DNA from: Halobacillus mangrovi
GTDB lineage: Bacteria > Bacillota > Bacilli > Bacillales > Halobacillaceae
Direction of reading: 5' to 3'
Length of the DNA stretch: 64,000 nt
Assembly: GCF_002097535.1 (NCBI RefSeq)
Contig: NZ_CP020772.1
Span: 558,001-622,000, forward strand
Positions 1 to 64,000 of this stretch are shown here, one piece after another (within the stretch, counting starts at the first letter, position 1; each line of letters opens with the position of its first letter). The translations under genes and the position numbers were made by a program. Below the pieces are notes generated by a model that worked only from the letters and a program-made list of their open reading frames with translations, was not told the origin of the DNA and did not search any database.

Positions 1-21
1 AAGTACTTACAGGTTTGTAAC

Positions 22-164
22 TTGTACACAATAAGATTAAAAATCTATAGCCCCTGAAAGATGTTAGTCCGTGATTTTGGCTGTATTAGTCGACATTTAC
101 CCTGCTTAAGTACTAGTGTACAAACATTGTACTTATATAACTAAAGTTCAATGTATTTGTACAA
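22..164. promoter_or_regulatory. Cluster of TTGTACA-type sites upstream of ABC exporter
   Basis: Four related motifs lie in the leader: TTGTACA at 22-28, GTGTACAA at 116-123, ATTGTAC at 126-132 and a perfect TTGTACAA palindrome at 157-164. They precede an exporter operon, so they may be operators of a drug- or stress-responsive repressor, but no regulator gene is adjacent. A TATAAT hexamer at 208-213 is a plausible -10; its -35 is poor. The first 200 bases hold no gene. Confidence 0.35.
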
Positions 165-247
165 GGGGAGATAAGCGTCCTTAGTTCTATCCTACTCTTA
201 TATCCTGTATAATGAGAGGAACTTTCATACTTGCGGAGGATATTTTT

Positions 248-1957
248 ATGCAAAAGATCATCGCATACTCAATGAATTACAAAACTTCGGCCGGTATCGC
301 ACTATGTTTGATGCTTATCGAACTCATTGTAGAATTGGTTCAACCTTTGATTATGGCCAAAATCATTGACGGCGGAATTTTAGTGGAAGATTATTCAACC
401 GTTGCTCTGTGGGGAAGTGTCCTTATCGGCTTGTCCCTGTTAGCTTTTACCGCTGGGATAACGAATTCCTTCTTTGCTGCACATTTCAGCCAAGGTGTAG
501 GCTATGACTTAAGAAGAGATTTATTCGCTAAAGTACAGAAGTTCACGCATGAAAATTTCCAGCAGTTCTCGACTCCGGGGTTGATTACAAAAATAACGAA
601 CGACGTGACTCAAATACAGAGTCTCTTATTTATGTTCGTCCGTATTGCTCTCAGGGCACCCCTCTTTATTATTTTTGGTCTGATGATGGCTTTTACCATC
701 AATGTTCAACTAACATTCATTCTTGTTATTGCTGTCCCTGCTTTTTTAGGATTTCTTTTCTGGGTGTTAAAAATAGGTGTGCGCTTATTCAAGCGTGTCC
801 AGCTTAAAATTGATAGGTTGAATACCGTCATACGTGAAAATTTGACAGGGATTCGCCTAATAAAGGGATTTAATAGGGAAGAATATGAGAGTGATCGTTT
901 TTTACATGTGAATAAGCAATTGATGGGCGTTAATAAGCGCGCGCTTTGGCTGATGGAAGTAGCAATGCCTGTCGTTATGCTTGGGATGAATGCATCTATT
1001 CTCCTTATCCTATGGCTGGGAGCCGACAAGCTCAGTTTAGGAAACATCCAAGCAGGTGAACTTGTAGCCCTAATTAATTATGCGACAAGGATTATGTTTA
1101 CGTTTGGTCTTTTTACTTTTCTAATTATGATTTTTTCCCGAGGGAATGCATCAGCAGAGCGAATCAGTGAAGTTCTTGATGTAGAGGCGCCTTCCTACTT
1201 AGAAGACAGCGAAAAAATCCAGCAAGAGTTAAAAGGAGAGGTTCGATTTGAACGAGTGTCCTTTTTTCATTCCGATCATCCAGTTCTTCACAATGTATCC
1301 TTTCATGCTCAACCAGGACAAACCATTGGGCTGCTAGGGGAGACGGGAGCAGGAAAAACATCCTTACTTCATCTTATACCCCGGTTATACGAAAAACATT
1401 CCGGTGAAATCTATTTAGATGATAATCCTATCGAAGTTTTTGATACAAAAAGCTTAAGAAAGCAGATTAGTCTTGTTCCTCAGGACGTTCACCTTTTTTC
1501 TGGAAGCGTACGTTCGAATATAGCATGGGGAAAAGAAAACGCTAAAATGAGTGAAGTTGTTGAAGCGGCTAAGCAAGCGCAGATTCATTCATTTATTAAA
1601 ACCTTGCCTGACGGGTATGATACTGTGCTTGGGCAAAAGGGGGTCACTTTCTCCGGGGGACAAAAACAACGATTATCTATAGCCCGAGCGCTTGTAAGAA
1701 AGCCTAAAATATTAATATTAGATGACAGCACCAGCGCTCTGGATGCTTATACAGAAATGAAGCTCTTAAATAGTTTAAAAACCCAACAGTGTACCGTGTT
1801 TATTGTCGCCCAAAAAATCAGTTCGTTGAAAGAAGCGAATCAGATCTTGCTTCTCCACCAAGGCAAATTGATTGCTCAAGGGTCCCATGAAGAGCTGTTA
1901 AATGAAAGTCCATACTATCGAGAGGTCTTTCAATCTCAGCGAGAGGATGTGATGTAA
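248..1957 (+). CDS. Heterodimeric ABC exporter, degenerate-site half (YfiB-like)
   Basis: This 569-residue half-transporter has an N-terminal six-helix membrane domain and a C-terminal nucleotide-binding domain. Walker A (GETGAGKTS) is near residue 363 and the signature FSGGQ near 467. Walker B ends LILDD, with Asp in place of the catalytic Glu, and the switch residue is Gln (VAQK) rather than His. Those two changes are typical of the non-catalytic partner in heterodimeric exporters such as BmrC/BmrD. An ATG at 212 is in frame, but GGAGGA at 235-240 places the start at 248. The stop codon overlaps the start of the next gene, so the two are translationally coupled. It probably exports a drug or lipid-like compound; the substrate cannot be read from the sequence. 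Confidence 0.85.
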   Translation: MQKIIAYSMNYKTSAGIALCLMLIELIVELVQPLIMAKIIDGGILVEDYSTVALWGSVLIGLSLLAFTAGITNSFFAAHFSQGVGYDLRRDLFAKVQKFTHENFQQFSTPGLITKITNDVTQIQSLLFMFVRIALRAPLFIIFGLMMAFTINVQLTFILVIAVPAFLGFLFWVLKIGVRLFKRVQLKIDRLNTVIRENLTGIRLIKGFNREEYESDRFLHVNKQLMGVNKRALWLMEVAMPVVMLGMNASILLILWLGADKLSLGNIQAGELVALINYATRIMFTFGLFTFLIMIFSRGNASAERISEVLDVEAPSYLEDSEKIQQELKGEVRFERVSFFHSDHPVLHNVSFHAQPGQTIGLLGETGAGKTSLLHLIPRLYEKHSGEIYLDDNPIEVFDTKSLRKQISLVPQDVHLFSGSVRSNIAWGKENAKMSEVVEAAKQAQIHSFIKTLPDGYDTVLGQKGVTFSGGQKQRLSIARALVRKPKILILDDSTSALDAYTEMKLLNSLKTQQCTVFIVAQKISSLKEANQILLLHQGKLIAQGSHEELLNESPYYREVFQSQREDVM

Positions 1958-3741
1958 TGGCACGACAGCCCCGCCACATGGGAATAGGGACACCCCCTCC
2001 GAAAGTTGAAAATATAAGAGCTACCCTGAATAGAATTTGGAGCTATATGGCACCGGAGAAGAAACGTTTCTCTATGGTCATTGGATTGATCATCATAAGT
2101 TCTCTCTTGTCATTACTCGGTCCTTTTTTACTTGGAAAAACCGTGGATATCGTCATTGCTGAGTCAGAGACCAACACACTGATAGTTATGATTTTCCTAT
2201 TGTTAGCGATCTATTTTTTCCACTCTCTAACGTTGTGGCTGCAAAATTATTGGATGATTGGTATTGCCCAGACGACAGTGTATGAAATGAGAAATCACCT
2301 GTTTTCCCATTTGCAGCGGCTTCCGATTTTATTTTTCCAAAAAAGGCAGCAAGGGGATCTCATGAGTCGATTGACCAATGATATGGAAGACGTAAGCCGT
2401 ACACTAAACACAGCTGTTGTCCAGTTCGTAACGAGTGTGTTGACGATAACGGGTACGATCGGAGTGATGATTTGGCTTAGTCCTCTTCTCACTTTATTGA
2501 CTTTGACGATCGTTCCAGTTATGTATTTTGGGATGAAATGGATAACGAAGCGAACAGGCACTTATTTTAAAGAACAGCAAAAACATTTAGGTGAACTGAA
2601 CGGTTACGTGGAAGAGATGTTTACAGGACAGCCAATCATCACAATGTTTTCTAGAGAAGAGCGAGTAATTCAAGATTTTGAGGAAAAAAATGAAGCTTTA
2701 AGACAATCGGGGTATTGGGCACAAGTGTACACAGGTTTCATTCCTAAACTAATGAATATGCTCAATAATGTAAGCTTTGCCATCATCGTAGGCGGGGGCG
2801 GGTTGTTAGCCCTTAACGGTTATGTATCCATTGGGATCATTGTTACGTTTACCACCTATTCCCGTCAGTTCACACGACCACTGAATGATTTAGCTAACCA
2901 GTTTAATATGATACTTTCCGCTGTAGCTGGAGCAGATCGTGTATTTCATATCATTGACGAATCAGAAGAAAATGACACTGGAGAAGTATCAACCATTAAA
3001 GGCAACATTGAGTTCCGGGATGTTTCCTTTTCTTATGATGGCAGCGAGCAGACGTTAGCTCATATAAACTTTCATGCCGAAGCAGGAGAAACGATTGCAC
3101 TAGTCGGACCCACAGGGGCAGGGAAAACGACGATCGTCTCTCTGTTGTCTCGTTTTTACGATCCCGATCAAGGTAGAATTCTCGTAGATGGAAAAGACAT
3201 TCATTCCATCACCCGTGATAGCTTAAGGAGTCAAATGGGAGTCGTCCTTCAGGATGCCACGATGTTTAATAAAACCATTCGTGAAAACATTCGCTATGGA
3301 AGAATAGAAGCAACAGATGAAGAGGTTGAAAAAGCGGCAAGAGCTTCTCATGCGCACGATTTTATTATAAAATTACCAAACGGTTATGACACGATTCTCG
3401 ACCCAGATGGAAAAGGGGTCAGTCACGGCCAAAGACAGTTGCTTTCCATTGCCCGTGCAATGATTGCCAATCCATCGTTATTAATATTAGACGAAGCGAC
3501 TAGCAGTATCGATACTGTCACCGAAATGAAGATCAATGATGCGTTGAAGAAATTGATGAAAGGGAGAACAAGTTTTGTTATTGCTCACAGACTGAATACC
3601 ATCCGTTCTGCTGATCAGATATTAGTATTACGAAAGGGACGAATTATTGAAAAAGGCACCCATTATGAGCTGATTGAAGAAAAAGGATTCTACGCAGATT
3701 TAGTAAAGACACAACAGACAGAGAAGAACGTAATGCTATAG
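1957..3741 (+). CDS. Heterodimeric ABC exporter, catalytic half (YfiC-like)
   Basis: This 594-residue ABC membrane-plus-ATPase protein is the partner of the preceding gene. Walker A (GPTGAGKTT) is near residue 383, Walker B with the catalytic Glu (LLILDEATSS) near 507, and the His switch (VIAHR) near 543. Its signature loop is degenerate (VSHGQ instead of LSGGQ). Together the pair therefore has one complete ATP site (this Walker A/B/His plus the partner's FSGGQ) and one degenerate site. The start ATG overlaps the partner's TAA. A short gap to the next gene without a terminator leaves read-through into it possible. Confidence 0.85.
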   Translation: MARQPRHMGIGTPPPKVENIRATLNRIWSYMAPEKKRFSMVIGLIIISSLLSLLGPFLLGKTVDIVIAESETNTLIVMIFLLLAIYFFHSLTLWLQNYWMIGIAQTTVYEMRNHLFSHLQRLPILFFQKRQQGDLMSRLTNDMEDVSRTLNTAVVQFVTSVLTITGTIGVMIWLSPLLTLLTLTIVPVMYFGMKWITKRTGTYFKEQQKHLGELNGYVEEMFTGQPIITMFSREERVIQDFEEKNEALRQSGYWAQVYTGFIPKLMNMLNNVSFAIIVGGGGLLALNGYVSIGIIVTFTTYSRQFTRPLNDLANQFNMILSAVAGADRVFHIIDESEENDTGEVSTIKGNIEFRDVSFSYDGSEQTLAHINFHAEAGETIALVGPTGAGKTTIVSLLSRFYDPDQGRILVDGKDIHSITRDSLRSQMGVVLQDATMFNKTIRENIRYGRIEATDEEVEKAARASHAHDFIIKLPNGYDTILDPDGKGVSHGQRQLLSIARAMIANPSLLILDEATSSIDTVTEMKINDALKKLMKGRTSFVIAHRLNTIRSADQILVLRKGRIIEKGTHYELIEEKGFYADLVKTQQTEKNVML

Positions 3742-3807
3742 AAGGATGAGATTTGTTTCACCTCTACCCTTGTACGCCCATATCGTATTAAAAAGGGGGG
3801 TGAGACA

Positions 3808-4704
3808 ATGTCTCATAAGAAAAGAGCCTATCCTCTCTGGACGGAAATCCCGTATGCGGGGACAGCTTATGCACCGACCGTGGAAGAGGGTGTCGAACCA
3901 AACGCAGGAAATTGGCAAACCAATTACATTAGAAAGAGCCGCAGGCATGGATTTAAAAAGTTGGATGGACATCCGATCCACTTAGAAATTAAGCATCCTG
4001 AAAAGATTGATTGGCTTGAAGAGTTGAGAGTTGTTCAACATACACTAAAGAATTTGACAGAGGACCAAAAAAGAATCGCCATTTATTGGGGGGAAGGTCC
4101 AGCATCGAAACAGTGGATCCCGATTGTTGACCGGTTAATTGATACGTATGGGGTCGAAGCACCGCGTGCTGCCCGTATCTTAGGAGCTCTCTTTGCGGGA
4201 ATGAATGATGCATTTGTCGTTTGCTGGACTTTAAAGTACAAATGGCTTGTGCCACGACCGAATCAGCTTGACCAGCATTTAGCCACCGTTATTTGTACAC
4301 CTAAACATCCTTCTTATCCTTCTGGGCATGCCACCATTTCCGGGGCAGCTGAAGTCATTTTGAGTTATTTCTTCCCTTCAGAACGAAGGAGTTTGCATAA
4401 GCTTGCTGAAGAAGATGCGCTATCAAGACTTTATGCAGGTGTACATTATCCAGTCGATAATAATGAAGGTCTTCGTTTAGGCAGACAAATTGGGAAAATT
4501 GTAGTAGAAGAGTTGAGAAAAGATCGTGTGAATGGTCTGCCGGTTGATTCTCCGAATAGGGAATTCCGCAAGGCAGATATTTTCCCAACGACTTATGAGC
4601 AGGCGATTCCTTTTGAATTCGATCGCAGTTGTGATTCTCTGCTGCTCGGTGAGGGTTGGGATGAGGATGAATCTTCTTTAGGAGCTTGGCTTAATAAGGA
4701 TTAA
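3808..4704 (+). CDS. Vanadium-dependent haloperoxidase / PAP2-type acid phosphatase family protein
   Basis: The 298-residue protein carries the three motifs of this superfamily in order: K-x6-R-P (in KYKWLVPRP, near residue 142), PSGH (in SYPSGHATISG, near 171) and SR-x5-H-x3-D (in SRLYAGVHYPVD, near 206). These form the vanadate or phosphate pocket with the catalytic His. No signal peptide or membrane helices are evident, which fits the soluble haloperoxidase-like branch rather than the membrane lipid phosphatases. The start is set by AAAAGGGGGG at 3791-3800. A rho-independent terminator follows. The true substrate is unknown. Confidence 0.75.
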   Translation: MSHKKRAYPLWTEIPYAGTAYAPTVEEGVEPNAGNWQTNYIRKSRRHGFKKLDGHPIHLEIKHPEKIDWLEELRVVQHTLKNLTEDQKRIAIYWGEGPASKQWIPIVDRLIDTYGVEAPRAARILGALFAGMNDAFVVCWTLKYKWLVPRPNQLDQHLATVICTPKHPSYPSGHATISGAAEVILSYFFPSERRSLHKLAEEDALSRLYAGVHYPVDNNEGLRLGRQIGKIVVEELRKDRVNGLPVDSPNREFRKADIFPTTYEQAIPFEFDRSCDSLLLGEGWDEDESSLGAWLNKD

Positions 4705-4710
4705 AGTAAG

Positions 4711-4738
4711 GAACAGCCCTTTCGCTGTTCTTTTTTTA
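4711..4738 (+). terminator. Rho-independent terminator
   Basis: GAACAG and CTGTTC form a stem around an eight-base loop, followed by seven T residues, just after the haloperoxidase-like gene. Confidence 0.85.
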
Positions 4739-4756
4739 TTGGATCTCATTAATCCA

Positions 4757-4980
4757 GTTAATAGCAGTTATATGGAAGACTTAATTTCAAGATAGCTTCG
4801 GTTCGTAACCATTCGTGATAAGCGTTAGGGATGGATGGAAAATAACTCGCTTTCCTGTGGGGGAACTGCCGAGCCTCCTCGTTCGCTGCGCTCTCTGTGG
4901 GGTCTCGCCTGGGTCCTTCTCCCACGGGAGTCTCGTCATTTTCCATCCATCCCTCCCGTCAATAATTTTAACGAACCTTT
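4757..4980 (-). repeat. Palindromic intergenic repeat, copy 1 (pair 1, minus orientation)
   Basis: The core at 4828-4953 starts and ends with inverted GGGATGGATGG / CCATCCATCCC arms and contains ACTCGCTTTCC, GTTCGCTGCGCTCT and GGGAGTCTCG. It is flanked by GGTTCGTAACC (4800-4810) and TTAACGAACC (4968-4977). The outer left end (TAGCAG..GGAAGACTTAATTTC from 4760) is shared with copies 3 and 7. The apparent reading frames inside it are by-products of the repeat and no ribosome-binding site serves them. Confidence 0.85.
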
Positions 4981-5108
4981 ACAGTATCCAGAGGATAGTT
5001 TTATGAATTCCTCTAACAACAGAGTGTAAAAACTCCTCTGAGCCCGTTTATTTAGTACAAGTACAATAAGTGTGCTTCTCAAATGGAGAATTTACTACCT
5101 CATAAGGG

Positions 5109-5345
5109 TGTTTCCGTTCAATTCAATAAACGTAAAGGTGGGAGGGGAAATGGTGAGACTCCTGCGGGAATGGAATGGCTGGCAAGATCCCGCAGGTTGG
5201 TAAACCGAGGAAGCTTGCCGTCATCCCCGCGGAAAGCGAGCCATTTCCCCTCCGACCTTTCCAGATTACTAGGTAACGGGAACAGTCCCATCTAAACAAA
5301 GCTATTATTTTGAATTCAAGTCTTTAGGATAAGGAGGCGTTTGTT
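5109..5345 (+). repeat. Palindromic intergenic repeat, copy 2 (pair 1, plus orientation)
   Basis: The core at 5135-5262 has GGAGGGGAAATGG / CCATTTCCCCTCC ends, GTGAGACTCCTGCGGGA, the internal inverted GATCCCGCAG segment and CCCCGCGGAAAGCGAGC. It is in the opposite orientation to copy 1, 155 bp after it. GGTAACGGGAAC follows at 5272-5283, and a conserved outer right end (TCTTTAGGATAAGGAGG) at about 5321-5337. Copies 4 and 7 share these ends. Confidence 0.85.
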
Positions 5346-5456
5346 GAAGAAGCTGCTTCTGTAAAGCTATGCTAAATGGACGGATTTTAAAAAAAGAGAC
5401 AAGTTCTTAAGGATGTGGTGCATATACATTAGCAAACATGCTTAGGAGGGATGCAA

Positions 5457-5912
5457 ATGGACGCCATCATCTTGTCGGCCAGAAAAATTGCTTGGATAGC
5501 GGGAGCCATCCTGATCGCATTAGCTGCCTATTATCTAGGAAGCTTCTTCTGGAAAGGCGCCGTAGCTACTACATCGGAACCCGTCAATACCGAACCCCGA
5601 ATGATCAATCTCGTTACAGGAGAATTTAAGGCAGAAACGGCTGATGGTAAGAAGATTGAAGCTTATCGCTGGGACCCAGGGACAATTTTTGTAGAAAAAG
5701 ATGAACCATTCAGGTTAAGTATTTATGGAGTAAATGGAAAAGAACATCCATTCTACATTGAAGGGACAGATGTCAAAGGAGTTGTACAGCAAGGAAAAGA
5801 GACTATCGTAGACTTAAAATTTGAAAAAGAAGGGTTTTATCGCCTGATTTGTAATACTCACTCCGACATCGCTTCCAACGGGCCGATGATAGCTTATATT
5901 GTTGTGGACTAA
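5457..5912 (+). CDS. Membrane-anchored cupredoxin-like protein
   Basis: The 151-residue protein has one N-terminal membrane helix (about residues 8-28) and an extracytoplasmic domain resembling a cupredoxin or the copper domain of cytochrome oxidase subunit II. Candidate type 1 copper ligands are the His in KEHPFYIEG, the Cys and His in ICNTHSD, and the Met in NGPMIAY. The spacing Cys-x2-His-x8-Met fits a mononuclear copper site. AGGAGG at 5444-5449 favours the ATG at 5457 over the one at 5451. It could carry electrons or bind copper outside the membrane. No oxidase genes are adjacent, so its partner is unknown. Confidence 0.65.
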   Translation: MDAIILSARKIAWIAGAILIALAAYYLGSFFWKGAVATTSEPVNTEPRMINLVTGEFKAETADGKKIEAYRWDPGTIFVEKDEPFRLSIYGVNGKEHPFYIEGTDVKGVVQQGKETIVDLKFEKEGFYRLICNTHSDIASNGPMIAYIVVD

Positions 5913-5923
5913 TTTATTTATTA

Positions 5924-5956
5924 TAAAAAAGGGACAAGCCATTGTCTCTTTTTTTA
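5924..5956 (+). terminator. Rho-independent terminator
   Basis: GGGACAA and TTGTCTC pair around GCCA, followed by a T-run, after the cupredoxin-like gene. Confidence 0.8.
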
Positions 5957-6019
5957 TTGTTCTATTTTGTTTACCTCTTACATGTATTTAACTAAGCGTG
6001 TGTACAATGGGGGATTCCT

Positions 6020-6676
6020 ATGATAGCGATTACAGTAGGGTATATTATACTTGGTTTGTCCATTGCAGCTCCCGTAGGGCCGATTAATATAGAAATTATT
6101 AAAAGAGGACTTGCTTTTGGATTCTGGCCGGCATTGTTTGTAGGGCTGGGAGGTATGTCTTCGGATTTATTATTAATGGGGGCGATGTTCCTGGGCATCG
6201 CTACACTCTTATCATGGACGTGGGTAAAGGTTAGCCTGATGCTTGTTGGATGTATTGTCCTTATACAAACGGGTTGGACAAGCCTACGTTCAACTCATAT
6301 AGATCAAAGTGGAAAGCACTCATTAGAGAGAGGGGATCGTACAAGTAATGTAAGAAGGTCATCTTTTATTAGAGGATTTCTCATAGCTGGAACTAATCCA
6401 ATGAACTTGCTTTTTTGGATTGGGATTTATGGCTCTGTATTGAGTGGAGCTTTTCAGGAGGAAAATTTATTTCATTCTTTTTTGATCAGTTCATTAGTCT
6501 TCATAGGGATAGGGTTATGGAATGTAAATCTTGCTTTTACGATTCACTTTGGGCGACTACTCGCCAATCCATCTCTATTGAAGTGGGTGCATGGCATGGC
6601 AAGTTTAGTTTTGATAGGCTTCGGAATCCAATTTGGATACAAAGGAATTATGCTGGTCATGACCTTATGGAACTAA
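6020..6676 (+). CDS. LysE/RhtB family exporter
   Basis: This 218-residue, six-helix membrane protein begins with the LysE-family signature APVGPINIEI in the first helix (near residue 16). A glycine-rich second helix and the TNPMNLLFWIGIYG segment near residue 130 match the second half of the family fold. Members export amino acids or other small polar compounds. GGGG at 6010-6013 sets the start. It stands alone between terminators, so its substrate cannot be inferred from context. Confidence 0.75.
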   Translation: MIAITVGYIILGLSIAAPVGPINIEIIKRGLAFGFWPALFVGLGGMSSDLLLMGAMFLGIATLLSWTWVKVSLMLVGCIVLIQTGWTSLRSTHIDQSGKHSLERGDRTSNVRRSSFIRGFLIAGTNPMNLLFWIGIYGSVLSGAFQEENLFHSFLISSLVFIGIGLWNVNLAFTIHFGRLLANPSLLKWVHGMASLVLIGFGIQFGYKGIMLVMTLWN

Positions 6677-6732
6677 AAGGGAGTTATGAAGTATGACTTG
6701 AAAAAAGAAAGACGTTCTATTTTATGATAGGA

Positions 6733-6771
6733 GAACACCTTCCTTCCATTAAGGTGGGTGTGACTCTTTTC
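6733..6771 (+). terminator. Possible terminator after LysE-family gene
   Basis: AACACC...GGTGGGTGT can fold with mismatches and is followed by a short T-run. The structure is weaker than the other terminators in the window. Confidence 0.4.
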
Positions 6772-6836
6772 AGTGTATGGTTGAATTACAAAGATCCGAA
6801 CGCCCGCTGAATATAGCTTAGATGCTGGAGTGACTT

Positions 6837-7228
6837 TCACGACACACGCTGCGCAAGCTCTCTTAATCGTTCTTGTTGAATCTGGTTTACTTTATCCACT
6901 TCTACTGACAACCTTTTAAAGCAGGCAGCTACATGTTTTAAGTTTTCTTCCCCAAGAGCTTCCTTGAGGGCAAGAGCTGTTTCTTTTGTCTGTTCAGATT
7001 TTCTGTTTTTTTCTTCTCAATGAATCTTTACGAATATAGAGTTTACTTTCTAGTCCACCGCACCCTGGTGTAGCTTGGCCCCATTTTTTATTAAGGTAAA
7101 TACCCCTATTAGGTTTAAAAACTAATATCTAACAGAGACTCATCAATTTGATTGATAAGACTTTGTGCAATATCAATACTGATCAGTTTTGTAATCTGCA
7201 TTAGCCAATTGTATTTTAAGGCGCTCAT
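6837..7228 (-). pseudogene. Decayed minus-strand gene, function not recognised
   Basis: Three consecutive minus-strand reading segments look coding but are in different frames. Upstream, an ATG at 7226-7228 opens a frame of 37 residues (MSALKYNWLMQITK...) ending at 7115. A second segment across about 7020-7120 reads ...NKKWGQATPGCGGLESKLYI.... A third ends at 6837-6839 and reads ...LALKEALGEENLKHV..., an amphipathic alpha-helical sequence. Dropping one A from the run of seven A at about 7011-7017 (minus strand) joins the second and third. No family was recognised and no good ribosome-binding site precedes it. Alternatively it is chance coding-like sequence. It occupies most of the 600-base gap before the aminotransferase. 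Confidence 0.4.
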
Positions 7229-7293
7229 CTGCTGAAAGGGAGTAACGAGCAAATACAAATTTTCTAAAATAGGTGTGTGAAGGAGGGACAACC

Positions 7294-8661
7294 ATGAATC
7301 AATCCTATCTTATCAAACCGGTAATGCGAGATTTTTATCCGACAGCCATGTATGGACAGGGTGTATTCATTTATGACAAAAGAGGAAAAAAATATCTGGA
7401 TGGATCTTCAGGCGCTGTTACATCTAGTATTGGTCATGCTGTTCCTGAAATCATCGAAGTTATCTATGAACAGGCAAAGAAGATTTCCTTCGTTTATCGT
7501 TCTCAGTTCACAACAGAACCTGCGGAGAAGCTTGCAGAAAAATTGAACCAGCTAGTTTTCGGAGAAGAAGATGAATATTTTTCTTTTTTTGTGAACAGTG
7601 GTTCAGAAGCTACGGAAACAGCATTAAAAATAGCCATACAATACTGGCAGGAGAAAGGAAACTTTCGGAAAAATAAAGTCATTTCCAGATGGTCCAGCTA
7701 TCACGGGATTACAATGGGGGCTTTATCTATGTCTGGTCATATAGGTAGAAGAGAACGGTTTGTATCATTGCTGGAGAGATTACCTACCATATCTTCCCCG
7801 AATTGTTACCGTTGTCCATTCAATCAAAAATATCCAAGCTGTCAGCTGATGTGTGCAAATGAATTGGAGACGGCTATCCGGCGTGAAGGGGCAGACAACA
7901 TCGCCGCGTTCATAGCAGAACCAATTGTCGGTGCTGCTGGAGGGGTGATTGTCCCGCCTGAAGGCTATTATCAGATGGTTAGAGAAATCTGTAATGATCA
8001 CGATATATTGTTCATTGCTGATGAAGTGATGACTGGAATAGGCAGGACAGGGAAAATGTTCGCAATGGAGCATTGGGGAGTTAAACCTGACATCATTGCA
8101 CTAGGTAAAGGAATGAGTGCAGGCTATACCCCGATGGCTGCCACGCTTGCCAGTGGAAAGGTAATGAAGCCCATTCTGGCAGGATCAGCTTCTGTGATGA
8201 GCGGTCACACATATAGTGCTAATCCTCAATCGGCAGCAGTTGCACTGGCCGTGATCAATTATATAGAGAAAAACGATCTTGTCCAAAAATCTGAAGTCAG
8301 TGGCAATTATTTGATGAATCTTTTAAAGGAGGTAGCTGTGAAGTATCCGATCATTGGTGATATCCGTGGAAAAGGATTGATGATCGGTGTTGAGTTTGTG
8401 TCGAACATTCTCACCAAGCACCCTTTTCAAAAGGAGCTTTCACTGACAAGTAAACTCGTGGAAACAGCTCGTGACAAGGGGTTGCTGATATATCCGGCTA
8501 CAGCTGGTATAGAAGGTGGAGGTGGTGATGCAGTCATTATTGCTCCACCTATAAATATCACGAAGCAAGAAGTAGACTTACTAGTCAATCTATTTGAAAA
8601 GATGGTAGATGAAATTCAAGAGGATTTAAGTGTCCAAGGGGTTGTAGATTCCATCGGATAG
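7294..8661 (+). CDS. Class III aminotransferase, YodT-like
   Basis: The 455-residue PLP enzyme has the class III hallmarks: NSGSEATETALKIA for cofactor binding, IADEVMTGIGRTGKMFA, and the Schiff-base Lys in ALGKGMSAGY near residue 272. A frame extends upstream to a GTG at 7273, but AGGAGGG at 7281-7287 fixes the ATG at 7294. Two CoA-transferase subunits follow after 14 bases, the same partnership as YodT with YodS/YodR in the B. subtilis lysine-catabolism-like cluster. It probably transaminates an omega- or beta-amino acid whose keto product is then activated by the CoA-transferase. The lysine aminomutase and acetyltransferase of that cluster are not present here. Confidence 0.75.
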   Translation: MNQSYLIKPVMRDFYPTAMYGQGVFIYDKRGKKYLDGSSGAVTSSIGHAVPEIIEVIYEQAKKISFVYRSQFTTEPAEKLAEKLNQLVFGEEDEYFSFFVNSGSEATETALKIAIQYWQEKGNFRKNKVISRWSSYHGITMGALSMSGHIGRRERFVSLLERLPTISSPNCYRCPFNQKYPSCQLMCANELETAIRREGADNIAAFIAEPIVGAAGGVIVPPEGYYQMVREICNDHDILFIADEVMTGIGRTGKMFAMEHWGVKPDIIALGKGMSAGYTPMAATLASGKVMKPILAGSASVMSGHTYSANPQSAAVALAVINYIEKNDLVQKSEVSGNYLMNLLKEVAVKYPIIGDIRGKGLMIGVEFVSNILTKHPFQKELSLTSKLVETARDKGLLIYPATAGIEGGGGDAVIIAPPINITKQEVDLLVNLFEKMVDEIQEDLSVQGVVDSIG

Positions 8662-8675
8662 GAGTGTGATGGCGT

Positions 8676-9377
8676 ATGGTACAACAGAGAAAAATGCCTA
8701 TTAATAAAGTGGCTACTGTTGAACAGGCGATTTCTCATATAAATGATGGTTGCTCGCTTATGTATGGAGGGTTCGGCGGGATAGGAAATCCCCCTACCAT
8801 CATTGACGCCATTTTGAAAAAGGGAGTCAAGGATCTTACGCTTATAGGAAATGATGCTGGGTTTCCTCACATCGGTATAGGAAAAGTCATACGTGAAGAA
8901 AGAGCTAAAAAACTGATTGCCTCACATATTGGCTCCAATCCTGTCGCAGGTCAATTGATGACGGAAGGGAAGCTGGAGGTTGAATTTTCACCACAAGGAA
9001 CACTTGCCGAACGCATAAGAGCTGGTGGTGTAGGTCTTGAAGGGATTCTGATTGATGTCGGAGTTGACAGCATGGTGGAAGAAGGAAAGAAGAAAATAAT
9101 TGTAGGAAATAAGGAGTGCTTATTGGAAACCCCTTTGAAAGCGGACGTATCCATCGTTTATGCGAAAAAAGCGGACACGTTTGGTAACTTGATCTACGAC
9201 ACTAGTGCTCGTAACACTGCCCCCCTCGTAGCAATGGCAGGCAACTACACCATTGCAGAAGCAGAAGAGGTAGTTCCGGCAGGAGAGCTTGATCCGGAAT
9301 GTATTGTGACACCGGGTGTTTTCGTAGATATGGTCATTCATACGGAGGGGGTGAACTGGAAATGGGCATGGGAGTAG
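8676..9377 (+). CDS. CoA-transferase subunit A (YodS/ScoA-like)
   Basis: The 233-residue protein is the alpha subunit of a 3-oxoacid-type (family I) CoA-transferase. The glycine-rich signature GGFGGIGNPP lies near residue 33 and GNDAGFPHIGIGK near 60. It pairs with the overlapping downstream beta subunit, whose start lies inside this gene. AGGAG at 8660-8664 precedes the ATG by 11 bases. The enzyme moves CoA between an acyl-CoA and a 3-oxo acid; the physiological acid is not shown by the sequence. Confidence 0.8.
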   Translation: MVQQRKMPINKVATVEQAISHINDGCSLMYGGFGGIGNPPTIIDAILKKGVKDLTLIGNDAGFPHIGIGKVIREERAKKLIASHIGSNPVAGQLMTEGKLEVEFSPQGTLAERIRAGGVGLEGILIDVGVDSMVEEGKKKIIVGNKECLLETPLKADVSIVYAKKADTFGNLIYDTSARNTAPLVAMAGNYTIAEAEEVVPAGELDPECIVTPGVFVDMVIHTEGVNWKWAWE

Positions 9378-10024
9378 ATAGGCGTAATCTTATTGCTAAA
9401 AGGGCTGCACAGGAAATAGAACATGGCATGATAGTAAATCTAGGGATTGGAATACCATCGCTTGTAGCCAATCACATTCCTCAGGAAAAACAGGTCATGT
9501 TCCAAGCAGAAAATGGTGTGTTAGGCATGGGCAAGTCGCCAGAACGAGGAGATGAAAATGCGATGTTATGCAATGCCGGAGGTTACCCTGTTACCGTTGT
9601 TCCAGGGGCCTCTTATTTTGACAGTGCAACGGCGTTCGGAATTATACGCTCAGGTTGTTTGGACATTACTATTCTTGGTGGACTTGAGGTAAGTGAGAAG
9701 GGAGACCTTGCCAACTGGATTGTTCCAGGCAAACGTATCCCAGGAATAGGAGGGGCGATGGAGCTTGCTCAGAAGGCTAAGAAAGTAATTGTCGTAATGT
9801 GCCATGTCAGTAAAAATGGTCATTTTAAGATATTAAAAGAATGTAAGCTTCCACTGACTGCTAAAAGGTGCGTGAACATGATTATCACGGATATGGCTGT
9901 TATTGAAGTAACAGGTAGTGGCTTAGTGTTAAAAGAAATCATGCCAACATATACGGTAGAAGATGTGATCGATCATACAGAAGCGCCCCTGCAAGTGGCT
10001 CATGATTTAGTTATCGTAAGTTAA
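9362..10024 (+). CDS. CoA-transferase subunit B (YodR/ScoB-like)
   Basis: The 220-residue beta subunit carries the catalytic Glu in QAENGVLG (Glu about 50), which forms the glutamyl-CoA thioester. NLGIGIPSLVANH, AGGYPVTVVPGASYFDS and ILGGLEVSEKGDLANWIVPG are typical family segments. An open frame reaches back to 9299, but GGAGGGGG at 9343-9350 favours the ATG at 9362, which overlaps the alpha subunit stop by 16 bases and implies coupled translation. No clear terminator is seen in the following 158 bases. Confidence 0.82.
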   Translation: MGMGVDRRNLIAKRAAQEIEHGMIVNLGIGIPSLVANHIPQEKQVMFQAENGVLGMGKSPERGDENAMLCNAGGYPVTVVPGASYFDSATAFGIIRSGCLDITILGGLEVSEKGDLANWIVPGKRIPGIGGAMELAQKAKKVIVVMCHVSKNGHFKILKECKLPLTAKRCVNMIITDMAVIEVTGSGLVLKEIMPTYTVEDVIDHTEAPLQVAHDLVIVS

Positions 10025-10182
10025 GCGCATTTATCTAGTTATGTTGTATGAATGATATCTGTTGTGAAATCTAAGTTGAAAAGTCAAATTCGCAGTCGGC
10101 TTCATTAAGTAAATATATGGAAAATGTGTGAAATCTTCTCATGTTGGGAATCGTACTCGCAACATAAAGAGGGAGTGAGAAG

Positions 10183-10632
10183 ATGGAACATCGAATTTCA
10201 CACGAAGATATGGATCGAATTCTTAAACAATTGGAGGATGACTACGTAAAGGCATTGAAAGATAACTCCAGCTCAACTGTTGAGGATTTCATAGAGCAAT
10301 TTTTATATGATTCCTGGGAGTATAACGATCGAAATATTGATTTGATTAAAGCAGTCATGAGCCGTTATACACAAGGAGAAATTTATCGAACAACTTTCAG
10401 TGGGGCTTTTAACGAAATGGTGGATCATTTACAGGAAAAGCTCACTGAGTTGGACAAAGAGGATAGGTACCCAATGATTCATACTTCAAATGGAGCCTCC
10501 TATCTCGTTTCTTTTGTAGATGGACTTGTGATTCAATACTTTACAGGTATTTATAGTGTAGAAGGTTTGAAGGAACTGACTCCTCAACTGAAAAAAGTGA
10601 TCTTAAACGCTCTAAGTACAGATGAAGTATAG
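10183..10632 (+). CDS. Uncharacterised protein, TetR C-terminal-like helices
   Basis: The 149-residue, strongly helical and acidic protein was not recognised. The stretch from about residue 35 to the end (FLYDSWEYNDRNIDLIKAV..., then SFVDGLVIQYFTGIYS) resembles the ligand-binding half of TetR-family regulators. There is no N-terminal helix-turn-helix. AGAGGGAG at about 10168-10176 supports the start. The upstream 158 bases contain an ATGTTG...CAACAT inverted repeat (10141-10165). It ends in a terminator shared with the convergent gerB-like gene. It may be a solitary sensor domain or simply an unrelated helical protein. Confidence 0.6.
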   Translation: MEHRISHEDMDRILKQLEDDYVKALKDNSSSTVEDFIEQFLYDSWEYNDRNIDLIKAVMSRYTQGEIYRTTFSGAFNEMVDHLQEKLTELDKEDRYPMIHTSNGASYLVSFVDGLVIQYFTGIYSVEGLKELTPQLKKVILNALSTDEV

Positions 10633-10638
10633 AAGAAA

Positions 10639-10671
10639 GGAGGCGTGCCTGTTATAGGTACGCCTCCTTTT
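10639..10671. terminator. Bidirectional terminator between convergent genes
   Basis: AGGAGGCGTGCC pairs with GGTACGCCTCCT with one mismatch and is followed by T residues. It serves the 10183 gene, and its complement overlaps the stop of the gerB-like gene. Confidence 0.8.
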
Positions 10672-11788
10672 ATGTCGTTTTCTTTTCTTTCCTTTTTTTC
10701 TTTATCACAAGACCGATCCATAATAAGAAAGGTAAAAAGAGACCATGGGTTAGGGCATACGATAACCATATCTCACCGACAAACGTTTCGAAATAAGCGA
10801 CATCAGGGTAGGCAACGATCGATAGAACCACCATCCCAATTCCTAAGGGGAGAAGTAAAGGTCTGTGGTCGTCCATCTTAAGAAATTGGGCTATGCCGAT
10901 GGAAGATGCATAATAAAGCACAACCAATTTGAAAAAGATCGTGATCATCCATATGATGGCTACAATGATTTCCAGCCCTTCTAAAAAGCCTGCTATATTG
11001 ATTTTCTGCCCAATTCTATAACTAGGATAAGCGTTTAGGGCAGTAAGATCACTACCCAGGACAAGGAGGCATAAAAGTGTAATCAAAAATAGCGATCCCC
11101 CGCCCAACAACATTCCCAATAGCCAACCGTGCCTAGTTTTTTTGCTTTCTTTTACATAGGGAAAAATCATTAAAAGAGTGACCATCTCCAGTAAAGGAGT
11201 TCCAACTAGAATAGTTGAAGCACTTAAAATTGGCGTCACACCATTTTCGAACATAGGCTTTAGATTATCCAGACTGATTTGTGGTGTCAAAGAAATAGTC
11301 AAAAAAATAATCAAGAGAACCAACCAGGGCATGAATATCTCAGCAGAACGGCCAATCGTTTCTATACCCAAATAAGCACTGGCGATGATGACAAGTAGAA
11401 AGAGAATATGTGTAAACTGCAGTGGAGTTTCAGGAATGATTTGAGTTGTCATGAAATCGCCGATGTTTCTTAGTACAAGCGCAGCCAAAATGTAGATGAA
11501 GGATAGATAAAAAAAGCTGAGAATTCTGCCAAACCATGCGCCAAACACATAATTGGATGCTTGGACAAATGTCTTCCCAGCAGATAATTCCCCGATTTTA
11601 TTGTAAAAGAGGATGAGGCAGCTGCCTAACAAAATCGAAAGTATTAACGCGATCCAGGCATCCTGCTTTGCCTGGACGGCTAAAGGAGTAGGGACAATAA
11701 GGATCGAGCTACCGATTGTAAATAGGATGACAATCAGCATGTATTGACGGGGACTTATTTTTTGATTATCCATGATTTGTTTATCCAT
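10670..11788 (-). CDS. Spore germination receptor B subunit (GerB/GerAB family)
   Basis: The 372-residue, roughly ten-helix protein belongs to the amino-acid-permease-like GerAB family. It begins with a cytoplasmic ISPRQYMLIVILFTIGSSIL segment typical of the family and ends in a lysine-rich tail. In the spore inner membrane this subunit binds the germinant. It is the last gene of a minus-strand operon after the A and C subunits and a small membrane protein. GAAAGGA about ten bases upstream supports the ATG at 11788. Confidence 0.88.
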   Translation of the reverse strand: MDKQIMDNQKISPRQYMLIVILFTIGSSILIVPTPLAVQAKQDAWIALILSILLGSCLILFYNKIGELSAGKTFVQASNYVFGAWFGRILSFFYLSFIYILAALVLRNIGDFMTTQIIPETPLQFTHILFLLVIIASAYLGIETIGRSAEIFMPWLVLLIIFLTISLTPQISLDNLKPMFENGVTPILSASTILVGTPLLEMVTLLMIFPYVKESKKTRHGWLLGMLLGGGSLFLITLLCLLVLGSDLTALNAYPSYRIGQKINIAGFLEGLEIIVAIIWMITIFFKLVVLYYASSIGIAQFLKMDDHRPLLLPLGIGMVVLSIVAYPDVAYFETFVGEIWLSYALTHGLFLPFLLWIGLVIKKKRKEKKTT

Positions 11789-11810
11789 ACCATTCGATCC
11801 TTTCTTTATG

Positions 11811-12035
11811 TTAGAACCCGAACCATGAATGAATGGCTCGATAAAACGATTGAATATAGTCTAGCGGGTTAGGCAGCTCCACTCCTCTGCTTTCTAGGAC
11901 AGCTATGAAGGTCATAATGAAAAGCAGGATGGTGAAGTACCACATTTCCTTCTTTTTTTTGGCTCGTTTCATCCTTGGGAACTCTAATAGAAAGATACCA
12001 ATCGAAGCAGAAATTACTAATAGGGTGTGCCACAT
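11811..12035 (-). CDS. Small two-helix membrane protein in ger operon
   Basis: The 74-residue protein has two hydrophobic segments (about residues 3-19 and 32-47) separated by the basic stretch RMKRAKKKKE. It lies between gerC and gerB with very short gaps, so it is translated from the same message. Small proteins of this kind accompany some germination operons and, like GerD-type accessory subunits, might assemble with the receptor. That role is inferred from position only. Confidence 0.65.
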   Translation of the reverse strand: MWHTLLVISASIGIFLLEFPRMKRAKKKKEMWYFTILLFIMTFIAVLESRGVELPNPLDYIQSFYRAIHSWFGF

Positions 12036-12044
12036 CTTAGCTCA

Positions 12045-13250
12045 CTATCCTTCCTTGTTAATTGGCTGGGTGGCAGTTCCTTTTCTTCGAAGTTCTGTAT
12101 TCACTTTTATTTCGACTTCTAACTCTTTGAACTGGCTATTCCAATCTTTTTCTACTTTCTTGAAATACTTAGGGTTATCACGATGGACAACGTTTCCAAA
12201 TCCAAAGATATCACTGCCAGACTCTTTAGCTGTTTGAATACTTGCTTCAATCATCTCTTTGATCGCTTTGTCCACTTTTTTATTGAGCTTGTCAAGAGAT
12301 TCTGGTTTACTAAGGTCAATTTTACAATCTATTTCACCTACATTTCCTTCTGTTTCAATTTCAATAGTCACCACAGGTCTGTCACTTTTGATCTTCGACT
12401 TCATAGAGGCTTGAGATCTTAGAATTTCAATGCTTAACTTTCCATCATCACAAGGCTCTGTGATGATCGCACTATTTATGTTTCCTGTGACAAAGTTCAA
12501 TCCCCGGCTCTGTTCCTCCGTCAACCAGCCTACAAGTTTGTCATCTTTAAACATGGCAAGGTAATCAATTTCAAGCTTTGTAGGAGCATCGACGTTTTCG
12601 ACGTTGCTGATATTTGTTCCAAGTTCTTCTTCTCCAATTAAGTTTATACCGCTCAACACAGGATTTTCTCCTTTACTTTTAATGGCAGAAATCAATTTAT
12701 CTATGGATACTCCCTTAGCTGCTCCCCAGTTTTTTTCTGTCGTATCTATAGAGCTCATCACCTTATTTGCTGGAATTTTTTCATACGGGGTAATGATACT
12801 CAATATACTCTCTGCTGAGGCATTCTTGGCTACTACAGCGTAAAAAGATGTTCTAAATTCATGATCTCGATAAAGAAAATCTAAGATAGGCATAATGCCT
12901 TCTTCTGCAACTTCACTACTCAGGACAGCTAAGCGAAGTTGAGAAAAGTAAATTTTCCTTGGGGATTTCTTCGCCAGTAACCTAAAAGCTTCAAAGATTG
13001 TTTCACCCGTTGTCGTATAAGTTGATACTGGTGGGCGAGTGGTTGGTGCATCTGTCGCAATTTCAGAAGGATTGATCACTTGTACGGCGATTTTATATTG
13101 ATTATCATCATTTTTATCAATTCCAATGGCAACAGCAATTCCCAATTCATCCAATTCCCTGCTGTTCCAACATCCTGACAAGATAAGTAAGCAGCTCATC
13201 ACTAAAAGAGTTCGTGTAATTATGGAAAGAGCCTTGGGTTTACATTTCAT
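12045..13250 (-). CDS. Spore germination receptor C subunit, lipoprotein (GerC/GerAC family)
   Basis: The 401-residue protein starts with a lipoprotein signal ending in the lipobox LILSGC (Cys about 27). CWNSRELDELGIAVAIGID follows, the hallmark of the GerAC family. The C-terminal third has the conserved ELRRKGT-type ending seen in this family. AAAGGAG at 13261-13267 (minus) sets the start, overlapping the gerA stop region. It anchors to the outer face of the spore inner membrane as part of the receptor complex. Confidence 0.9.
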   Translation of the reverse strand: MKCKPKALSIITRTLLVMSCLLILSGCWNSRELDELGIAVAIGIDKNDDNQYKIAVQVINPSEIATDAPTTRPPVSTYTTTGETIFEAFRLLAKKSPRKIYFSQLRLAVLSSEVAEEGIMPILDFLYRDHEFRTSFYAVVAKNASAESILSIITPYEKIPANKVMSSIDTTEKNWGAAKGVSIDKLISAIKSKGENPVLSGINLIGEEELGTNISNVENVDAPTKLEIDYLAMFKDDKLVGWLTEEQSRGLNFVTGNINSAIITEPCDDGKLSIEILRSQASMKSKIKSDRPVVTIEIETEGNVGEIDCKIDLSKPESLDKLNKKVDKAIKEMIEASIQTAKESGSDIFGFGNVVHRDNPKYFKKVEKDWNSQFKELEVEIKVNTELRRKGTATQPINKEG

Positions 13251-13252
13251 AA

Positions 13253-14800
13253 TCAGTTCTCCTTTGATGAAGGGCTTGTTCGTTTCTCATTCTCTTTAAC
13301 AAACGAGGATGGTCTGGAAAACAGCCCCCAGTGAGGGAGTCGAAGTAAAACATCCTTTTGATCTTTGGGAACAAAAGGAGCGAAGGGCGACATGTAAGGG
13401 ACTCCAAAAGATTTCAAACTGGTTAAGTGGAAGACCATGGCTATCAGACCAAGGATGATTCCGAATAATCCAAATGTCGCTCCCAGAACCATAAATATAA
13501 ACCTAATGATTCGAATTGGAATCGCCATATTATATGATGGGACAACAAAGCTACTGATTGCAGTAATCGCAACGACAATAACCATTGCTGGTGAAACAAG
13601 CCCTGCTTGCACCGCCGAATTCCCAAGGACGAGGGCTCCAACAATAGACACAGCTGAACCTACAGGTTTTGGTAATCGCACTCCTGCTTCTCTTAGAATC
13701 TCAAAGGTCAGCTCCATAATTAAAGCTTCTACGAAGGCAGGGAAGGGCACACCTTCTCTTTGAGCAGCAAGACTGACTAGTAGTTGAGATGGGATCATCT
13801 CAGGGTGGAAAGTGGTAAAAGCAATATACAAGGACGGCATAAATAAAGCGATGTTAAAACAAATTAATCGTAGAATACGAATGAGCGTTCCAATATCTGC
13901 ACGTTGATAGTAATCTTCACTGGAATGAAAGAAGTTTACGAATAGGGCAGGACACAATAAAACGTCAGGGGTTCCATCCGTAATAATAGCGACACGCCCT
14001 TCTAGAATCCCCGCAGCGATGGCATCGGGTTTTTCTGAATAATAAACTGTTGGAAAAGGAGAGTACTGGGCATCTTGGATATACTCTTCCAAATAGCCAC
14101 TCTCAAGAATGCTGTCAATGTCAATTTGGTCTAAACGTTTATGAACTTCTTTGACAACAGAATCCTGAGCAGTCCCTTCAAGGTAGACAACAGCAACATC
14201 TGTATTTGTCATCTTTCCGATTGATTTAGCATCAATTCTTAGTTTTGAGTCTTTAATTTTTCTTCGTAGCAGAGAGGTGTTGGTGCGCAGTGTTTCTGTG
14301 AACGCCTCTTTAGGCCCACGGATAACACTTTCTGAAGTCGTTTCCTGTACCCCACGGTCTCTCCAGCCTCTGGTACTTGCTGCTAAAGATTTTTCTTCTC
14401 GATCTAACAGAAAGATCGTTTCACCAGATAATAACCGTTTGAATAAATCTTCATAATTATCAAGTTCACTAAGCTCACCGATAGGTAATGAAGCATCTTT
14501 AATCATTTCATATAAACGACGGACAGATGCGCGTTTAGGAGGCATCTCGAGCATGAGGGCTTCCATAATAAAATTCTGAATGGTTTCCTTATTTACCATT
14601 CCGTCGATATACAATACAGCGCACGGAGACTTATTGATCATGAATCTTCTTACAACAAGGTCAGAACTGTTTCCTAGTGACTCTTTAATAAAGTCGACGC
14701 TTTTATCTACAGAAGGAATGAGTGGGCGAGGAGGAGTCTGGTTTTCTTGTTGTTTATCATTTTGCTTCTGATTTTGTGTTTCTGTTTTATCCCGTTTCAC
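13253..14800 (-). CDS. Spore germination receptor A subunit (GerA/GerAA family)
   Basis: The 515-residue protein has a long hydrophilic N-terminal domain (SVDFIKESLGNSSDLVVRRF near residue 40, typical of GerAA) followed by four or five membrane helices from about residue 280. The P-rich PYMSPFAPFVPKDQKDVLLR segment near the C-terminus matches family members. The frame is open to a TTG at 14818, but AAAGGAG precedes the GTG at 14800 by eight bases, so a GTG start is preferred. It is the first gene of the operon, and a sigma-G-like promoter lies just upstream. Confidence 0.9.
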   Translation of the reverse strand: MKRDKTETQNQKQNDKQQENQTPPRPLIPSVDKSVDFIKESLGNSSDLVVRRFMINKSPCAVLYIDGMVNKETIQNFIMEALMLEMPPKRASVRRLYEMIKDASLPIGELSELDNYEDLFKRLLSGETIFLLDREEKSLAASTRGWRDRGVQETTSESVIRGPKEAFTETLRTNTSLLRRKIKDSKLRIDAKSIGKMTNTDVAVVYLEGTAQDSVVKEVHKRLDQIDIDSILESGYLEEYIQDAQYSPFPTVYYSEKPDAIAAGILEGRVAIITDGTPDVLLCPALFVNFFHSSEDYYQRADIGTLIRILRLICFNIALFMPSLYIAFTTFHPEMIPSQLLVSLAAQREGVPFPAFVEALIMELTFEILREAGVRLPKPVGSAVSIVGALVLGNSAVQAGLVSPAMVIVVAITAISSFVVPSYNMAIPIRIIRFIFMVLGATFGLFGIILGLIAMVFHLTSLKSFGVPYMSPFAPFVPKDQKDVLLRLPHWGLFSRPSSFVKENEKRTSPSSKEN

Positions 14801-14831
14801 CGCACATGCTCCTTTCAAGTAGATTTTTGGT

Positions 14832-14860
14832 TAGCATGTGCACATTTTGGTTTTTTATGA
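14832..14860 (-). promoter_or_regulatory. Candidate sigma-G promoter of the ger operon
   Basis: On the minus strand, TCATA (14856-14860) and CATGCTA (14832-14838) are separated by 17 bases. This matches the forespore sigma-G pattern (GHATR, 17-18 bases, CATNHTA) with one mismatch. It lies about 32 bases before the preferred gerA start, and germinant receptor operons are known sigma-G targets. Confidence 0.6.
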
Positions 14861-14887
14861 AAATGGTGTCTACCTTATTAGGGATAA

Positions 14888-15000
14888 GGAACAATATGAA
14901 TGAGTTAGGGGACCAATTGGAACACGCGCGGGAACAATACGGAGAATTAAGGAACAATCTTTTGTAGTTAGGGAACAATCCTGCACAGTTAAGGAACAAT
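14888..15000. repeat. Six-copy ~21-bp tandem repeat with GGAACAAT core
   Basis: GGAACAAT occurs at 14888, 14931, 14951, 14972 and 14993, with a GGACCAAT variant at 14910. Starts are 22, 21, 20, 21 and 21 bases apart, usually preceded by AGTTAGG or ATTAAGG. The period is two helical turns. The array lies between the glucosidase terminator and the ger promoter. The spacers are too short and too variable for CRISPR. Confidence 0.85.
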
Positions 15001-15002
15001 AA

Positions 15003-15034
15003 TAAAAAGCGACCCAATAAGGGCCGCTTTTCCT
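15003..15034 (-). terminator. Rho-independent terminator of the alpha-glucoside operon
   Basis: On the minus strand, AAAAGCGGCCC pairs with GGGTCGCTTTT (one wobble) around TTATT and ends in T residues. It lies immediately after the GH13 gene. Confidence 0.8.
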
Positions 15035-15036
15035 AA

Positions 15037-16737
15037 TTAAAACTTATACACGACAGCTTCGTAAGGGCGAAGTGTCAGCTTGCCATCTTCAACTTTAGGA
15101 GCTTCATCATAATTCTGAATCAAAACGTCACTTTCATTGTAATGGAAGTTCTCAGGCCATTCTCGTTCAAGTTTTTCTTTTTTGAAGTTTGCAATCACGA
15201 GAAGAGACTGATCTTCGTAAGTACGAGTATAAGCATAAACTTGTTCGTCGCTCTCCCATACGAGTTCATACTCGCCATAAACAATGACATCGTGCTCTTT
15301 GCGCAGCTGGACAAGTTTTTTATAGTGATAAAAAATGGAGTCCGGATCCTTTAAGGCTGCTTCCGCATTTATTTCTTTGTAGTTTGGATTCACCTTGATC
15401 CAAGGGGTGCCATCTGTAAAGCCGCCATTCTTGGAATCATCCCACTGCATAGGGGTGCGTGCATTGTCACGACCTTTTTCATGAATAGAGTGGAGGACTT
15501 TGTCTGGGTCATAGCCTCTGGTCTCGACAAGGTCGTTCCATAAATTGATGATTTCTACGTCTTTATAATCTTCAATCGAAGGGAAGTGGACGTTTGTCAT
15601 GCCGAGTTCTTGCCCCTGGTAAATATATGGTGTTCCTTGCATCATATGGTACCAGGTGGCAAGCATCTTCGCGCTTTCCTTGTGGTACTCCTCATCATCA
15701 CCGAATCGCGAGACCGAACGGGGCTGGTCATGATTTTCAAGATACAAAGAGTTCCAGCCTTTGTTGTAAAGCTCAACCTGCCACTTAGACATAATTTCTT
15801 TTAATTCAGTAAGCTTCCAGTCTTTGATCTCCCACTTGCCCATTTGCCCTCCAGGCTGAGCATCAATATCCATGTGTTGGAATTGAAAGAGCATAGACAG
15901 TACGCCGTCTTCTTCGTTTGTAAACTGTTTTCCTTCTTCAGGGGTGACGAATCCAGTTTCACCAACCGTGAGAATATCATAATGGTCCAGCACTTCTTCT
16001 TTCATTTCATTCATGAATTCCATAAAGCGGGGACCGTTTGCGAAAAAATCACTGCCCCATTGATATTTTTCTTCAGGCTTAGCGATAGGAGCATCTGGCA
16101 GTCCTTCCACTTTGGAAATAAGATTAATGACGTCCATTCGGAAACCATCGACACCGCGGTCTAACCACCATCTCATCATGTCGTAGACTTTATGACGAAC
16201 TTCAGGGTTCTCCCAGTTTAAATCCGGCTGCTTTTTCGTAAACAAATGCAGATAGTATTCTTCTGTCGCTTCATCATATTGCCAGGCAGAGCCGCTGAAA
16301 AATGACTGCCAGTTATTTGGCTCTTTTCCATCTTCACTTGGAGGCCGCCAAATATAATAGTCTCGATAAGGGTTATCTTTCGACTTCCTTGCTTCTACAA
16401 ACCATGGATGCTCATCAGAAGTATGATTGACAACGAGGTCCATGACGAGTTTCAGGCCTTTTTCATGCATTTGAGTAATTAATCTGTCCCAATCCTCAAG
16501 TGTTCCGAACTCTGCCATGATGTCTTGATAATCACTAATATCGTATCCCATATCATCATTCGGCGACTTGTAAATAGGGGAGAGCCAGACCACATCGATT
16601 CCGAGTTCTACGAGATAGTCAAGCTTCTGAATAATTCCTTCAATGTCACCGATCCCATCCCCGTTACTGTCATTGAAGCTCCTGGGATAGATTTGATAGA
16701 CAACTGACTCTTTCCACCACTGAGTGGATTTTGACAT
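15037..16737 (-). CDS. malL: GH13 alpha-glucosidase / oligo-1,6-glucosidase (MalL-like)
   Basis: The 566-residue cytoplasmic enzyme has the GH13 motifs: VVNHTSDEHPWF (region I), GFRMDV with nucleophile Asp about 201, GETGF with acid/base Glu about 260, and ENHDQPRSVSRFG with the third Asp about 335. The length and the opening KESVVYQIYPRSFNDSNGDGIG-type start match the MalL/oligo-1,6-glucosidase group. GAGAGGAG precedes the ATG. It is the last gene of an operon with a sugar ABC transporter, so it should hydrolyse the imported short alpha-glucosides to glucose. Maltose, isomaltose, sucrose or trehalose-type substrates cannot be told apart here. Confidence 0.85.
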   Translation of the reverse strand: MSKSTQWWKESVVYQIYPRSFNDSNGDGIGDIEGIIQKLDYLVELGIDVVWLSPIYKSPNDDMGYDISDYQDIMAEFGTLEDWDRLITQMHEKGLKLVMDLVVNHTSDEHPWFVEARKSKDNPYRDYYIWRPPSEDGKEPNNWQSFFSGSAWQYDEATEEYYLHLFTKKQPDLNWENPEVRHKVYDMMRWWLDRGVDGFRMDVINLISKVEGLPDAPIAKPEEKYQWGSDFFANGPRFMEFMNEMKEEVLDHYDILTVGETGFVTPEEGKQFTNEEDGVLSMLFQFQHMDIDAQPGGQMGKWEIKDWKLTELKEIMSKWQVELYNKGWNSLYLENHDQPRSVSRFGDDEEYHKESAKMLATWYHMMQGTPYIYQGQELGMTNVHFPSIEDYKDVEIINLWNDLVETRGYDPDKVLHSIHEKGRDNARTPMQWDDSKNGGFTDGTPWIKVNPNYKEINAEAALKDPDSIFYHYKKLVQLRKEHDVIVYGEYELVWESDEQVYAYTRTYEDQSLLVIANFKKEKLEREWPENFHYNESDVLIQNYDEAPKVEDGKLTLRPYEAVVYKF

Positions 16738-16755
16738 AATTTCATTCTCCTCTCA

Positions 16756-17583
16756 TTACTCTTTGACGGCACCTGAAGTCAAACCGGAAACAATACGTCG
16801 CTGGAAGAATAGAACCATGATGACTAACGGTACCGTTACGATTACCGTAGCAGCTGAGATCTCTCCCCAGGGAATCGTGTATTGACCCTGGAACATCCCA
16901 ATACCAACAGGAACAGTTTTATAGCTTTCCGCTGTGTTGATTGTCAAAGCGAATAGGAATTCATTCCACGCTGCAATAAACACAAGAATCGCTGTTGTGA
17001 AAATCCCCGGAATCGCTAACGGCAAAATGATACGGAAATACGTTTGCATCATAGACGCACCATCCATCTTTGCTGATTCTTCCAAGTCAAAAGGAATCTT
17101 GCGGAAGAAAGTCACAAGTAACCAGATGGAAAGTGGCAAAGCGAACGTTGTATAAGGGATGATCAACCCTAAGTAGCTGTTTGTAAGCCCTACATTTTTC
17201 AAGAAAATATAGATAGGGGAGATGGTTGCAATTTGCGGGAACATCGAAACGGATAATACAACACCTAGAATGATGGATTTCCCGCGGAAGCGAAGCCGTG
17301 CAATTGCATAAGCTGCAAAAGCTGCTACAAATACGGTATAGACGGTCGTAATGGTTGATATCACTGTACTATTCCATAAATAAGTTAAAAATGGATAGTT
17401 TGTAAATACGGACACGTAACTTTGGAACGTCGGATCGCTTGTAAACCAATTGAACGCTTGAGGGCCGAAGAGCTCCGATAAAGGTTTAATGGAGCTAAGA
17501 AGGATCCAAAGGAACGGGAACATAATGACAAATACAAAGATCGCTAAGAACAGGTAAAAACGTACGCCTGCTTTTTTATTCAT
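16756..17583 (-). CDS. Sugar ABC transporter permease, MalG type
   Basis: The 275-residue inner-membrane protein has six predicted helices. The EAA loop (ESAKMDGASMMQTYFRIILPL, residues about 175-195) contacts the ATPase. It starts at an ATG with AAAGGAGTGAG upstream, 14 bases after the MalF-type permease. With that protein it forms the translocation pore for the alpha-glucoside delivered by the binding protein. Confidence 0.88.
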   Translation of the reverse strand: MNKKAGVRFYLFLAIFVFVIMFPFLWILLSSIKPLSELFGPQAFNWFTSDPTFQSYVSVFTNYPFLTYLWNSTVISTITTVYTVFVAAFAAYAIARLRFRGKSIILGVVLSVSMFPQIATISPIYIFLKNVGLTNSYLGLIIPYTTFALPLSIWLLVTFFRKIPFDLEESAKMDGASMMQTYFRIILPLAIPGIFTTAILVFIAAWNEFLFALTINTAESYKTVPVGIGMFQGQYTIPWGEISAATVIVTVPLVIMVLFFQRRIVSGLTSGAVKE

Positions 17584-17597
17584 TTCTTCTCACTCCT

Positions 17598-18911
17598 TTA
17601 TTTTTTAGCTCCGTCCCCAAGAAGGTCTGAACCAAGGAACTTAATATAGATCGCTGAAATAATCGCTACACAGATGAAAACAATAACGGCAAGCGCAGAG
17701 CCTTCTCCGAAGTTCGTTTGTGAGAACATGACTTTGTAGGCGAGTATTGAGATCGTTTCTGTTGAGTTCGCTGGTCCACCGCCTGTCAGAACGAAGATCA
17801 AGTCAAATACGCGGAACGCATCTAACGTACGGAAAAGGAGAGCTACTAGAATACTAGATTTCATTAAAGGCAACGTGATCTTTAGGAACTGTTTCCACTT
17901 GTTGGCACCATCAATACTAGCTGCTTCGTAAAGAGAGGTAGGAATCGTTTGTAGTCCTGCTAGCAGCAATAATGCCATGTATGGAGTTGTTTTCCATACA
18001 TCTGTTAAAATAACGGCTGCCATAGCCCCGACCGGTGTGGTTAAGAGACTACTCATAGAATCGATAATCCCAATCTGTTCAAAGAAGTGGGCGACAATAC
18101 CGTTCTGACCATCGTAAAGGAATTTCCACATGAGGGCGGATACCGCTGTAGGAATGGCCCACGGAATCAGAATGGAAGCACGCACGAGCCCACGCCCGAA
18201 GAATGCTTTATTGATTAACAATGCAATTCCCATACCAAGCACAAGCTCAAATCCAACGGAAACGAGTGTGAAAATCCCCGTATTCATTAAGGAACGCCAC
18301 ATCCGTGTATCTGTTAGATTTTTTTCATAGTGGCTAAAACCGATGAAATTTGGCTCGATGATACTGTCATTAATAGCGTTTGCTAAACCTGTCAGTCGGT
18401 TTGCATCAGTCAATGCTTCCTGATCTTCAAGTTCGTTCAAACGCCGCTCTACTTGTTCAAATGTTTCCTTGAAGTCTTCACCAAATGAGCGATCGATCTC
18501 AACGAACTTTAAATCATCACTAGGGATTTCAAAGTTGAAGAGTTTCTCATTCACTTGCTCATATCTTTTTGCAATCTTTTCATCTTGCACTAATTCTTCA
18601 TCGTAAGCTTGCATGTTGCTTTTAATATCTTCTAATGTCGAAGCAACTTGTGGAGGTGCTTCTTCGATTTCATCATCAAGTGCAGTAATTAGGAAAGGCT
18701 GACTGTCTAAATACTGTTCTAAGTCTAGGGTGTAGGAAAAGTGGATATCGGATTTTGCAGGGTCGTTCAATCGGTAGTCAAATAAACTAAAGTAAAAGGA
18801 CTGGATAACAGGCCATATTGCAATGGCTAATATAAGTATCAATGAAGGGGCGACGAGTAAATAACCGAGTCTTCTTTCCTTCTTCTGCGAGTCGTTTAAG
18901 CTTTTTGCCAA
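17598..18911 (-). CDS. Sugar ABC transporter permease, MalF type with large extracytoplasmic loop
   Basis: The 437-residue permease has its first helix at about residues 15-35, then about 150 mostly hydrophilic, acidic residues with coiled-coil character before FIGFSHYEKN and the remaining helices. The EAA loop (EAASIDGANKWKQFLKITLP) is near residue 340. Common Gram-positive MalF-type permeases are near 290 residues. The insert sits at the position of the MalF P2 loop of E. coli, and MdxF of B. subtilis is of similar size. TTG start, with AAGGAGGG six bases upstream. Confidence 0.87.
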   Translation of the reverse strand: MAKSLNDSQKKERRLGYLLVAPSLILILAIAIWPVIQSFYFSLFDYRLNDPAKSDIHFSYTLDLEQYLDSQPFLITALDDEIEEAPPQVASTLEDIKSNMQAYDEELVQDEKIAKRYEQVNEKLFNFEIPSDDLKFVEIDRSFGEDFKETFEQVERRLNELEDQEALTDANRLTGLANAINDSIIEPNFIGFSHYEKNLTDTRMWRSLMNTGIFTLVSVGFELVLGMGIALLINKAFFGRGLVRASILIPWAIPTAVSALMWKFLYDGQNGIVAHFFEQIGIIDSMSSLLTTPVGAMAAVILTDVWKTTPYMALLLLAGLQTIPTSLYEAASIDGANKWKQFLKITLPLMKSSILVALLFRTLDAFRVFDLIFVLTGGGPANSTETISILAYKVMFSQTNFGEGSALAVIVFICVAIISAIYIKFLGSDLLGDGAKK

Positions 18912-18943
18912 GGTAGTCCCTCCTTTTGGGGCATAAAGGATTC

Positions 18944-18974
18944 AGCCTCCAAGCTGTCGTACAACTTGAAGGCT
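18944..18974 (-). promoter_or_regulatory. Intergenic hairpin between binding protein and permease genes
   Basis: On the minus strand, AGCCTTCAAGTTG pairs with CAGCTTGGAGGCT around a five-base loop, giving 13 pairs including two G-U. No T-run follows, so it is more likely an mRNA stabiliser or processing site raising binding-protein levels over the permeases than a terminator. Confidence 0.6.
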
Positions 18975-18991
18975 AAATCGGTTTAACCAAT

Positions 18992-20317
18992 TTATTGCAT
19001 GACGTTGTTCAGTTCTTCTTCCATTGTTGCAGCTGCTTCCTCAGGAGTAAGTTCACCTGCAATGGCTTTAGAAACGTTGATTTGAATGATTTCAGAAACT
19101 TCAGGGTAGTTAGGTGCAACTGGTCGTGATACGGCACCTTCTAGAGCTTTTTGGAAACCTTCTTCTTTGAAGAATGGGTTAGCCTCAAGAATTTCCTCAT
19201 CTTCAAATAGTTCTGGTAGGGTAGGAGCTAGTCCACCATAGATTGCGGAGATCTTCTGGCCTTCTGGTCCTGTCATGAACTTAACAAATTCCCAAGCTTC
19301 TTCTTTGTGCTCAGAATATTTGTTAATTCCAGCCATCCATCCACCTAGAGCGGCTGCACTGCCTTCATCACCAGCTGGTAGGGGAGCGACACCCACATTT
19401 CCTACGATTTCCGACTCATTTTCATCATTGGCAAGGTTCCACTGGTAAGGCCAGTTACGGATGTAAGGAGATTGGCCTTCGATGAACGCTGTGTGTGATT
19501 CAACTTCCGTAAATGTGTTGATGTTTCCTGGAACGAAATCAGAGTTGGCAATCTCGACTAGCTTAGAAATCCCTTTGACTGTTTCAGGACTATCGACAGC
19601 AACTTCACCGCTATCATCAAGAATCTGTCCGCCGTAAGCGTGGATGAATTCCACCACATTACAAACAAGACCTTCGTATTGTTTCGCTTGCATCAAGTAA
19701 CCGAATTCTGTTCCACCTTCACCTTTTTTCGCCTGAGCCGATTCGATCAGTTCGTCCCATGTTTGAGGTACTTCATCTTCACTAACGATATCTGTGCGAT
19801 AGAAAAGCATTCCTGTATCGATGAACTTAGGCATTGCCCACTGTTTTCCGTTGAAGTTTGCTGCAGATACAGCTCCCTGGTTGTACTTGTCCATGTCAAT
19901 TCCATCACGCTGGATAAAGCGGTCTAGTTCAAGAACATATCCTGCTTGTGCAAACTCTGCAGGCCAGATAACGTCCATATCCATGACGTCAATTTCAGAG
20001 GATTCAGCGTTCAGCTGAGTTACATAAGCGTCGTGCTGCTGGCCTGTGTCTGAAGGCATTTCACGAAGTTCAACTTGGATGTTAGGGTTCTTTTTGTTGA
20101 ACTCCTCAATCAATTTCTCAGAAGCTTGTGTAGAGTCTTGACCACGTGCCCACGTTAACGTGACGACTTCATCGGAAGATTCGCCTTCACTATTTTCTGA
20201 AGTACCTTCTTCTCCACTTGTATCTTCAGAACCTGAGTCATCTCCGCCTCCGCTGCATCCGACTAATGCTAATACCAAAATGAACAGGATAGACAAAAAC
20301 CATAGTTTTGCTTTCAT
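18992..20317 (-). CDS. Alpha-glucoside ABC transporter substrate-binding lipoprotein
   Basis: The 441-residue protein has a signal peptide with lipobox LALVGC (Cys about 21), then a Gly/Ser/Asp/Glu-rich linker to about residue 50, then a family 1 solute-binding domain. MDMDVIWPAEFAQAGYVLEL near residue 115 is characteristic of trehalose/maltose-type binding proteins. The acidic linker fits a halophilic extracellular protein. The ATG at 20317 follows AGGAGG by seven bases. It is 29 bases after the LacI gene, so regulator and transporter are probably one transcript. Confidence 0.85.
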   Translation of the reverse strand: MKAKLWFLSILFILVLALVGCSGGGDDSGSEDTSGEEGTSENSEGESSDEVVTLTWARGQDSTQASEKLIEEFNKKNPNIQVELREMPSDTGQQHDAYVTQLNAESSEIDVMDMDVIWPAEFAQAGYVLELDRFIQRDGIDMDKYNQGAVSAANFNGKQWAMPKFIDTGMLFYRTDIVSEDEVPQTWDELIESAQAKKGEGGTEFGYLMQAKQYEGLVCNVVEFIHAYGGQILDDSGEVAVDSPETVKGISKLVEIANSDFVPGNINTFTEVESHTAFIEGQSPYIRNWPYQWNLANDENESEIVGNVGVAPLPAGDEGSAAALGGWMAGINKYSEHKEEAWEFVKFMTGPEGQKISAIYGGLAPTLPELFEDEEILEANPFFKEEGFQKALEGAVSRPVAPNYPEVSEIIQINVSKAIAGELTPEEAAATMEEELNNVMQ

Positions 20318-20346
20318 CAATTAACCTCCTAATTATTGTTCGAATG

Positions 20347-21360
20347 TTATACAGCTCTTAAAGGGCCGCTTACTGTTGATTCTCGGATGATGAGTTCGAG
20401 AGGGAATTCATATCGCTCTCGTTTAGGGAAATCCTTACTTTTAATCGTCTCAATCAAAACTTGGATGGATTGCTGTGCCATAAGCTCAATCGGTTGTTCA
20501 ACAGTGGAAATCTTCGGATCCATAATCTTTGAGATCACTTGATTGTCAAAGCCTATGACTGAAAGTTCGCCTGGCACGTCAACACCATATTCCTTCGCAC
20601 CGGTAATGATACCGGCAGCAACTTCATCACTGCCTGTAAAAACAGCTGTGGGAGGGTCTTTCATCTGGTGGATTTGTTTGAAAACTTCAATGCCATGTTC
20701 AATAGAGTAAGCACTGAAAAACCCGTACCTATTCTCAAACGTCAAACCATGTTCTTTCAGGGCTTTCTCAAAACCTATTTTTCTATGTTGGCCAACCATG
20801 CTCTTGTGGCCGCCTGTACAATAGGCAAGCTTACGGTGTCCTTGCCTGAGCAAGTGCTTCGTCGCTATATATCCCCCGTGAATTTGATCCAGCTTAATGA
20901 TAGGAATATTAGCGGAATCCTCAAACTCGTTACACATCACTAATGGGCCATAAGGTAAGTATTCAGAAACGGTCTCCCATTCGTTTTCCAGGGAAGCTAA
21001 GATCATGCCGTCCACTTGTTTCATTTTTAATAATTCCAAGTGGCCAAGCTCTGTCTCTTTGGAGTACATTGTCTGACAAATCAATAGCTGAAACCCGTTT
21101 TTGGTGGCTTCGATCTCCATGGATTCAACCAACTGACCGAAGAAAGGGTTCATGAGTCTTGGGACAAGGACCGCAATCATTTGCGTTTTTTTGTTCCGGA
21201 GACTGCGTGCAGAAGAGTTCGGGACATAGCCAAGTGCATCCATAGCTTGATATACCTTTTGCTTCTTTGCTGGAGAAACGTGGGGGTAGTTATTTATTAC
21301 CCTTGAAACAGTTGATTTTGAGAGTCCAGCCAGCCTGGCTACATCATCAATCGTTACCAC
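20347..21360 (-). CDS. LacI-family transcriptional regulator of the alpha-glucoside operon
   Basis: The 337-residue repressor has the LacI helix-turn-helix at its N-terminus (TIDDVARLAGLSKSTVSRVI, followed by a NNYPHVS linker) and the hinge helix NSSARSLRNKKT near residue 50. The periplasmic-binding-protein-like effector domain contains AVFTGSDEVAAGII and LSVIGFDNQ. GAGGAGG lies seven bases before the GTG at 21360; an earlier TTG is too close. It is first in the operon and has two perfect LacI-type palindromes upstream, suggesting autoregulation and control by the transported sugar. Confidence 0.85.
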   Translation of the reverse strand: MVTIDDVARLAGLSKSTVSRVINNYPHVSPAKKQKVYQAMDALGYVPNSSARSLRNKKTQMIAVLVPRLMNPFFGQLVESMEIEATKNGFQLLICQTMYSKETELGHLELLKMKQVDGMILASLENEWETVSEYLPYGPLVMCNEFEDSANIPIIKLDQIHGGYIATKHLLRQGHRKLAYCTGGHKSMVGQHRKIGFEKALKEHGLTFENRYGFFSAYSIEHGIEVFKQIHQMKDPPTAVFTGSDEVAAGIITGAKEYGVDVPGELSVIGFDNQVISKIMDPKISTVEQPIELMAQQSIQVLIETIKSKDFPKRERYEFPLELIIRESTVSGPLRAV

Positions 21361-21390
21361 TATCAAACCTCCTCTCTTGCTTATGAATTA

Positions 21391-21406
21391 TTGAAACCGA
21401 TTTCAA
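21391..21406. promoter_or_regulatory. LacI-type operator / cre-like palindrome 1
   Basis: TTGAAACCGATTTCAA has a central CG and symmetrical TTGAAA/TTTCAA arms, 31 bases upstream of the regulator start. It also fits the relaxed CcpA cre consensus, so it could bind its own repressor, CcpA, or both. Confidence 0.75.
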
Positions 21407-21458
21407 AAATATCTAAATGAAAAGAGATAAATGCTTGCTAAAACAATAGTTGCGATTT

Positions 21459-21474
21459 TTGAAACCGTTTTCAA
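21459..21474. promoter_or_regulatory. LacI-type operator / cre-like palindrome 2
   Basis: TTGAAACCGTTTTCAA is nearly identical to palindrome 1 and is centred 68 bases from it, a spacing compatible with repression by DNA looping. Confidence 0.75.
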
Positions 21475-21598
21475 TAACTTGTGTAAAGTATATTTCATGT
21501 CTATTGAAATTTCAACAGTATTTTTAAATATTCTGAAAAATAATCGAATTTTCTAATAAATTATAGCGAATTTTGACAATGATTCCTTTTTGTCCTAA

Positions 21599-22057
21599 TT
21601 ACTTTCTTAAGGGAAGCTGGAAAACAATCATGTCTATAGCTCTTATCCCATTCTCAAAAATTGGCTCAGGATAGGTGAGGAAGAAATCTTTTCGAATATC
21701 ATAAAAACGAAAGCCGGCTTTTTGGTAAAAGGCAAAATTCCCAATACTTGAATTCGCTGTTCCAACGAGCAGCTGCTGAAAGCCTTTCTCCTTATAATAG
21801 GTGACAGCGATCTTAATCGTGTTGCTGCCTATTCCTAAGCCTCTGTAATCCTCAAGGATCGCTATATTTTTAATTTCTACTGTTTGCTGGTCAGGAAAAG
21901 TAAACAAGCAGACACCAACGGATCTGCCTTCGCAAAATAGCTCAAACATTTCCCCTTCATTGATGTATTCTTGAACAATGGCTTTGTCTTCATCTGCAAG
22001 CAGTAAATAATCCAATAAGTTATTTCGCTTCGTTACTTTTTTCCAAGATAGTTCGTT
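21599..22057 (-). CDS. GNAT-family N-acetyltransferase
   Basis: The predicted 152-residue protein has the acetyl-CoA-binding motif (IKNIAILEDYRGLGIGSNTI, with R-G-x-G-I-G) near the middle and FAFYQKAGFRFYD at the end, as in GNAT enzymes. The frame is open to 22198, but GAGGTG at about 22064-22069 precedes a TTG at 22057, giving a compact domain; an ATG at 22078 is the alternative. It is divergent from the N-hydroxylase gene. Substrate unknown. Confidence 0.7.
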   Translation of the reverse strand, partial: NELSWKKVTKRNNLLDYLLLADEDKAIVQEYINEGEMFELFCEGRSVGVCLFTFPDQQTVEIKNIAILEDYRGLGIGSNTIKIAVTYYKEKGFQQLLVGTANSSIGNFAFYQKAGFRFYDIRKDFFLTYPEPIFENGIRAIDMIVFQLPLRK

Positions 22058-22113
22058 CAATAAATTCACCTCAGAATGCATCTTATTTATCGCTATTATA
22101 GTTTTCGTGTGAT

Positions 22114-22168
22114 TATGGTACCATATAACTAGCGGTAAAGATTTCTGAAGAGGGTGGCTCTTCAGAAA
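22114..22168. promoter_or_regulatory. Divergent promoter region: palindrome and leader hairpin
   Basis: A perfect 12-base palindrome TATGGTACCATA lies at 22114-22125 between the divergent GNAT and N-hydroxylase genes. An 11-bp perfect hairpin (TTTCTGAAGAG / CTCTTCAGAAA, loop GGTGG, 22142-22168) ends right at the ribosome-binding site AAGGAG (22169-22174) of the plus-strand gene. The hairpin has no T-run and may tune translation or transcript stability. Confidence 0.6.
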
Positions 22169-22186
22169 AAGGAGTAGTGAATTTTG

Positions 22187-23494
22187 ATGGGACAACAAGA
22201 GAAGATGTATGACTTAATTGGTGTAGGGGTTGGGCCTTTCAACCTCAGCTTAGCAGCTTTACTGGATGGGTTTGAACAGGTGGACAGTCTGTTCTTTGAA
22301 CAAAATGAAGGGTTTGACTGGCACCCGGGGATGCTTATTGAGGGGACGAAATTGCAGGTTCCTTTTCTTGCTGATTTAGTAACGATGGCAGATCCTACGA
22401 ACCCGTATAGCTTTTTGAATTATATTAGCAAAAATGACCGGATGTATCAGTTCTATTTTTTACAAAGGTTGGATATTCCACGGCGAGAATACAATGACTA
22501 CTGCCAATGGGTTGCAGAACAATTGGACAGCTGTCAGTTTGGAAAGCGTGTCACAGGTGTGCGCCACGTCAAAGAAACGGAAACTTATTATGAGGTGGAA
22601 GTGACGGATCTATCGACAAATGAAACCTCAGCTTACCGTGCAAAAAATTTGGTAATGGGGACAGGAAGTGAACCGGTCATGCCGAAATCATTTCAAGGAC
22701 TTCCTGAAAAAGATGTCTTTCATACGGCAAACTTCCTTCCTAATCAGGAGCGCTGCCGTCACGCGAAATCCATCACAGTCGTAGGTTCAGGGCAAAGTGC
22801 TGCAGAGACCTTCCGTGAATTGTTGAAGGAGCAGAGGAACTGCGGATTTCGACTGGATTGGATCACGCGTTCCCCAGGGTTTGCTTCTATGGAAGAATCG
22901 AAACTAAGCCTAGAGCATTTTTCCCCTGATTACGTGAATTATTTTTATCAACTTCCACAGAAGCAGAAGGACGAAATCTTCGCCTCTCAAGGCCTTTATT
23001 ATAAAGGGATTAGCAATCATACCATCAACGATATATACAATTTGTTGTATGAGTATTCTATAGGTCGTGATGAACTGAATGTTGGTCTCCAGGTTCTTAG
23101 TGAAGTCAATGACATTAAACAAAAGACAGACGGCACTTATGAGTTAAGCTGCTATCATTGGCAAAAGAAAGAGGAGTTCACTCATGAGAGTGAAATGGTC
23201 ATTGCAGCTACAGGGTATAAGCCAAACGTACCTGCATTTGTGCATCACCTGGAGGATTTCCTTGAATGGGACGACGAGGGCCGCTATAAAGTGACTGCTG
23301 ATTATCGTCTCAAGCAACAGAAACCATCCGAGAATGAAATGTATGTCCATAGCGGGATTTCTCATACCCATGGAGTTGGCTCTACTAACCTGGGGCTTGC
23401 CGTCCACAGGAATAAAGTCATCATCAATCACCTTCTTGATCGTGAAGTATATCCTATGAATGAAAAGAACATTTTCCAATCGTTCACTGTATAA
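22187..23494 (+). CDS. L-lysine/L-ornithine N-monooxygenase family protein (IucD/SidA-like)
   Basis: The 435-residue flavoprotein has the N-terminal FAD motif GVGVGPFNLSLAAL (GxGxxN variant), the family segment WHPGMLIEGTKLQVPFLADL, the NADPH-binding motif VVGSGQSAAE near residue 200 and the ATGYKPN motif near 350. These enzymes N-hydroxylate the side-chain amine of lysine or ornithine in hydroxamate siderophore synthesis. No siderophore synthetase or transporter is next to it, which is unusual. ATG at 22187 or TTG at 22184; AAGGAG is upstream. Confidence 0.8.
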   Translation: MGQQEKMYDLIGVGVGPFNLSLAALLDGFEQVDSLFFEQNEGFDWHPGMLIEGTKLQVPFLADLVTMADPTNPYSFLNYISKNDRMYQFYFLQRLDIPRREYNDYCQWVAEQLDSCQFGKRVTGVRHVKETETYYEVEVTDLSTNETSAYRAKNLVMGTGSEPVMPKSFQGLPEKDVFHTANFLPNQERCRHAKSITVVGSGQSAAETFRELLKEQRNCGFRLDWITRSPGFASMEESKLSLEHFSPDYVNYFYQLPQKQKDEIFASQGLYYKGISNHTINDIYNLLYEYSIGRDELNVGLQVLSEVNDIKQKTDGTYELSCYHWQKKEEFTHESEMVIAATGYKPNVPAFVHHLEDFLEWDDEGRYKVTADYRLKQQKPSENEMYVHSGISHTHGVGSTNLGLAVHRNKVIINHLLDREVYPMNEKNIFQSFTV

Positions 23495-23501
23495 TTAATC
23501 T

Positions 23502-23647
23502 GGTTTCGTACGGCTATTAGAGAAGAGGGGGAAGGAAAACGGGCCGCTTTCTGCGAAGCAGGACTCTGCCTATTTTCCTTCCCCTAATCATTATTACAGG
23601 GCTCGAAATCATCACGTTTGGGAAAAGAGTCTCGATTAGGTAACGAT
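23502..23647. repeat. Deleted copy of the palindromic intergenic repeat
   Basis: GGTTTCGTAC (23502-23511) and AGGTAACGA (23638-23646) match the flanks of the full repeats. Between them is a shortened core with GGGGGAAGGAAAACGGG / TATTTTCCTTCCCC arms. About half of the usual core is missing. The rest of the gap to argC (23648-23800) shows no gene. Confidence 0.55.
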
Positions 23648-23801
23648 AAATATGGTTTCACTCCACATCTGAGTGAACAGGTCATGGGAACAGAGTTAGT
23701 TTCCCGGTTCACTCTCCTCTAACTGAAGGTTGAAATCGTTATTCATGGATCGGTAGATTTATTGGAAAAGAAGTTCTAAGAATCATGTAAGAAAAGTTTA
23801 A

Positions 23802-23835
23802 GTAGACCAGGGACATTGTCCCCGGTCTTTTTTTA
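23802..23835 (+). terminator. Orphan rho-independent terminator upstream of argC
   Basis: GACCAGGGACA pairs with TGTCCCCGGTC (one mismatch) and is followed by seven T. It lies 300 bases after the N-hydroxylase stop and 70 bases before the arg promoter, so it insulates the arg operon. Confidence 0.75.
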
Positions 23836-23905
23836 TTTTCAGGACCTTGAAGCACATAAAAATCGTTATAGTAATGTAAATTGTCGAAGAAGTGGAAAAT
23901 GGCTA

Positions 23906-23968
23906 TTGACATATGAGTGAGTAGGGTTAATAATATTGTAAATATACAGTTATTATTATAAATATACA
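23906..23968 (+). promoter_or_regulatory. arg operon promoter with ArgR (AhrC)-type boxes
   Basis: TTGACA at 23906-23911 and TAATAA/TAATAT at 23928-23936 form a sigma-A-type promoter. TGTAAATATACA (23937-23948) and TATAAATATACA (23957-23968) follow directly. These AT-rich imperfect palindromes, also found before carA, are the best candidates for arginine repressor boxes. They overlap the expected transcription start. Confidence 0.65.
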
Positions 23969-23984
23969 TAGAGGTGGTTTTAAA

Positions 23985-25022
23985 TTGAAGGCAGGAATAG
24001 TTGGAGCAACCGGTTATGGCGGCATAGAGCTGTTTCGGCTGCTCACCTCTCATTCACAAATTGATACACTCACCTTATATTCCTCATCACAAGCAGGTGA
24101 ATATTTTGAAGATATTTACAACCAGTTACATGTGGAGGGCAAGCATCAGCTGAAAGATCTGAATCCTGAGGCAATGAAGAAAGACCTTGATGTCATCTTT
24201 TTGGCTACACCAGCAGGCGTATCTAGTAATCTCACACCAAAGCTTGTTGGAGGGCATGCAAAGGTCATCGATTTATCTGGAGATTTAAGGCTGAAGGATC
24301 CAAACACATATGAAAAGTGGTATAAGAAAGAACCGGCACCTGAATCCTTGCTGGATCAGACAACATACGGTTTGCCGGAGTGGAATAAAGAGGCAATTGA
24401 AAAAGCAAGTGTCATTGCCAACCCAGGATGTTACCCAACCGCTGCACTACTTGGTTTGGGACCTGTAGTAGAAGGGCAATTAGCAAATCCCGCTTCCATT
24501 GTCGTTGATGCAAAGTCAGGGGTTTCAGGAGCTGGTAAAAACCCGAATCCGATCACTCACTTTGCTCATACCCAGGAAAACTTCCAAATATACAAAGTAA
24601 ATAAACATCAGCATATTCCTGAAGTGGAACAACAGCTGAAGCAATGGAATCCAGAAGCCAAGCCGATTACATTTTCTACTCACCTAGTTCCGATGACAAG
24701 AGGAATCATGGCCACGATTTATCTCTCACTAAATGAAGATTTTTCAACGCAAGATCTTCTTGACCGTTACACCTCTTATTATGAATCTCATCCATTTGTA
24801 CGAGTAAGGGAAGAAGGAGAATTCCCATGTACGAAAGACGTGTACGGCTCGAACTATTGCGATATTGGATTAACTGTTGATGAAAGAACGCGAAGGGTAA
24901 CCATCGTTTCTGTTATTGATAACTTAATGAAAGGCGCAGCCAGTCAAGCAGTACAAAATATGAATCTATTATTTGGATATGAGGAAAGAGAAGGGCTTCC
25001 TCTTTTACCTACTTATCCATAA
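23985..25022 (+). CDS. argC: N-acetyl-gamma-glutamyl-phosphate reductase
   Basis: The 345-residue enzyme makes the semialdehyde in the third step of arginine synthesis. It has the Rossmann motif GATGYGGIELFRLL at the N-terminus and the catalytic Cys in NPGCYPTAALLGL near residue 149. STHLVPMTRGIMATIY near 225 is typical of ArgC. It starts at TTG with GAGGTGG seven bases upstream; no in-frame ATG is suitably placed. It is the first gene of the argCJBD operon. Confidence 0.95.
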   Translation: MKAGIVGATGYGGIELFRLLTSHSQIDTLTLYSSSQAGEYFEDIYNQLHVEGKHQLKDLNPEAMKKDLDVIFLATPAGVSSNLTPKLVGGHAKVIDLSGDLRLKDPNTYEKWYKKEPAPESLLDQTTYGLPEWNKEAIEKASVIANPGCYPTAALLGLGPVVEGQLANPASIVVDAKSGVSGAGKNPNPITHFAHTQENFQIYKVNKHQHIPEVEQQLKQWNPEAKPITFSTHLVPMTRGIMATIYLSLNEDFSTQDLLDRYTSYYESHPFVRVREEGEFPCTKDVYGSNYCDIGLTVDERTRRVTIVSVIDNLMKGAASQAVQNMNLLFGYEEREGLPLLPTYP

Positions 25023-25038
25023 GAAGGGGAGAAAAGGA

Positions 25039-26265
25039 TTGGTTCAAACAGTAAAGACCCATGAGATCGATAAAGTTGAGGGTGGAAACATCTTATCACC
25101 ACTTGGATTTCAATCAGGTGGAGTCCATAGCGGGCTCAGGTACAGGAAGAAGGATTTCGGGCTCCTGATGAGTGATACCCCTGCTTCTGTGGCCGCTGTC
25201 TATACACAAAGCCATTTTCAAGCTCCTCCTTTAAAAGTTACCCAAGAAGGTATTGAAAAGTCAGGTAAAATTCAGGGAGTGGTCATTAACAGCGCAGTTG
25301 CAAACGCATGTACAGGAAAAGAAGGCCTGGAAAATGCTTATAAAATGCGTGAAATGATCGCTAAACGATTTGGCCTTCCAGAAGAATATATAGCTGTTGC
25401 ATCTACTGGTGTCATTGGTGAACAGCTTCCAATGGAGAAGATCTTTTACGGTTGTGAAACGGTGGAACTGAGCAGAGAAGGAGCTCATGATTTTCAAAAA
25501 TCGATCTTAACAACAGATACATGTGAGAAATCAGCTTGCTATCAAACGAAAATTGATGGTAAAACGGTAACGATTGGTGGTGCTGCAAAAGGGTCAGGCA
25601 TGATTCATCCGAATATGGCTACCATGCTTGGATTTATCACAACGGATGCGACGATTGAGACGGAGGCTTTACAAACGGCGCTAAGCCAATCAATCGAAAA
25701 ATCGTTCAATCAGATCACTGTCGATGGGGAGACCTCTACGAACGATATGGTCCTGACTATGGCGAATGGCAGCGTCGAACACGATCCACTCACTGAGAAC
25801 CATCCGGATTGGGAGAAGTTCCAGGTAGCCCTTCAGCTTGTTTGTGAAGATTTAGCAAAGCAGGTTGCGAGAGATGGAGAAGGAGCGACTAAGCTGATTG
25901 AAGTGAACGTGAAGGGGGCCTCCACCAATGAAGAGGCTCGTATCATCGCAAAAAAAGTTGTCGGTTCAAGCCTCGTTAAAACTGCTATGTATGGGTTGGA
26001 TGCTAACTGGGGTCGTATTGTAGGAGCAATCGGTCACAGTGATGCGACAGTAGATCCAAATGGTTGTGATATTTACATTGAAGACCAGCTTGTATTCAGT
26101 GATGGCACTCCTTGTCCATTCTCAGAAGAGCAAGCGACTGAAGATATGAGTAATGCGGAAGTGAAAATTGATATTCGACTGCATGAAGGAGAAGGAAAAG
26201 GGACGGCTTGGGGGTGCGACTTGACGTATGACTATGTCAAAATCAACGCAAGCTACCGCACCTGA
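25039..26265 (+). CDS. argJ: Bifunctional ornithine acetyltransferase / N-acetylglutamate synthase
   Basis: The 408-residue ArgJ recycles the acetyl group from N-acetylornithine to glutamate. The self-cleavage site is the Ala-Thr bond in HPNMATMLGF near residue 195, whose Thr becomes the nucleophile of the beta chain. GGAAKGSGMIHPNMATML and the C-terminal DWGRIVGAIG-like NWGRIVGAIGHS segment are conserved. The frame is open into argC, but AGGGGAG at 25024-25030 favours the TTG at 25039. The 3' end overlaps argB by 38 bases. Confidence 0.93.
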   Translation: MVQTVKTHEIDKVEGGNILSPLGFQSGGVHSGLRYRKKDFGLLMSDTPASVAAVYTQSHFQAPPLKVTQEGIEKSGKIQGVVINSAVANACTGKEGLENAYKMREMIAKRFGLPEEYIAVASTGVIGEQLPMEKIFYGCETVELSREGAHDFQKSILTTDTCEKSACYQTKIDGKTVTIGGAAKGSGMIHPNMATMLGFITTDATIETEALQTALSQSIEKSFNQITVDGETSTNDMVLTMANGSVEHDPLTENHPDWEKFQVALQLVCEDLAKQVARDGEGATKLIEVNVKGASTNEEARIIAKKVVGSSLVKTAMYGLDANWGRIVGAIGHSDATVDPNGCDIYIEDQLVFSDGTPCPFSEEQATEDMSNAEVKIDIRLHEGEGKGTAWGCDLTYDYVKINASYRT

Positions 26266-27043
26266 TCAAAAACCAATCATCGTAGTAAAGATGGGCGGAA
26301 GTATTATTGATCAATTGACTCAGGAGTTTTATGACAGTTTTTCTGAGCTTCTCGGTCACTACCATTGCATTATTGTCCATGGCGGAGGACCTGCCATCAC
26401 CTCTCTTTTGACGCGTTTGGAAATCGAAGGTGAATTCCATAAAGGGTTGAGGAAGACAGATGAGCAAACCCTTGAGGTCGTAGAAATGACTCTGGGAGGC
26501 AAGGTCAACGCTAAAATCACTTCAGAGCTTCTAAAACAAGGGATTAAAGCAGTTGGTCTCAAAGGTTCAGATGCCTCCTTAATAACGGCTGACTATGAAG
26601 ATGAAGAAAACCTTGGTTTTGTCGGAAAAGTAGCAGAGGTAGAGGCAGGCATTCTTTATCAGTGCCTAAACGCTGAGTATCTTCCTGTCGTCGCTCCGCT
26701 TGGAAAAACGAAGACAGGGCAGACCGTCAATATTAATGCAGATATTGCAGCAGGGGCTATTGCTAGGGCCGTTCAGGCTGAGAAGCTGCTTTTTGTGACA
26801 GATGTTCCTGGGATTTTGAGGGAGGATGAAGTCATTGAACATTCCACTCCTGAAGAGATCCAATCGTTAATTGATCACGGATGGATTTACGGAGGGATGA
26901 TCCCGAAAGTCCAATCTGCTGTAGAAGCCCTGTCTGACAAACTCGAGGAAGTAATGATTGTCAGCGGAAAGCAAGCACTGATTCAAGGCGATCGTATGAA
27001 AGGAACGAAGATTCGTTCGAAACGAAAGGAAGGGGTCGAATGA
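26228..27043 (+). CDS. argB: Acetylglutamate kinase
   Basis: The 271-residue kinase phosphorylates N-acetylglutamate. It has the amino-acid-kinase fold signatures [44 protein letters not shown] and [13 protein letters not shown]. The ATG at 26228 lies within argJ (an alternative ATG is at 26234), with GGGGG upstream inside argJ. The stop overlaps the argD start as ATGA. Confidence 0.93.
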
Positions 27044-28197
27044 GTTTATTTCCAACTTATAACCGTTTTCCTCTCACGATCGTTTCCGGTTCTGGAACAA
27101 CGGTAACGGATGATGAGGGAAAGGATTATCTAGATTTTGTATCCGGTATTGCAGTATGTAACCTGGGTCATCGACCTCCAGAGGTTCAAAGAGCAATACA
27201 ACAACAGCTAGATCAAGTCTGGCACGTATCGAACTTGTACCAAATTCCGCTTCAGGAAAAGGCTGCGGATAAATTGACAGAAGGAAACAATTTGGATCAT
27301 GTCTTCTTCTGTAATAGCGGTGCGGAAGCGAATGAGGCAGCCATTAAGCTGGCACGTAAACATACTGGAAAAGAAAAAATCATCACGTTTAAACAGTCCT
27401 TTCATGGAAGGACGTTTGCCACCATGAGTGCTACGGGTCAAGAAAAGATACAGCAAGGTTTCGGAACGTTGCTTCCGACTTTTGAATATCTTCCGTATAA
27501 CGACGTGGATGCTGTGAAGCAAATAGAGGATGACGAGGTAGCGGCTATTATGGTTGAAGTCATCCAGGGTGAAGGAGGAGTCGTACCTGGAACGGCCGCC
27601 TTCTTACAGGCTATTCAGGAAAAGTGCCGAAATATTGGAGCACTATTGATTATTGATGAAGTTCAGACAGGTATTGGGCGTACAGGCGCACGTTTCGCTT
27701 ATGAACACCATCAATTGGATCCAGATATTGTTACGTCGGCAAAAGGACTCGGCAGTGGTTTTCCCGTTGGTGCTATGCTTGGGAAAGCGGATCATAAAGA
27801 GGCTTTTTCAGCTGGTTCACACGGGACAACATTTGGAGGAAATCCGCTTGCTTCTGCAGCGGTAAACGCCACACTTGAAACCATTTTTTCTACTGAATTC
27901 CTTGAAGATGTTCAACAAAAAGGCGAACGGCTTCAAGGGAAACTACGGGAAGAGTTAGGTGATTTGAATGTGGTTAAAGAAATTCGTGGGCAAGGACTTA
28001 TGGTTGGCATTGAATTAGATGTGGAAGCAATCCAGATCATTCATACCTTGCGTGAAAAAGGACTGCTGGCAGTCCTCGCAGGTCCTAAAGTTGTGAGGCT
28101 TCTCCCTCCGTTAAACGTTTCGGAGGAAGAAATCAGTGAAGCCGTAAAAATTCTAGCTGCCGTTTTGCAAGAACAAGACCAAATGCAAAATGCATAA
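27040..28197 (+). CDS. argD: Acetylornithine aminotransferase
   Basis: The 385-residue class III PLP aminotransferase makes N-acetylornithine. It shows [44 protein letters not shown] and the Schiff-base Lys in [16 protein letters not shown] near residue 240. It overlaps argB by four bases. The compact length and operon position separate it from the other class III aminotransferase at 7294. Confidence 0.94.
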
Positions 28198-28205
28198 AAG
28201 TGAAT

Positions 28206-28250
28206 AAAAAGGCGCGGTGATCGCTACCTAAGGTGAACACCGCCTTTTTA
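28206..28250 (+). terminator. Terminator between argD and carA
   Basis: AAAAAGGCGCGGTG and CACCGCCTTTTT form a stem with a one-base bulge, followed by T residues. carA then has its own promoter region. Confidence 0.8.
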
Positions 28251-28260
28251 GGCTCAAAAT

Positions 28261-28296
28261 TGTATAAAAATACATCATATATAATAAATATTCATT
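28261..28296 (+). promoter_or_regulatory. carA promoter region with ArgR-type boxes
   Basis: A perfect palindrome TGTATAAAAATACA (28261-28274) and the ARG-box-like half AATAAATATTCATT (28283-28296) flank TATAAT at 28280-28285. The palindrome shares the TGTA...TACA form with those before argC. The -35 is not clear. Confidence 0.6.
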
Positions 28297-28311
28297 TAAT
28301 GGGGTGAAATG

Positions 28312-29376
28312 ATGCAAGGATATCTTAATTTACAAGGAGGGCGTTCTTTCCAAGGGGAAGCCTCGCAAGAATGGAACGCACGCGTGCAAGGGGAAATCGT
28401 ATTTTTTACTGGGATGACGGGTTATCAGGAAGTGTTGACTGACCCTTCCTACAAGGGACAAATCGTTGTCTTCACGTATCCATTAATCGGAAACTATGGA
28501 ATCAACGAGCATGACTCTGAGAGTGAACAAATACAAGTGAGTGGAGTAGTTATGGCTCATTGTGCAGAACGAGCTACTCATTACCAATCGACCATTTCTT
28601 TGAAAAAATATTTAAATAAACACCATGTTCCTTTCCTAACAGGAGTGGATACAAGAGCAGTAACGAAGGTGATTCGCCAGGGGGGAACGCGTCAGGCGTG
28701 TCTGACCCAACAACCTTCAGAGGTTTTTGATATCCCAATGAAAGATCATGTTTATCAATCTAAAAGAGAAACCATTCACACCTATGGGGAAGGTTCAATG
28801 CATATTGCACTCATTGATTTTGGGTGGAAAAAATCGATATTGGCTTCTCTATTGGAAAAAGGGCTTAAAGTTTCGGTAATCCCTTTTACAGAAATTAAGC
28901 ACCTTGATGAACTCAAACCAGATGGAATCGTTTTATCTAATGGACCAGGCAATCCAAAAGATGTGGAACCAGAATTACCAAAAATTAAAGAAGTACTTGA
29001 TCGTCACCCGTCTTTTGGTATTTGTATGGGGCATCAAGTTATTGCTCTTGCCTATGGTGCAAATACGAAAAAATTAACTTTTGGCCATCGCGGAGCCAAT
29101 CATCCGGTTAAAGATCATGTCACAGGAAAAGTCTTTTTAACATCACAGAATCACAACTATGTAGTTGATGGTCATAGCCTTGTAAATACACCGCTGGAGT
29201 CCCGGTTCTTCAATGTAAATGACGGGTCCAATGAAGGTGTAGCTCACAAAAATAAACCGATCATGTCCGCTCAGTTCCACCCGGAAGCGAATCCGGGTCC
29301 TGAGGACGCGGAATGGCTATTCAGTGATTTTATAGAAATGATCAAGATGAAAAAGGAGGAGAAGGCATATGTCTAA
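28312..29376 (+). CDS. carA: Carbamoyl-phosphate synthase small subunit, arginine-type
   Basis: The 354-residue glutaminase subunit supplies ammonia to CarB. The Cys of FGICMGHQ (about residue 240) with downstream His and Glu (QFHPEANPGP) forms the amidotransferase triad. FFTGMTGYQEVLTDPSYKGQ near residue 25 is a CarA signature. GGGGTG at 28301-28306 favours the second ATG at 28312. Placement between argD and argF shows it is the arginine-specific set; a pyrimidine set would lie elsewhere. Confidence 0.94.
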   Translation: MQGYLNLQGGRSFQGEASQEWNARVQGEIVFFTGMTGYQEVLTDPSYKGQIVVFTYPLIGNYGINEHDSESEQIQVSGVVMAHCAERATHYQSTISLKKYLNKHHVPFLTGVDTRAVTKVIRQGGTRQACLTQQPSEVFDIPMKDHVYQSKRETIHTYGEGSMHIALIDFGWKKSILASLLEKGLKVSVIPFTEIKHLDELKPDGIVLSNGPGNPKDVEPELPKIKEVLDRHPSFGICMGHQVIALAYGANTKKLTFGHRGANHPVKDHVTGKVFLTSQNHNYVVDGHSLVNTPLESRFFNVNDGSNEGVAHKNKPIMSAQFHPEANPGPEDAEWLFSDFIEMIKMKKEEKAYV

Positions 29377-32300
29377 AAAAGTATTAGTCATAGGATCGGG
29401 GCCGATTGTGATTGGGCAAGCGGCTGAATTTGATTATTCCGGAACGCAAGGGTGCCTTGCTCTTCGCGAGGAGGGATATGAGGTTATCCTCGTAAATAAT
29501 AATCCAGCGACGATCATGACCGATTATACGATTGCTGATGTCGTTTACAGCGAGCCGTTAACAGTGGAGAGCCTGACATCTATTATAAAAAAAGAAAAGC
29601 CTGATGCCTTATTAGCGGGGCTAGGAGGACAAACGGCTCTAAATCTAGCTGTAGAGTTAGAAAAAGCCGAAGTCTTGAAAACGTATGGTGTGGAGCTGCT
29701 AGGTACAAGTGTAAAGTCCATTCAGCAAGGAGAGGATCGCGAACTTTTCCGTGAATTGATGGATCGTCTGGGTCAGCCTGTACCTGAAAGTGAAGTTATT
29801 TCTACGGTGAAAGAAGCTTTAGAATTCGCTGAACACGTCGGATATCCAATAATCAGCCGACCGGCTTATACACTTGGAGGTCGCGGAGGCGGCATTGCTG
29901 AGAGCGAAAGCGAACTTAAAGAATTAATACAAAACGGACTTAAAGCAAGCCCTATCAAGCAAGTAATCATTGAGAAAAGTATCGCTGGTTTCAAAGAAAT
30001 CGAATATGAAATTATGCGTGACGCCAACGGAACGTGCATCTCGGTTTGTAATATGGAGAATTTTGATCCGGTTGGTGTTCACACAGGCGATTCCATTGTA
30101 GTGGCGCCTTCTCAAACGTTGACAGATAAAGAATATCAAATGCTTCGTACAGCGTCGCTCGAGATCGTCTCCGCGTTAGAGGTTATCGGAGGATGCAACG
30201 TCCAGTTAGCCCTGGATCCATATAGCAATCGGTACTATGTAATCGAGGTTAATCCTCGTGTCAGCCGCTCTTCTGCTTTGGCATCGAAAGCTACAGGATA
30301 TCCAATAGCAAAAATGGCAACAAAAGTGGCACTTGGTTATCCACTAGATGCATTAGAGAACCCATTAACTGGTCATACGTATGCCAGTTTCGAGCCTGCT
30401 TTAGATTACGTTGTTGTAAAGTTTCCACGCTGGCCTTTCGATAAGTTCTCTGAAGCCAACCGCAAGCTTGGGACGACGATGAGAGCCACTGGAGAAGTTA
30501 TGGCAATTGACCGAACACTTGAAGGCGCCTTTCAAAAAGCGGTGCAATCTTTGGATACCCAACCCCCAGCAATCAGTCATGCAGAAGAACATCTGACAAA
30601 ACCAACGGATCTCCGCTATTTTGCTATTTTGTCAGAATTACGTGCAGGGAAAACCATAGAAGAAATTCATAAAGTCACAGGCATCGATATGTTTTTCCTC
30701 GATGTGCTTATGAACTTGATTAATCTTGAAAAGACAATCAGCAAGTATTCCTTGACTACATTGCCAGTTGAAGTGTTAAAACAAGCGAAGGTGTACGGAT
30801 TCTCTGATTCTACGATCGCTTCATTGATCGGGGAGTCAGGAGCAGAGGTGAAGAATTTAAGAAAAACCTATCACCTGGATCCACGCTATAAAATGGTTGA
30901 TACGTGTGCAGCGGAGTTTGAAGCAGCCACTAATTATGTCTACAGCACCTATGCAGGAGAAAATGAAATCGAACCACTTGAAGCAACGAAAAAAGCGTTG
31001 ATTATAGGATCTGGACCCATCCGTATCGGGCAAGGAGTCGAGTTCGATTATAGTGCTGTAAAAGCTATTGAAAGCTTACAAGAATTAGGCTGGACGACGG
31101 TCATGGTTAACAATAATCCGGAAACCGTCAGTACGGACTACGAAACGGCAGACCGTCTTTACTTTGAACCGATCACTAAAGAGGTCATTGCATCAATCGT
31201 TGAACATGAAAATATTGATCTCGTCTTTACGCAATTCGGTGGGCAAACCGGCATTAATATTGCAGAAGAATTAGCGGCGGACCACATTCCATTAGCAGGC
31301 GTAAGTGCTGATACCCTTGCTGACCTTGAGGATCGGGATCGTTTTTATACAGCTTTGAATCATTTAGATATTCCCCACGTTCAAGGAAGTACGTGTTATT
31401 CAAAAGAGGAAGCACTTCGTGCAGCCCATGAATATAAGTATCCTCTCCTTTGCCGTCCTTCCTATGTCATAGGCGGGCAGGGAATGGTCAAGGTCAATAA
31501 TGATTCAGAACTTGAGAATGCATTACAAGGGACGGATGCTCGCCATTATCCGATTGTGCTTGATGAATTTATGATTGGGAAAGAAGTCGAAGTCGACCTG
31601 GTTGCAGATGGTCAGCATGCCTTCATTCCAGAAATTATGGAACATATCGAGCCAGCCGGTGTGCACTCGGGTGACAGTATGGCGATCTACCCAGCCACCA
31701 TACCAGAAGAAATAAAAGAAATGGTTTATCAATATAGTGAACAAATCGTGAAGCATTTTCATTATAAAGGGATTATGAATATCCAATTTTTATGGCAAGG
31801 GGACGAAGTATTCGTTCTAGAGGTGAACCCACGAGCAAGTCGTACGGTCCCAATTATCAGCAAAGTGTCCAATCGGTCACTGGTCGATCTCGCTATAAAG
31901 GTTTTAGCAGGAGAGCCTGCCTTTGATTTTAAGGCGTTCAGCAGCATGGACTTGTCTTATGTCGCTGTTAAATACCCACTTTTCTCGTCCCATGCTTTAC
32001 CAGAGCTCGACCATAAGCTGGGGGCGAATATGAAATCTACAGGGGAAGGAATGGCGATTGGCCGTACTGTAGAAGAAGCTTTAGCCAAAGTGTTTTCACA
32101 TTTGCCGAACCCTTATCAAAACAAAGATAGTTGTTTTTTAGATGAGAAAGCGGTCTTTGATATACCCACAAGTACGTTAAGCTTTGAAGACTGGATTCAA
32201 TCCAATGAAGCAGCTGTGTATTATAACGATCAGGATACTGAGGAAGCCAAAGAACGCCGAATTCAAGCATTGAAATATGGTATAACAGTTTTCAGTGAAA

Positions 32301-32398
32301 AATCGACTTTTGAAGCTTATTTAAAAGCTCTTACGTGTGAACGATTTGAGCCGATCCCATTACCCGGGAAGAAAACGGAAGGAGTGCAAGCAGGATGA
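29369..32398 (+). CDS. carB: Carbamoyl-phosphate synthase large subunit, arginine-type
   Basis: The 1009-residue protein has two homologous ATP-grasp halves, each opening with a nucleotide motif (VLVIGSGPIVIGQAAEFDYSG at the N-terminus and ALIIGSGPIRIGQGVEFDYS near residue 545). They phosphorylate bicarbonate and carbamate respectively. The C-terminal allosteric domain is short compared with the ~1070 residues of UMP-regulated enzymes, as in arginine-specific CarB of bacilli. AAAGGAGG lies inside the end of carA. It overlaps carA by eight bases and argF by four. Confidence 0.95.
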   Translation: MSKKVLVIGSGPIVIGQAAEFDYSGTQGCLALREEGYEVILVNNNPATIMTDYTIADVVYSEPLTVESLTSIIKKEKPDALLAGLGGQTALNLAVELEKAEVLKTYGVELLGTSVKSIQQGEDRELFRELMDRLGQPVPESEVISTVKEALEFAEHVGYPIISRPAYTLGGRGGGIAESESELKELIQNGLKASPIKQVIIEKSIAGFKEIEYEIMRDANGTCISVCNMENFDPVGVHTGDSIVVAPSQTLTDKEYQMLRTASLEIVSALEVIGGCNVQLALDPYSNRYYVIEVNPRVSRSSALASKATGYPIAKMATKVALGYPLDALENPLTGHTYASFEPALDYVVVKFPRWPFDKFSEANRKLGTTMRATGEVMAIDRTLEGAFQKAVQSLDTQPPAISHAEEHLTKPTDLRYFAILSELRAGKTIEEIHKVTGIDMFFLDVLMNLINLEKTISKYSLTTLPVEVLKQAKVYGFSDSTIASLIGESGAEVKNLRKTYHLDPRYKMVDTCAAEFEAATNYVYSTYAGENEIEPLEATKKALIIGSGPIRIGQGVEFDYSAVKAIESLQELGWTTVMVNNNPETVSTDYETADRLYFEPITKEVIASIVEHENIDLVFTQFGGQTGINIAEELAADHIPLAGVSADTLADLEDRDRFYTALNHLDIPHVQGSTCYSKEEALRAAHEYKYPLLCRPSYVIGGQGMVKVNNDSELENALQGTDARHYPIVLDEFMIGKEVEVDLVADGQHAFIPEIMEHIEPAGVHSGDSMAIYPATIPEEIKEMVYQYSEQIVKHFHYKGIMNIQFLWQGDEVFVLEVNPRASRTVPIISKVSNRSLVDLAIKVLAGEPAFDFKAFSSMDLSYVAVKYPLFSSHALPELDHKLGANMKSTGEGMAIGRTVEEALAKVFSHLPNPYQNKDSCFLDEKAVFDIPTSTLSFEDWIQSNEAAVYYNDQDTEEAKERRIQALKYGITVFSEKSTFEAYLKALTCERFEPIPLPGKKTEGVQAG

Positions 32399-33351
32399 AT
32401 TTGATGGAACAGATGATGTCAACAAGTTATTCACTAAAAGGGAAGAATGTATTATCATGGCTTGATTTTTCTCAGACGGACGTCACCCAGCTGTTAGCTC
32501 AGGCCCAATACGTAAAAGAGAACCCTCATTCCTCAGCGTTAAGTGGTAAAACGCTTGCTATGATATTTGAAAAATCTTCAACAAGAACGCGCGTATCATT
32601 CGAAGTCGGGATGGTGCAAATGGGAGGACATGCGCTTTATCTGAATTCAAGAGACATTCAAATCGGTCGCGGAGAAACCATCGCGGATACGGCCAAAGTA
32701 TTATCAGGTTATGTAGATGCGATTATGTTTCGTACAACTTCTCATGAAAAATTAAAAGAACTCGCGGACCATGCTACTGTTCCAGTCATCAATGGGCTTT
32801 GTGACATTTACCATCCTTGTCAGGCTCTTGCAGACATTTACACGATTCTTGAACTAAAGGGGCGTCTAAGCGGTCTTAAACTCGTGTACGTAGGAGACGG
32901 AAACAACGTGGCTCATTCGTTGATGATCCTTGCAGCTATGATGGGGATGGAGTTTGTCATTGTGACACCGAAAGGATATGAGCCAGACGCTGATATTGTT
33001 GAAAAGTCGAAAAAGCTGGCTAGCCGTTATCAAGGCTCGGTTACTATAAGTCATAATCCGATAGAAGCGGTTGAAGCAGCAGATGTTATTTATACAGATG
33101 TATGGACCAGCATGGGGCAGGAAGAAGAAGCGGAAGCTCGTCTGAAAGCTTTTGAAGAGTTTCAAGTAAATAAAACGTTGTTCTCTAAAGCAAAATCGAA
33201 CGCTTCTTTTCTTCATTGTCTGCCTGCCCACCGCGATGAAGAGGTGACGGGCGAAGTAATTGACGGGCCGCAGTCGGCTGTTTTTCAGCAGGCTGAAAAT
33301 CGTATGCATGTTCAAAAAGCTATTTTGCAAGCCGTCATTGGTTCCTGGTAA
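32395..33351 (+). CDS. argF: Ornithine carbamoyltransferase
   Basis: The 318-residue enzyme joins carbamoyl phosphate and ornithine to citrulline. It has the carbamoyl-phosphate loop SSTRTRVSFEVG near residue 60, HPCQALADIYTI near 140 and the ornithine-binding Cys motif LHCLPAHR near 275. The ATG overlaps the carB stop as ATGA, with AAGGAGTG upstream. No strong terminator was seen in the following 190 bases. argG and argH are not in the window. Confidence 0.95.
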   Translation: MNLMEQMMSTSYSLKGKNVLSWLDFSQTDVTQLLAQAQYVKENPHSSALSGKTLAMIFEKSSTRTRVSFEVGMVQMGGHALYLNSRDIQIGRGETIADTAKVLSGYVDAIMFRTTSHEKLKELADHATVPVINGLCDIYHPCQALADIYTILELKGRLSGLKLVYVGDGNNVAHSLMILAAMMGMEFVIVTPKGYEPDADIVEKSKKLASRYQGSVTISHNPIEAVEAADVIYTDVWTSMGQEEEAEARLKAFEEFQVNKTLFSKAKSNASFLHCLPAHRDEEVTGEVIDGPQSAVFQQAENRMHVQKAILQAVIGSW

Positions 33352-33548
33352 TTTACAAATAATAACAAGAATAAAAAGATGGGTACAGCTAGTATGATAT
33401 AGAATGAAAGGGTATGGCTTAGAAAAAAGTTAAAAACTTTATCGAATGGCTACGAATATGATCGAATGGGGATTTTTTAAAAGGTAAATGACATTTTTTG
33501 TGGAAATAGTTATGGAGAGTGATCAAACAAAAAAGGAGTGGCCCTATA

Positions 33549-34034
33549 ATGAGCGAGCAAGTTTCAACAGCTGTGGAACCTAAAGTCGTCAAGAAGTCCA
33601 ACTTCAAAGTGGTCGGCACTTATTGTCAAACGATGATGGATGAAAGGGAAGTGAAAATTCCCCGGTTGATGGAGCATTTTCATACGTCCAAGTTGCACAA
33701 GGTGAAGAATCGAATCAATAATCCTAATTCTATTGGAATGTTTGTCGACCCACCGAACTGGAACGAAGCCACAGAAGCTTTTTATTGGATTGCCGCCGTT
33801 GAAGTGGATAGTTTTGAGAAGATTCCGCAAGACATGATTACAAAAACCATTCCTGCTCACAAATATGCCGTTTTAGAATATGACCCGTCTGTTCATGATT
33901 TCAACCCATACCCATATTTGTTTCAATGGATCAAAAGTAAAGGTTATGAGCTCGTTGAAGGGTTTGGATTTGAAGAATACCACCCTTACACCGGTACGGA
34001 AACAAAATTTACACTCTATCTTCCAATTAAATAA
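33549..34034 (+). CDS. GyrI-like / AraC effector-binding domain protein
   Basis: The 161-residue soluble protein resembles the GyrI-like small-molecule-binding domain. FYWIAAVEVDSFEKIPQDMITKTIPAHKYAVLEYDP and the end FEEYHPYTGTETKFTLYLPIK fit the duplicated fold with its terminal Glu-containing strand. No DNA-binding domain is attached. AAAAAGGAG at 33528-33536 supports the ATG at 33549. The preceding intergenic stretch (33352-33548) holds only AT-rich sequence with a short AAAGTT/AACTTT inverted repeat. Confidence 0.65.
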   Translation: MSEQVSTAVEPKVVKKSNFKVVGTYCQTMMDEREVKIPRLMEHFHTSKLHKVKNRINNPNSIGMFVDPPNWNEATEAFYWIAAVEVDSFEKIPQDMITKTIPAHKYAVLEYDPSVHDFNPYPYLFQWIKSKGYELVEGFGFEEYHPYTGTETKFTLYLPIK

Positions 34035-34036
34035 CC

Positions 34037-34076
34037 AAAAAGCAAGGGTTGCTTAAATGCTGCCCTTGCTTTTTTA
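34037..34076. terminator. Bidirectional terminator
   Basis: AAAAGCAAGGG and CCCTTGCTTTT form a perfect stem with T-runs on both strands, between convergent genes. Confidence 0.85.
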
Positions 34077-35483
34077 AGTTAAAAAGGAGATGCCAAAGTA
34101 AAGAACAGCAGCTACACCAGCGGCAATCAACGCTGGCTTCAGCTTGAATTTTGCATACTTGATAGCATTCAAATTCAAAATACCGGCTGTCGTATTCGTA
34201 TCATCGCTGAGGGGAGAAGAAAAAGCTCCGAATGTTCCGCTCGCAAATACGGCACCAATGACCAAAGGCAATGGGCTACCTGCCACTGTGGCGATTGACA
34301 CTCCTACGGGCATTAGGATCCCCCATGTTCCCCAGGAGGAGCCGATAAAATACGATAACCCACAGCCGATGATAAATATAATAGCAGCAACAAAACCTGG
34401 AGGAATCCAGTCAAAAGAAGTTGAAATCGTATCAGCGAATTTCAATTCCTCCGACCCTTTGCTTAAGCCCCAGACCATCGCAAGTAAGAGAATAACCCCC
34501 ATCATCTCATTTCCGCCATCGATTAAATAATTCATCATTTTTCGAAGCGGCTCTGAAATAATTTTCAAATAGATCACAAAAAGGATAACAGTTAAAACGA
34601 CCCCTAAGACCATCGCATCAAGGACGTTCGCATTAATTAACGCTTCAAACCCTTCTTTTCCGTTTCGTATTCCAACCATATACATAAAAAAGAAGGTGAG
34701 TACGATGACACTGGCTAACGGAATGATCAAGTGCCAGGGTTTGGAAGGGAGATCCTTTGTCACAGCAGGGTGACAGTCTTCCCACTGATCATCATCTTCT
34801 TTGTGTTCTTCGACTCCTTCTTCTGCATCCGTGGCTGATTTCTTGCTATGATGAAAAAAACTTAAGTAAAAACCTAAAATCAGCATAGAAAAAGCGAAGA
34901 AATTATAAGGAATGCTTTGGATGTATAGAGAATAAGCATCTCCTTCGGTGCCAGCTTGCTGGAGAGATAATTCAATGACTGAGGTCATATACCCGACGAA
35001 AGCTGTGGCCACAGGAATTAAAACAACGAGAGGGGAGGCAGTTGTTTCAATGACGAATCCAAGCTCCTGCTTTGTCATCGGGATTTTCTTTCTCATCGCT
35101 TTCATGACAGGACCAATGGTAACGATTCGAAAGCTCGGGGCACTAAAAGTTCCAAGCGAAGAAAGCCAAGTTAAGATGAAGGCGCCTCGTTTTTTGTCAA
35201 TCCGCTCTGTGGCAGCCTGCACAAACCCTTTTATTCCACCGGACATCTTCACAATTCCGATTAAAGCAGAGAAAGCATAAAGGAAGATGATAATCTTTAG
35301 ATTGTTTTCATCGGTCAATCCTTGAATTATAAAAGAAAGAGCAGTCATCATTCCTCCAAGCCAATGAGGATCGACAAGGTACCCAGCGACAATCACAGCG
35401 AAAAGCAGGCTTGGGATGACTTGTTTTGTCCAGATGGCTGCGATGATAACAACGATGAAAGGAATAATAGAAATCCATTCCAT
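34074..35483 (-). CDS. NhaC-family Na+/H+ antiporter
   Basis: The 469-residue protein has about eleven to twelve membrane helices and matches the NhaC antiporter family. Signature parts are KMSGGIKGFVQAATERI, SAPSFRIVTIGPVMKAMR, FIGSSWGTWGILMPVGV and FGAFSSPLSDDTNTTAG. A highly acidic cytoplasmic loop (about residues 215-240) lies mid-protein. It would expel Na+ (possibly with malate or lactate exchange as in MleN), which suits a salt-adapted bacterium. GAGGT precedes the ATG by about nine bases. Confidence 0.82.
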   Translation of the reverse strand: MEWISIIPFIVVIIAAIWTKQVIPSLLFAVIVAGYLVDPHWLGGMMTALSFIIQGLTDENNLKIIIFLYAFSALIGIVKMSGGIKGFVQAATERIDKKRGAFILTWLSSLGTFSAPSFRIVTIGPVMKAMRKKIPMTKQELGFVIETTASPLVVLIPVATAFVGYMTSVIELSLQQAGTEGDAYSLYIQSIPYNFFAFSMLILGFYLSFFHHSKKSATDAEEGVEEHKEDDDQWEDCHPAVTKDLPSKPWHLIIPLASVIVLTFFFMYMVGIRNGKEGFEALINANVLDAMVLGVVLTVILFVIYLKIISEPLRKMMNYLIDGGNEMMGVILLLAMVWGLSKGSEELKFADTISTSFDWIPPGFVAAIIFIIGCGLSYFIGSSWGTWGILMPVGVSIATVAGSPLPLVIGAVFASGTFGAFSSPLSDDTNTTAGILNLNAIKYAKFKLKPALIAAGVAAVLYFGISFLT

Positions 35484-35633
35484 TTTATGTACCTCATTTC
35501 TCTACCGTGATTTTACTAGCATGTGTGATTATAGGAGAAGCTATTCTTACTTAAACGGCTACTGTAAAAGGATTACGCTATAACAAAAGCGAATATAAAC
35601 ATAAAGATATATTGGTAAATGGGAGTGGTTTTT

Positions 35634-36077
35634 ATGTCATTTTTGGAAAAAAGTGTTGTCATTAAAAAGCCGGTTGAAGAAGTTTTTGAAGCGGCTACCG
35701 ATTTCAGTAAGAGTCCTGAGATGATGGACGCTGTTGTAGACGTGGAAATTCTCAGTGAAGGGCCTGTCAAAGAGGGCTACAAATTTAAAGAGACACGAGA
35801 AATAAGAGGAAGAAAAGCCTCTTCTGTTATTGAAGTCACTGATTTTGAGCAGAATAAGCACTATTCGGTGCGCAGTGTACAAAATGGATTGGATTTGCGT
35901 TACCACTACAATTTTGTGGAAACGACAGAAGGGACGCGTGTCGAATTCAAAGGGGAATTGTTCACGGAAGGTTTGCGTAATAAACTTGCTCAGCCTTTGA
36001 TTAAACGGATTATTAAGAAGGAAGACGAGAACCATCTTGAAGATATGAAAAAGCATATCGAAACGTCGGTATCATAA
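35634..36077 (+). CDS. SRPBCC (START/polyketide cyclase-like) family protein
   Basis: The 147-residue protein has the pattern of the SRPBCC fold: an N-terminal strand with PVEEVFEAATDFSKSPEMMDAV, a central antiparallel sheet, and a long C-terminal helix (LIKRIIKKEDENHLEDMKKHI). Such proteins bind hydrophobic ligands. GGGAGTGG at 35621-35628 favours the ATG at 35634 over an upstream in-frame one. Ligand and pathway unknown. Confidence 0.7.
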   Translation: MSFLEKSVVIKKPVEEVFEAATDFSKSPEMMDAVVDVEILSEGPVKEGYKFKETREIRGRKASSVIEVTDFEQNKHYSVRSVQNGLDLRYHYNFVETTEGTRVEFKGELFTEGLRNKLAQPLIKRIIKKEDENHLEDMKKHIETSVS

Positions 36078-36081
36078 TGGT

Positions 36082-36157
36082 ATAATAGAAATAAGCTATG
36101 GATTTTATATGAAAGGTCTCATCGCCATCTTGGATGGGATGGGACCTGTTTTTTTAA
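36082..36157 (+). promoter_or_regulatory. Promoter-like hexamer followed by terminator hairpin
   Basis: TATAAT at 36082-36087 is followed about 25 bases later by a hairpin (AGGTCTCATC...GATGGGACCT) with seven T ending at about 36157. The hairpin can terminate the SRPBCC gene. If the promoter is real, the short leader it starts would meet the same hairpin before the helicase gene, giving attenuation or a very short RNA. Confidence 0.45.
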
Positions 36158-36183
36158 TGGAAGAAGAAAGGAAATGAATAGAT

Positions 36184-37323
36184 ATGATAGATAATAAACA
36201 GGAGTGGATGGATTCACTTCCTTCTTACTTGAAAGAAGCATGGGAAGAAGCTGAGTATGAATCTTTAACAGCCGTTCAGGAGCAGGCGATTCCATTTATC
36301 CTGAATGGGGAGGATGTGTTGGCGGAAGCCCCTACAGGAAGCGGAAAAACTTTGGCCTATCTCATTCCTCTGCTCAAGAATATCAATCCAGAACAAAAAC
36401 GTACCCAAGTTCTAATCATGGCGTCTTCTCATGAGCTTGTCATGCAAATCTTTCACGAGGTGCAAGCGTGGACAAAAGGAAGCAGCATAGTTAGTGCTTC
36501 CTTAATCGGCGGCGCAAATATAAAGCGCCAGATGGAAAAGTTGAAGAAAAAGCCTCAAATTGTCGTTGGAACACCTGGACGTATCCACGAGCTCATGAAT
36601 AAGAAAAAGCTTAAAGCACACGAAATTCAGTCCCTTGTTATGGACGAGGCTGATCAATTGCTTGTACCCGAGCACATCCAAACGGTAAAGAGCATTTTGG
36701 ACAGCACCATGAAAGAGTGTCAAACACTTCTTTTCTCTGCCACTTTACCAGAGGAGGTTTTAGAGCTAGCTCATGAGTTCATGGATGAAAACGCGGAAGT
36801 GATCCGTGTTTCAGAGGAACAGATGAAGCCCGAAGTCAACCATACGTACATCGTATGTGAAGATCGTGATAAGAAAGAGATGGTTCGTAAATTGGCTCAT
36901 ATAGACGGTTTTAAAGGACTCGCTTTCATGCAGGATATTGCTAAGTTGAATATTCTAGCTGAAAAGCTTACGTATCAACATCTTGACTTAGGCCTGCTTC
37001 ACAGTGATGCAAAAAAAGAACAGCGAGCTAAAGCGATTAAGGAATTCCGTAATGGGGAATACCATTTATTACTAGCTACAGACGTTGCGGCGAGAGGACT
37101 CGACATTAAAGACATCACCTATATCGTCAACTTGGACATGCCGAAAGAAACGACATCGTATATTCACCGCTCAGGCCGTACAGCTCGTATCGGAGCGAAG
37201 GAAGGTACTGTCGTTTCCCTTGTTAACCCTGTAGAGGAGAAGCGGTTAAAGAAACATGCACGGGATCTAGGCATTCATTTAGAAGAGAAAGTTGTGTACA
37301 AAGGCCGCTTGAAGGACGCTTAA
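36184..37323 (+). CDS. DEAD-box RNA helicase, CshC/YfmL-like
   Basis: The 379-residue helicase has the core motifs in order: Q motif (TAVQEQAIPFIL), I (APTGSGKT), Ia (ASSHELVMQ, a variant), GG, Ib (TPGR), II (DEAD), III (SAT), IV (LAFMQ), V (ATDVAARGLDI) and VI (HRSGRTAR). There is almost no tail after motif VI, which matches the minimal CshC (YfmL) of B. subtilis rather than CshA/CshB/DbpA. It would act in RNA remodelling or ribosome assembly in the cytoplasm. Confidence 0.85.
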   Translation: MIDNKQEWMDSLPSYLKEAWEEAEYESLTAVQEQAIPFILNGEDVLAEAPTGSGKTLAYLIPLLKNINPEQKRTQVLIMASSHELVMQIFHEVQAWTKGSSIVSASLIGGANIKRQMEKLKKKPQIVVGTPGRIHELMNKKKLKAHEIQSLVMDEADQLLVPEHIQTVKSILDSTMKECQTLLFSATLPEEVLELAHEFMDENAEVIRVSEEQMKPEVNHTYIVCEDRDKKEMVRKLAHIDGFKGLAFMQDIAKLNILAEKLTYQHLDLGLLHSDAKKEQRAKAIKEFRNGEYHLLLATDVAARGLDIKDITYIVNLDMPKETTSYIHRSGRTARIGAKEGTVVSLVNPVEEKRLKKHARDLGIHLEEKVVYKGRLKDA

Positions 37324-37361
37324 ACTCATAGTTATATACACCTTAGATAGGAGAGGCTGAC

Positions 37362-38066
37362 ATGCTGAAAAGAATCTTTGTTACTGTCATTGCCGTCATT
37401 GCCATTGGACTCCTTTTTACAACAGGATTTTATCAACAAATTCAAAAGCCGAAAGCAGCCCTGGATAAAATTACAGAACCCGTTCAAAACTGGTTTGAAA
37501 GGAACGATATTGATCACACCAGTCCATTATTAGAATCGTTGAAGGAATTTTTCGAGACAGGAGAAATGCCTGAGTGGACGATCGAAAGAAAAGAGACTAT
37601 TCCTGCAGAGCCTGTGAATGGAAATAAAGAAGGAAACACTCAGGAATCAACAACCAAATTAGAAGAACAGTCCCCTTCTGTCTATGAGAGAACCGTTGTA
37701 GAGCTTGTGAATGAGGAGAGGAAAAAGCAGGGGCTGCCTCCTTTAGAGATGCATGAGCGCTTAAGTGATCTGGCGAGAGTAAAATCTCAAGATATGGCTG
37801 ATAAACAATATTTCAGTCACACTTCTCCCACCTATGGTTCCCCTTTTGATATGATGAATCAATTTGATTTTAACTATCGTGCAGCAGGGGAGAATATTGC
37901 TGCTGGACAGCGAACTCCGGAAGAGGTCGTTGAAGGGTGGATGAATAGTGAGGGGCACCGGGAAAACATATTGAATGACGCTTTTACACATATTGGCGTT
38001 GGCTATGTAGAAGATACCGGGCCTTATGGTACGTACTGGACTCAAATGTTTATGAAACCTATATAA
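37362..38066 (+). CDS. CAP/SCP-domain extracellular protein (YkwD-like)
   Basis: The 234-residue protein has an N-terminal membrane or signal segment (residues 4-24), a variable Glu/Thr-rich linker, and a C-terminal CAP domain from about residue 108. The CAP residues are visible: VNEERKKQGLPPL, the His of YFSHTSPTYGSPF, GENIAAGQ and EGHRENIL. Members in bacilli are surface-attached or secreted, some spore-associated. AGGAGAGG precedes the ATG. Confidence 0.8.
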   Translation: MLKRIFVTVIAVIAIGLLFTTGFYQQIQKPKAALDKITEPVQNWFERNDIDHTSPLLESLKEFFETGEMPEWTIERKETIPAEPVNGNKEGNTQESTTKLEEQSPSVYERTVVELVNEERKKQGLPPLEMHERLSDLARVKSQDMADKQYFSHTSPTYGSPFDMMNQFDFNYRAAGENIAAGQRTPEEVVEGWMNSEGHRENILNDAFTHIGVGYVEDTGPYGTYWTQMFMKPI

Positions 38067-38072
38067 TCAAAG

Positions 38073-38124
38073 GAAAGCCTCTCAAGATTTTGCCGGATGG
38101 CCATGTCTTAGAGAGGCTTTTTTA
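38073..38124 (+). terminator. Rho-independent terminator (shared)
   Basis: AAAGCCTCTCAAGA pairs with TCTTAGAGAGGCTTT (one bulge), followed by T residues, between convergent genes. Confidence 0.8.
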
Positions 38125-38757
38125 CATGTTTTTTTCATTGGTTAAGGAGTGTACATAGCCTTTTACAGTCATACGATCTGTTTCCTTTTCTGCTCGAGAC
38201 CACTGAAAAACAATCAGCCAAAGCGTTACTAACATGAAGATCATTCCGGAGTACATATAACCTGAGGTCGGACGTGATGCGTAAAAATAATAACTCAATT
38301 CATGGTAAGTGAAAAACAGTATCGTCGTAAGCGTGAAGTATCCAAACTTATGGATAAATGACAAAGGTTTTATAAATGTACAACGAAGTATGAGAGGGGC
38401 CCAATAGACAATGGAACAGATGATAAGCAGCATGACGTGAATAGGGTAACCGACTCCTTTAGGTATCATAAGGGAGAGTTCATAACTGAGTAAGGTACCC
38501 ATGAAAAAAATAAAAGTGCTCAGTACGAGTCGCTGGCTGAGATGGACCACCCAGCGGAGTGATTTTCTAAACCAAAGATGGTATCGGTTAGCCAACAAAA
38601 TTAAAGAGGGAGCAATAATGAAGGAACAGAAGCTTCGTACTAAATTTTCAACTATATGACTTCCGTTTAAGTTGATAAAACTTATTGTAATGATGGATAA
38701 AATGGTGAGAGCGATCCATAGCGTTCTAGTTGGGGACCCTGACTTGATAAAAGTCAT
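38122..38757 (-). CDS. Six-helix membrane protein, weakly CtaG-like
   Basis: The 211-residue protein has about six membrane helices. The segment PIHVMLLIICSIVYWAPLILR and the C-terminal GYMYSGMIFMLVTLWLIVFQWSRAEKE vaguely resemble the cytochrome-oxidase assembly factor CtaG family, but key His residues are few, so this is tentative. AGGGAG at about 38769-38774 supports the ATG at 38757; an upstream TTG lies in the ribosome-binding site. Function not assigned. Confidence 0.55.
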   Translation of the reverse strand: MTFIKSGSPTRTLWIALTILSIITISFINLNGSHIVENLVRSFCSFIIAPSLILLANRYHLWFRKSLRWVVHLSQRLVLSTFIFFMGTLLSYELSLMIPKGVGYPIHVMLLIICSIVYWAPLILRCTFIKPLSFIHKFGYFTLTTILFFTYHELSYYFYASRPTSGYMYSGMIFMLVTLWLIVFQWSRAEKETDRMTVKGYVHSLTNEKNM

Positions 38758-38897
38758 TCGATGATCATCTCCCTGCAATCTTTGGTTTAATTTTCCCCAT
38801 ATCGTCTGGATTAAACGCTAAGAGTACTTCATACTTAATTTTAATGTGAATGATTTGAATTTTTTATAAATAAATACAGGAAGTTTGTAATGGTTAA

Positions 38898-38906
38898 TGG
38901 TATAAT
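38898..38906 (+). promoter_or_regulatory. Extended -10 promoter of the GGDEF gene
   Basis: TGGTATAAT is an extended -10 (TGnTATAAT) about 80 bases upstream of the start at 38988. No good -35 is visible, as is common for extended -10 promoters. Confidence 0.5.
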
Positions 38907-38987
38907 TTCATAGTTGAATTCTGAAAATTTTGTTAAAATATGGGAAAGTTAAGAAATTCAAATGAATATAGAAAGAAGTGGAATGTG

Positions 38988-40208
38988 ATGAGTGGTATCG
39001 ATCGTTTGACGGCTAAAAACTCTGCCATCGCAAGCGTTCTTCATATGACCCAAGACTCCATCGCAATCATTGAGAGGAAGAACAGCAGCTGGTTCTATAC
39101 ATATATGAATGAAAGCATGAAGGATCAATACGGAGATCAGACAGGGAAAGAGATTGTTCAAGCACAGTCCTACCTATTAGGCACCCAACTGTCCCTGGCT
39201 GTAGAGGAGGCTGATAAAGAGGTTACAGCTGAACCGCAATGCTTTTCCTGGTCCTATCATGAAGCTTTTTTACACCAGGTTGAAAAGTCAAAGACCTACC
39301 TGATCACTGTCAAAACCTTGCCTAGAACTTTAAGTGTAGATGTTATTGGAGATACTCCCTATGAAGCTTTAGTGGAGATGTCTCCGGATTCGATATTTGT
39401 ATATGATCACTTGGATCGAATCGTATATGTGAATAACGCTGCATTAAGGTTGTTAGGGGCGTTAGAGAAGACAGATATCATTGGAAAAAACATAGGTGTC
39501 CTGTTCGTTGATGAGCATCAGTCACGGGGCAGAATAATTTCTCAAAGTAAAAGCCCTTCCCTGGTAGAGAGACAGATCAGACGATTTGACGGGAGGCTTG
39601 TTGATGTAGAATTAAACAGCGGGTTAATCGTCCGTGGAAACAGAGAACTTACACAAATCACTTGCAGAAATGTTACGGAACGAAGAAGACAATTAAATGA
39701 GTTGAAGGAAATGGCCTACTACGACCAATTGACCCAAGTGTACAACCGCAGGTATTTTTTTGACCAGCTTCAGAGAGAAATAGAAAATACAGATGAAAAT
39801 AGTTCCTTGCTCTCAGTTTTATTTATTGATTTAGATAACTTTAAGGAAATCAACGATCATTACGGTCATCAAATTGGAGATGAGGTCCTAATCATTTTCA
39901 CCAAACGGGTAAAACAAATGTTACGAGTAACGGATACTTTCTCCAGGCTTGGCGGCGACGAATTTGTTGTTATACTTTCGAATCTAAAATCAACAGAGGT
40001 TCCTCCACGGATTGCCGATCGGATGATGGAAAAAATTATTCAGCCGATTACTATAAATGGGTTCACTCTGTTCATCAGTGTTTCAATAGGTATTGCAAGC
40101 TACCCTGAACATGGGGGGAATCTTGAGATGCTAATGACAAACGCCGATCACGCGCTTTATGAAGCGAAGAAAAAAGGGCGGAAGTGTATAGAAGTGTACC
40201 GGATGTAA
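38988..40208 (+). CDS. PAS-GGDEF diguanylate cyclase
   Basis: The 406-residue soluble protein has a PAS-like region at about residues 10-110, a clearer PAS domain at about 120-230 (MSPDSIFVYDHLDRIVYVNNAALRLLG) and a GGDEF domain at about 240-400. The active-site motif is intact (RLGGDEFVVIL) and is preceded by the inhibitory RxxD site (RVTD), so product-inhibited c-di-GMP synthesis is expected. No EAL domain or membrane helix is present. The frame is open to 38940, but the ATG at 38988 has the better upstream GAAGTGG. Confidence 0.85.
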   Translation: MSGIDRLTAKNSAIASVLHMTQDSIAIIERKNSSWFYTYMNESMKDQYGDQTGKEIVQAQSYLLGTQLSLAVEEADKEVTAEPQCFSWSYHEAFLHQVEKSKTYLITVKTLPRTLSVDVIGDTPYEALVEMSPDSIFVYDHLDRIVYVNNAALRLLGALEKTDIIGKNIGVLFVDEHQSRGRIISQSKSPSLVERQIRRFDGRLVDVELNSGLIVRGNRELTQITCRNVTERRRQLNELKEMAYYDQLTQVYNRRYFFDQLQREIENTDENSSLLSVLFIDLDNFKEINDHYGHQIGDEVLIIFTKRVKQMLRVTDTFSRLGGDEFVVILSNLKSTEVPPRIADRMMEKIIQPITINGFTLFISVSIGIASYPEHGGNLEMLMTNADHALYEAKKKGRKCIEVYRM

Positions 40209-40214
40209 AGAAAC

Positions 40215-40242
40215 AAAAGCTTCTCAGTAGAGGAGCTTTTTT
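40215..40242 (+). terminator. Rho-independent terminator
   Basis: AAAAGCTTCTC and GAGGAGCTTTT pair around a short loop, followed by T residues, after the GGDEF gene. Confidence 0.8.
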
Positions 40243-40291
40243 CTTTCTAAAAGCTGATCGGATAAATATGCCTATAATAGGGTTTATATCA

Positions 40292-40506
40292 TTAAATAGC
40301 AGTTAGTTGGACATCCGATTGCAAGATATTTTGGGTTCGTACCAGAGAATGAATTAGGGATGGATGGAAAATAACTCGCTTTCCTGCGGGGGAACTGGCA
40401 AGCCTCCTCGTTCGCTACGCTCTCTGTGGGGTCTCGCCTAGCTCCTTCTCCCGCGGGAGTCTCGTCATTTTCCATCCATCCCAGCTTTCATTTGACTAAC
40501 GAACCC
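40292..40506 (-). repeat. Palindromic intergenic repeat, copy 3 (pair 2, minus orientation)
   Basis: The core at 40357-40482 is almost identical to copy 1 and has the same GGATGGATGG arms. Flanks GGGTTCGTACC (40333-40343) and CTAACGAACC (40496-40505) and the outer end TAGCAGTTAGTTGGA also match copy 1. Confidence 0.87.
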
Positions 40507-40633
40507 ATCCGAGTGACTTTAATGAATTCTTCTTATAGCTTGAAGTGACATTAGAAGACTTTTCTTATAGGGTTTCTGATTTACTTCTACATTGAATAAC
40601 AAACATTAAAAAGCCCTTACTTCTTATGAGGGC

Positions 40634-40865
40634 GTTTACGGTCAGTCAATTAATAGCAAGGTGAGAGGAGGAATTGTGAGACTCCTGCGGGAATGGATGG
40701 GCTGGGAAGATCCCGCAGGTTGGTAAACCGAGGAAGCTTGCCGTCATCCCCGCGGAAAGCGAGCAATTTCACCGAACACCTATCCTGATGCTAGGTAACG
40801 GAAACACTACAATATGTGAATAGTTATCTTGAAATTGAGGTTTAAGGAATAGGAGGTTTTTGTGG
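40634..40865 (+). repeat. Palindromic intergenic repeat, copy 4 (pair 2, plus orientation)
   Basis: The core at 40658-40785 matches copy 2, including GTGAGACTCCTGCGGGA, GATCCCGCAGGTTGGTAAAC and CCCCGCGGAAAGCGAG. GGTAACGGAAAC is at 40794-40805 and the outer end GGAATAGGAGG follows. It is inverted relative to copy 3, 151 bp from it, almost the same arrangement as pair 1. With copy 3 it accounts for the 730-base gap before the amidase. Confidence 0.87.
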
Positions 40866-40947
40866 TGGAAGGGATTTCATTTAATTATCGAGATGGATAA
40901 TCTTTGATATAGTAAGGTTTAATAGAAAATGGAAAGGGGAGATGGTT

Positions 40948-42339
40948 ATGGAAATTAGAGAACTCCATTCTTTAGACGGAATAGATCTGCTGAAAATGAT
41001 GGAAGAGAAAAAACTCAGCCGTGAAGACATCATTGATCATTATAAAGCTGTGATAGATAGAAAAAATCCTTTTCTTAACGCTGTCGTACATAAAACCTAT
41101 GAGGAAGAGGCGGAAGAAGGAAAGTTCCAAGGACTTCCTTTTCTCATAAAAGACTTAAACGCTATGAAAGGTTATCCTCTAAGCTTTGGCTCCAAAATCA
41201 TGAAGGGATTTGAAGCGTCTGCAGACGATGAGATCGTCAGACGGTTTAAAAGGGCAGGCTTGACGATTCTAGGCAAAAGCAACACACCGGAATTTGGTTT
41301 TACACCTGCTACAGAATCCGTCCATCTAGGGTTTACAAAAAACCCCTGGAACCCGGATTATTCGCCGGGCGGATCCAGTGGAGGAGCTGCGGCTGCCGTA
41401 GCTTCAGGGATGGTTCCTTTCGCTCATGCCAGTGATGGAGGAGGCTCTATACGTATTCCTGCTTCAAACTGCGGACTGTTCGGAATGAAACCCACGAGGG
41501 GGCGGACTCCTTTTTCCATGCGATTGAATAGTTTAGCTGTCAGTCACGCGTTAACTCGTTCGGTCCGTGACAGTGCTGCTCTCTTGGATGTATTGGAAGG
41601 TCCGCAAATAGGGGATTTATTCGCAACTCCTCAACGTGAAGGCTCGTATACGGAGAGAATCAAAGAACATTTACCTCCACTAAAAATCGCTTATCTAGCG
41701 GATTTTAAAGACTTGATGGATATAGAGGAGAATGTTGTAGAAGCTGTGGAAAAGACCGCTCGTCTATGTGAATCTCTCGGACATCATGTGGAGATTGATT
41801 ATCCTGACTTTGACCTTCACCGATTTATGGATGCATTTGTAACCGTCTGGGTAGTAGGAGGGGCATTAGCAGTGAAAGAGGCTGCAAGGATAAATGGAAA
41901 AGAAGCTTCTGCTCATAACTTGGAGAAAATGTTATATACGTTGATCGAAAAAGGTTCTAGCTATTCAGCTATGGAATATGAAAAAGCGCGTGTGTATCTT
42001 GCTGATGAAAGTGCAAAAGTTTACAGGTTTTTTGAAAAATATGATGTGCTATTGACTCCTGTCACATCGAAGTCTGCCTTACCTTTAGGATGTTACAATG
42101 GAGAACAAAAAACAATTGATGAAATTTTAGCGGTCTCTGCTCAATATGCCCACCTATCGCCAGTGGCCAATGTAACAGGCCAGCCGGCCATGAGTGTTCC
42201 GTTGTATTGGAATGATGAGAATGTGCCAATTGGTTCTCATTTTATGGGGAGATTTGGAGATGAAGCCACTTTATTTAAATTGGCTGCTCAGCTGGAAGAG
42301 GCAAATCCATGGTGGAATCGATATGAACAACTGGTATAA
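40948..42339 (+). CDS. Amidase-signature family hydrolase
   Basis: The 463-residue enzyme has the amidase-signature triad elements: Lys in LPFLIKDLNAM (about residue 72), the glycine/serine-rich core YSPGGSSGGAAAAVASG with the cis-Ser, and the nucleophile region ASDGGGSIRIPASNCGLFGMKPT near 170. It resembles 6-aminohexanoate-cyclic-dimer-hydrolase-type amidases rather than GatA, and no gatB/gatC is nearby. AAAGGGGA at 40933-40940 favours the second ATG at 40948. Substrate unknown. Confidence 0.82.
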   Translation: MEIRELHSLDGIDLLKMMEEKKLSREDIIDHYKAVIDRKNPFLNAVVHKTYEEEAEEGKFQGLPFLIKDLNAMKGYPLSFGSKIMKGFEASADDEIVRRFKRAGLTILGKSNTPEFGFTPATESVHLGFTKNPWNPDYSPGGSSGGAAAAVASGMVPFAHASDGGGSIRIPASNCGLFGMKPTRGRTPFSMRLNSLAVSHALTRSVRDSAALLDVLEGPQIGDLFATPQREGSYTERIKEHLPPLKIAYLADFKDLMDIEENVVEAVEKTARLCESLGHHVEIDYPDFDLHRFMDAFVTVWVVGGALAVKEAARINGKEASAHNLEKMLYTLIEKGSSYSAMEYEKARVYLADESAKVYRFFEKYDVLLTPVTSKSALPLGCYNGEQKTIDEILAVSAQYAHLSPVANVTGQPAMSVPLYWNDENVPIGSHFMGRFGDEATLFKLAAQLEEANPWWNRYEQLV

Positions 42340-42341
42340 CA

Positions 42342-42382
42342 AATAGGGAACCTTATCTTTAAGAATAGGGTTCCCTAATTTG
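42342..42382. terminator. Bidirectional terminator
   Basis: AATAGGGAACC and GGGTTCCCTAATT pair across about 15 bases between the convergent amidase and NagZ genes, overlapping the NagZ stop. Confidence 0.75.
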
Positions 42383-43640
42383 TTTCATTACGAAGCTTTG
42401 TGATTTGCTCATTTAACTTTTCAATATCTATATCCGTCCGGGAGTCTTTTGAAAGGTTATACTTCTCTTTGGTTCTTAAGATTCTGGTGACACTGTCATC
42501 AATTTGTTTTTCCGAAATTGCACCTTCCTTGACCGCTTTTAACAAAGCTTCTTTGACTCTATTAAAATTCTTGTTTCTTGTATCTGTTAATAATACCATG
42601 TCTGATCCTGCCTGTATCGCATTAATCGCAGCTTCATTTGTTCCGAAGTTTTTTGAAATGGCCCCCATACCCATATCATCGGTTATAACAAGTCCATCGA
42701 AGTCTGCTTTCTCTCTCAACAGGTTTTGGATGATTGTTGAAGAGAATGTGGCCGGCTGTTCTTCATCCAATTCAGGAAATAAGATGTGAGCAGTCATTAC
42801 GGCATCTGCACCTTGATCAATTGCTTCCTTGAATGGATTTAATTCGAAGTCATCAATCTGAGACATTGACTTTTCAATAACAGGCAGATTGACATGTGAA
42901 TCTACGGAAGTGTCCCCGTGTCCAGGAAAATGTTTAAGGACAGGAATAATCCCTTCAGATTGAATCCCTTTCATTTCAGCTACTCCCATTTGAGTCACAC
43001 GCTTAGGCGTATCACCAAACGAGCGGTCACCAATGACTTGATTGTCAGGATTGTTATTGATATCGAGGACGGGCGCAAAGTTCATATTAAGTCCAAATGC
43101 TTTTACTTTCCTTGCTAACAATTCCCCTGCAGTAAACGCAAGTTCAGGATCATTTTCCGCCCCGATCTCGTAGCTGGAAGGAAGTTTTTTCAATGGTGTG
43201 GGAATTCGGCTGACACGCCCGCCTTCTTCATCGACCCCTAGAAACAGTGGGGTAGGGTTTGTTGCGTTCGCCTTTTTCACTCCGTTAACTAGTGATTGAA
43301 ATTGGTCACTGTTCTGTATGTTTCTGCCTAAGAAAATCACACCACCAACTTTGCCGTCAGCTATCATTTTTTCTTCTGATGGGGTTAGGGTCGTTCCTTC
43401 CACCCCAACATAGAACAATTGAGTGATTCTTTCTTCTAAAGGCATTTTTGAAACTGTGGCAGACACTGCCGGCTTTAGTTCAGGAGTAGCTAGTGAAGTC
43501 TCTTTCCACAAGTGTTTACTGTGGGAGGCCGCTGTTTTCGCTTTCTCCTTTTCTTCTTGGGGAGAGGATTGACTGTTCACCAGGGTGAAAGTCAATCCTA
43601 TTACAACTAACGCTCCTATGATTATGATAAGTGGTTTCAT
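42375..43640 (-). CDS. nagZ: GH3 beta-N-acetylglucosaminidase (NagZ-like), membrane-anchored or secreted
   Basis: The 421-residue protein has an N-terminal membrane/signal segment (residues 3-22), a linker, and a GH3 TIM barrel. Typical NagZ motifs are visible: GVDEEGGRVSRI, NFAPVLDINNNP, KHFPGHGDTSVDSH with the catalytic His/Asp dyad loop, and VITDDMGMGAI with the Asp nucleophile. It lacks the second C-terminal domain of the ~640-residue B. subtilis enzyme. It would release GlcNAc from muropeptides during wall recycling. AGGAGG precedes the ATG. Confidence 0.87.
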   Translation of the reverse strand: MKPLIIIIGALVVIGLTFTLVNSQSSPQEEKEKAKTAASHSKHLWKETSLATPELKPAVSATVSKMPLEERITQLFYVGVEGTTLTPSEEKMIADGKVGGVIFLGRNIQNSDQFQSLVNGVKKANATNPTPLFLGVDEEGGRVSRIPTPLKKLPSSYEIGAENDPELAFTAGELLARKVKAFGLNMNFAPVLDINNNPDNQVIGDRSFGDTPKRVTQMGVAEMKGIQSEGIIPVLKHFPGHGDTSVDSHVNLPVIEKSMSQIDDFELNPFKEAIDQGADAVMTAHILFPELDEEQPATFSSTIIQNLLREKADFDGLVITDDMGMGAISKNFGTNEAAINAIQAGSDMVLLTDTRNKNFNRVKEALLKAVKEGAISEKQIDDSVTRILRTKEKYNLSKDSRTDIDIEKLNEQITKLRNETN

Positions 43641-43721
43641 ACAGCCTCCTAGTTATGTAGTAGTAACGATTAGTTTCATTATAATTTTTACCGCGTCTGA
43701 CATTATTAAACCGCTCCAATG

Positions 43722-44474
43722 TTAAAAATGTTTTTTCAGCCAACCACATGTAATGGTTTCTACTTCGTTTAGGTGCTCCATAAAGCTGTGTTGAGCACCT
43801 TTTATTATTTCTAGCTTCGAATTCTCTGGAAGCCATTTCATTCCCTTTTTGGTGAGCGGCATCAAAATTTTCTCTTCCCCTTGGTCACCATGAACAATCA
43901 GTGTCGGACATGTGATCTTAGATAAAAGTTGCTGTTGGTCACATTGTTCGAAATCCAATAACATTTGACGAGCAATTTTGAGTTCAGATCTATACGGGTC
44001 TTCAACTGGTAGAGTCAGTAGCCCCGTTGCCGAGAGCTCCTTCAATTGGGGTGGGCTAAACTCCTCAGTCCAGTCATAGCGAACGGGCCCAGTGCCCGCT
44101 CCTGTTAATAACAAAGTTTTAACATAGGAAGAGTTGTAGGCTTCTAGACAAACACGTGCTCCTAAACTATGACCATACAAAGCAATCTTCTCAAATCCAA
44201 GTCCTAAAGAGTAATTGATGGCAGCAGTTAAATCCATCACTTCACCAGATAGTGTGAGAGGACGATCCTCACTGTTGCCGCATCCACCAAAATCAAATCG
44301 CAAGACACTGTATCCCATCTGTTGGAATGTTGCCGCGAAGCGGTCAAACCTCCCATTGGAAGATCGATTGGAACGGAAGCCATGACACATGATCACCAAT
44401 TTTCCATTCGTCCCCTTTTGCAAAACCCCAGAAAGTCGTAATCCCGAATTATTATAGAACGAAATATCCTCCAT
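43722..44474 (-). CDS. Alpha/beta hydrolase
   Basis: The 250-residue protein has the oxyanion region VIMCHGFRSNRSS, the nucleophile elbow GHSLGAR near residue 105 and a C-terminal His in GAQHSFMEHLNEV. LRFDFGGCGNSEDRP is typical of peptidase-S9/esterase-like serine hydrolases. GAGGTGG precedes the ATG. It is divergent from the HTH/AtpD-like gene, with a 179-base intergenic region that carries two palindromes. Substrate unknown. Confidence 0.78.
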   Translation of the reverse strand: MEDISFYNNSGLRLSGVLQKGTNGKLVIMCHGFRSNRSSNGRFDRFAATFQQMGYSVLRFDFGGCGNSEDRPLTLSGEVMDLTAAINYSLGLGFEKIALYGHSLGARVCLEAYNSSYVKTLLLTGAGTGPVRYDWTEEFSPPQLKELSATGLLTLPVEDPYRSELKIARQMLLDFEQCDQQQLLSKITCPTLIVHGDQGEEKILMPLTKKGMKWLPENSKLEIIKGAQHSFMEHLNEVETITCGWLKKHF

Positions 44475-44567
44475 TATTTACCACCTCAGGTCATCCATTT
44501 ATTCCCAAATATTTTGGCTGTTATTTCTATCTTAACATGTAAAATTTGTTTTTTATTTTTACGTTTT

Positions 44568-44587
44568 AAAGTAAATTATTTTACTTT
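44568..44587. promoter_or_regulatory. Palindrome upstream of the HTH/AtpD-like gene
   Basis: AAAGTAAA and TTTACTTT form eight-base arms around TTAT, just before a possible -35 (TTTTGA, 44586-44591). It is a good candidate operator for the downstream XRE-type protein or for control of the divergent hydrolase. Confidence 0.5.
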
Positions 44588-44605
44588 TTGATGAAATTTA
44601 TATTG

Positions 44606-44635
44606 CTTTATAACGTAATAAAGATTACGATAAAG
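44606..44635. promoter_or_regulatory. Second operator-like inverted repeat over the -10 region
   Basis: CTTTATaaCGTAAT and ATTACGATAAAG are inverted around AAAG, with two extra bases in the left arm. It covers a possible -10 (TATAAC, 44609-44614) and ends seven bases before AGGAGG (44642-44647), a position suited to autorepression. Confidence 0.5.
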
Positions 44636-44653
44636 CGTAACAGGAGGTAAATC

Positions 44654-45694
44654 ATGGAACAACTACACTTAAATGTATCTTTGTTAAGAAGAAGAGTGCC
44701 TAATTTAACGAAAGCGGCCAAATCTGTAGGGTTAAGACCAGCGACAGTCTCCAACCTTTGTACAGGAAAAATTTCTGTAGGGAGGACAGAGGTGCGCACA
44801 TTAGTCGCCTTAGCCAATTTAGCTGGCTGCAGTCTGGATGAATTAATTATTCAAGGGGAGCGATATGAGATGATTGAAACGGGAATCAAGTCGATCGATT
44901 TATTTGCACCTTTAGCTAAAAACGGTACAGCTGGATTAGTAGCCAGGCCAGGGATGGGACAATTAGTTGTCCTGGCTGAGATTTTCCATCGATTGAAGAA
45001 CCATGGGTATAAGATTGTCTTATTGCATCCGGAAGGAGATCACCCTGAAGTCAATGATCTTAAAAAAGACCTTGATGTAATATGCTACACCGTTAAAGAA
45101 GCAGAAGAGGAAGTTCAGAAACTAGGAAAAGCAGAAGATGTCTTATTTATCGCAGATAGATCCTATGTAATTAAGGGAACCATCGTCAAGCTGCAAGAAA
45201 GTTGGAATGATCTGAAATCTGTCACCACATTTCTACTTGATCTTAAAGGGGAGGCTGTAGATGAAAACCTCCCTTATGGTCCACTAGAAACGCTTTGGCA
45301 TTTTGATAGCGACTTGGCAGCGAGAAGAATCTATCCTGCGATCCACCCGTTGCAATCAACCTCTACAGTATTGGAAGGAGCCAATCTAGAACAAAATCAT
45401 TTTTATATTCAGCAAAAGGCGAAGAAGCATCTACGCCGTTACAAGGAATTGCGTTCGATCGTTCAAGTTGGCGGGATGGATCCTCTATCATCCGCCGATC
45501 AACAGGTATACAAAAGAGGAGAACTCCTCGAAGCGTACCTAAGTCAGCCCTTTTATGTGGCAGAACCGTTCACTGGAGTAAAAGGTGAACACGTTCCTCT
45601 CGATCAAACCCTCATGGATACTCGGAAAATCCTTGACGGAGCAGAGGATCATAAGTTAGCCAAGGAGCTTATGTCTATAGGATCCCTTTTATAA
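44654..45694 (+). CDS. XRE-type HTH fused to a catalytically degenerate F1-ATPase beta-subunit (AtpD)-like domain
   Basis: The 346-residue protein has an XRE-like helix-turn-helix at about residues 5-66 (KAAKSVGLRPATVSNLCTGK). Residues 72-346 align by eye with ATP synthase beta. ETGIKSIDLFAPLAKNGTAG matches the segment before Walker A, and DVLFIAD matches Walker B. IYPAIHPLQSTSTVL, RRYKELRSIVQVGGMDPLS, FLSQPF-like YLSQPFYVAEPFTG, HVPLDQT and KILDGAEDH match the C-terminal half. The P-loop GGAGVGKT has become ARPGMGQL, the GERTREG catalytic Glu region is absent, and DELSEED has become DPLSSAD. It is therefore probably a non-hydrolysing regulator derived from AtpD. The beta-barrel N-domain of AtpD is replaced by the HTH. 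AGGAGG precedes the ATG. What it senses is unknown. Confidence 0.8.
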   Translation: MEQLHLNVSLLRRRVPNLTKAAKSVGLRPATVSNLCTGKISVGRTEVRTLVALANLAGCSLDELIIQGERYEMIETGIKSIDLFAPLAKNGTAGLVARPGMGQLVVLAEIFHRLKNHGYKIVLLHPEGDHPEVNDLKKDLDVICYTVKEAEEEVQKLGKAEDVLFIADRSYVIKGTIVKLQESWNDLKSVTTFLLDLKGEAVDENLPYGPLETLWHFDSDLAARRIYPAIHPLQSTSTVLEGANLEQNHFYIQQKAKKHLRRYKELRSIVQVGGMDPLSSADQQVYKRGELLEAYLSQPFYVAEPFTGVKGEHVPLDQTLMDTRKILDGAEDHKLAKELMSIGSLL

Positions 45695-45762
45695 AAAAGG
45701 AAGGCCGCCCTGTTCATAGGTCGGCCTCGCAAACTATAATGGTTAGGAAAAGGGGGAGAAGA

Positions 45763-46227
45763 ATGGACTATATTACTTATTTGCGTTCGATGGTCGGAAA
45801 AGAAAAAGTATTAATGACGGTTTGCGGCAGTTTTGTTTTTGATGAGGAAGGACGTGTCCTTTTACAGCTGCGTTCAGACACAAAGGAGTGGGGGATCCCA
45901 GGTGGATTTATGGAGCTGGATGAAACAGTCGAAGATACTGCTCGTCGTGAAGCAAAAGAAGAAACAGGGTTGAATCTAGGCAAATTGGAGTTGTTTGGTG
46001 TATATTCAGGACCAAACTTACATAAAACCTTCCCAAATGGAGATCAAGTAGCCCTTGTGCAAATCCTTTTCTCCTGCCGTGACTTCTCTGGTTCATTTGA
46101 GCTTAATGATGAAGAAACCCTCGATGTGAGATTTTTCTCGATGGATGACCTTCCTGAGAATATCTTCGAAAAGCATCGCTGGTTCTTAAAGGACTTAATG
46201 GAGAAAAATCCTCCTGTCATTGGATGA
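45763..46227 (+). CDS. Nudix hydrolase
   Basis: The 154-residue protein has a complete Nudix box: G-x5-E-x7-RE-A-x-EE-T-G-L (GGFMELDETVEDTARREAKE followed by ETGLNL). LLQLRSDTKEWGIPGG precedes it and the fold completes with VQILFSCRDFSG. AAAAGGGGGAGA precedes the ATG at 45763; an upstream in-frame ATG at 45739 lacks a site. TATAAT at 45735-45740 is a possible own promoter, so it need not be co-transcribed with the HTH/AtpD-like gene. It probably hydrolyses a nucleoside diphosphate derivative. Confidence 0.82.
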   Translation: MDYITYLRSMVGKEKVLMTVCGSFVFDEEGRVLLQLRSDTKEWGIPGGFMELDETVEDTARREAKEETGLNLGKLELFGVYSGPNLHKTFPNGDQVALVQILFSCRDFSGSFELNDEETLDVRFFSMDDLPENIFEKHRWFLKDLMEKNPPVIG

Positions 46228-46278
46228 TGCAGTAGTGAATAATCTGTGGTAAACTGAATATAGATAAAAAGTGACTTG

Positions 46279-46317
46279 AATAAAAAAGAGGCCGCAGCGA
46301 TAACTGCGGTCCTCTCC
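46279..46317 (-). terminator. Terminator of the type I toxin mRNA
   Basis: On the minus strand, AGAGGACCGCAG pairs with CTGCGGCCTCT (one bulge) around TTATCG, followed by six T. It is placed to end the toxin transcript after a long 3' region. Confidence 0.75.
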
Positions 46318-46390
46318 GATAGCGGTCCTCAGGGATCGGCTACTCACAGAGGAATAGACCTCTCCCGTTGGCAGACAGGAGGTCTATTTT
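46318..46390 (+). ncRNA. Candidate antitoxin RNA, 3' portion (antisense to toxin 3' end)
   Basis: A strong plus-strand terminator (AATAGACCTC / GAGGTCTATT, then T-run, 46350-46391) overlaps the end of the minus-strand toxin gene. The transcript it ends would be antisense to the toxin stop and 3' untranslated region, as in TxpA/RatA-type loci. Its 5' end is uncertain; no convincing promoter was assigned, so the left boundary is nominal. Confidence 0.5.
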
Positions 46391-46488
46391 TTATTGGTCA
46401 ATTTAATGACCAACGCAAGCAGAGCAATAAGGAAAGTTCCGGACGAAAACAGAACCATGAACACCTCATAGATACTCAAAAAAGGCAT
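46384..46488 (-). CDS. Putative holin-like type I toxin (TxpA/Hol_Tox-like)
   Basis: The 34-residue peptide (or 31 if started at the TTG at 46479) has a short polar start containing SIYEVFMVLF, one hydrophobic membrane segment (about residues 17-28) and a basic end (KLTNKK). This matches the short holin-like toxin family, whose members typically begin MxxYExxM. AAAGGGGGTG lies just upstream; its tight spacing to the ATG favours the TTG. The ribosome-binding site is enclosed in a hairpin, a terminator lies downstream, and an antisense terminator overlaps the 3' end. It probably depolarises the membrane when the antitoxin RNA is lost. Confidence 0.72.
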   Translation of the reverse strand: MPFLSIYEVFMVLFSSGTFLIALLALVIKLTNKK

Positions 46489-46490
46489 CA

Positions 46491-46515
46491 CCCCCTTTCA
46501 CATATAATAAGGGGG
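46491..46515 (-). promoter_or_regulatory. Hairpin sequestering the toxin ribosome-binding site
   Basis: On the minus strand, CCCCCTT pairs with AAGGGGG around an 11-base AT-rich loop. The right arm is the Shine-Dalgarno sequence itself. Such masking delays translation of type I toxins until the mRNA is processed. A TACAAT hexamer further upstream (46543-46560 region) is a plausible -10. Confidence 0.6.
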
Positions 46516-46689
46516 CAGCCGACCTCCATATAATCGAACCGCTATCTGCTGTCATTGTATCATAGGAAATCTAGGTCATTGGGACGAAAATCAGCTCATG
46601 AAATTTTTTTATTAACCAAAAAATCATATTAGAACCTCTTCCATTAAGCCCACTATTCCTGAAGACCCGGTTTCGGGACTTTTGTGTGA

Positions 46690-46820
46690 GTGATGGTGGA
46701 TGGGAAAACGACTCGCTTTTCGCGGGCATGTGTTGAGCCTCCACAAACTTCGTTCTCCGGGGTCTCATCTAACATGTTCATCCCACAGGAGTCTCGCCGT
46801 TTTCCCATCCACCATATGAT
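46690..46820 (-). repeat. Palindromic intergenic repeat, copy 5 (pair 3, minus orientation)
   Basis: It has GGTGGATGGGAAAACG / CGTTTTCCCATCCACC arms, ACTCGCTTTTCGCGGG near one end and GGAGTCTCG near the other. It is more diverged internally than copies 1 and 3. An outer segment (46650-46680) resembles the end conserved in copy 7. Confidence 0.8.
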
Positions 46821-46900
46821 ATATCGATACTCGAAAAGTTTTTCTGGAATGTGACAAATCAAGTTGGTCCTATTAGCAATTCAGCATTGCCAAGATTTCG

Positions 46901-47064
46901 AGTCCCTCATTTGGAAAAGGGCGGTAGGGGAAAGGGTAAGACCACAGCAGTAAAAAGAGCTAGGGTAGACCCCGCAAGAGCGTAGCGAACGAGGGAGCTT
47001 GCCAGTTCCACCCCAGGAAAGTAAGTTTTCTCCGACCTCACCCAACTATATAAGTAACGGACCT
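46901..47064 (+). repeat. Palindromic intergenic repeat, copy 6 (pair 3, plus orientation)
   Basis: A diverged core (46918-47050) with AGAGCGTAGCGAACGAGG, GAGCTTGCCAGTTCC and CAGGAAAGTAAGT, followed by AGTAACGGACC (47053-47063). It is inverted relative to copy 5, about 80 bp away. The remaining bases to the MFS gene (47065-47270) show no gene. Confidence 0.78.
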
Positions 47065-47280
47065 TCACTAACAATCAAGTCTTTCACTATGCTTCTATTA
47101 ACTTTGAATAAGTCCTTTGCCAACAGCTAGGCTTACATCCTCTCGTAGTATCATAATAAACATTCGAAACCAATGGGAAAATTTTTTCTTATAAAAAAAC
47201 GGATACATAGTTTTAGGAAAAAACGGCCGGGGTATCTCCTGAAAATGTATTAATTAATCAAACATCCAGGAGGTATCATC

Positions 47281-48453
47281 ATGTCGAAAGGAAAGAGTAT
47301 ACATGCCCTTGTCATCCTTATGTTCACCCAGTTCATTTCAGGCGGGGTTACGAACACTAAGGGTATTGTACTAGATCAAGTAGAAAAAGACTTAGGGCTG
47401 GATATGAGCCAGTTCGGTCTTGTCGTTTTTATTTTCCAATTAGGTTTTACGCTAGCCAGTGTGCTTATAGGCTATTATACCGATAAAAAAGGATTACGGA
47501 TCATGACAACAATAGGGGCCATTGTCATGGGAATCGGATTCCTTGGCACAGGTTTAGCCCCTAATATTACGTTTTTCTTAGGCTTTTATATGATTGTCGG
47601 TTTTGGCTTAGGATCTTTAGGCGTGGCATCGAATGCGATCGTACCTGCAGCCTATCCTAAGAAGCAGAATCAAATGTTCAACTTTGCGATGGGAGTCTAT
47701 GGACTGGGTATGGTCCTATTCCCTCAATTCTTGAATTATCTCTTTCAGTTTGCCTCTTGGCGTTATTTCTATATAGGAATTGCTGCAAGTCTCATTGCCG
47801 TCATTATTTATATTACGTCAGTCTCTTTTCCTTCTGGGAAAGCAGAAAAAATTGATTTCAAAGCATTTATTCCAATGCTGAAGGATGCTCAATTTGTATT
47901 TTTAATGGTATTCTTAGTCTTTGAGGTGTCCGCTGAAGTATCCTTTATGAATTTCTTCCCAACTTATCTGAAATCACTTGATTTAGGTGGGTTATCTACT
48001 ACTGAAAAAGAAGACATGGTTGCGACTATTCTCTCTCTTTTCTCAGTATTCTTTATGATTGGAAGGCTGGCCATCGCTTATCTTACGAACTGGGTCAACG
48101 AACGAGTAATTCTTATTACGTTCTCAGCGGGTTCGTTAATGATGGTGGGAGTAAGCTTTTTGGTAGCCAATGATTTTCCTTACTTGTTCGCAGGAGCGGG
48201 CTTATTTTTCTCTACGTTATTCCCGACAGCCACAGCATTTGGTACGCAAATCTCTAAAACGAGCGGTTCAGCGCTTGGTTTAATCTATATCGCTGCGGGA
48301 ATCGGCGGAGGAATTGCTGGTTACATTGTAGGCCTAGCTTCCGAAATCTTCGGCCAAGCCGGCGGTTTCAGTATCGTAATCATATTTCTTCTGTTAATGT
48401 TCCTGACAACATTCTTTATGAATAAAAATAAATCTAGTTATCATACAACCTAA
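47281..48453 (+). CDS. Major facilitator superfamily transporter
   Basis: The 390-residue protein has twelve predicted helices and the A-motif-like GYYTDKKGLRIM loop between helices 2 and 3 (about residue 65). The two six-helix halves are joined by a cytoplasmic stretch near residue 190. The overall look resembles FucP/sugar-type or general MFS permeases; no signature fixes the substrate. AGGAGG lies about eight bases before the ATG, and a terminator follows. Confidence 0.8.
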   Translation: MSKGKSIHALVILMFTQFISGGVTNTKGIVLDQVEKDLGLDMSQFGLVVFIFQLGFTLASVLIGYYTDKKGLRIMTTIGAIVMGIGFLGTGLAPNITFFLGFYMIVGFGLGSLGVASNAIVPAAYPKKQNQMFNFAMGVYGLGMVLFPQFLNYLFQFASWRYFYIGIAASLIAVIIYITSVSFPSGKAEKIDFKAFIPMLKDAQFVFLMVFLVFEVSAEVSFMNFFPTYLKSLDLGGLSTTEKEDMVATILSLFSVFFMIGRLAIAYLTNWVNERVILITFSAGSLMMVGVSFLVANDFPYLFAGAGLFFSTLFPTATAFGTQISKTSGSALGLIYIAAGIGGGIAGYIVGLASEIFGQAGGFSIVIIFLLLMFLTTFFMNKNKSSYHTT

Positions 48454-48456
48454 GGA

Positions 48457-48490
48457 AAACATCGTCTGTACTCCAGGCGATGTTTTTTTC
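48457..48490 (+). terminator. Rho-independent terminator
   Basis: AAAACATCG and CGATGTTTT pair around 13 bases, followed by T residues. Confidence 0.85.
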
Positions 48491-48566
48491 TCCTTCTTCA
48501 TTTAAAGTGATATGCTAGTCATACATATAAATAACAGAATATGGTTTTCAGTCAGGAGGTTCTTCT

Positions 48567-49874
48567 ATGTGGAAATGGTTGCCGGGTATGATTGTATTCC
48601 TTTTACTTATTACCTCCGGATGCGGAGATGATCCAAATGGTAAAAAGGAGGGGGATAAAAAAATGAAAGTTGAAGATATTGCAGGGGAGTGGAGGGGAGC
48701 GATTCAAGTCCCTAACCAGCCATTAGACATCGAGGTTACATTTGAAAAAGACAATGGAATAAAAGGTTCAATCACCATTCCTGCTCAAAATGTGGAAGGT
48801 TTCTCGCTGACAGATATCCAGCTTCAAGAACACGAGCTGTCTTTTCAGATGCCGGTTTCTGGCCAGTCTCTTGTCTTCAACGGAGTGGTAGAAGGAGATG
48901 ATATCAAAGGGACGTTTACTCAAGCAGGTCAAAGCTTTCCATTTAATTTGAAAAAATCCTCTGGAGATCATAAGTCAAAACAAGATGAAGAAGAATTCAT
49001 GACTGTAGAGACGGATACTGGAACGTTGTACGGCTCCGTTGTACTTCCTCGTAAAGGAGACGTCTTTCCAGTAGCTTTGATCATTCCAGGATCGGGACCT
49101 ACAGATCGTAATGGTAATGGTCCGGGTGGCAAAAACAACAGTCTGAAGTTTTTGGCAGAGCAGCTGGCAGCACAGGGGATTGCGAGTGTAAGGTATGACA
49201 AACGAGGGGCAGGAAAAAATGCTCAAGCGATCATTCCTCAAGAAGAAATACGGTTTGAACAGTTTATTGAAGATGCTGGTAGGTGGATGGAAAAGATTAA
49301 CAGGGATGCACGTTTTAATAAGTTAGCTGTTATTGGGCATAGTCAGGGGTCTCTAGTGGGTATGGCCGGGGCAAAAGAAGCGGACGTAGACGCTTTTGTA
49401 TCAATTGCTGGAGCCGGGAGGTCGATCGATCAAATATTAAACGATCAACTTAAAGATAGTTTACCAGAGGATGCCTATCAAGAGAGCTTATCAATTCTTG
49501 ATGCACTACGGAATGGGGATACCGTACCAGAAGTTAGTAACTCACTCCAGAGTGTCTTTCATCCATCTATACAGCCATTCCTTATGTCCTGGATGGAGTA
49601 TGATCCACAAGAGATAATCAAGTCGTTAGAGGTACCGGTGCTTTTAGTGAGCGGAGAACATGATATACAAGTACCTGTAAAAGATGCTGAATTATTGAAA
49701 GAGGCCCAGCCTGAAGCAGAACTACTGGTGATTGAAAAGATGAACCATGTGTTAAAAGAAGCCCCTGAAGAGCGTGAAGAGAATCTCAAAACATACGGAG
49801 ATCCATCGAAGCCTCTTGCAGAAGGACTCGTACAAGGAATAGTGGAATTTCTGAAAGAAAATGGATTCAACTAA
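48567..49874 (+). CDS. Lipoprotein alpha/beta hydrolase
   Basis: The 435-residue protein has a signal peptide with lipobox LITSGC (Cys about 19). A beta-rich N-terminal domain (residues about 38-125) resembles the DUF3887-like or ligand domain found before such hydrolases. A peptidase-S9/esterase-type hydrolase domain follows from about 145. The nucleophile elbow is GHSQGS, the acid likely lies in SGEHDIQVPV, and the catalytic His is in MNHVLKE. It would act on the outer face of the membrane. AGGAGG precedes the ATG. Confidence 0.8.
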   Translation: MWKWLPGMIVFLLLITSGCGDDPNGKKEGDKKMKVEDIAGEWRGAIQVPNQPLDIEVTFEKDNGIKGSITIPAQNVEGFSLTDIQLQEHELSFQMPVSGQSLVFNGVVEGDDIKGTFTQAGQSFPFNLKKSSGDHKSKQDEEEFMTVETDTGTLYGSVVLPRKGDVFPVALIIPGSGPTDRNGNGPGGKNNSLKFLAEQLAAQGIASVRYDKRGAGKNAQAIIPQEEIRFEQFIEDAGRWMEKINRDARFNKLAVIGHSQGSLVGMAGAKEADVDAFVSIAGAGRSIDQILNDQLKDSLPEDAYQESLSILDALRNGDTVPEVSNSLQSVFHPSIQPFLMSWMEYDPQEIIKSLEVPVLLVSGEHDIQVPVKDAELLKEAQPEAELLVIEKMNHVLKEAPEEREENLKTYGDPSKPLAEGLVQGIVEFLKENGFN

Positions 49875-49924
49875 ATACTTCATAATACTCTAGTACTAAT
49901 TTTTTGATTTAAGTGGCTTATTCT

Positions 49925-50192
49925 ATAAAAGCTCCCTTATCCTAAAGACTCAGCTTCGAGGTTTATGGATGAATGTTTCCGTTTCGAAGTATTAGATAGG
50001 TGTTCGGGAAAATGGCTCGCTTTCCGCGGGGATGACGGCAAGCTTCCTCGGTTTGTCAACCTGCGGGATCTTGCCAGCCAATCCCCCCGAAGGAAAGCGA
50101 GTCGTTTCCCAGACACATCAAACCTCACCCAAGGTAACGAACCTAAGTTACCTCGAAATCTAGTCTTCCACAATCCTGCTATATATAATTAA
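49925..50192 (-). repeat. Palindromic intergenic repeat, copy 7 (single, minus orientation)
   Basis: The core 49998-50115 reads GGGAAAATGGCTCGCTTTCC...GGAAAGCGAGTCGTTTCCC and corresponds to the inverted form of copies 2 and 4, including CTGCGGGATCTTGCCAGCC. GGTAACGAACC is at 50133-50143. Reading the minus strand, both outer ends match: GGAAGACTAGATTTCGAGG at the start and TCTTTAGGATAAGG at the end. This gives the best definition of a complete unit of about 265 bp and fills the gap between the hydrolase and the next gene. Confidence 0.85.
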
Positions 50193-50199
50193 TTCATTA

Positions 50200-50231
50200 A
50201 AAAAGGAGTGCCTTTCAGCGCTCCTTTTATC
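50200..50231. terminator. Bidirectional terminator
   Basis: AAAAGGAGTGC and GCGCTCCTTTT pair around CTTTCA. It lies at the end of the minus-strand BAX-inhibitor-like gene and could also stop plus-strand transcripts. Confidence 0.75.
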
Positions 50232-50949
50232 GTCTGATCTTCTGTAAAAGGCGAAGGATTTCAATGTACAGCCAGACAAGGGTGACAATCAGTCCGAAAG
50301 CTCCGTACCATTCCATATGTTTCGGAGCTCCTCTTTTAGCACCTTCTTCAATAAAATCAAAGTCTAAAACAAGATTCAGTGCCGCAATCGCTACGATGAA
50401 TAAGCTAATCCCAATTCCAACAGGTCCGCTTGAGTGGAGATAGGGGACTTGCATGCCAAAGAATATATTCAGGATAAAATTAATTAAATAAACAACAAAA
50501 ATGCCAAGGGTAGCGGAAACAACCATCGACCTGAAATTTTTCGTTACTTTAATAATCCTTGTTGCATAAAGAATCAGCAGAACGCCCATCACTGCTAACG
50601 TAAGGGAAGCTGCTTGAATGACGATACCGGTATAGCTGGCTTCGAAAAAAGCCGAAATACCGCCAATAAAAAAGCCTTCCAGTGCTGCATAAATGGGGGC
50701 GGTTATAGGAGCGGCTTTGGGAATGAAGGCTGTGATTAATGCAAAGATTAAGCCGCCAATGGCACCAATCACCATCATCAGCGTTACATCAGCACCTAAA
50801 GAATACTGATACCATGTGTAAGCTGCCGTTCCGAGCAGGAAGAGGAATAATAAGCTTATTTTTGCCACTGTTCCTCCTAAAGTCATCGTAGCTCCTGCAC
50901 TTCTTGATTGAAAGGTATTGTTTTTAAGCACCGGATTCCCTGTTCTCAT
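50227..50949 (-). CDS. BAX inhibitor-1/YccA-like membrane protein
   Basis: The 240-residue protein has about seven membrane helices and the family pattern of a polar N-terminus (NPVLKNNTFQ), GGTVAKISLLF at helix 1, and NLVLDFDFIEEGAKRGAPKHMEWYGAFG near the end. The acidic residues there correspond to the pH-sensitive aspartates of this family of Ca2+ leak channels. A GTG at 50958 is possible, but the ATG at 50949 has the better distance to AAAGGG. Confidence 0.82.
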   Translation of the reverse strand: MRTGNPVLKNNTFQSRSAGATMTLGGTVAKISLLFLFLLGTAAYTWYQYSLGADVTLMMVIGAIGGLIFALITAFIPKAAPITAPIYAALEGFFIGGISAFFEASYTGIVIQAASLTLAVMGVLLILYATRIIKVTKNFRSMVVSATLGIFVVYLINFILNIFFGMQVPYLHSSGPVGIGISLFIVAIAALNLVLDFDFIEEGAKRGAPKHMEWYGAFGLIVTLVWLYIEILRLLQKIRR

Positions 50950-51008
50950 AACCTTCACGCCCTTTTTGATAAAATCTATTAAATAATAATTGCAGTTATT
51001 CTTAAAAA

Positions 51009-51482
51009 TTATACAAGATGATGAATGTCAAAGCTTTTCGGTTGATCAGCTTCTTCGTCCCACTCTACATGGATTTCGAAAGTTCCTTCTTTAAAAAAGT
51101 AGGGGAGGCGTTTGCGGAAGGAAGGCTGCATAGGAACTTGTTCTAGATCTTCAATATCTACCCAATGAAGATCTCCCTCTGGAGGATTTTCTAAAAGCTT
51201 CCCGGAAAAGTCACTTGTTATGTAGTTGAAGATCATGTAATGATCCAACGTTACAGGGTTTACATACTCATTGATTCCTTTGAAGCGTAAGTTCTTTACG
51301 TCAAGTCCTGTTTCTTCTTTAACCTCACGTATCGCACCGTCAACAATAGCTTCAGGGAAATCGACCTTTCCTCCAGGGGGGATAAAGCCATCAAAATCAT
51401 TCCTTTTCCTGTCAATAAGCAAAATGGAATCTCCGTCCTTGATCATACAAACCGTCCATGCTTTGAAGTTGATTTTAGACAT
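51009..51482 (-). CDS. Nudix hydrolase, 8-oxo-dGTP diphosphatase (MutT)-like
   Basis: The 157-residue protein has a Nudix box (GGKVDFPEAIVDGAIREVKE then ETGLDV) preceded by LLIDRKRNDFDGFIPPGG. YVNPVTLDHYMIFNYITSDFSGKL and WVDIEDLEQVPM fit the MutT/MutX subgroup. AGGAG precedes the ATG by six bases. It lies ten bases after the response-regulator gene and may be in the same message. Confidence 0.8.
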   Translation of the reverse strand: MSKINFKAWTVCMIKDGDSILLIDRKRNDFDGFIPPGGKVDFPEAIVDGAIREVKEETGLDVKNLRFKGINEYVNPVTLDHYMIFNYITSDFSGKLLENPPEGDLHWVDIEDLEQVPMQPSFRKRLPYFFKEGTFEIHVEWDEEADQPKSFDIHHLV

Positions 51483-51491
51483 GTGTTTCTC

Positions 51492-52112
51492 CTAATGAGT
51501 GTACCATTTGTATAATTTCTTTGGTCTGCCGATCTTTTGATGACTGACGACTTGCTTTACTTTTCCTTCCTCAAGAAGGTGCATCAAATAACGGTACACT
51601 GTAGGATAAGCAAGACCGATTTTTTTAGAGATTACATCGACAGAATAAGGTTCACGATTTTCTTTTAAGAAATTAGCGATCGATTGAAGAGTTCCTTTGC
51701 TGATCCCCTTGGCTGTAAATACGTCTTCCTCTTCTTCCTGCACATTTTTCATATTTGCGATTTGCGCATGGAGTTTTATCCGAGATATCAAGTCTGGAGC
51801 TTTAACTGGCTTTAAGGCAAAATCCGTTGCTCCTTCTTCCAGAAATCTGTCCGCAATTTCCTGTCTCTCATCTACAGTCAAGACGAGAATCGGAATATAC
51901 TCATTTTGTTTCCGAATCTCGCGGACAGTTTGAAGTCCGTCCATTTCGGGCATATGGTAATCTACTAAAATGACATCATATTCCCCTGATTTGAATTTTT
52001 CGATGCCTTCCCGACCGTTCTCTGCTGTATCGGAATCCCACTGGGCGTGCTTACAAAATTCGGTCAGCATATATCGAAGTGATTCATCATTATCAATGAT
52101 CAAAATTTTCAT
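51492..52112 (-). CDS. Response regulator, CitT/DcuR-like family
   Basis: The 206-residue protein has a receiver domain (residues 1-118) with acidic pocket DNDE, phosphoacceptor Asp 51 (VILVDYHMPEMDG), conserved Thr (VLTVD) and Lys (ALKPVK). A C-terminal winged-helix region (GLAYPTVYRYLMHLLEEGKVK...GRPKKLYKW) follows, as in CitT/DctR regulators. GGAGAGG precedes the ATG at 52112, which lies inside the end of the kinase gene, so translation is coupled. Target genes unknown. Confidence 0.83.
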   Translation of the reverse strand: MKILIIDNDESLRYMLTEFCKHAQWDSDTAENGREGIEKFKSGEYDVILVDYHMPEMDGLQTVREIRKQNEYIPILVLTVDERQEIADRFLEEGATDFALKPVKAPDLISRIKLHAQIANMKNVQEEEEDVFTAKGISKGTLQSIANFLKENREPYSVDVISKKIGLAYPTVYRYLMHLLEEGKVKQVVSHQKIGRPKKLYKWYTH

Positions 52113-53445
52113 CTCGTACCCTCTCCTTCGGTATATGAATCCAGAACGTCGTGCCGAATCCTTCTTCACTCTCAATCGTCAACTCAGCTCCGTGTTCCTT
52201 CACCACACTTTTAACAAATGTCAATCCTACTCCTGGGTGGGATTTCGTGCTGTATCCCGTATTCCAGATTTTCTCAATATTCTCTTGGCTAATTCCATGG
52301 CCGTTGTCTTTCACGCCAATTAATATGCCAGGATGATCCATCTCAGTACAAATGGTTACTCTTGCATCCGCTTGTCCTTCTACAGCGTCACTGGCATTAT
52401 CAATCAGATTGACAAGCGCCCGTGTCATACGAATTTTATTAATATGAATTTCGATACGAGCATCGGCTTTAAGGTCAAACTCATAAATGGTGTCTGATTC
52501 GGATAGTTTATTAGCTCTTACATATTCAATAAAAGTTTTTAGCGTACACCAATTTTTCTTCTCATGGTACAAGATTTCTGAAACCATATCACTGGTGGAT
52601 TGGATGGAAGATGAGATTTTATTCGTATAATTAAGAATCTCTGGATCTTCTGTCTTCATTTGAATGAGAGAATTCAAGCCTTCCATCAGAGATAAGGGGG
52701 TTTTTAAGTCATGTACAAGGTGAAGAGCTTCACGTCCTGATCTTGACTCCACCATGTCGAGCCTTGCGATGTCTAAGTCCTGTCTCATCTTTCGTTTTTG
52801 TTCTGATACGGTTAAATAGATAGTGAGGACGAGGGCGTTAATGAACGAAACCCCACATAAGACAAGACTGTAAAAAGAAAGGGCTCCATTAAAGCCGAGC
52901 TGCTCGGCAATCAATTTAACCTCTGTGGATAAAGGGCCGCCTCCGAACCCGAATGCAGTGAGGAAGGCTACCGTGTCGAGCCATTGAAAACCAAATAACA
53001 GCTGTGTAAGGATAAAAGCTTTAAATAAAGGCCGCAACTGCCCTTTTCCTAGTAAATGTAAGATGGCTATAGACAATAACAAGAGTAAGGCAGGTCCGCC
53101 AAAATGATAGTTTAATACACTATAACCGTTTATGATGAGATAAACCAGAGGGATAACGGTCAAAGGGACAATAAATTTGACCCATCCCTTTCCAGTATGA
53201 GCACTCAGTTCATCCCCTAAAAGCAAAGCCCCTATATAGTGAGGGAAAGCTCTTATAGTGTTGAGAAGGACTAAAGCAAATGCTGCTAGCATTAACGTGG
53301 TGCCATCAGGTTCCATTCTGAGTTTTTCCATTAAGGATCCAAGCCCTGACAATTCCACAGTAAGCCAAAGGGGCATCGTTGCCCCAACAATAATTAAGGC
53401 TATATTAATCCAGAAGCCTTTAGATTGAATAATGCTGTGCTTCAT
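52093..53445 (-). CDS. Membrane sensor histidine kinase
   Basis: The 450-residue kinase has about six N-terminal membrane helices (residues 10-235) with little extracytoplasmic sequence. A phosphoacceptor region VHDLKTPLSLMEG (His about 257), N box (LIDNASDAVEG), G1 (VKDNGHGIS) and G2 (GVGLTFVKSVVKEHG) follow. The receptor part suggests sensing within the membrane or of its physical state, unlike the PAS-type CitA sensors usually paired with such regulators. GGGAG precedes the ATG at 53445. Confidence 0.83.
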   Translation of the reverse strand: MKHSIIQSKGFWINIALIIVGATMPLWLTVELSGLGSLMEKLRMEPDGTTLMLAAFALVLLNTIRAFPHYIGALLLGDELSAHTGKGWVKFIVPLTVIPLVYLIINGYSVLNYHFGGPALLLLLSIAILHLLGKGQLRPLFKAFILTQLLFGFQWLDTVAFLTAFGFGGGPLSTEVKLIAEQLGFNGALSFYSLVLCGVSFINALVLTIYLTVSEQKRKMRQDLDIARLDMVESRSGREALHLVHDLKTPLSLMEGLNSLIQMKTEDPEILNYTNKISSSIQSTSDMVSEILYHEKKNWCTLKTFIEYVRANKLSESDTIYEFDLKADARIEIHINKIRMTRALVNLIDNASDAVEGQADARVTICTEMDHPGILIGVKDNGHGISQENIEKIWNTGYSTKSHPGVGLTFVKSVVKEHGAELTIESEEGFGTTFWIHIPKERVRDENFDH

Positions 53446-53632
53446 TGAGTCTCCCACCTAACGACGATCAATCTTTCTTTTTATTCTAATACAGCTACCA
53501 GTATTTTTCGATTCTTTTTTACTTGAAACCGCTAAAAGTCTAATGGAAGAACAGGCAGCAAATGGGATGGATTTGGTCGTAATAGCTTGTATAATAGAGG
53601 AGTAGGACAATTTTTGATTTGAGGGTGCGAGT

Positions 53633-54238
53633 ATGATCTTAATTATCGATAATTATGATTCATTCACATATAATTTAGTTCAATATTTTAAACAGATGGA
53701 CAGCCATGTAGTCGTCTATAGACATGATAAAGTGACGGTAGCTCAAATAGAAGAAGCAGACCCGGCCCTTATCGTATTGTCTCCTGGACCTGGCAGCCCT
53801 GAAGAGACGGGGATCAGTAAAGAGGTCCTGGATGTCTTTCATCAGAAAATCCCGATGCTTGGCATTTGCTTAGGTCATCAGTTAATCGTGGATTATTTTG
53901 GAGGAAAAGTAGCAAAGGGCCACAGACCGATGCACGGCAAAGTCAGTTCCATCACACACGATGGGAAAACTGTATTCGAAGGAATGGATAGTCCGTTAAA
54001 TGTCACTCGTTATCATTCTCTTATTACACCTGATGAGAACCTTCCTTTATCACTCGAAGTCAGCGCACGTACATCAGATGGTGTCGTCATGGCTTTTCGC
54101 CACAAAAAGTTTCCGATAGAGGGCATTCAATTTCATCCAGAATCCATATTGACAGAGTATGGGTTTGAGATGCTGGAGAATGCGTACCGCAATGCTTTAG
54201 CTATTAGAAACAGGAAGTTAAGTGAGGTACTTGTATGA
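53633..54238 (+). CDS. pabA: Aminodeoxychorismate/anthranilate synthase glutamine amidotransferase subunit
   Basis: The 201-residue class I amidotransferase has IDNYDSFTYNLVQYF at the N-terminus, LSPGPGSPEETG, the catalytic Cys in GICLGHQ (about residue 79) and the His/Glu of QFHPES. It overlaps a PabB-type gene by four bases, so it should supply ammonia for 4-amino-4-deoxychorismate. As in B. subtilis, the subunit might also serve anthranilate synthase. No trp genes are nearby. Confidence 0.9.
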   Translation: MILIIDNYDSFTYNLVQYFKQMDSHVVVYRHDKVTVAQIEEADPALIVLSPGPGSPEETGISKEVLDVFHQKIPMLGICLGHQLIVDYFGGKVAKGHRPMHGKVSSITHDGKTVFEGMDSPLNVTRYHSLITPDENLPLSLEVSARTSDGVVMAFRHKKFPIEGIQFHPESILTEYGFEMLENAYRNALAIRNRKLSEVLV

Positions 54239-55974
54239 ATAATCCCTATCTATTATTTGAATTCAAAGATTCGGATGGAATACAAAAGTCAAAAGTGTTT
54301 ACTAAACCAGAGCAGGTGATAAAGGCAGTCACCCTGGAAGGAGTAGAAGAGGCTTTTCAGCGTGTAGAAAAATTTCTCGCCCGAGGGTTTTATGCTGCAG
54401 GCTACGTCTCCTATGAAGCTGCTCCAGCATTTGACTCTGCTTTTACTGTATCATCGAAAGCAGAGTGGCCTCTTGTGTGGTTTGGAATATTTAAAAGTCC
54501 CGAATCCTTCCAGGACCCTGGGCAATTAGGTACTTATGAAGTATCAGGTTGGCACGCCGATGGGGATTATCAGGAGTATGCAGACGGAATTAAGAAAATT
54601 AAACAAGCGATTGAACAAGGAAATACGTACCAGGTGAATTACACGACAAGACTTCAATCGACATTTCACGGGGATGATTTCGCGTTTTACAGACAGTTGG
54701 CAGATAATCAGAAATCATCATACAGCGCTTATTTAAACATGGGGGAATTTCGGCTATTGTCCGCTTCCCCTGAGTTGTTTTTCCGAATTGATGGAGATAC
54801 CATTACGACAAAACCCATGAAAGGGACAGCTAAAAGGGGAAGGTGGACAGCAGAGGACGAAGGGCAAAAGAAGCGGCTTTATTCATCTGATAAAGAACGC
54901 TCAGAAAACCTAATGATTGTAGACCTGCTCAGAAATGATCTTGGTAGAGTAGCTGTGCCGGGTTCTGTAAAAGTTCCTCGCTTATTCGAAATAGAAACAT
55001 ACCCTACCGTTCATCAGATGACCTCAACCATCACAGGAAAGCTCCCAAGCAACACATCGATGATGGAAGTGTTCCAGGCCCTTTTCCCATGCGGATCGAT
55101 TACTGGAGCTCCAAAAGTGAGGACAATGGAGTACATTGAAAAACTTGAACAATCGCCTCGGGAGGTTTATTGCGGTGCGATTGGTTATATGACACCTGAT
55201 CGCGAAGCTGTATTCAACGTCCCGATCCGAACCGTAATGATTAATCATGATTCAGGAAAAGCCATTTATGGAACAGGAGGAGGAGTGACGTGGGATTCTA
55301 CTTCCAAAGGAGAATACGAAGAAATTCATACAAAGGCTCGCCTCCTTACAGAGAAGAGACCAAACTTTGAGCTTTTGGAGACGATGAAGCTTATAAATGG
55401 AAATATCCCACTGCTTGAACGGCATTTAAGTAGAGTTGCTCTATCTGCCCGTTATTTCGAATATCCGCTTGATATTCAAAAGCTGCGTACAAAACTTTTA
55501 AAAATTGCTGCTGAATATGAGAGGGGATTATATAAGATACGGATGTTAATCGAACCGTCTGGAATGCCAAGCTTCGAAATGACGGCTATAACGCAAACCT
55601 TAGAAGAAGTCACCTGTTCCCTTGCAATAAAACCGATCGATGAAAGCAACCCTTTCTTTTATCATAAAACGACAAACAGGGAGATGTATCGCGAACACAA
55701 TGATCCTCAAGCGTTTGCAGTCTTATTGTGGAATTCAAAGGGGCAGCTTACGGAATTCACTATGGCAAACCTTGTTGTCAAAGAAGGAGAGGGTTACTAC
55801 ACGCCCCCTGTGGAATCAGGTTTACTCGCAGGTACCTTTCGAGAAAAGCTGATAGAAGAGGGAAGGATTCAAGAGAAGGTTTTGTATAAAAAAGATCTCG
55901 ATCATTTTAATGAAATTTGGATGGTTAATGGTGTAAGGGGATGGGTGAGAGTTAAGATGGCCCGTCACTTATAG
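54235..55974 (+). CDS. pabB: Fused aminodeoxychorismate synthase component I / aminodeoxychorismate lyase (PabB-PabC)
   Basis: The 579-residue protein has a chorismate-binding domain to about residue 375 with KPMKGTAKRG, SENLMIVDLLRNDLGR, VHQMTSTITG, LFPCGSITGAPKVRTME and GAIGYM. The Lys in PMKGT is the PabB-type residue; TrpE has Ala there. Residues about 380-579 form a class IV PLP lyase domain (NPFFYHKTTNREMY with the likely cofactor Lys, and LTEFTMANLVV). The chain therefore takes chorismate plus ammonia to p-aminobenzoate for folate. In B. subtilis the parts are separate genes. Confidence 0.88.
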   Translation: MNNPYLLFEFKDSDGIQKSKVFTKPEQVIKAVTLEGVEEAFQRVEKFLARGFYAAGYVSYEAAPAFDSAFTVSSKAEWPLVWFGIFKSPESFQDPGQLGTYEVSGWHADGDYQEYADGIKKIKQAIEQGNTYQVNYTTRLQSTFHGDDFAFYRQLADNQKSSYSAYLNMGEFRLLSASPELFFRIDGDTITTKPMKGTAKRGRWTAEDEGQKKRLYSSDKERSENLMIVDLLRNDLGRVAVPGSVKVPRLFEIETYPTVHQMTSTITGKLPSNTSMMEVFQALFPCGSITGAPKVRTMEYIEKLEQSPREVYCGAIGYMTPDREAVFNVPIRTVMINHDSGKAIYGTGGGVTWDSTSKGEYEEIHTKARLLTEKRPNFELLETMKLINGNIPLLERHLSRVALSARYFEYPLDIQKLRTKLLKIAAEYERGLYKIRMLIEPSGMPSFEMTAITQTLEEVTCSLAIKPIDESNPFFYHKTTNREMYREHNDPQAFAVLLWNSKGQLTEFTMANLVVKEGEGYYTPPVESGLLAGTFREKLIEEGRIQEKVLYKKDLDHFNEIWMVNGVRGWVRVKMARHL

Positions 55975-55995
55975 AAGATTAAAGGAGATGTAGAC

Positions 55996-56364
55996 ATGAA
56001 GAACGTTGTATTTTACGATGCCCAATGCCCCTTCTGCTTTCAAGTGAAAAGGATATTTCGTAAATTTGATTGGCTCAACCAAGTGAAGTGGGTGTCTGTT
56101 CAGGAAGTGGAGAAGTCCGGGAAGTATTCATATCTTGAAGGACGTAACACCTTAGATGAAATACACATGCTTACGAAGGAAGGGGAGATCAAGCAAGGGT
56201 TTGCTACCATTCGTTACCTTTTGCTCGTTCTTCCTCCGGTTTCGATTCTAGGTCTGATTTTGTATCTGCCAGGAATGAATCGAATGGGCTCTCCTTTATA
56301 CCGGTGGTTTTCCAGCCGCCGTTATCAGTGGTTTGGACGCTATGAGATCCCGAGATACGCATAA
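55996..56364 (+). CDS. DCC (DUF393) thiol-disulfide-oxidoreductase-like protein
   Basis: The 122-residue protein has the family motif DAQCPFC near the N-terminus (DxxCPxC) and GFATIRYLLLVLP in the middle, with a basic aromatic end. Biochemical role is not established for the family. AAAGGAGATG precedes the ATG; it lies 21 bases after the PabBC gene and may be in its operon. Confidence 0.75.
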   Translation: MKNVVFYDAQCPFCFQVKRIFRKFDWLNQVKWVSVQEVEKSGKYSYLEGRNTLDEIHMLTKEGEIKQGFATIRYLLLVLPPVSILGLILYLPGMNRMGSPLYRWFSSRRYQWFGRYEIPRYA

Positions 56365-56391
56365 AAAAGATCTCCGGTCGGAGATCTTTTT
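56363..56391. terminator. Bidirectional terminator
   Basis: AAAAAGATCTCC and GGAGATCTTTTT form a perfect stem around a four-base loop, between convergent genes. Confidence 0.88.
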
Positions 56392-56554
56392 ATTTTTTCT
56401 TCTTTTTTTTATTGAAGCTATATGTCCCTAAAATGATAACAATGACTCCAAAAATAAGCGCTTGCCAACTATCATTTACAAGTCCCTGATAGAGTCCGTT
56501 TGCTATGAAAAGAATACTTAAAAAAATAAAAATGAGCAGGGAAATCTTATTCAT
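56390..56554 (-). CDS. Small membrane protein with lysine tail
   Basis: The 54-residue protein has two hydrophobic segments (LLIFIFLSILFIANGLY and ALIFGVIVIILGTYSF) and ends in six lysines. AAAGGAG eight bases upstream supports the ATG at 56554; a longer in-frame extension lacks a site. Function unknown. Confidence 0.65.
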   Translation of the reverse strand: MNKISLLIFIFLSILFIANGLYQGLVNDSWQALIFGVIVIILGTYSFNKKKKKK

Positions 56555-56708
56555 CTTTAAATCTCCTTTTTCTGTCTTTAATTCGCAATAAGAACTGGGG
56601 TAATTAAAAGAGGAAGAATCAGTAGCTTTTTTAACACACCCTCTTCTTTCGTATTCTAGTGTTGGCATGCCTGATGTGTACTAGTCACCACCTAAGCGAT
56701 ACAGTGGG

Positions 56709-56885
56709 TTACGTTACATATAAAAATGACATAACAAAAAATGAAAAGGATGCTCCTTCTATAAGAATAATGACGGCCCAGGCAATGACCATGAAAGCTG
56801 ATGTCACCATCCATGCAGAGGATTTAGCAAGAAAACGTGGATCGTTGCGTCTCTCACGAATTACATTTTTCATAAAGCCCTTCAT
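56709..56885 (-). CDS. Small membrane protein (54-58 residues)
   Basis: The minus-strand frame from 56885 (or from a second ATG at 56873, preceded by AAGGG) encodes a basic N-terminus (NVIRERRNDPRFLAKSSAW) and a hydrophobic segment (MVTSAFMVIAWAVIILIEGA) followed by SFFVMSFLY. Coding-like composition and a clean stop support it. No family recognised. It is divergent from the RsbR-like gene. Confidence 0.5.
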   Translation of the reverse strand: MKGFMKNVIRERRNDPRFLAKSSAWMVTSAFMVIAWAVIILIEGASFSFFVMSFLYVT

Positions 56886-56895
56886 TTAGCTTAAC

Positions 56896-56971
56896 GTAAA
56901 GTTTACTTTACCAATAATGTGTCGTTCAACACATTATTTCTTAAAATGGAAATGGACAGGTAAACATTTTA
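56896..56971. promoter_or_regulatory. Palindrome cluster upstream of the RsbR-like gene
   Basis: GTAAAG-TTTA-CTTTAC (56896-56911) is followed by a ten-bp perfect inverted repeat AATAATGTGT / ACACATTATT with loop CGTTCA (56913-56938). GTAAA-CAT-TTTAC follows at about 56960-56972. They lie between the small membrane protein and the RsbR-like gene and suggest regulator binding or a leader structure. Confidence 0.5.
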
Positions 56972-57026
56972 CAAAACAGTAAAGCCCCTTTATTATATAA
57001 GTATAATAAATACGAGGAGAGCGGCT

Positions 57027-57857
57027 ATGAGTATTTCATACACCTATATTGGTGAAAAAATTACTGAAAGTAAAGAAGAGCTGGCATTGATTTTGACTGA
57101 ATTGGAGAAGAAAGAGGAATCGGGTGAATTAAGTGTTCGGCTGAAAGAAAAAAGGTTGGAGTTGCTGAACTTTATTTCTGAAGGTCTCCTGAATAAAGGG
57201 ACTTATCGTGTAGAGAGCTTGGAGCAATGGATCTCAGAGACCGGAGAAATAGGATGGGAAGAAGGAGTTTCGCTTCAATACCTTCAGACATCCATCAATT
57301 TTGTGAAAAATGCAATCTGGTACATATTCGAAGAGGATCGACTGAACCAATCGTTCTCTTCTGCTACGATTCTTTACGTGATTAAAACCATCTCACCTTT
57401 ATTTGATACGGTTACATCGAAGCTTAGCGACGTTTACATTAAACATCACCAGGAAGATTGGGAAAAGGCTCAGGAGGTAGTAGAGGAGCTCTCAGTTCCG
57501 GTTGTCCCGATAACGAAGGGGATTGCTGTTTTACCGCTCATTGGAGAGATTGATTCTGATCGTGCCCAATTAGTCATGGAAACATCTTTGCAGCAAAGTA
57601 CAGAACTGGACTTGAGTCATTTGTTTATTGATATCTCTGGAGTTCCTGTTATTGATACAGTGGTTGCTCATAATATTTATCAGGTAGTCCATGCTCTTGA
57701 ATTAGTAGGAGTAAAAACGACCATGACCGGTATTCGTCCGGAAATTGCGCGCTCTGTGGTAGGGATGGGAATGAAATTTACTCAGATTTCAACTAAAGCC
57801 AGTTTGCATCAGGCTCTAGATGACATTGGACTTGTAAAAGAATTAAATGAATATTAG
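57027..57857 (+). CDS. RsbR-type stressosome protein (STAS domain co-antagonist)
   Basis: The 276-residue protein has a helical N-terminal half (residues 1-150, the sensory globin-like module of RsbR paralogues) and a C-terminal STAS domain from about 158 (VPVVPITKGIAVLPLIGEID). The two phosphorylation positions of RsbRA correspond to Ser 177 (GEIDSDRA, Thr in RsbRA) and Thr 211 (VPVIDTVVAH). GIRPEIARSVVGMGM is typical. It should join the stressosome feeding the sigma-B pathway; rsbS/rsbT are not here. CGAGGAGAG precedes the ATG. Confidence 0.85.
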   Translation: MSISYTYIGEKITESKEELALILTELEKKEESGELSVRLKEKRLELLNFISEGLLNKGTYRVESLEQWISETGEIGWEEGVSLQYLQTSINFVKNAIWYIFEEDRLNQSFSSATILYVIKTISPLFDTVTSKLSDVYIKHHQEDWEKAQEVVEELSVPVVPITKGIAVLPLIGEIDSDRAQLVMETSLQQSTELDLSHLFIDISGVPVIDTVVAHNIYQVVHALELVGVKTTMTGIRPEIARSVVGMGMKFTQISTKASLHQALDDIGLVKELNEY

Positions 57858-57862
57858 TATTC

Positions 57863-57892
57863 AGAAAAGGGCCTCGTGACGAGACCCTTTTC
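57863..57892. terminator. Bidirectional terminator
   Basis: GAAAAGGGCCTCG and CGAGACCCTTTTC pair with one bulge around TGA, between convergent genes. Confidence 0.85.
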
Positions 57893-57907
57893 TTTATGAT
57901 TCCCTTA

Positions 57908-58918
57908 TTATGAGGAGTGAGACGGCTCTGCTACCTTGACGAGCTGCTTTCCTAAATTGGAACCCTCGAACAAGCCGAAGAAAGCATCTGGTATATTTTC
58001 AAATCCTTCTACAACCGTTTCTTCATAAGTAAGTCTTCCTTCTTTCAACCATTTAGAAAGCTCATCGAATCCTTCTTTAAAGCGATCTTGATAGTCACCG
58101 ACCGTAAATCCTTTAATCAATGCGCTGGATTTGATTAAATGCATCTGCATTCTTGGTCCTTGGTCATTTGGTACATTGTAGGAAGCGATTGCACCGCACT
58201 GAGTAATTCGAGCGAACTTATTCAGTTGAGGATACACGGCATCAGAGATGTCTCCGCCCACGTTGTCAAAATAAACATCAATGCCATCTGGGCATGCCTT
58301 CTGGAGCGCTTCGTACACATTTTCTTTTTTATAGTTGATGGTTTCATCAACGCCAAGCTCATCTTTCAAGTAGCTGGTTTTCTCATCAGAACCAGCAATG
58401 CCGACAACGCGGCAGCCTACGATTTTTCCAATCTGTACAACGGTAGTTCCTACAGCACCAGCAGCTCCAGAAACAACAATCGTTTCTCCTTCTTTAGGCT
58501 GTCCGATATCCATCAAGCCAAAGTAAGCGGTTAGTCCAGGCATACCCAGGACTCCTAAAGAAGTTGTGACCGGTCCGAGACTCGGGTCGATTTTTCGAAG
58601 AGAATCAGCTTTTGCTACAGCATATTCCTTCCAAGGAAGCATACCTGTAATGATATCACCTTCAGAAAGATGAGAGGCTTTTGAATGTGTGACCTCTGCT
58701 ATAGCACCGCCTTCGATCGGTGCGTTCAGTTCAAAAGGAGCAATATAAGACTTCGTGTCATTCATCCGCCCTCTCATATAAGGGTCGACGGATACATAAA
58801 GCATTTTGACTAGTACTTCCCCTTCACCAGGTTCTGGCTTTTCGCTTTCTACCATTTCAAAATGTTCATGGGTAGGTGCAGCTTCTGGTCGTTTTACGAG
58901 ATGTATTTCATGATTCAT
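57908..58918 (-). CDS. NADP-dependent medium-chain reductase, CurA/YfmJ-like
   Basis: The 336-residue protein is a zinc-free medium-chain dehydrogenase/reductase. DPYMRGRMND near residue 47 is typical of the leukotriene B4 dehydrogenase/CurA group, and GAAGAVGTTVVQIGK near 155 is the Rossmann motif. FDNVGGDISDAV and QCGAIASYN follow. It probably reduces alpha,beta-unsaturated carbonyl compounds. AAAGGAG precedes the ATG. Confidence 0.85.
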   Translation of the reverse strand: MNHEIHLVKRPEAAPTHEHFEMVESEKPEPGEGEVLVKMLYVSVDPYMRGRMNDTKSYIAPFELNAPIEGGAIAEVTHSKASHLSEGDIITGMLPWKEYAVAKADSLRKIDPSLGPVTTSLGVLGMPGLTAYFGLMDIGQPKEGETIVVSGAAGAVGTTVVQIGKIVGCRVVGIAGSDEKTSYLKDELGVDETINYKKENVYEALQKACPDGIDVYFDNVGGDISDAVYPQLNKFARITQCGAIASYNVPNDQGPRMQMHLIKSSALIKGFTVGDYQDRFKEGFDELSKWLKEGRLTYEETVVEGFENIPDAFFGLFEGSNLGKQLVKVAEPSHSS

Positions 58919-59054
58919 CTACAAAACTCCTTTCTGAAATCTATCCCTATTGTATCTTGGAATAGGGGGAAGATGGAATTGATTTGATTACCAAACAAGT
59001 TTTGGATGCGTTACTATAGATATAATGAGGAGTACGCAGGGAGGAATTGTTGTT

Positions 59055-59789
59055 TTGAAGAAAGAAAGATTATATGAAAAGGTAAAATTCGTTGAAGGAG
59101 AGAATTTTGTAACGGTTGAAGACACTCATCAGTTATCGTCTGATGAAGTTCTAATGTTAGCTGAAGAACTAGTAAAGGATGAGCGTATCCAGAAAGTAGA
59201 TCATTTAACGATACTGTTAGAGGATTCTTTGGCCGCACAAGTGGGTAATCGCCTTGAAAACCTTCAATTCAAACTCCGCGATCAGAGTGTTTTTGTCCGA
59301 TGTGATTTGCAGCAGGTAGAACCTGAGGAAGCCTTTGTTTTAAAATCGTTACATGAAGTCTCTTCTGAACAGTTCAAAAACATTTGGGGAAAGGCTATGG
59401 AAGGTTCACTCAACGCTGCTTCCTACTTGGATATGGATGAACAGATGAAAAGTGTTGAAAAAGAACTCGGGCCATCCTATAAGGATTCATGTTGTATCGC
59501 CTTTGAACAGGGAAAGCCGATAGGCGTTGTTATGCCGCACATTGAACCTGGAACAGAGGGAGAGGGCCGTATTTTTTATTTTGGGCTGATTCCTGAGGAG
59601 CGTGGAAAAGGAAAAAGCTCTGCTTTATATCGTCAAGGCTTGTTTCTATTAAAAAAGAAATTTGGAGCTTTCTACAGCATTGGAGCAACGAGCGTCAAAA
59701 ATGTGCCGATGCAGAAAGTATTTGAAAATAATCAATGCACCATCATAGATCGTGTGAAAGTATATAGTCGGAAGATTGGAGGGAAGTAG
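59055..59789 (+). CDS. GNAT-family N-acetyltransferase
   Basis: The 244-residue protein has an uncharacterised N-terminal half and a C-terminal GNAT domain with the acetyl-CoA motif FGLIPEERGKGKSSALYRQG (R-G-K-G). GATSVKNVPMQKVFENNQC lies near the end. GGGAGG at 59039-59044 favours the TTG at 59055 over an in-frame ATG at 59025. TATAAT at 59021-59026 may be its -10. It overlaps the region just before the hydrolase start, so the two are probably one operon. Confidence 0.72.
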   Translation: MKKERLYEKVKFVEGENFVTVEDTHQLSSDEVLMLAEELVKDERIQKVDHLTILLEDSLAAQVGNRLENLQFKLRDQSVFVRCDLQQVEPEEAFVLKSLHEVSSEQFKNIWGKAMEGSLNAASYLDMDEQMKSVEKELGPSYKDSCCIAFEQGKPIGVVMPHIEPGTEGEGRIFYFGLIPEERGKGKSSALYRQGLFLLKKKFGAFYSIGATSVKNVPMQKVFENNQCTIIDRVKVYSRKIGGK

Positions 59790-59790
59790 G

Positions 59791-60498
59791 TTGCAGTTAC
59801 ATACGTCTATCAAAGGTGAAGGAGACCCCATCGTCTTTTTACATACGGGACTTCAAACAGGACAGACAGACTTTCAATATCAATCGGAGTATTTCAGTAA
59901 TAATTATCAAATACTATTACCTGATCTTAGAGGTCACGGCAATTCCTTCAGCGATGATTTCAGCCATTTTTTTGAGGATTCAGCTAAAGATTTAGAAGAA
60001 ACCTTAAATGTTTACAATATTGACTCCGTACACTTGGCAGGATGCTCGCTTGGGGCCCTTGTCGGGATCTTTTTTGCTCAACGCTATCCAAGCAGGGTGA
60101 AAAGTCTGTGCCTGTCAGGAGTCTTGCCTGAAAAGCCTGCAAACTGGAGGTACATGCACAGACAAGAGGTGGAGAGGCAGCGGCGGCTGCTCAGGAACGA
60201 AGAACAGGTTCATTATTTTAACCAATTACATAATACAAATTGGCGAGAATTCATTTATTTGGCCCGAGATGAGGAATGGTATCCTTTTGAACAAACAAGG
60301 GCCATAAAGGAATTGCAGGTTCCTATCTTATACTTAACAGGAGAAAACAATTCACATGAATTAAAAGGAGCCTCGATTTATGGTGAATGTGAACACGTCC
60401 ATGTGGCTCTTTTACCATTCGCCGGTCACTTAGTCCATCAAGATCAGCCCGAGCTTTATACATTCATACTAGAGCAATTTATAAAAAGACACACATAA
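59791..60498 (+). CDS. Alpha/beta hydrolase
   Basis: The 235-residue protein has IVFLHTGLQTG, LLPDLRGHGNS, the nucleophile elbow GCSLGALVGI near residue 92 and a C-terminal GHLVHQDQPE with the catalytic His. GGAGGG at 59778-59783 favours the TTG at 59791, one base after the acetyltransferase stop. Substrate unknown. Confidence 0.78.
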   Translation: MQLHTSIKGEGDPIVFLHTGLQTGQTDFQYQSEYFSNNYQILLPDLRGHGNSFSDDFSHFFEDSAKDLEETLNVYNIDSVHLAGCSLGALVGIFFAQRYPSRVKSLCLSGVLPEKPANWRYMHRQEVERQRRLLRNEEQVHYFNQLHNTNWREFIYLARDEEWYPFEQTRAIKELQVPILYLTGENNSHELKGASIYGECEHVHVALLPFAGHLVHQDQPELYTFILEQFIKRHT

Positions 60499-60535
60499 AA
60501 AGACGCGTCCCTAATCATGAGGACGCGTCTTTACA
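60499..60535. terminator. Bidirectional terminator
   Basis: AAAGACGCGTCC and GGACGCGTCTTT form a perfect 12-bp stem between convergent genes. Confidence 0.85.
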
Positions 60536-60536
60536 G

Positions 60537-60905
60537 TTAGACTTGATTGGCAGCTTTTAATTCTTGATACTCTTCATCTGTAAAGGCCCTTGACCTTGAT
60601 AAAAACCTCTTTCCTTCAACCCCTTCCAAGGAGAACATCCCACCTCGGCCATCAACGACATCAATGATCAACTGAGTATGCTTCCAATAGTCATACTGTT
60701 TTTTATTGATGTAGAAAGGGGTTTGACCGATTTCTCCAAGTAAAACATCCTGACTGCCGATCAGCAGGTCTCCCTCTTGATAACACATAGGAGAACTGCC
60801 ATCACAACAGCCGCCCGATTGGTGAAACATGAGGGGGCCGTGTTTTTCCCTTAATTTTTCGATTAAATCGAGCGCGGCATCCGTAGCGGTTACACGTTCG
60901 ACCAT
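60537..60905 (-). CDS. DUF779 family protein
   Basis: The 122-residue protein matches the small family that accompanies acetaldehyde-type aldehyde dehydrogenases. GPLMFHQSGGCCDGSSPMCY carries several Cys that could bind metal, and IDVVDGRGGMFSLEGVEGKRF is conserved. GAGGAG lies nine bases before the ATG at 60905; an ATG at 60914 is too close. It follows the dehydrogenase gene by 56 bases on the same strand. Confidence 0.8.
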   Translation of the reverse strand: MVERVTATDAALDLIEKLREKHGPLMFHQSGGCCDGSSPMCYQEGDLLIGSQDVLLGEIGQTPFYINKKQYDYWKHTQLIIDVVDGRGGMFSLEGVEGKRFLSRSRAFTDEEYQELKAANQV

Positions 60906-60961
60906 TTTATTCATCTCCTCACTTAATGTTGTATTTCTTTGAAGAGAGAGGACATTGACGA

Positions 60962-62482
60962 TTAAAAGAACCCAAGCTTCTGAGGGCTGTAGCTTACAAG
61001 CATGTTTTTCGTCTGCTGATAATGATTCAGCATCATCTTATGGTTTTCGCGTCCTATTCCGGACATCTTATATCCGCCAAACGCTGCGTGAGCAGGGTAG
61101 GCGTGGTAGCAGTTAGTCCAAACACGACCAGCTTCAATGCCTCTTCCGAAGCGGTAGGCTGTGTTCATATCACGAGTCCATACACCAGCACCTAAACCGT
61201 AGAGAGTGTCATTTGCGATGCTCATGGCCTCTTCTTGGTCTTTGAATGTCGTGACAGATAGAACTGGTCCGAATATTTCTTCCTGGAATACACGCATTTG
61301 GTTATTCCCTTTGAAAATAGTCGGCTGAACGTAATAACCATCTTTAAAGTCTCCATCTAACTGATTTCTTTCTCCGCCAACAAGACACTCAGCACCTTCT
61401 TCTTTACCGATTTGAAGGTAGGAAAGGATTTTCTCCAGCTGTTCCGAGGAAGCTTGAGCACCCATCATGACTTCAGGATCAAGAGGGTTACCTGATTTAA
61501 TAGATTTCACTCGCTCAATCGCACGGTCCATAAATTGATCGTAAATAGATTCCTGGATCAGAGCACGTGAAGGGCATGTACAAACTTCACCCTGGTTCAA
61601 GGCGAACATGACCATTCCTTCAATCGTTTTATCTAAGAAATCATCATCTTCTTTCATCACGTCTTCAAAGAAAATGTTCGGTGATTTACCACCAAGTTCA
61701 AGCGTGACAGGAATGATATTTTGCGACGCATACTGCATAATCATACGGCCAGTTGTAGTTTCTCCAGTAAACGCGACTTTATTGATTCTAGGGTTTTGCG
61801 CTAAAGGTTTTCCTGCTTCAAGACCAAAGCCGTTGACTACATTCAAGACTCCGTCAGGCAAAAGGTCCTCGATCATTTCAAGGAAGTAAAGCATAGAAGC
61901 AGGAGTCTGCTCTGCTGGTTTAAGCACAATAGCATTTCCAGCAGCTAAAGCAGGGGCTATTTTCCAAACGGCCATTAAGAGTGGGAAGTTCCATGGAATG
62001 ATTTGTCCTACAACGCCAAGCGGCTCATGGAAGTGGTAAGCGATCGTATCATTATCAATCTCTCCGATCGATCCTTCCTGTGCGCGGATAACGGAGGCGA
62101 AATAACGGAAGTGATCAACAGCAAGAGGAATATCGGCATTTAACGTTTCGCGAACAGCTTTACCATTTTCCCACGTTTCTGCCACGGCAAGTTTTTCTGA
62201 ATTCTCTTCCATACGGTCTGCAATACGGTTTAGGATTAATGATCTTTCAGCTGCAGAAGTCTTACCCCACGCATCTTTCGCCTTATGAGCAGCGTCGATC
62301 GCTAGTTCGATATCTTCTTCTGTAGATCTGGCAACCTGACAAAAAGGCTGGCCAGTCACAGGGGTGACGTTTTCGAAGTATTCACCTTTTACAGGGGGAG
62401 TCCATTTTCCACCAATAAAATTATCGTAACGTTCTTTGTACTGAACAATGGATCCTTCTGTGTTCGGAAATGCATAAACCAT
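60962..62482 (-). CDS. Aldehyde dehydrogenase (AcoD/acetaldehyde dehydrogenase-like)
   Basis: The 506-residue NAD-dependent enzyme has [21 protein letters not shown], the general-base Glu in [11 protein letters not shown] (about residue 264) and the catalytic Cys in [12 protein letters not shown] (about 303). [11 protein letters not shown] and the C-terminal [17 protein letters not shown] are family features. AGGAGG ten bases upstream favours the ATG at 62482 over the closer one at 62491. Pairing with DUF779 and a cre site in the leader fit a catabolite-repressed acetaldehyde/ethanol dehydrogenase. Confidence 0.88.
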
Positions 62483-62511
62483 TATGTTCATTCCTCCTAT
62501 ATCGCAATTTG

Positions 62512-62525
62512 TGAGAGCGCTTACA
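62512..62525. promoter_or_regulatory. cre site for CcpA
   Basis: On the minus strand, TGTAAGCGCTCTCA matches the consensus TGWAARCGYTWNCW at 13 of 14 positions. It lies downstream of the promoter and about 30 bases before the dehydrogenase start, a location typical of roadblock repression. Confidence 0.7.
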
Positions 62526-62542
62526 AACAAGGGTATGTAAAT

Positions 62543-62588
62543 GTAAGTCACTTACTTTGAAACTATCACTTTAACAGAATCTTGTCAA
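62543..62588 (-). promoter_or_regulatory. Promoter and palindrome of the aldehyde dehydrogenase gene
   Basis: On the minus strand, TTGACA (62583-62588) is separated by 17 bases from TAGTTT (62560-62565). A perfect 13-base palindrome GTAAGTSACTTAC lies at 62543-62555, over the expected start point, and could be a specific operator. Confidence 0.55.
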
Positions 62589-62684
62589 TTATTAGAAAAT
62601 AAAGCCGTTTGTACGCTGTTTTTCTGCAGTCTTTACACCATTTGTTATAATAGTTTTATCTAAGATAGAAAAGGGGAGCGTAAG

Positions 62685-63560
62685 ATGACGACAACGAACC
62701 GAATTATGCTTGTTGATGGAATGGCACTATTGTTCCGTGCCTTTTACGCTACAGCAATGAGCAATTATTATATGATTAATAGTAAGGGTATTCCTACAAA
62801 CGGGGTATACGGAATGCTGAAACACCTATTTACAGCCATTAACACATACCAGCCTACGCACGTCGTGTGCTGCTGGGACATGGGAAGCCAAACTTTCCGT
62901 AATGACATGTTTCCAGAATACAAGGCTAACCGAGGGGCGCCGCCTGAGGAGCTCATTCCTCAATTTGACTTGGCGAAAGAAGTTGTGGAGTCCTTAAATA
63001 TCCCGAATGTGGGAGAAGTGGGCTACGAAGCGGATGATTGTATGGGAACGCTGAGCCGTTTATACAGCGAGCACTCTCAAGTGTTTCTTTTGACAGGCGA
63101 TCAGGACCTGCTTCAGTTACTAAAGCCAAACGTACGGGTTGTATTACTGAAAAAAGGGTATGGGAACTATGCGGAATATCACGAAGATTCTTTTGTAAAA
63201 GAAAAAGGAATCACGCCTTCGCAGATGATTGATCTTAAAGCTTTAATGGGCGACAGCAGTGATAATTATCCAGGAGTTAAAGGAATAGGGGAGAAGACAG
63301 CGCTGAAGCTTCTTCTAAAGTACGAAACCATTGAAGGTATCCTTGATAACTTGAACGAATTGACAAAAGGACAGCGTGCCAAGATTGAACAGGATCTCGA
63401 AATGCTTCATCTATCAAGAAAACTTGCCAGAATTCACTGTGAAGCAGGTATCGATTGTTCTCTGGATGATGCGCTATTTTATGTTGATGATGATAAAATG
63501 AGCTCTAAATTTGAAGATTTGGAATTTAGGAATTGGAAGAAAAATATCCTAGGTCAATAA
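62685..63560 (+). CDS. ypcP: 5'-3' exonuclease (YpcP-like, PolI 5'-nuclease homologue)
   Basis: The 291-residue protein matches the stand-alone 5'-nuclease family. It has LVDGMALLFRAFYA with metal-binding Asp, CCWDMGSQTFRNDMFPEYKANR, GYEADDCMGTL, LTGDQDLLQLL and the helix-hairpin-helix GDSSDNYPGVKGIGEKTA. It would process RNA primers and flap DNA. AAAAGGGGA precedes the ATG and TATAAT at 62646-62651 is a likely -10. Confidence 0.88.
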   Translation: MTTTNRIMLVDGMALLFRAFYATAMSNYYMINSKGIPTNGVYGMLKHLFTAINTYQPTHVVCCWDMGSQTFRNDMFPEYKANRGAPPEELIPQFDLAKEVVESLNIPNVGEVGYEADDCMGTLSRLYSEHSQVFLLTGDQDLLQLLKPNVRVVLLKKGYGNYAEYHEDSFVKEKGITPSQMIDLKALMGDSSDNYPGVKGIGEKTALKLLLKYETIEGILDNLNELTKGQRAKIEQDLEMLHLSRKLARIHCEAGIDCSLDDALFYVDDDKMSSKFEDLEFRNWKKNILGQ

Positions 63561-63563
63561 AGA

Positions 63564-63593
63564 AACGGGAGCATGAAGGTGCTCCCGTTTTTC
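63564..63593. terminator. Rho-independent terminator
   Basis: AACGGGAGCA and TGCTCCCGTT pair around TGAAGG, followed by T residues, at the junction with a convergent gene. Confidence 0.85.
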
Positions 63594-64000
63594 TTATAAG
63601 AGGTCTTTCTTTGGAGAATGATTAATGCTATTTGCTTTCTTGAAATAGGTAGCGGATTTTTTGTAAAGTCGCTTTTCAAAACATAGTTTGGCTAAAAGTT
63701 CTAAAAAATATCGGTAATCTTCAAAGTCATTCGATTGCTTTAAATCTGGAATGATTTGATTCTCTAACTTTTGTAAAAAGAAGTCTTCATGCATTGTATT
63801 ATTCATACGGCATTTTAGAGTGAAAAGCTTATGTTTATATTTTATATGGTTGTATTTCTCAGCTAAAACTGCTCCAGATGCAAGGAATTCTTTTGATTTT
63901 TCAATATCTCCATTGTAATAGCAAGTTAAAGCGAGTAAATAGGTAGTATTTGATTTAAGAATATTCTCGTCTGTTTCAATACTGCTGGCGCGTTTTAAAT
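63594..64000 (-). CDS. C-terminal part of a TPR-type helical protein (partial)
   Basis: The minus-strand frame is open from the window edge to a stop at 63594-63596, about 134 residues. The internal ATG at 63806 is not the real start, since coding continues upstream. Segments such as YLLALTCYYNGDIEKSKEFLASGA and LAKLCFEKRLYKKSATYFKKAN have the alternating helix pattern of tetratricopeptide repeats. Such C-termini occur in RRNPP-type peptide receptors (Rap, AimR-like, PlcR) and other regulators. The N-terminal domain lies outside the window, so the class is open. Confidence 0.55.
   Translation of the reverse strand, partial: LKRASSIETDENILKSNTTYLLALTCYYNGDIEKSKEFLASGAVLAEKYNHIKYKHKLFTLKCRMNNTMHEDFFLQKLENQIIPDLKQSNDFEDYRYFLELLAKLCFEKRLYKKSATYFKKANSINHSPKKDLL

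Follow-up and report, generated by a model that had tools for sequence, protein, structure and literature searches.

The XRE/F1-beta fusion gene and its locus

The window, by which we mean the whole stretch of 64,000 nucleotides of Halobacillus mangrovi DNA that was analysed, contains a gene that joins a Cro/C1-type (XRE) helix-turn-helix (HTH) domain to a domain resembling the beta subunit of F1 ATP synthase (AtpD) (Table 1). The first-pass annotation had described this gene as a fusion of the two, and this description holds, with one open reading frame in relatives and both folds predicted. Structure prediction compared with AtpD gave the F1-beta core, in which the beta-like part takes the fold of the AtpD nucleotide-binding and C-terminal domains. 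By both sequence and model the C-terminal part of the protein is F1 beta, and no shikimate-kinase-like domain is present. The proposed replacement of the AtpD beta-barrel was likewise borne out, in that the HTH stands in the barrel's place in both the sequence and the predicted model. The two parts are not separate genes in relatives, where they share one frame, and the single copy found in two frames (genome G034) is taken to be broken.

The HTH was predicted with a pLDDT of 86, and its model resembles XRE proteins in the PDB (Foldseek probability 1.00, with a weak E value of 0.009). When the HTH alone was compared with PDB sequences, a single-sequence query gave no match and a profile gave only weak matches to HigA (best E value 0.12). 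The NCBIfam atpD model (TIGR01039) scores the protein at 134.1 bits, which is below its cut-off of 462.85. The gene (602654 in contig numbering) also lies outside the atp operon, as the matches to the organism's own atpA and atpD are at 834926 and 837513 (G000:C1).

Two further features of the surroundings were noted. An amidase gene (PF01425; 40942-42339, + strand) lies a few genes upstream of the regulator; five Halobacillus loci (L004-L008) also have an amidase homologue nearby, and in L035 one comes immediately after the regulator. A hydrophobic open reading frame of 34 amino acids (46384-46488, - strand) adjoins repeat-like GC-rich sequence at about 46304-46345, and presumably resembles the small holin-like peptides of Bacilli.

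Table 1. Features of the fusion gene and its upstream region (positions in the window).
Feature	Position	Strand	Basis or remark
Divergent alpha/beta hydrolase gene	43722..44474	-	Shares the intergenic region with the operators
Putative operator 1, TTACGTTTTAAAGTAA	44559..44574	+	Palindrome and matrix
Putative operator 2, one mismatch, TTACTTTTTGATGAAA	44581..44596	+	Palindrome and matrix
Putative operator 3, TTGCTTTATAACGTAA	44603..44618	+	TTGCTT at 44603-44608, likely -35
Putative operator 4, TTACGATAAAGCGTAA	44625..44640	+	TACGAT at 44626-44631, likely -10; 17-bp spacer
Ribosome-binding site AGGAGGT	44642..44648	+	Sequence
XRE-HTH/F1-beta-like fusion protein, 346 aa	44654..45694	+	Single open reading frame, also in relatives
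Cro/C1 (XRE) HTH domain, N-terminal, residues 1-68	44654..44857	+	Segment GLRPATVSNLCTGK near-invariant
F1-beta-like core, residues 67-346 (nucleotide-binding fold and C-terminal helical domain)	44852..45691	+	
Degenerate P-loop ARPGMGQLV, residues 97-105 (Lys to Gln103, Thr to Leu104, Arg98)	44942..44968	+	Alignment
Walker B end, D168-R169, kept	45155..45160	+	D in 309/314, R 0.98
Y227, counterpart of AtpD Y341	45332..45334	+	Alignment
Former DELSEED position, now DPLSSAD, residues 276-282	45479..45499	+	Alignment
F306, counterpart of AtpD F420	45569..45571	+	Alignment

A conserved operator array covers the gene's own promoter

Comparing upstream regions side by side revealed 16-bp palindromes of the form TTAC-N8-GTAA that occur in series in front of the gene, and the window carries four of them whose starts are exactly 22 bp apart. 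Among 86 non-identical upstream regions, the motif TTRC-N8-GTAA (at most one mismatch) is present on average 2.98 times per 130 bp, compared with 0.10 for the same motif at -300 to -170 (a density about 28-fold lower) and 0.16 in shuffled sequences. When gaps of 2 to 19 nucleotides between TTRC and GTAA were tried on these regions, a gap of 8 accounted for 186 of the 204 counted pairs, and successive sites are spaced by 21-23 bp in 155 of 182 pairs. A position matrix, built from most of the 98 promoters that it was then used to count, finds three sites in 54 of them, four in 18, two in 23 and fewer in 3.

In a held-out test, 70 named loci served to train a matrix that was then applied to 31 others, 29 of which have at most 70% protein identity to any training locus (the remaining two are at 90 and 94%). 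Two or more sites lie at the start of the gene in 24 of these 31 loci, or in 25 when the head of the operon is counted, and 30 loci have one or more; in the remaining locus, L163, the array stands ahead of fmdA, a gene discussed below. Only 2 of 1380 control windows held two or more matrix sites. The full collection of 182 loci reduces to 159 distinct ones, of which 156 were gene-called after the fragments L180, L181 and L313 had been removed, and 141 of these 156 have at least two sites in front of the gene. Among the remaining 15, another gene heads the operon in L073, L301, L163 and L164, six have a single site (one of them at a contig end), and L351 and L358 have none; L173 is an HTH-less copy with an array at its own start, L311 lacks the HTH end, and L312 is cut by a contig end.

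The sites are superimposed on a promoter. A TTG[CA]NN element separated by 17 bp from TA[CT]NNT lies upstream of the gene in 88 of 98 cases, with both hexamers inside two sites 22 bp apart in 77 of the 98. The -35/-10 pair of the window is absent from a generic promoter scan, which uses a stricter consensus. In three-site blocks the middle site, which usually overlies the -35, has TTGC in place of TTAC (76% G), as expected if polymerase and regulator use the same bases. We conclude that a conserved operator is strongly supported by these comparisons. The operator array is a new finding here, and its position on the gene's own promoter, in the stretch that the first-pass annotation had put forward for a DNA-binding test (44560-44645), lends support to the earlier proposal that the protein is a regulator.

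Candidate targets beyond the gene itself

A strict pattern for the array was searched in 397 genomes, where it gave 41 matches against 4 for a reversed control. It occurs in 29 of the 88 genomes that carry the gene, 28 of them at the gene's own promoter, and in 3 of the 309 others (G065, G108 and G122, taken as chance), suggesting that the array is nearly exclusive to the fusion gene. This pattern misses 59 of the 88 gene-bearing genomes, and therefore many other targets would be missed too. An exact pair of sites gave 20 matches in 15 of the 44 genomes of the family (control, 7), with 19 at the gene's own promoter in 14 genomes and one in G006, which is without the gene. Single palindromes showed no enrichment over control. 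In the organism's own genome, the array with up to two mismatches gave 14 matches (control, 16), 6 of which are the gene's own promoter, and so no second array stands above control.

Likewise, 20 contexts of single sites from five related genomes yielded no conserved shared target. L234 and L248 have a common site within a coding region, which we take to be that of a Ppx-like gene; L244 has the common neighbouring gene with its site in a different place. Across 1.49 Mb of loci, strong-site pairs away from the regulator start were found only in L163, L173 and L277, in a scan where the pairs of L073 and L164 fall below threshold and from which L301 was absent. In G230 an M3 peptidase gene has the array as its promoter region, and an M29 aminopeptidase gene comes next on that strand. 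In G076 (L173:3013-3822) it precedes an HTH-less beta-like paralogue, an extra copy beside the full one, that was retrieved by its protein and not by its operator. That a copy lacking the HTH also has the array argues for action in trans. This paralogue is flanked by a dicarboxylate symporter gene on one side and, about 160 bp after it, by a gene for an alanine symporter.

The neighbourhood is not conserved in the best 80 named loci, where the largest neighbour cluster reaches 16 of 80 within 8 kb, and synteny in the wider locus set is mostly clade-specific. Since most of the 156 gene-called loci have no recognised operon partner, the only visible target in most loci is the gene itself. This would be odd for a metabolite regulator, and it allows for a further role outside transcription.

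Where partners are present, two classes of enzymes recur. First, 6 of the 156 loci have a homologue of the acetamidase/formamidase FmdA, always in a slot from -2 to +1, and none occurs in 1160 other slots within six genes (p = 0.0005, a post hoc value uncorrected for relatedness; three of these six genes went into the profile, and the slots were chosen after inspection). L163 and L164 are close kin, and the others represent different genera. An array before fmdA, which heads an apparent operon with the regulator as its last gene, is present in L163 and L164 (Shouchella-like), in L073 (Paenibacillus solani) and in L301 (Brevibacillus-like), with one strong and one weaker site each in L164 and L301. 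In L074 and L304 the array precedes the regulator instead, and fmdA comes after the regulator, the two genes overlapping at their ends. Second, alpha/beta hydrolases make up 9 of 145 adjacent genes versus 2 of 127 at positions +-3 (73 representatives, Pfam), a weak enrichment (one-sided p = 0.049, two-sided 0.066). This comparison replaces a first hydrolase profile that was biased, having been built from adjacent genes. Twenty neighbours are tight and on the same strand (at most 60 bp away), although one of these, in L182, is the second part of a broken copy. They include 7 alpha/beta hydrolases, three of them from one genus, and 4 FmdA genes. In the window, 84 bp separate the start codon of the divergent hydrolase gene from operator 1, and this gene is possibly a second target. 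With amide and ester hydrolases and peptidases as partners, a link to the breakdown of small molecules is hinted at.

ATPase active-site residues are lost and two probable adenine-pocket aromatics are kept

Residues were counted in 314 homologues aligned with the organism's own AtpD (one of 315 fetched was excluded by length). The Walker-A Lys is lost in 311 of them; 309 have Gln at its position and 3 still have Lys. Leu mostly replaces the Thr, and a P-loop Gly has become Arg (R98) in 305. The first-pass view of the site as dead is sustained, with the Walker-A pattern GxxxxGK[ST] absent and DELSEED not kept. The positions of the catalytic Glu and the neighbouring Arg align to a mixture of E/D/N and to H/Y/A, in a loop where the alignment is unsure. 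AtpD stretches 199-207 (after the catalytic Glu), 221-233 (around NEPPGARMR) and 254-277 (after Walker B) have no counterpart. The three homologues that do have a P-loop Lys (P0253, P0263 and P0273, with GLGKL or GVGKL) are possibly less decayed relatives.

Other residues persist. The Walker-B Asp is kept in 309 of 314 homologues, and the positions of AtpD Y341 and F420 are both aromatic in 293. We take these two to be the adenine-stacking Tyr and the Phe of the adenine pocket, by analogy with Tyr345 and Phe424 of bovine F1. With active-site residues lost and the pocket aromatics kept, ATP hydrolysis by the beta-like domain appears very unlikely, and an adenine-type ligand is still possible. 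The aromatics could also have been kept for folding only.

Distribution and origin of the family

Overlapping genome samples were searched at four taxonomic levels. The full-length gene is found in 17 of 44 genomes of the family (one further genome, G034, has it in two frames and another, G029, has a C-terminal piece). Matches occur in 88 of 397 genomes of the order (E value at most 1e-35), 19 of 398 of the class and 3 of 398 of the phylum. Bacillus subtilis 168 is not known to carry the gene. We regard the family as real and old; 86 of the 88 matches in the order are full-length, and the P-loop Gln is near-universal. Two genomes of the order sample, G269 and G283, carry remnants with stops.

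In a tree of 22 family members, 28 of 30 fetched AtpD sequences, and the organism's own AtpA and FliI, the fusion proteins group in a single clade next to AtpD (100/100) and away from AtpA and FliI. The branch leading to this clade has a length of 8.5, which is very long, bootstrap values were unsettled, and the attachment point inside AtpD is untrustworthy. A phage origin was rejected: no relative turned up in viral contigs, where none of 19 pattern stretches was confirmed. Of 19 matching records in a phage collection, the ten listed are at most 29.8% identical and are without the HTH region, and so we regard these matches as AtpD-like. A plasmid origin was rejected as well, for among the ten listed of 110 plasmid records, the only full-length relative is on a Paenibacillus megaplasmid. 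One homologue, P0174 of Paenibacillus tarimensis (516 aa), has an additional PF09350 domain and the source name DnaJ family domain-containing; it is either a real fusion or an annotation error.

Proposed mechanism and alternatives

We favor the reading that the fusion protein is a one-component autorepressor, probably ligand-responsive, with a dead F1 beta subunit as its sensor, much as in BzdR, and we assign it a probability of roughly 0.6. It starts from features that are read from the sequences (the fusion, the predicted fold, the lost active-site residues, the operator on the promoter and the operon partners), and from these we infer DNA binding itself, its cooperativity, repression as its sign, and a ligand. 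Dimers of the XRE domain would bind side by side on the TTAC-N8-GTAA palindromes about 22 bp apart, for which the regular spacing suggests cooperativity. Because the array covers the -35 and -10 of the gene's own sigma-A-type promoter, bound protein should shut off that promoter. XRE proteins can also activate. On the protein side, an F1 beta subunit would have lost its barrel, the phosphate-binding Lys, and the catalytic and gamma-side loops, and kept its fold and adenine-pocket aromatics, so as to serve as a sensor and oligomerisation domain. This domain would most likely bind, but not hydrolyse, an adenine-containing ligand or a related small molecule, thereby loosening or tightening the protein on the array. 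The kept pocket residues are compatible with an adenine-containing ligand, and we speculate that it is possibly a CoA ester. In several lineages the same switch would also drive acetamidase/formamidase or alpha/beta-hydrolase genes in the operon, and rarely others. An improbable elaboration is that the protein forms an F1-like ring, wherein six subunits give three HTH dimers that match the commonest arrangement of three operators about 22 bp apart. Promoter DNA would then bind alongside this pseudo-F1 ring or wrap about it, and an adenine-containing ligand occupying the former catalytic pockets would determine the state of the ring.

A doubtful alternative is that the protein is mainly an effector whose beta-like domain acts on another protein, such as free F1 alpha or another ring ATPase, with the HTH serving only for autorepression. 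Such a role would fit the absence of a second array above control in the organism's own genome and of a common single-site target in the five related genomes, the mostly clade-specific neighbours, and the placement of the HTH-less copy of L173 under the same operator. However, array-led acetamidase/formamidase operons occur in separate genera, a peptidase gene lies under an array in G230, and the gamma-side stretches of AtpD are without counterpart.

We consider it highly improbable that the protein senses ATP synthase assembly or adenylate charge and controls energy genes, even with its position beside AtpD in the tree and its retention of the adenine-pocket aromatics and Walker-B Asp. Loss of the P-loop Lys and the apparent lack of conservation at the catalytic Glu and Arg positions make it unlikely that the protein could tell ATP from ADP. 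Array pairs elsewhere are rare, and scanning the 12.5 kb around the organism's own atp operon with the matrix found no strong site (best score 9.9, compared with 12.7-21.7 at the gene's own four sites), by which we rejected the operon as a target and found no link of the fusion protein to the F1 complex.

Finally, a decaying and non-functional AtpD duplicate with a chance HTH is hardly credible, for the patchy spread in the order and the broken or partial copies in G269, G283, G034 and G029 are outweighed by conservation that already contradicts it: a near-invariant HTH, full-length matches in all but two of the 88 genomes, operators that persist in relatives with about 50% identity, and dN far below dS (0.027 versus 0.58) in the one close pair computed, L005 and L006.

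Relation to known regulators and significance

A ligand-responsive autorepressor of this kind would have its nearest parallel in the BzdR subfamily, to which BoxR belongs and whose BzdR hosts are of a different phylum from the hosts of the fusion protein. BzdR combines an XRE HTH with a shikimate-kinase-like P-loop domain and senses benzoyl-CoA (PMC3602430). Both proteins would pair an XRE domain with an enzyme-derived, catalytically silent P-loop sensor, the silence being predicted here from sequence; they differ in that the sensor-like part derives from F1 beta rather than shikimate kinase, and in that Walker A is lost in the fusion protein and kept in BzdR (PMC3602430). From AtpD (TIGR01039) the protein retains the fold of residues 67-346, about 30% identity, the Walker-B Asp and the adenine-pocket aromatics, and it differs from AtpD in having no barrel, no Walker-A Lys/Thr and no DELSEED, in its added HTH, and in its location outside the atp operon. 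P22 c2, the 434 repressor and CylR2, which are of the Cro/CI type, have a similar HTH fold and bind palindromic operators in series over their own promoters. Compared with such autoregulators, the fusion protein has an F1-beta core, and its operators mostly come in 2-4 copies about every 22 bp. MocR (a GntR-type HTH with an aminotransferase-like domain) is also an enzyme turned sensor, with unrelated domains.

The absence of any described regulator with this architecture had been remarked on at first pass, and we too found no published description of an XRE/F1-beta protein in the open-licence papers searched. We know of no other regulator that uses a rotary-ATPase catalytic subunit as its sensor, and this one would be the first. 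Among the listed homologues, several carry the source name 'F-type H+-transporting ATPase subunit beta' or 'ATP synthase subunit B', and with such names a dead regulator may be taken for a part of ATP synthase in automatic metabolic models. The change in the P-loop would give a clear example of how an enzyme becomes a sensor, and the operator and operon partners make its function directly testable.
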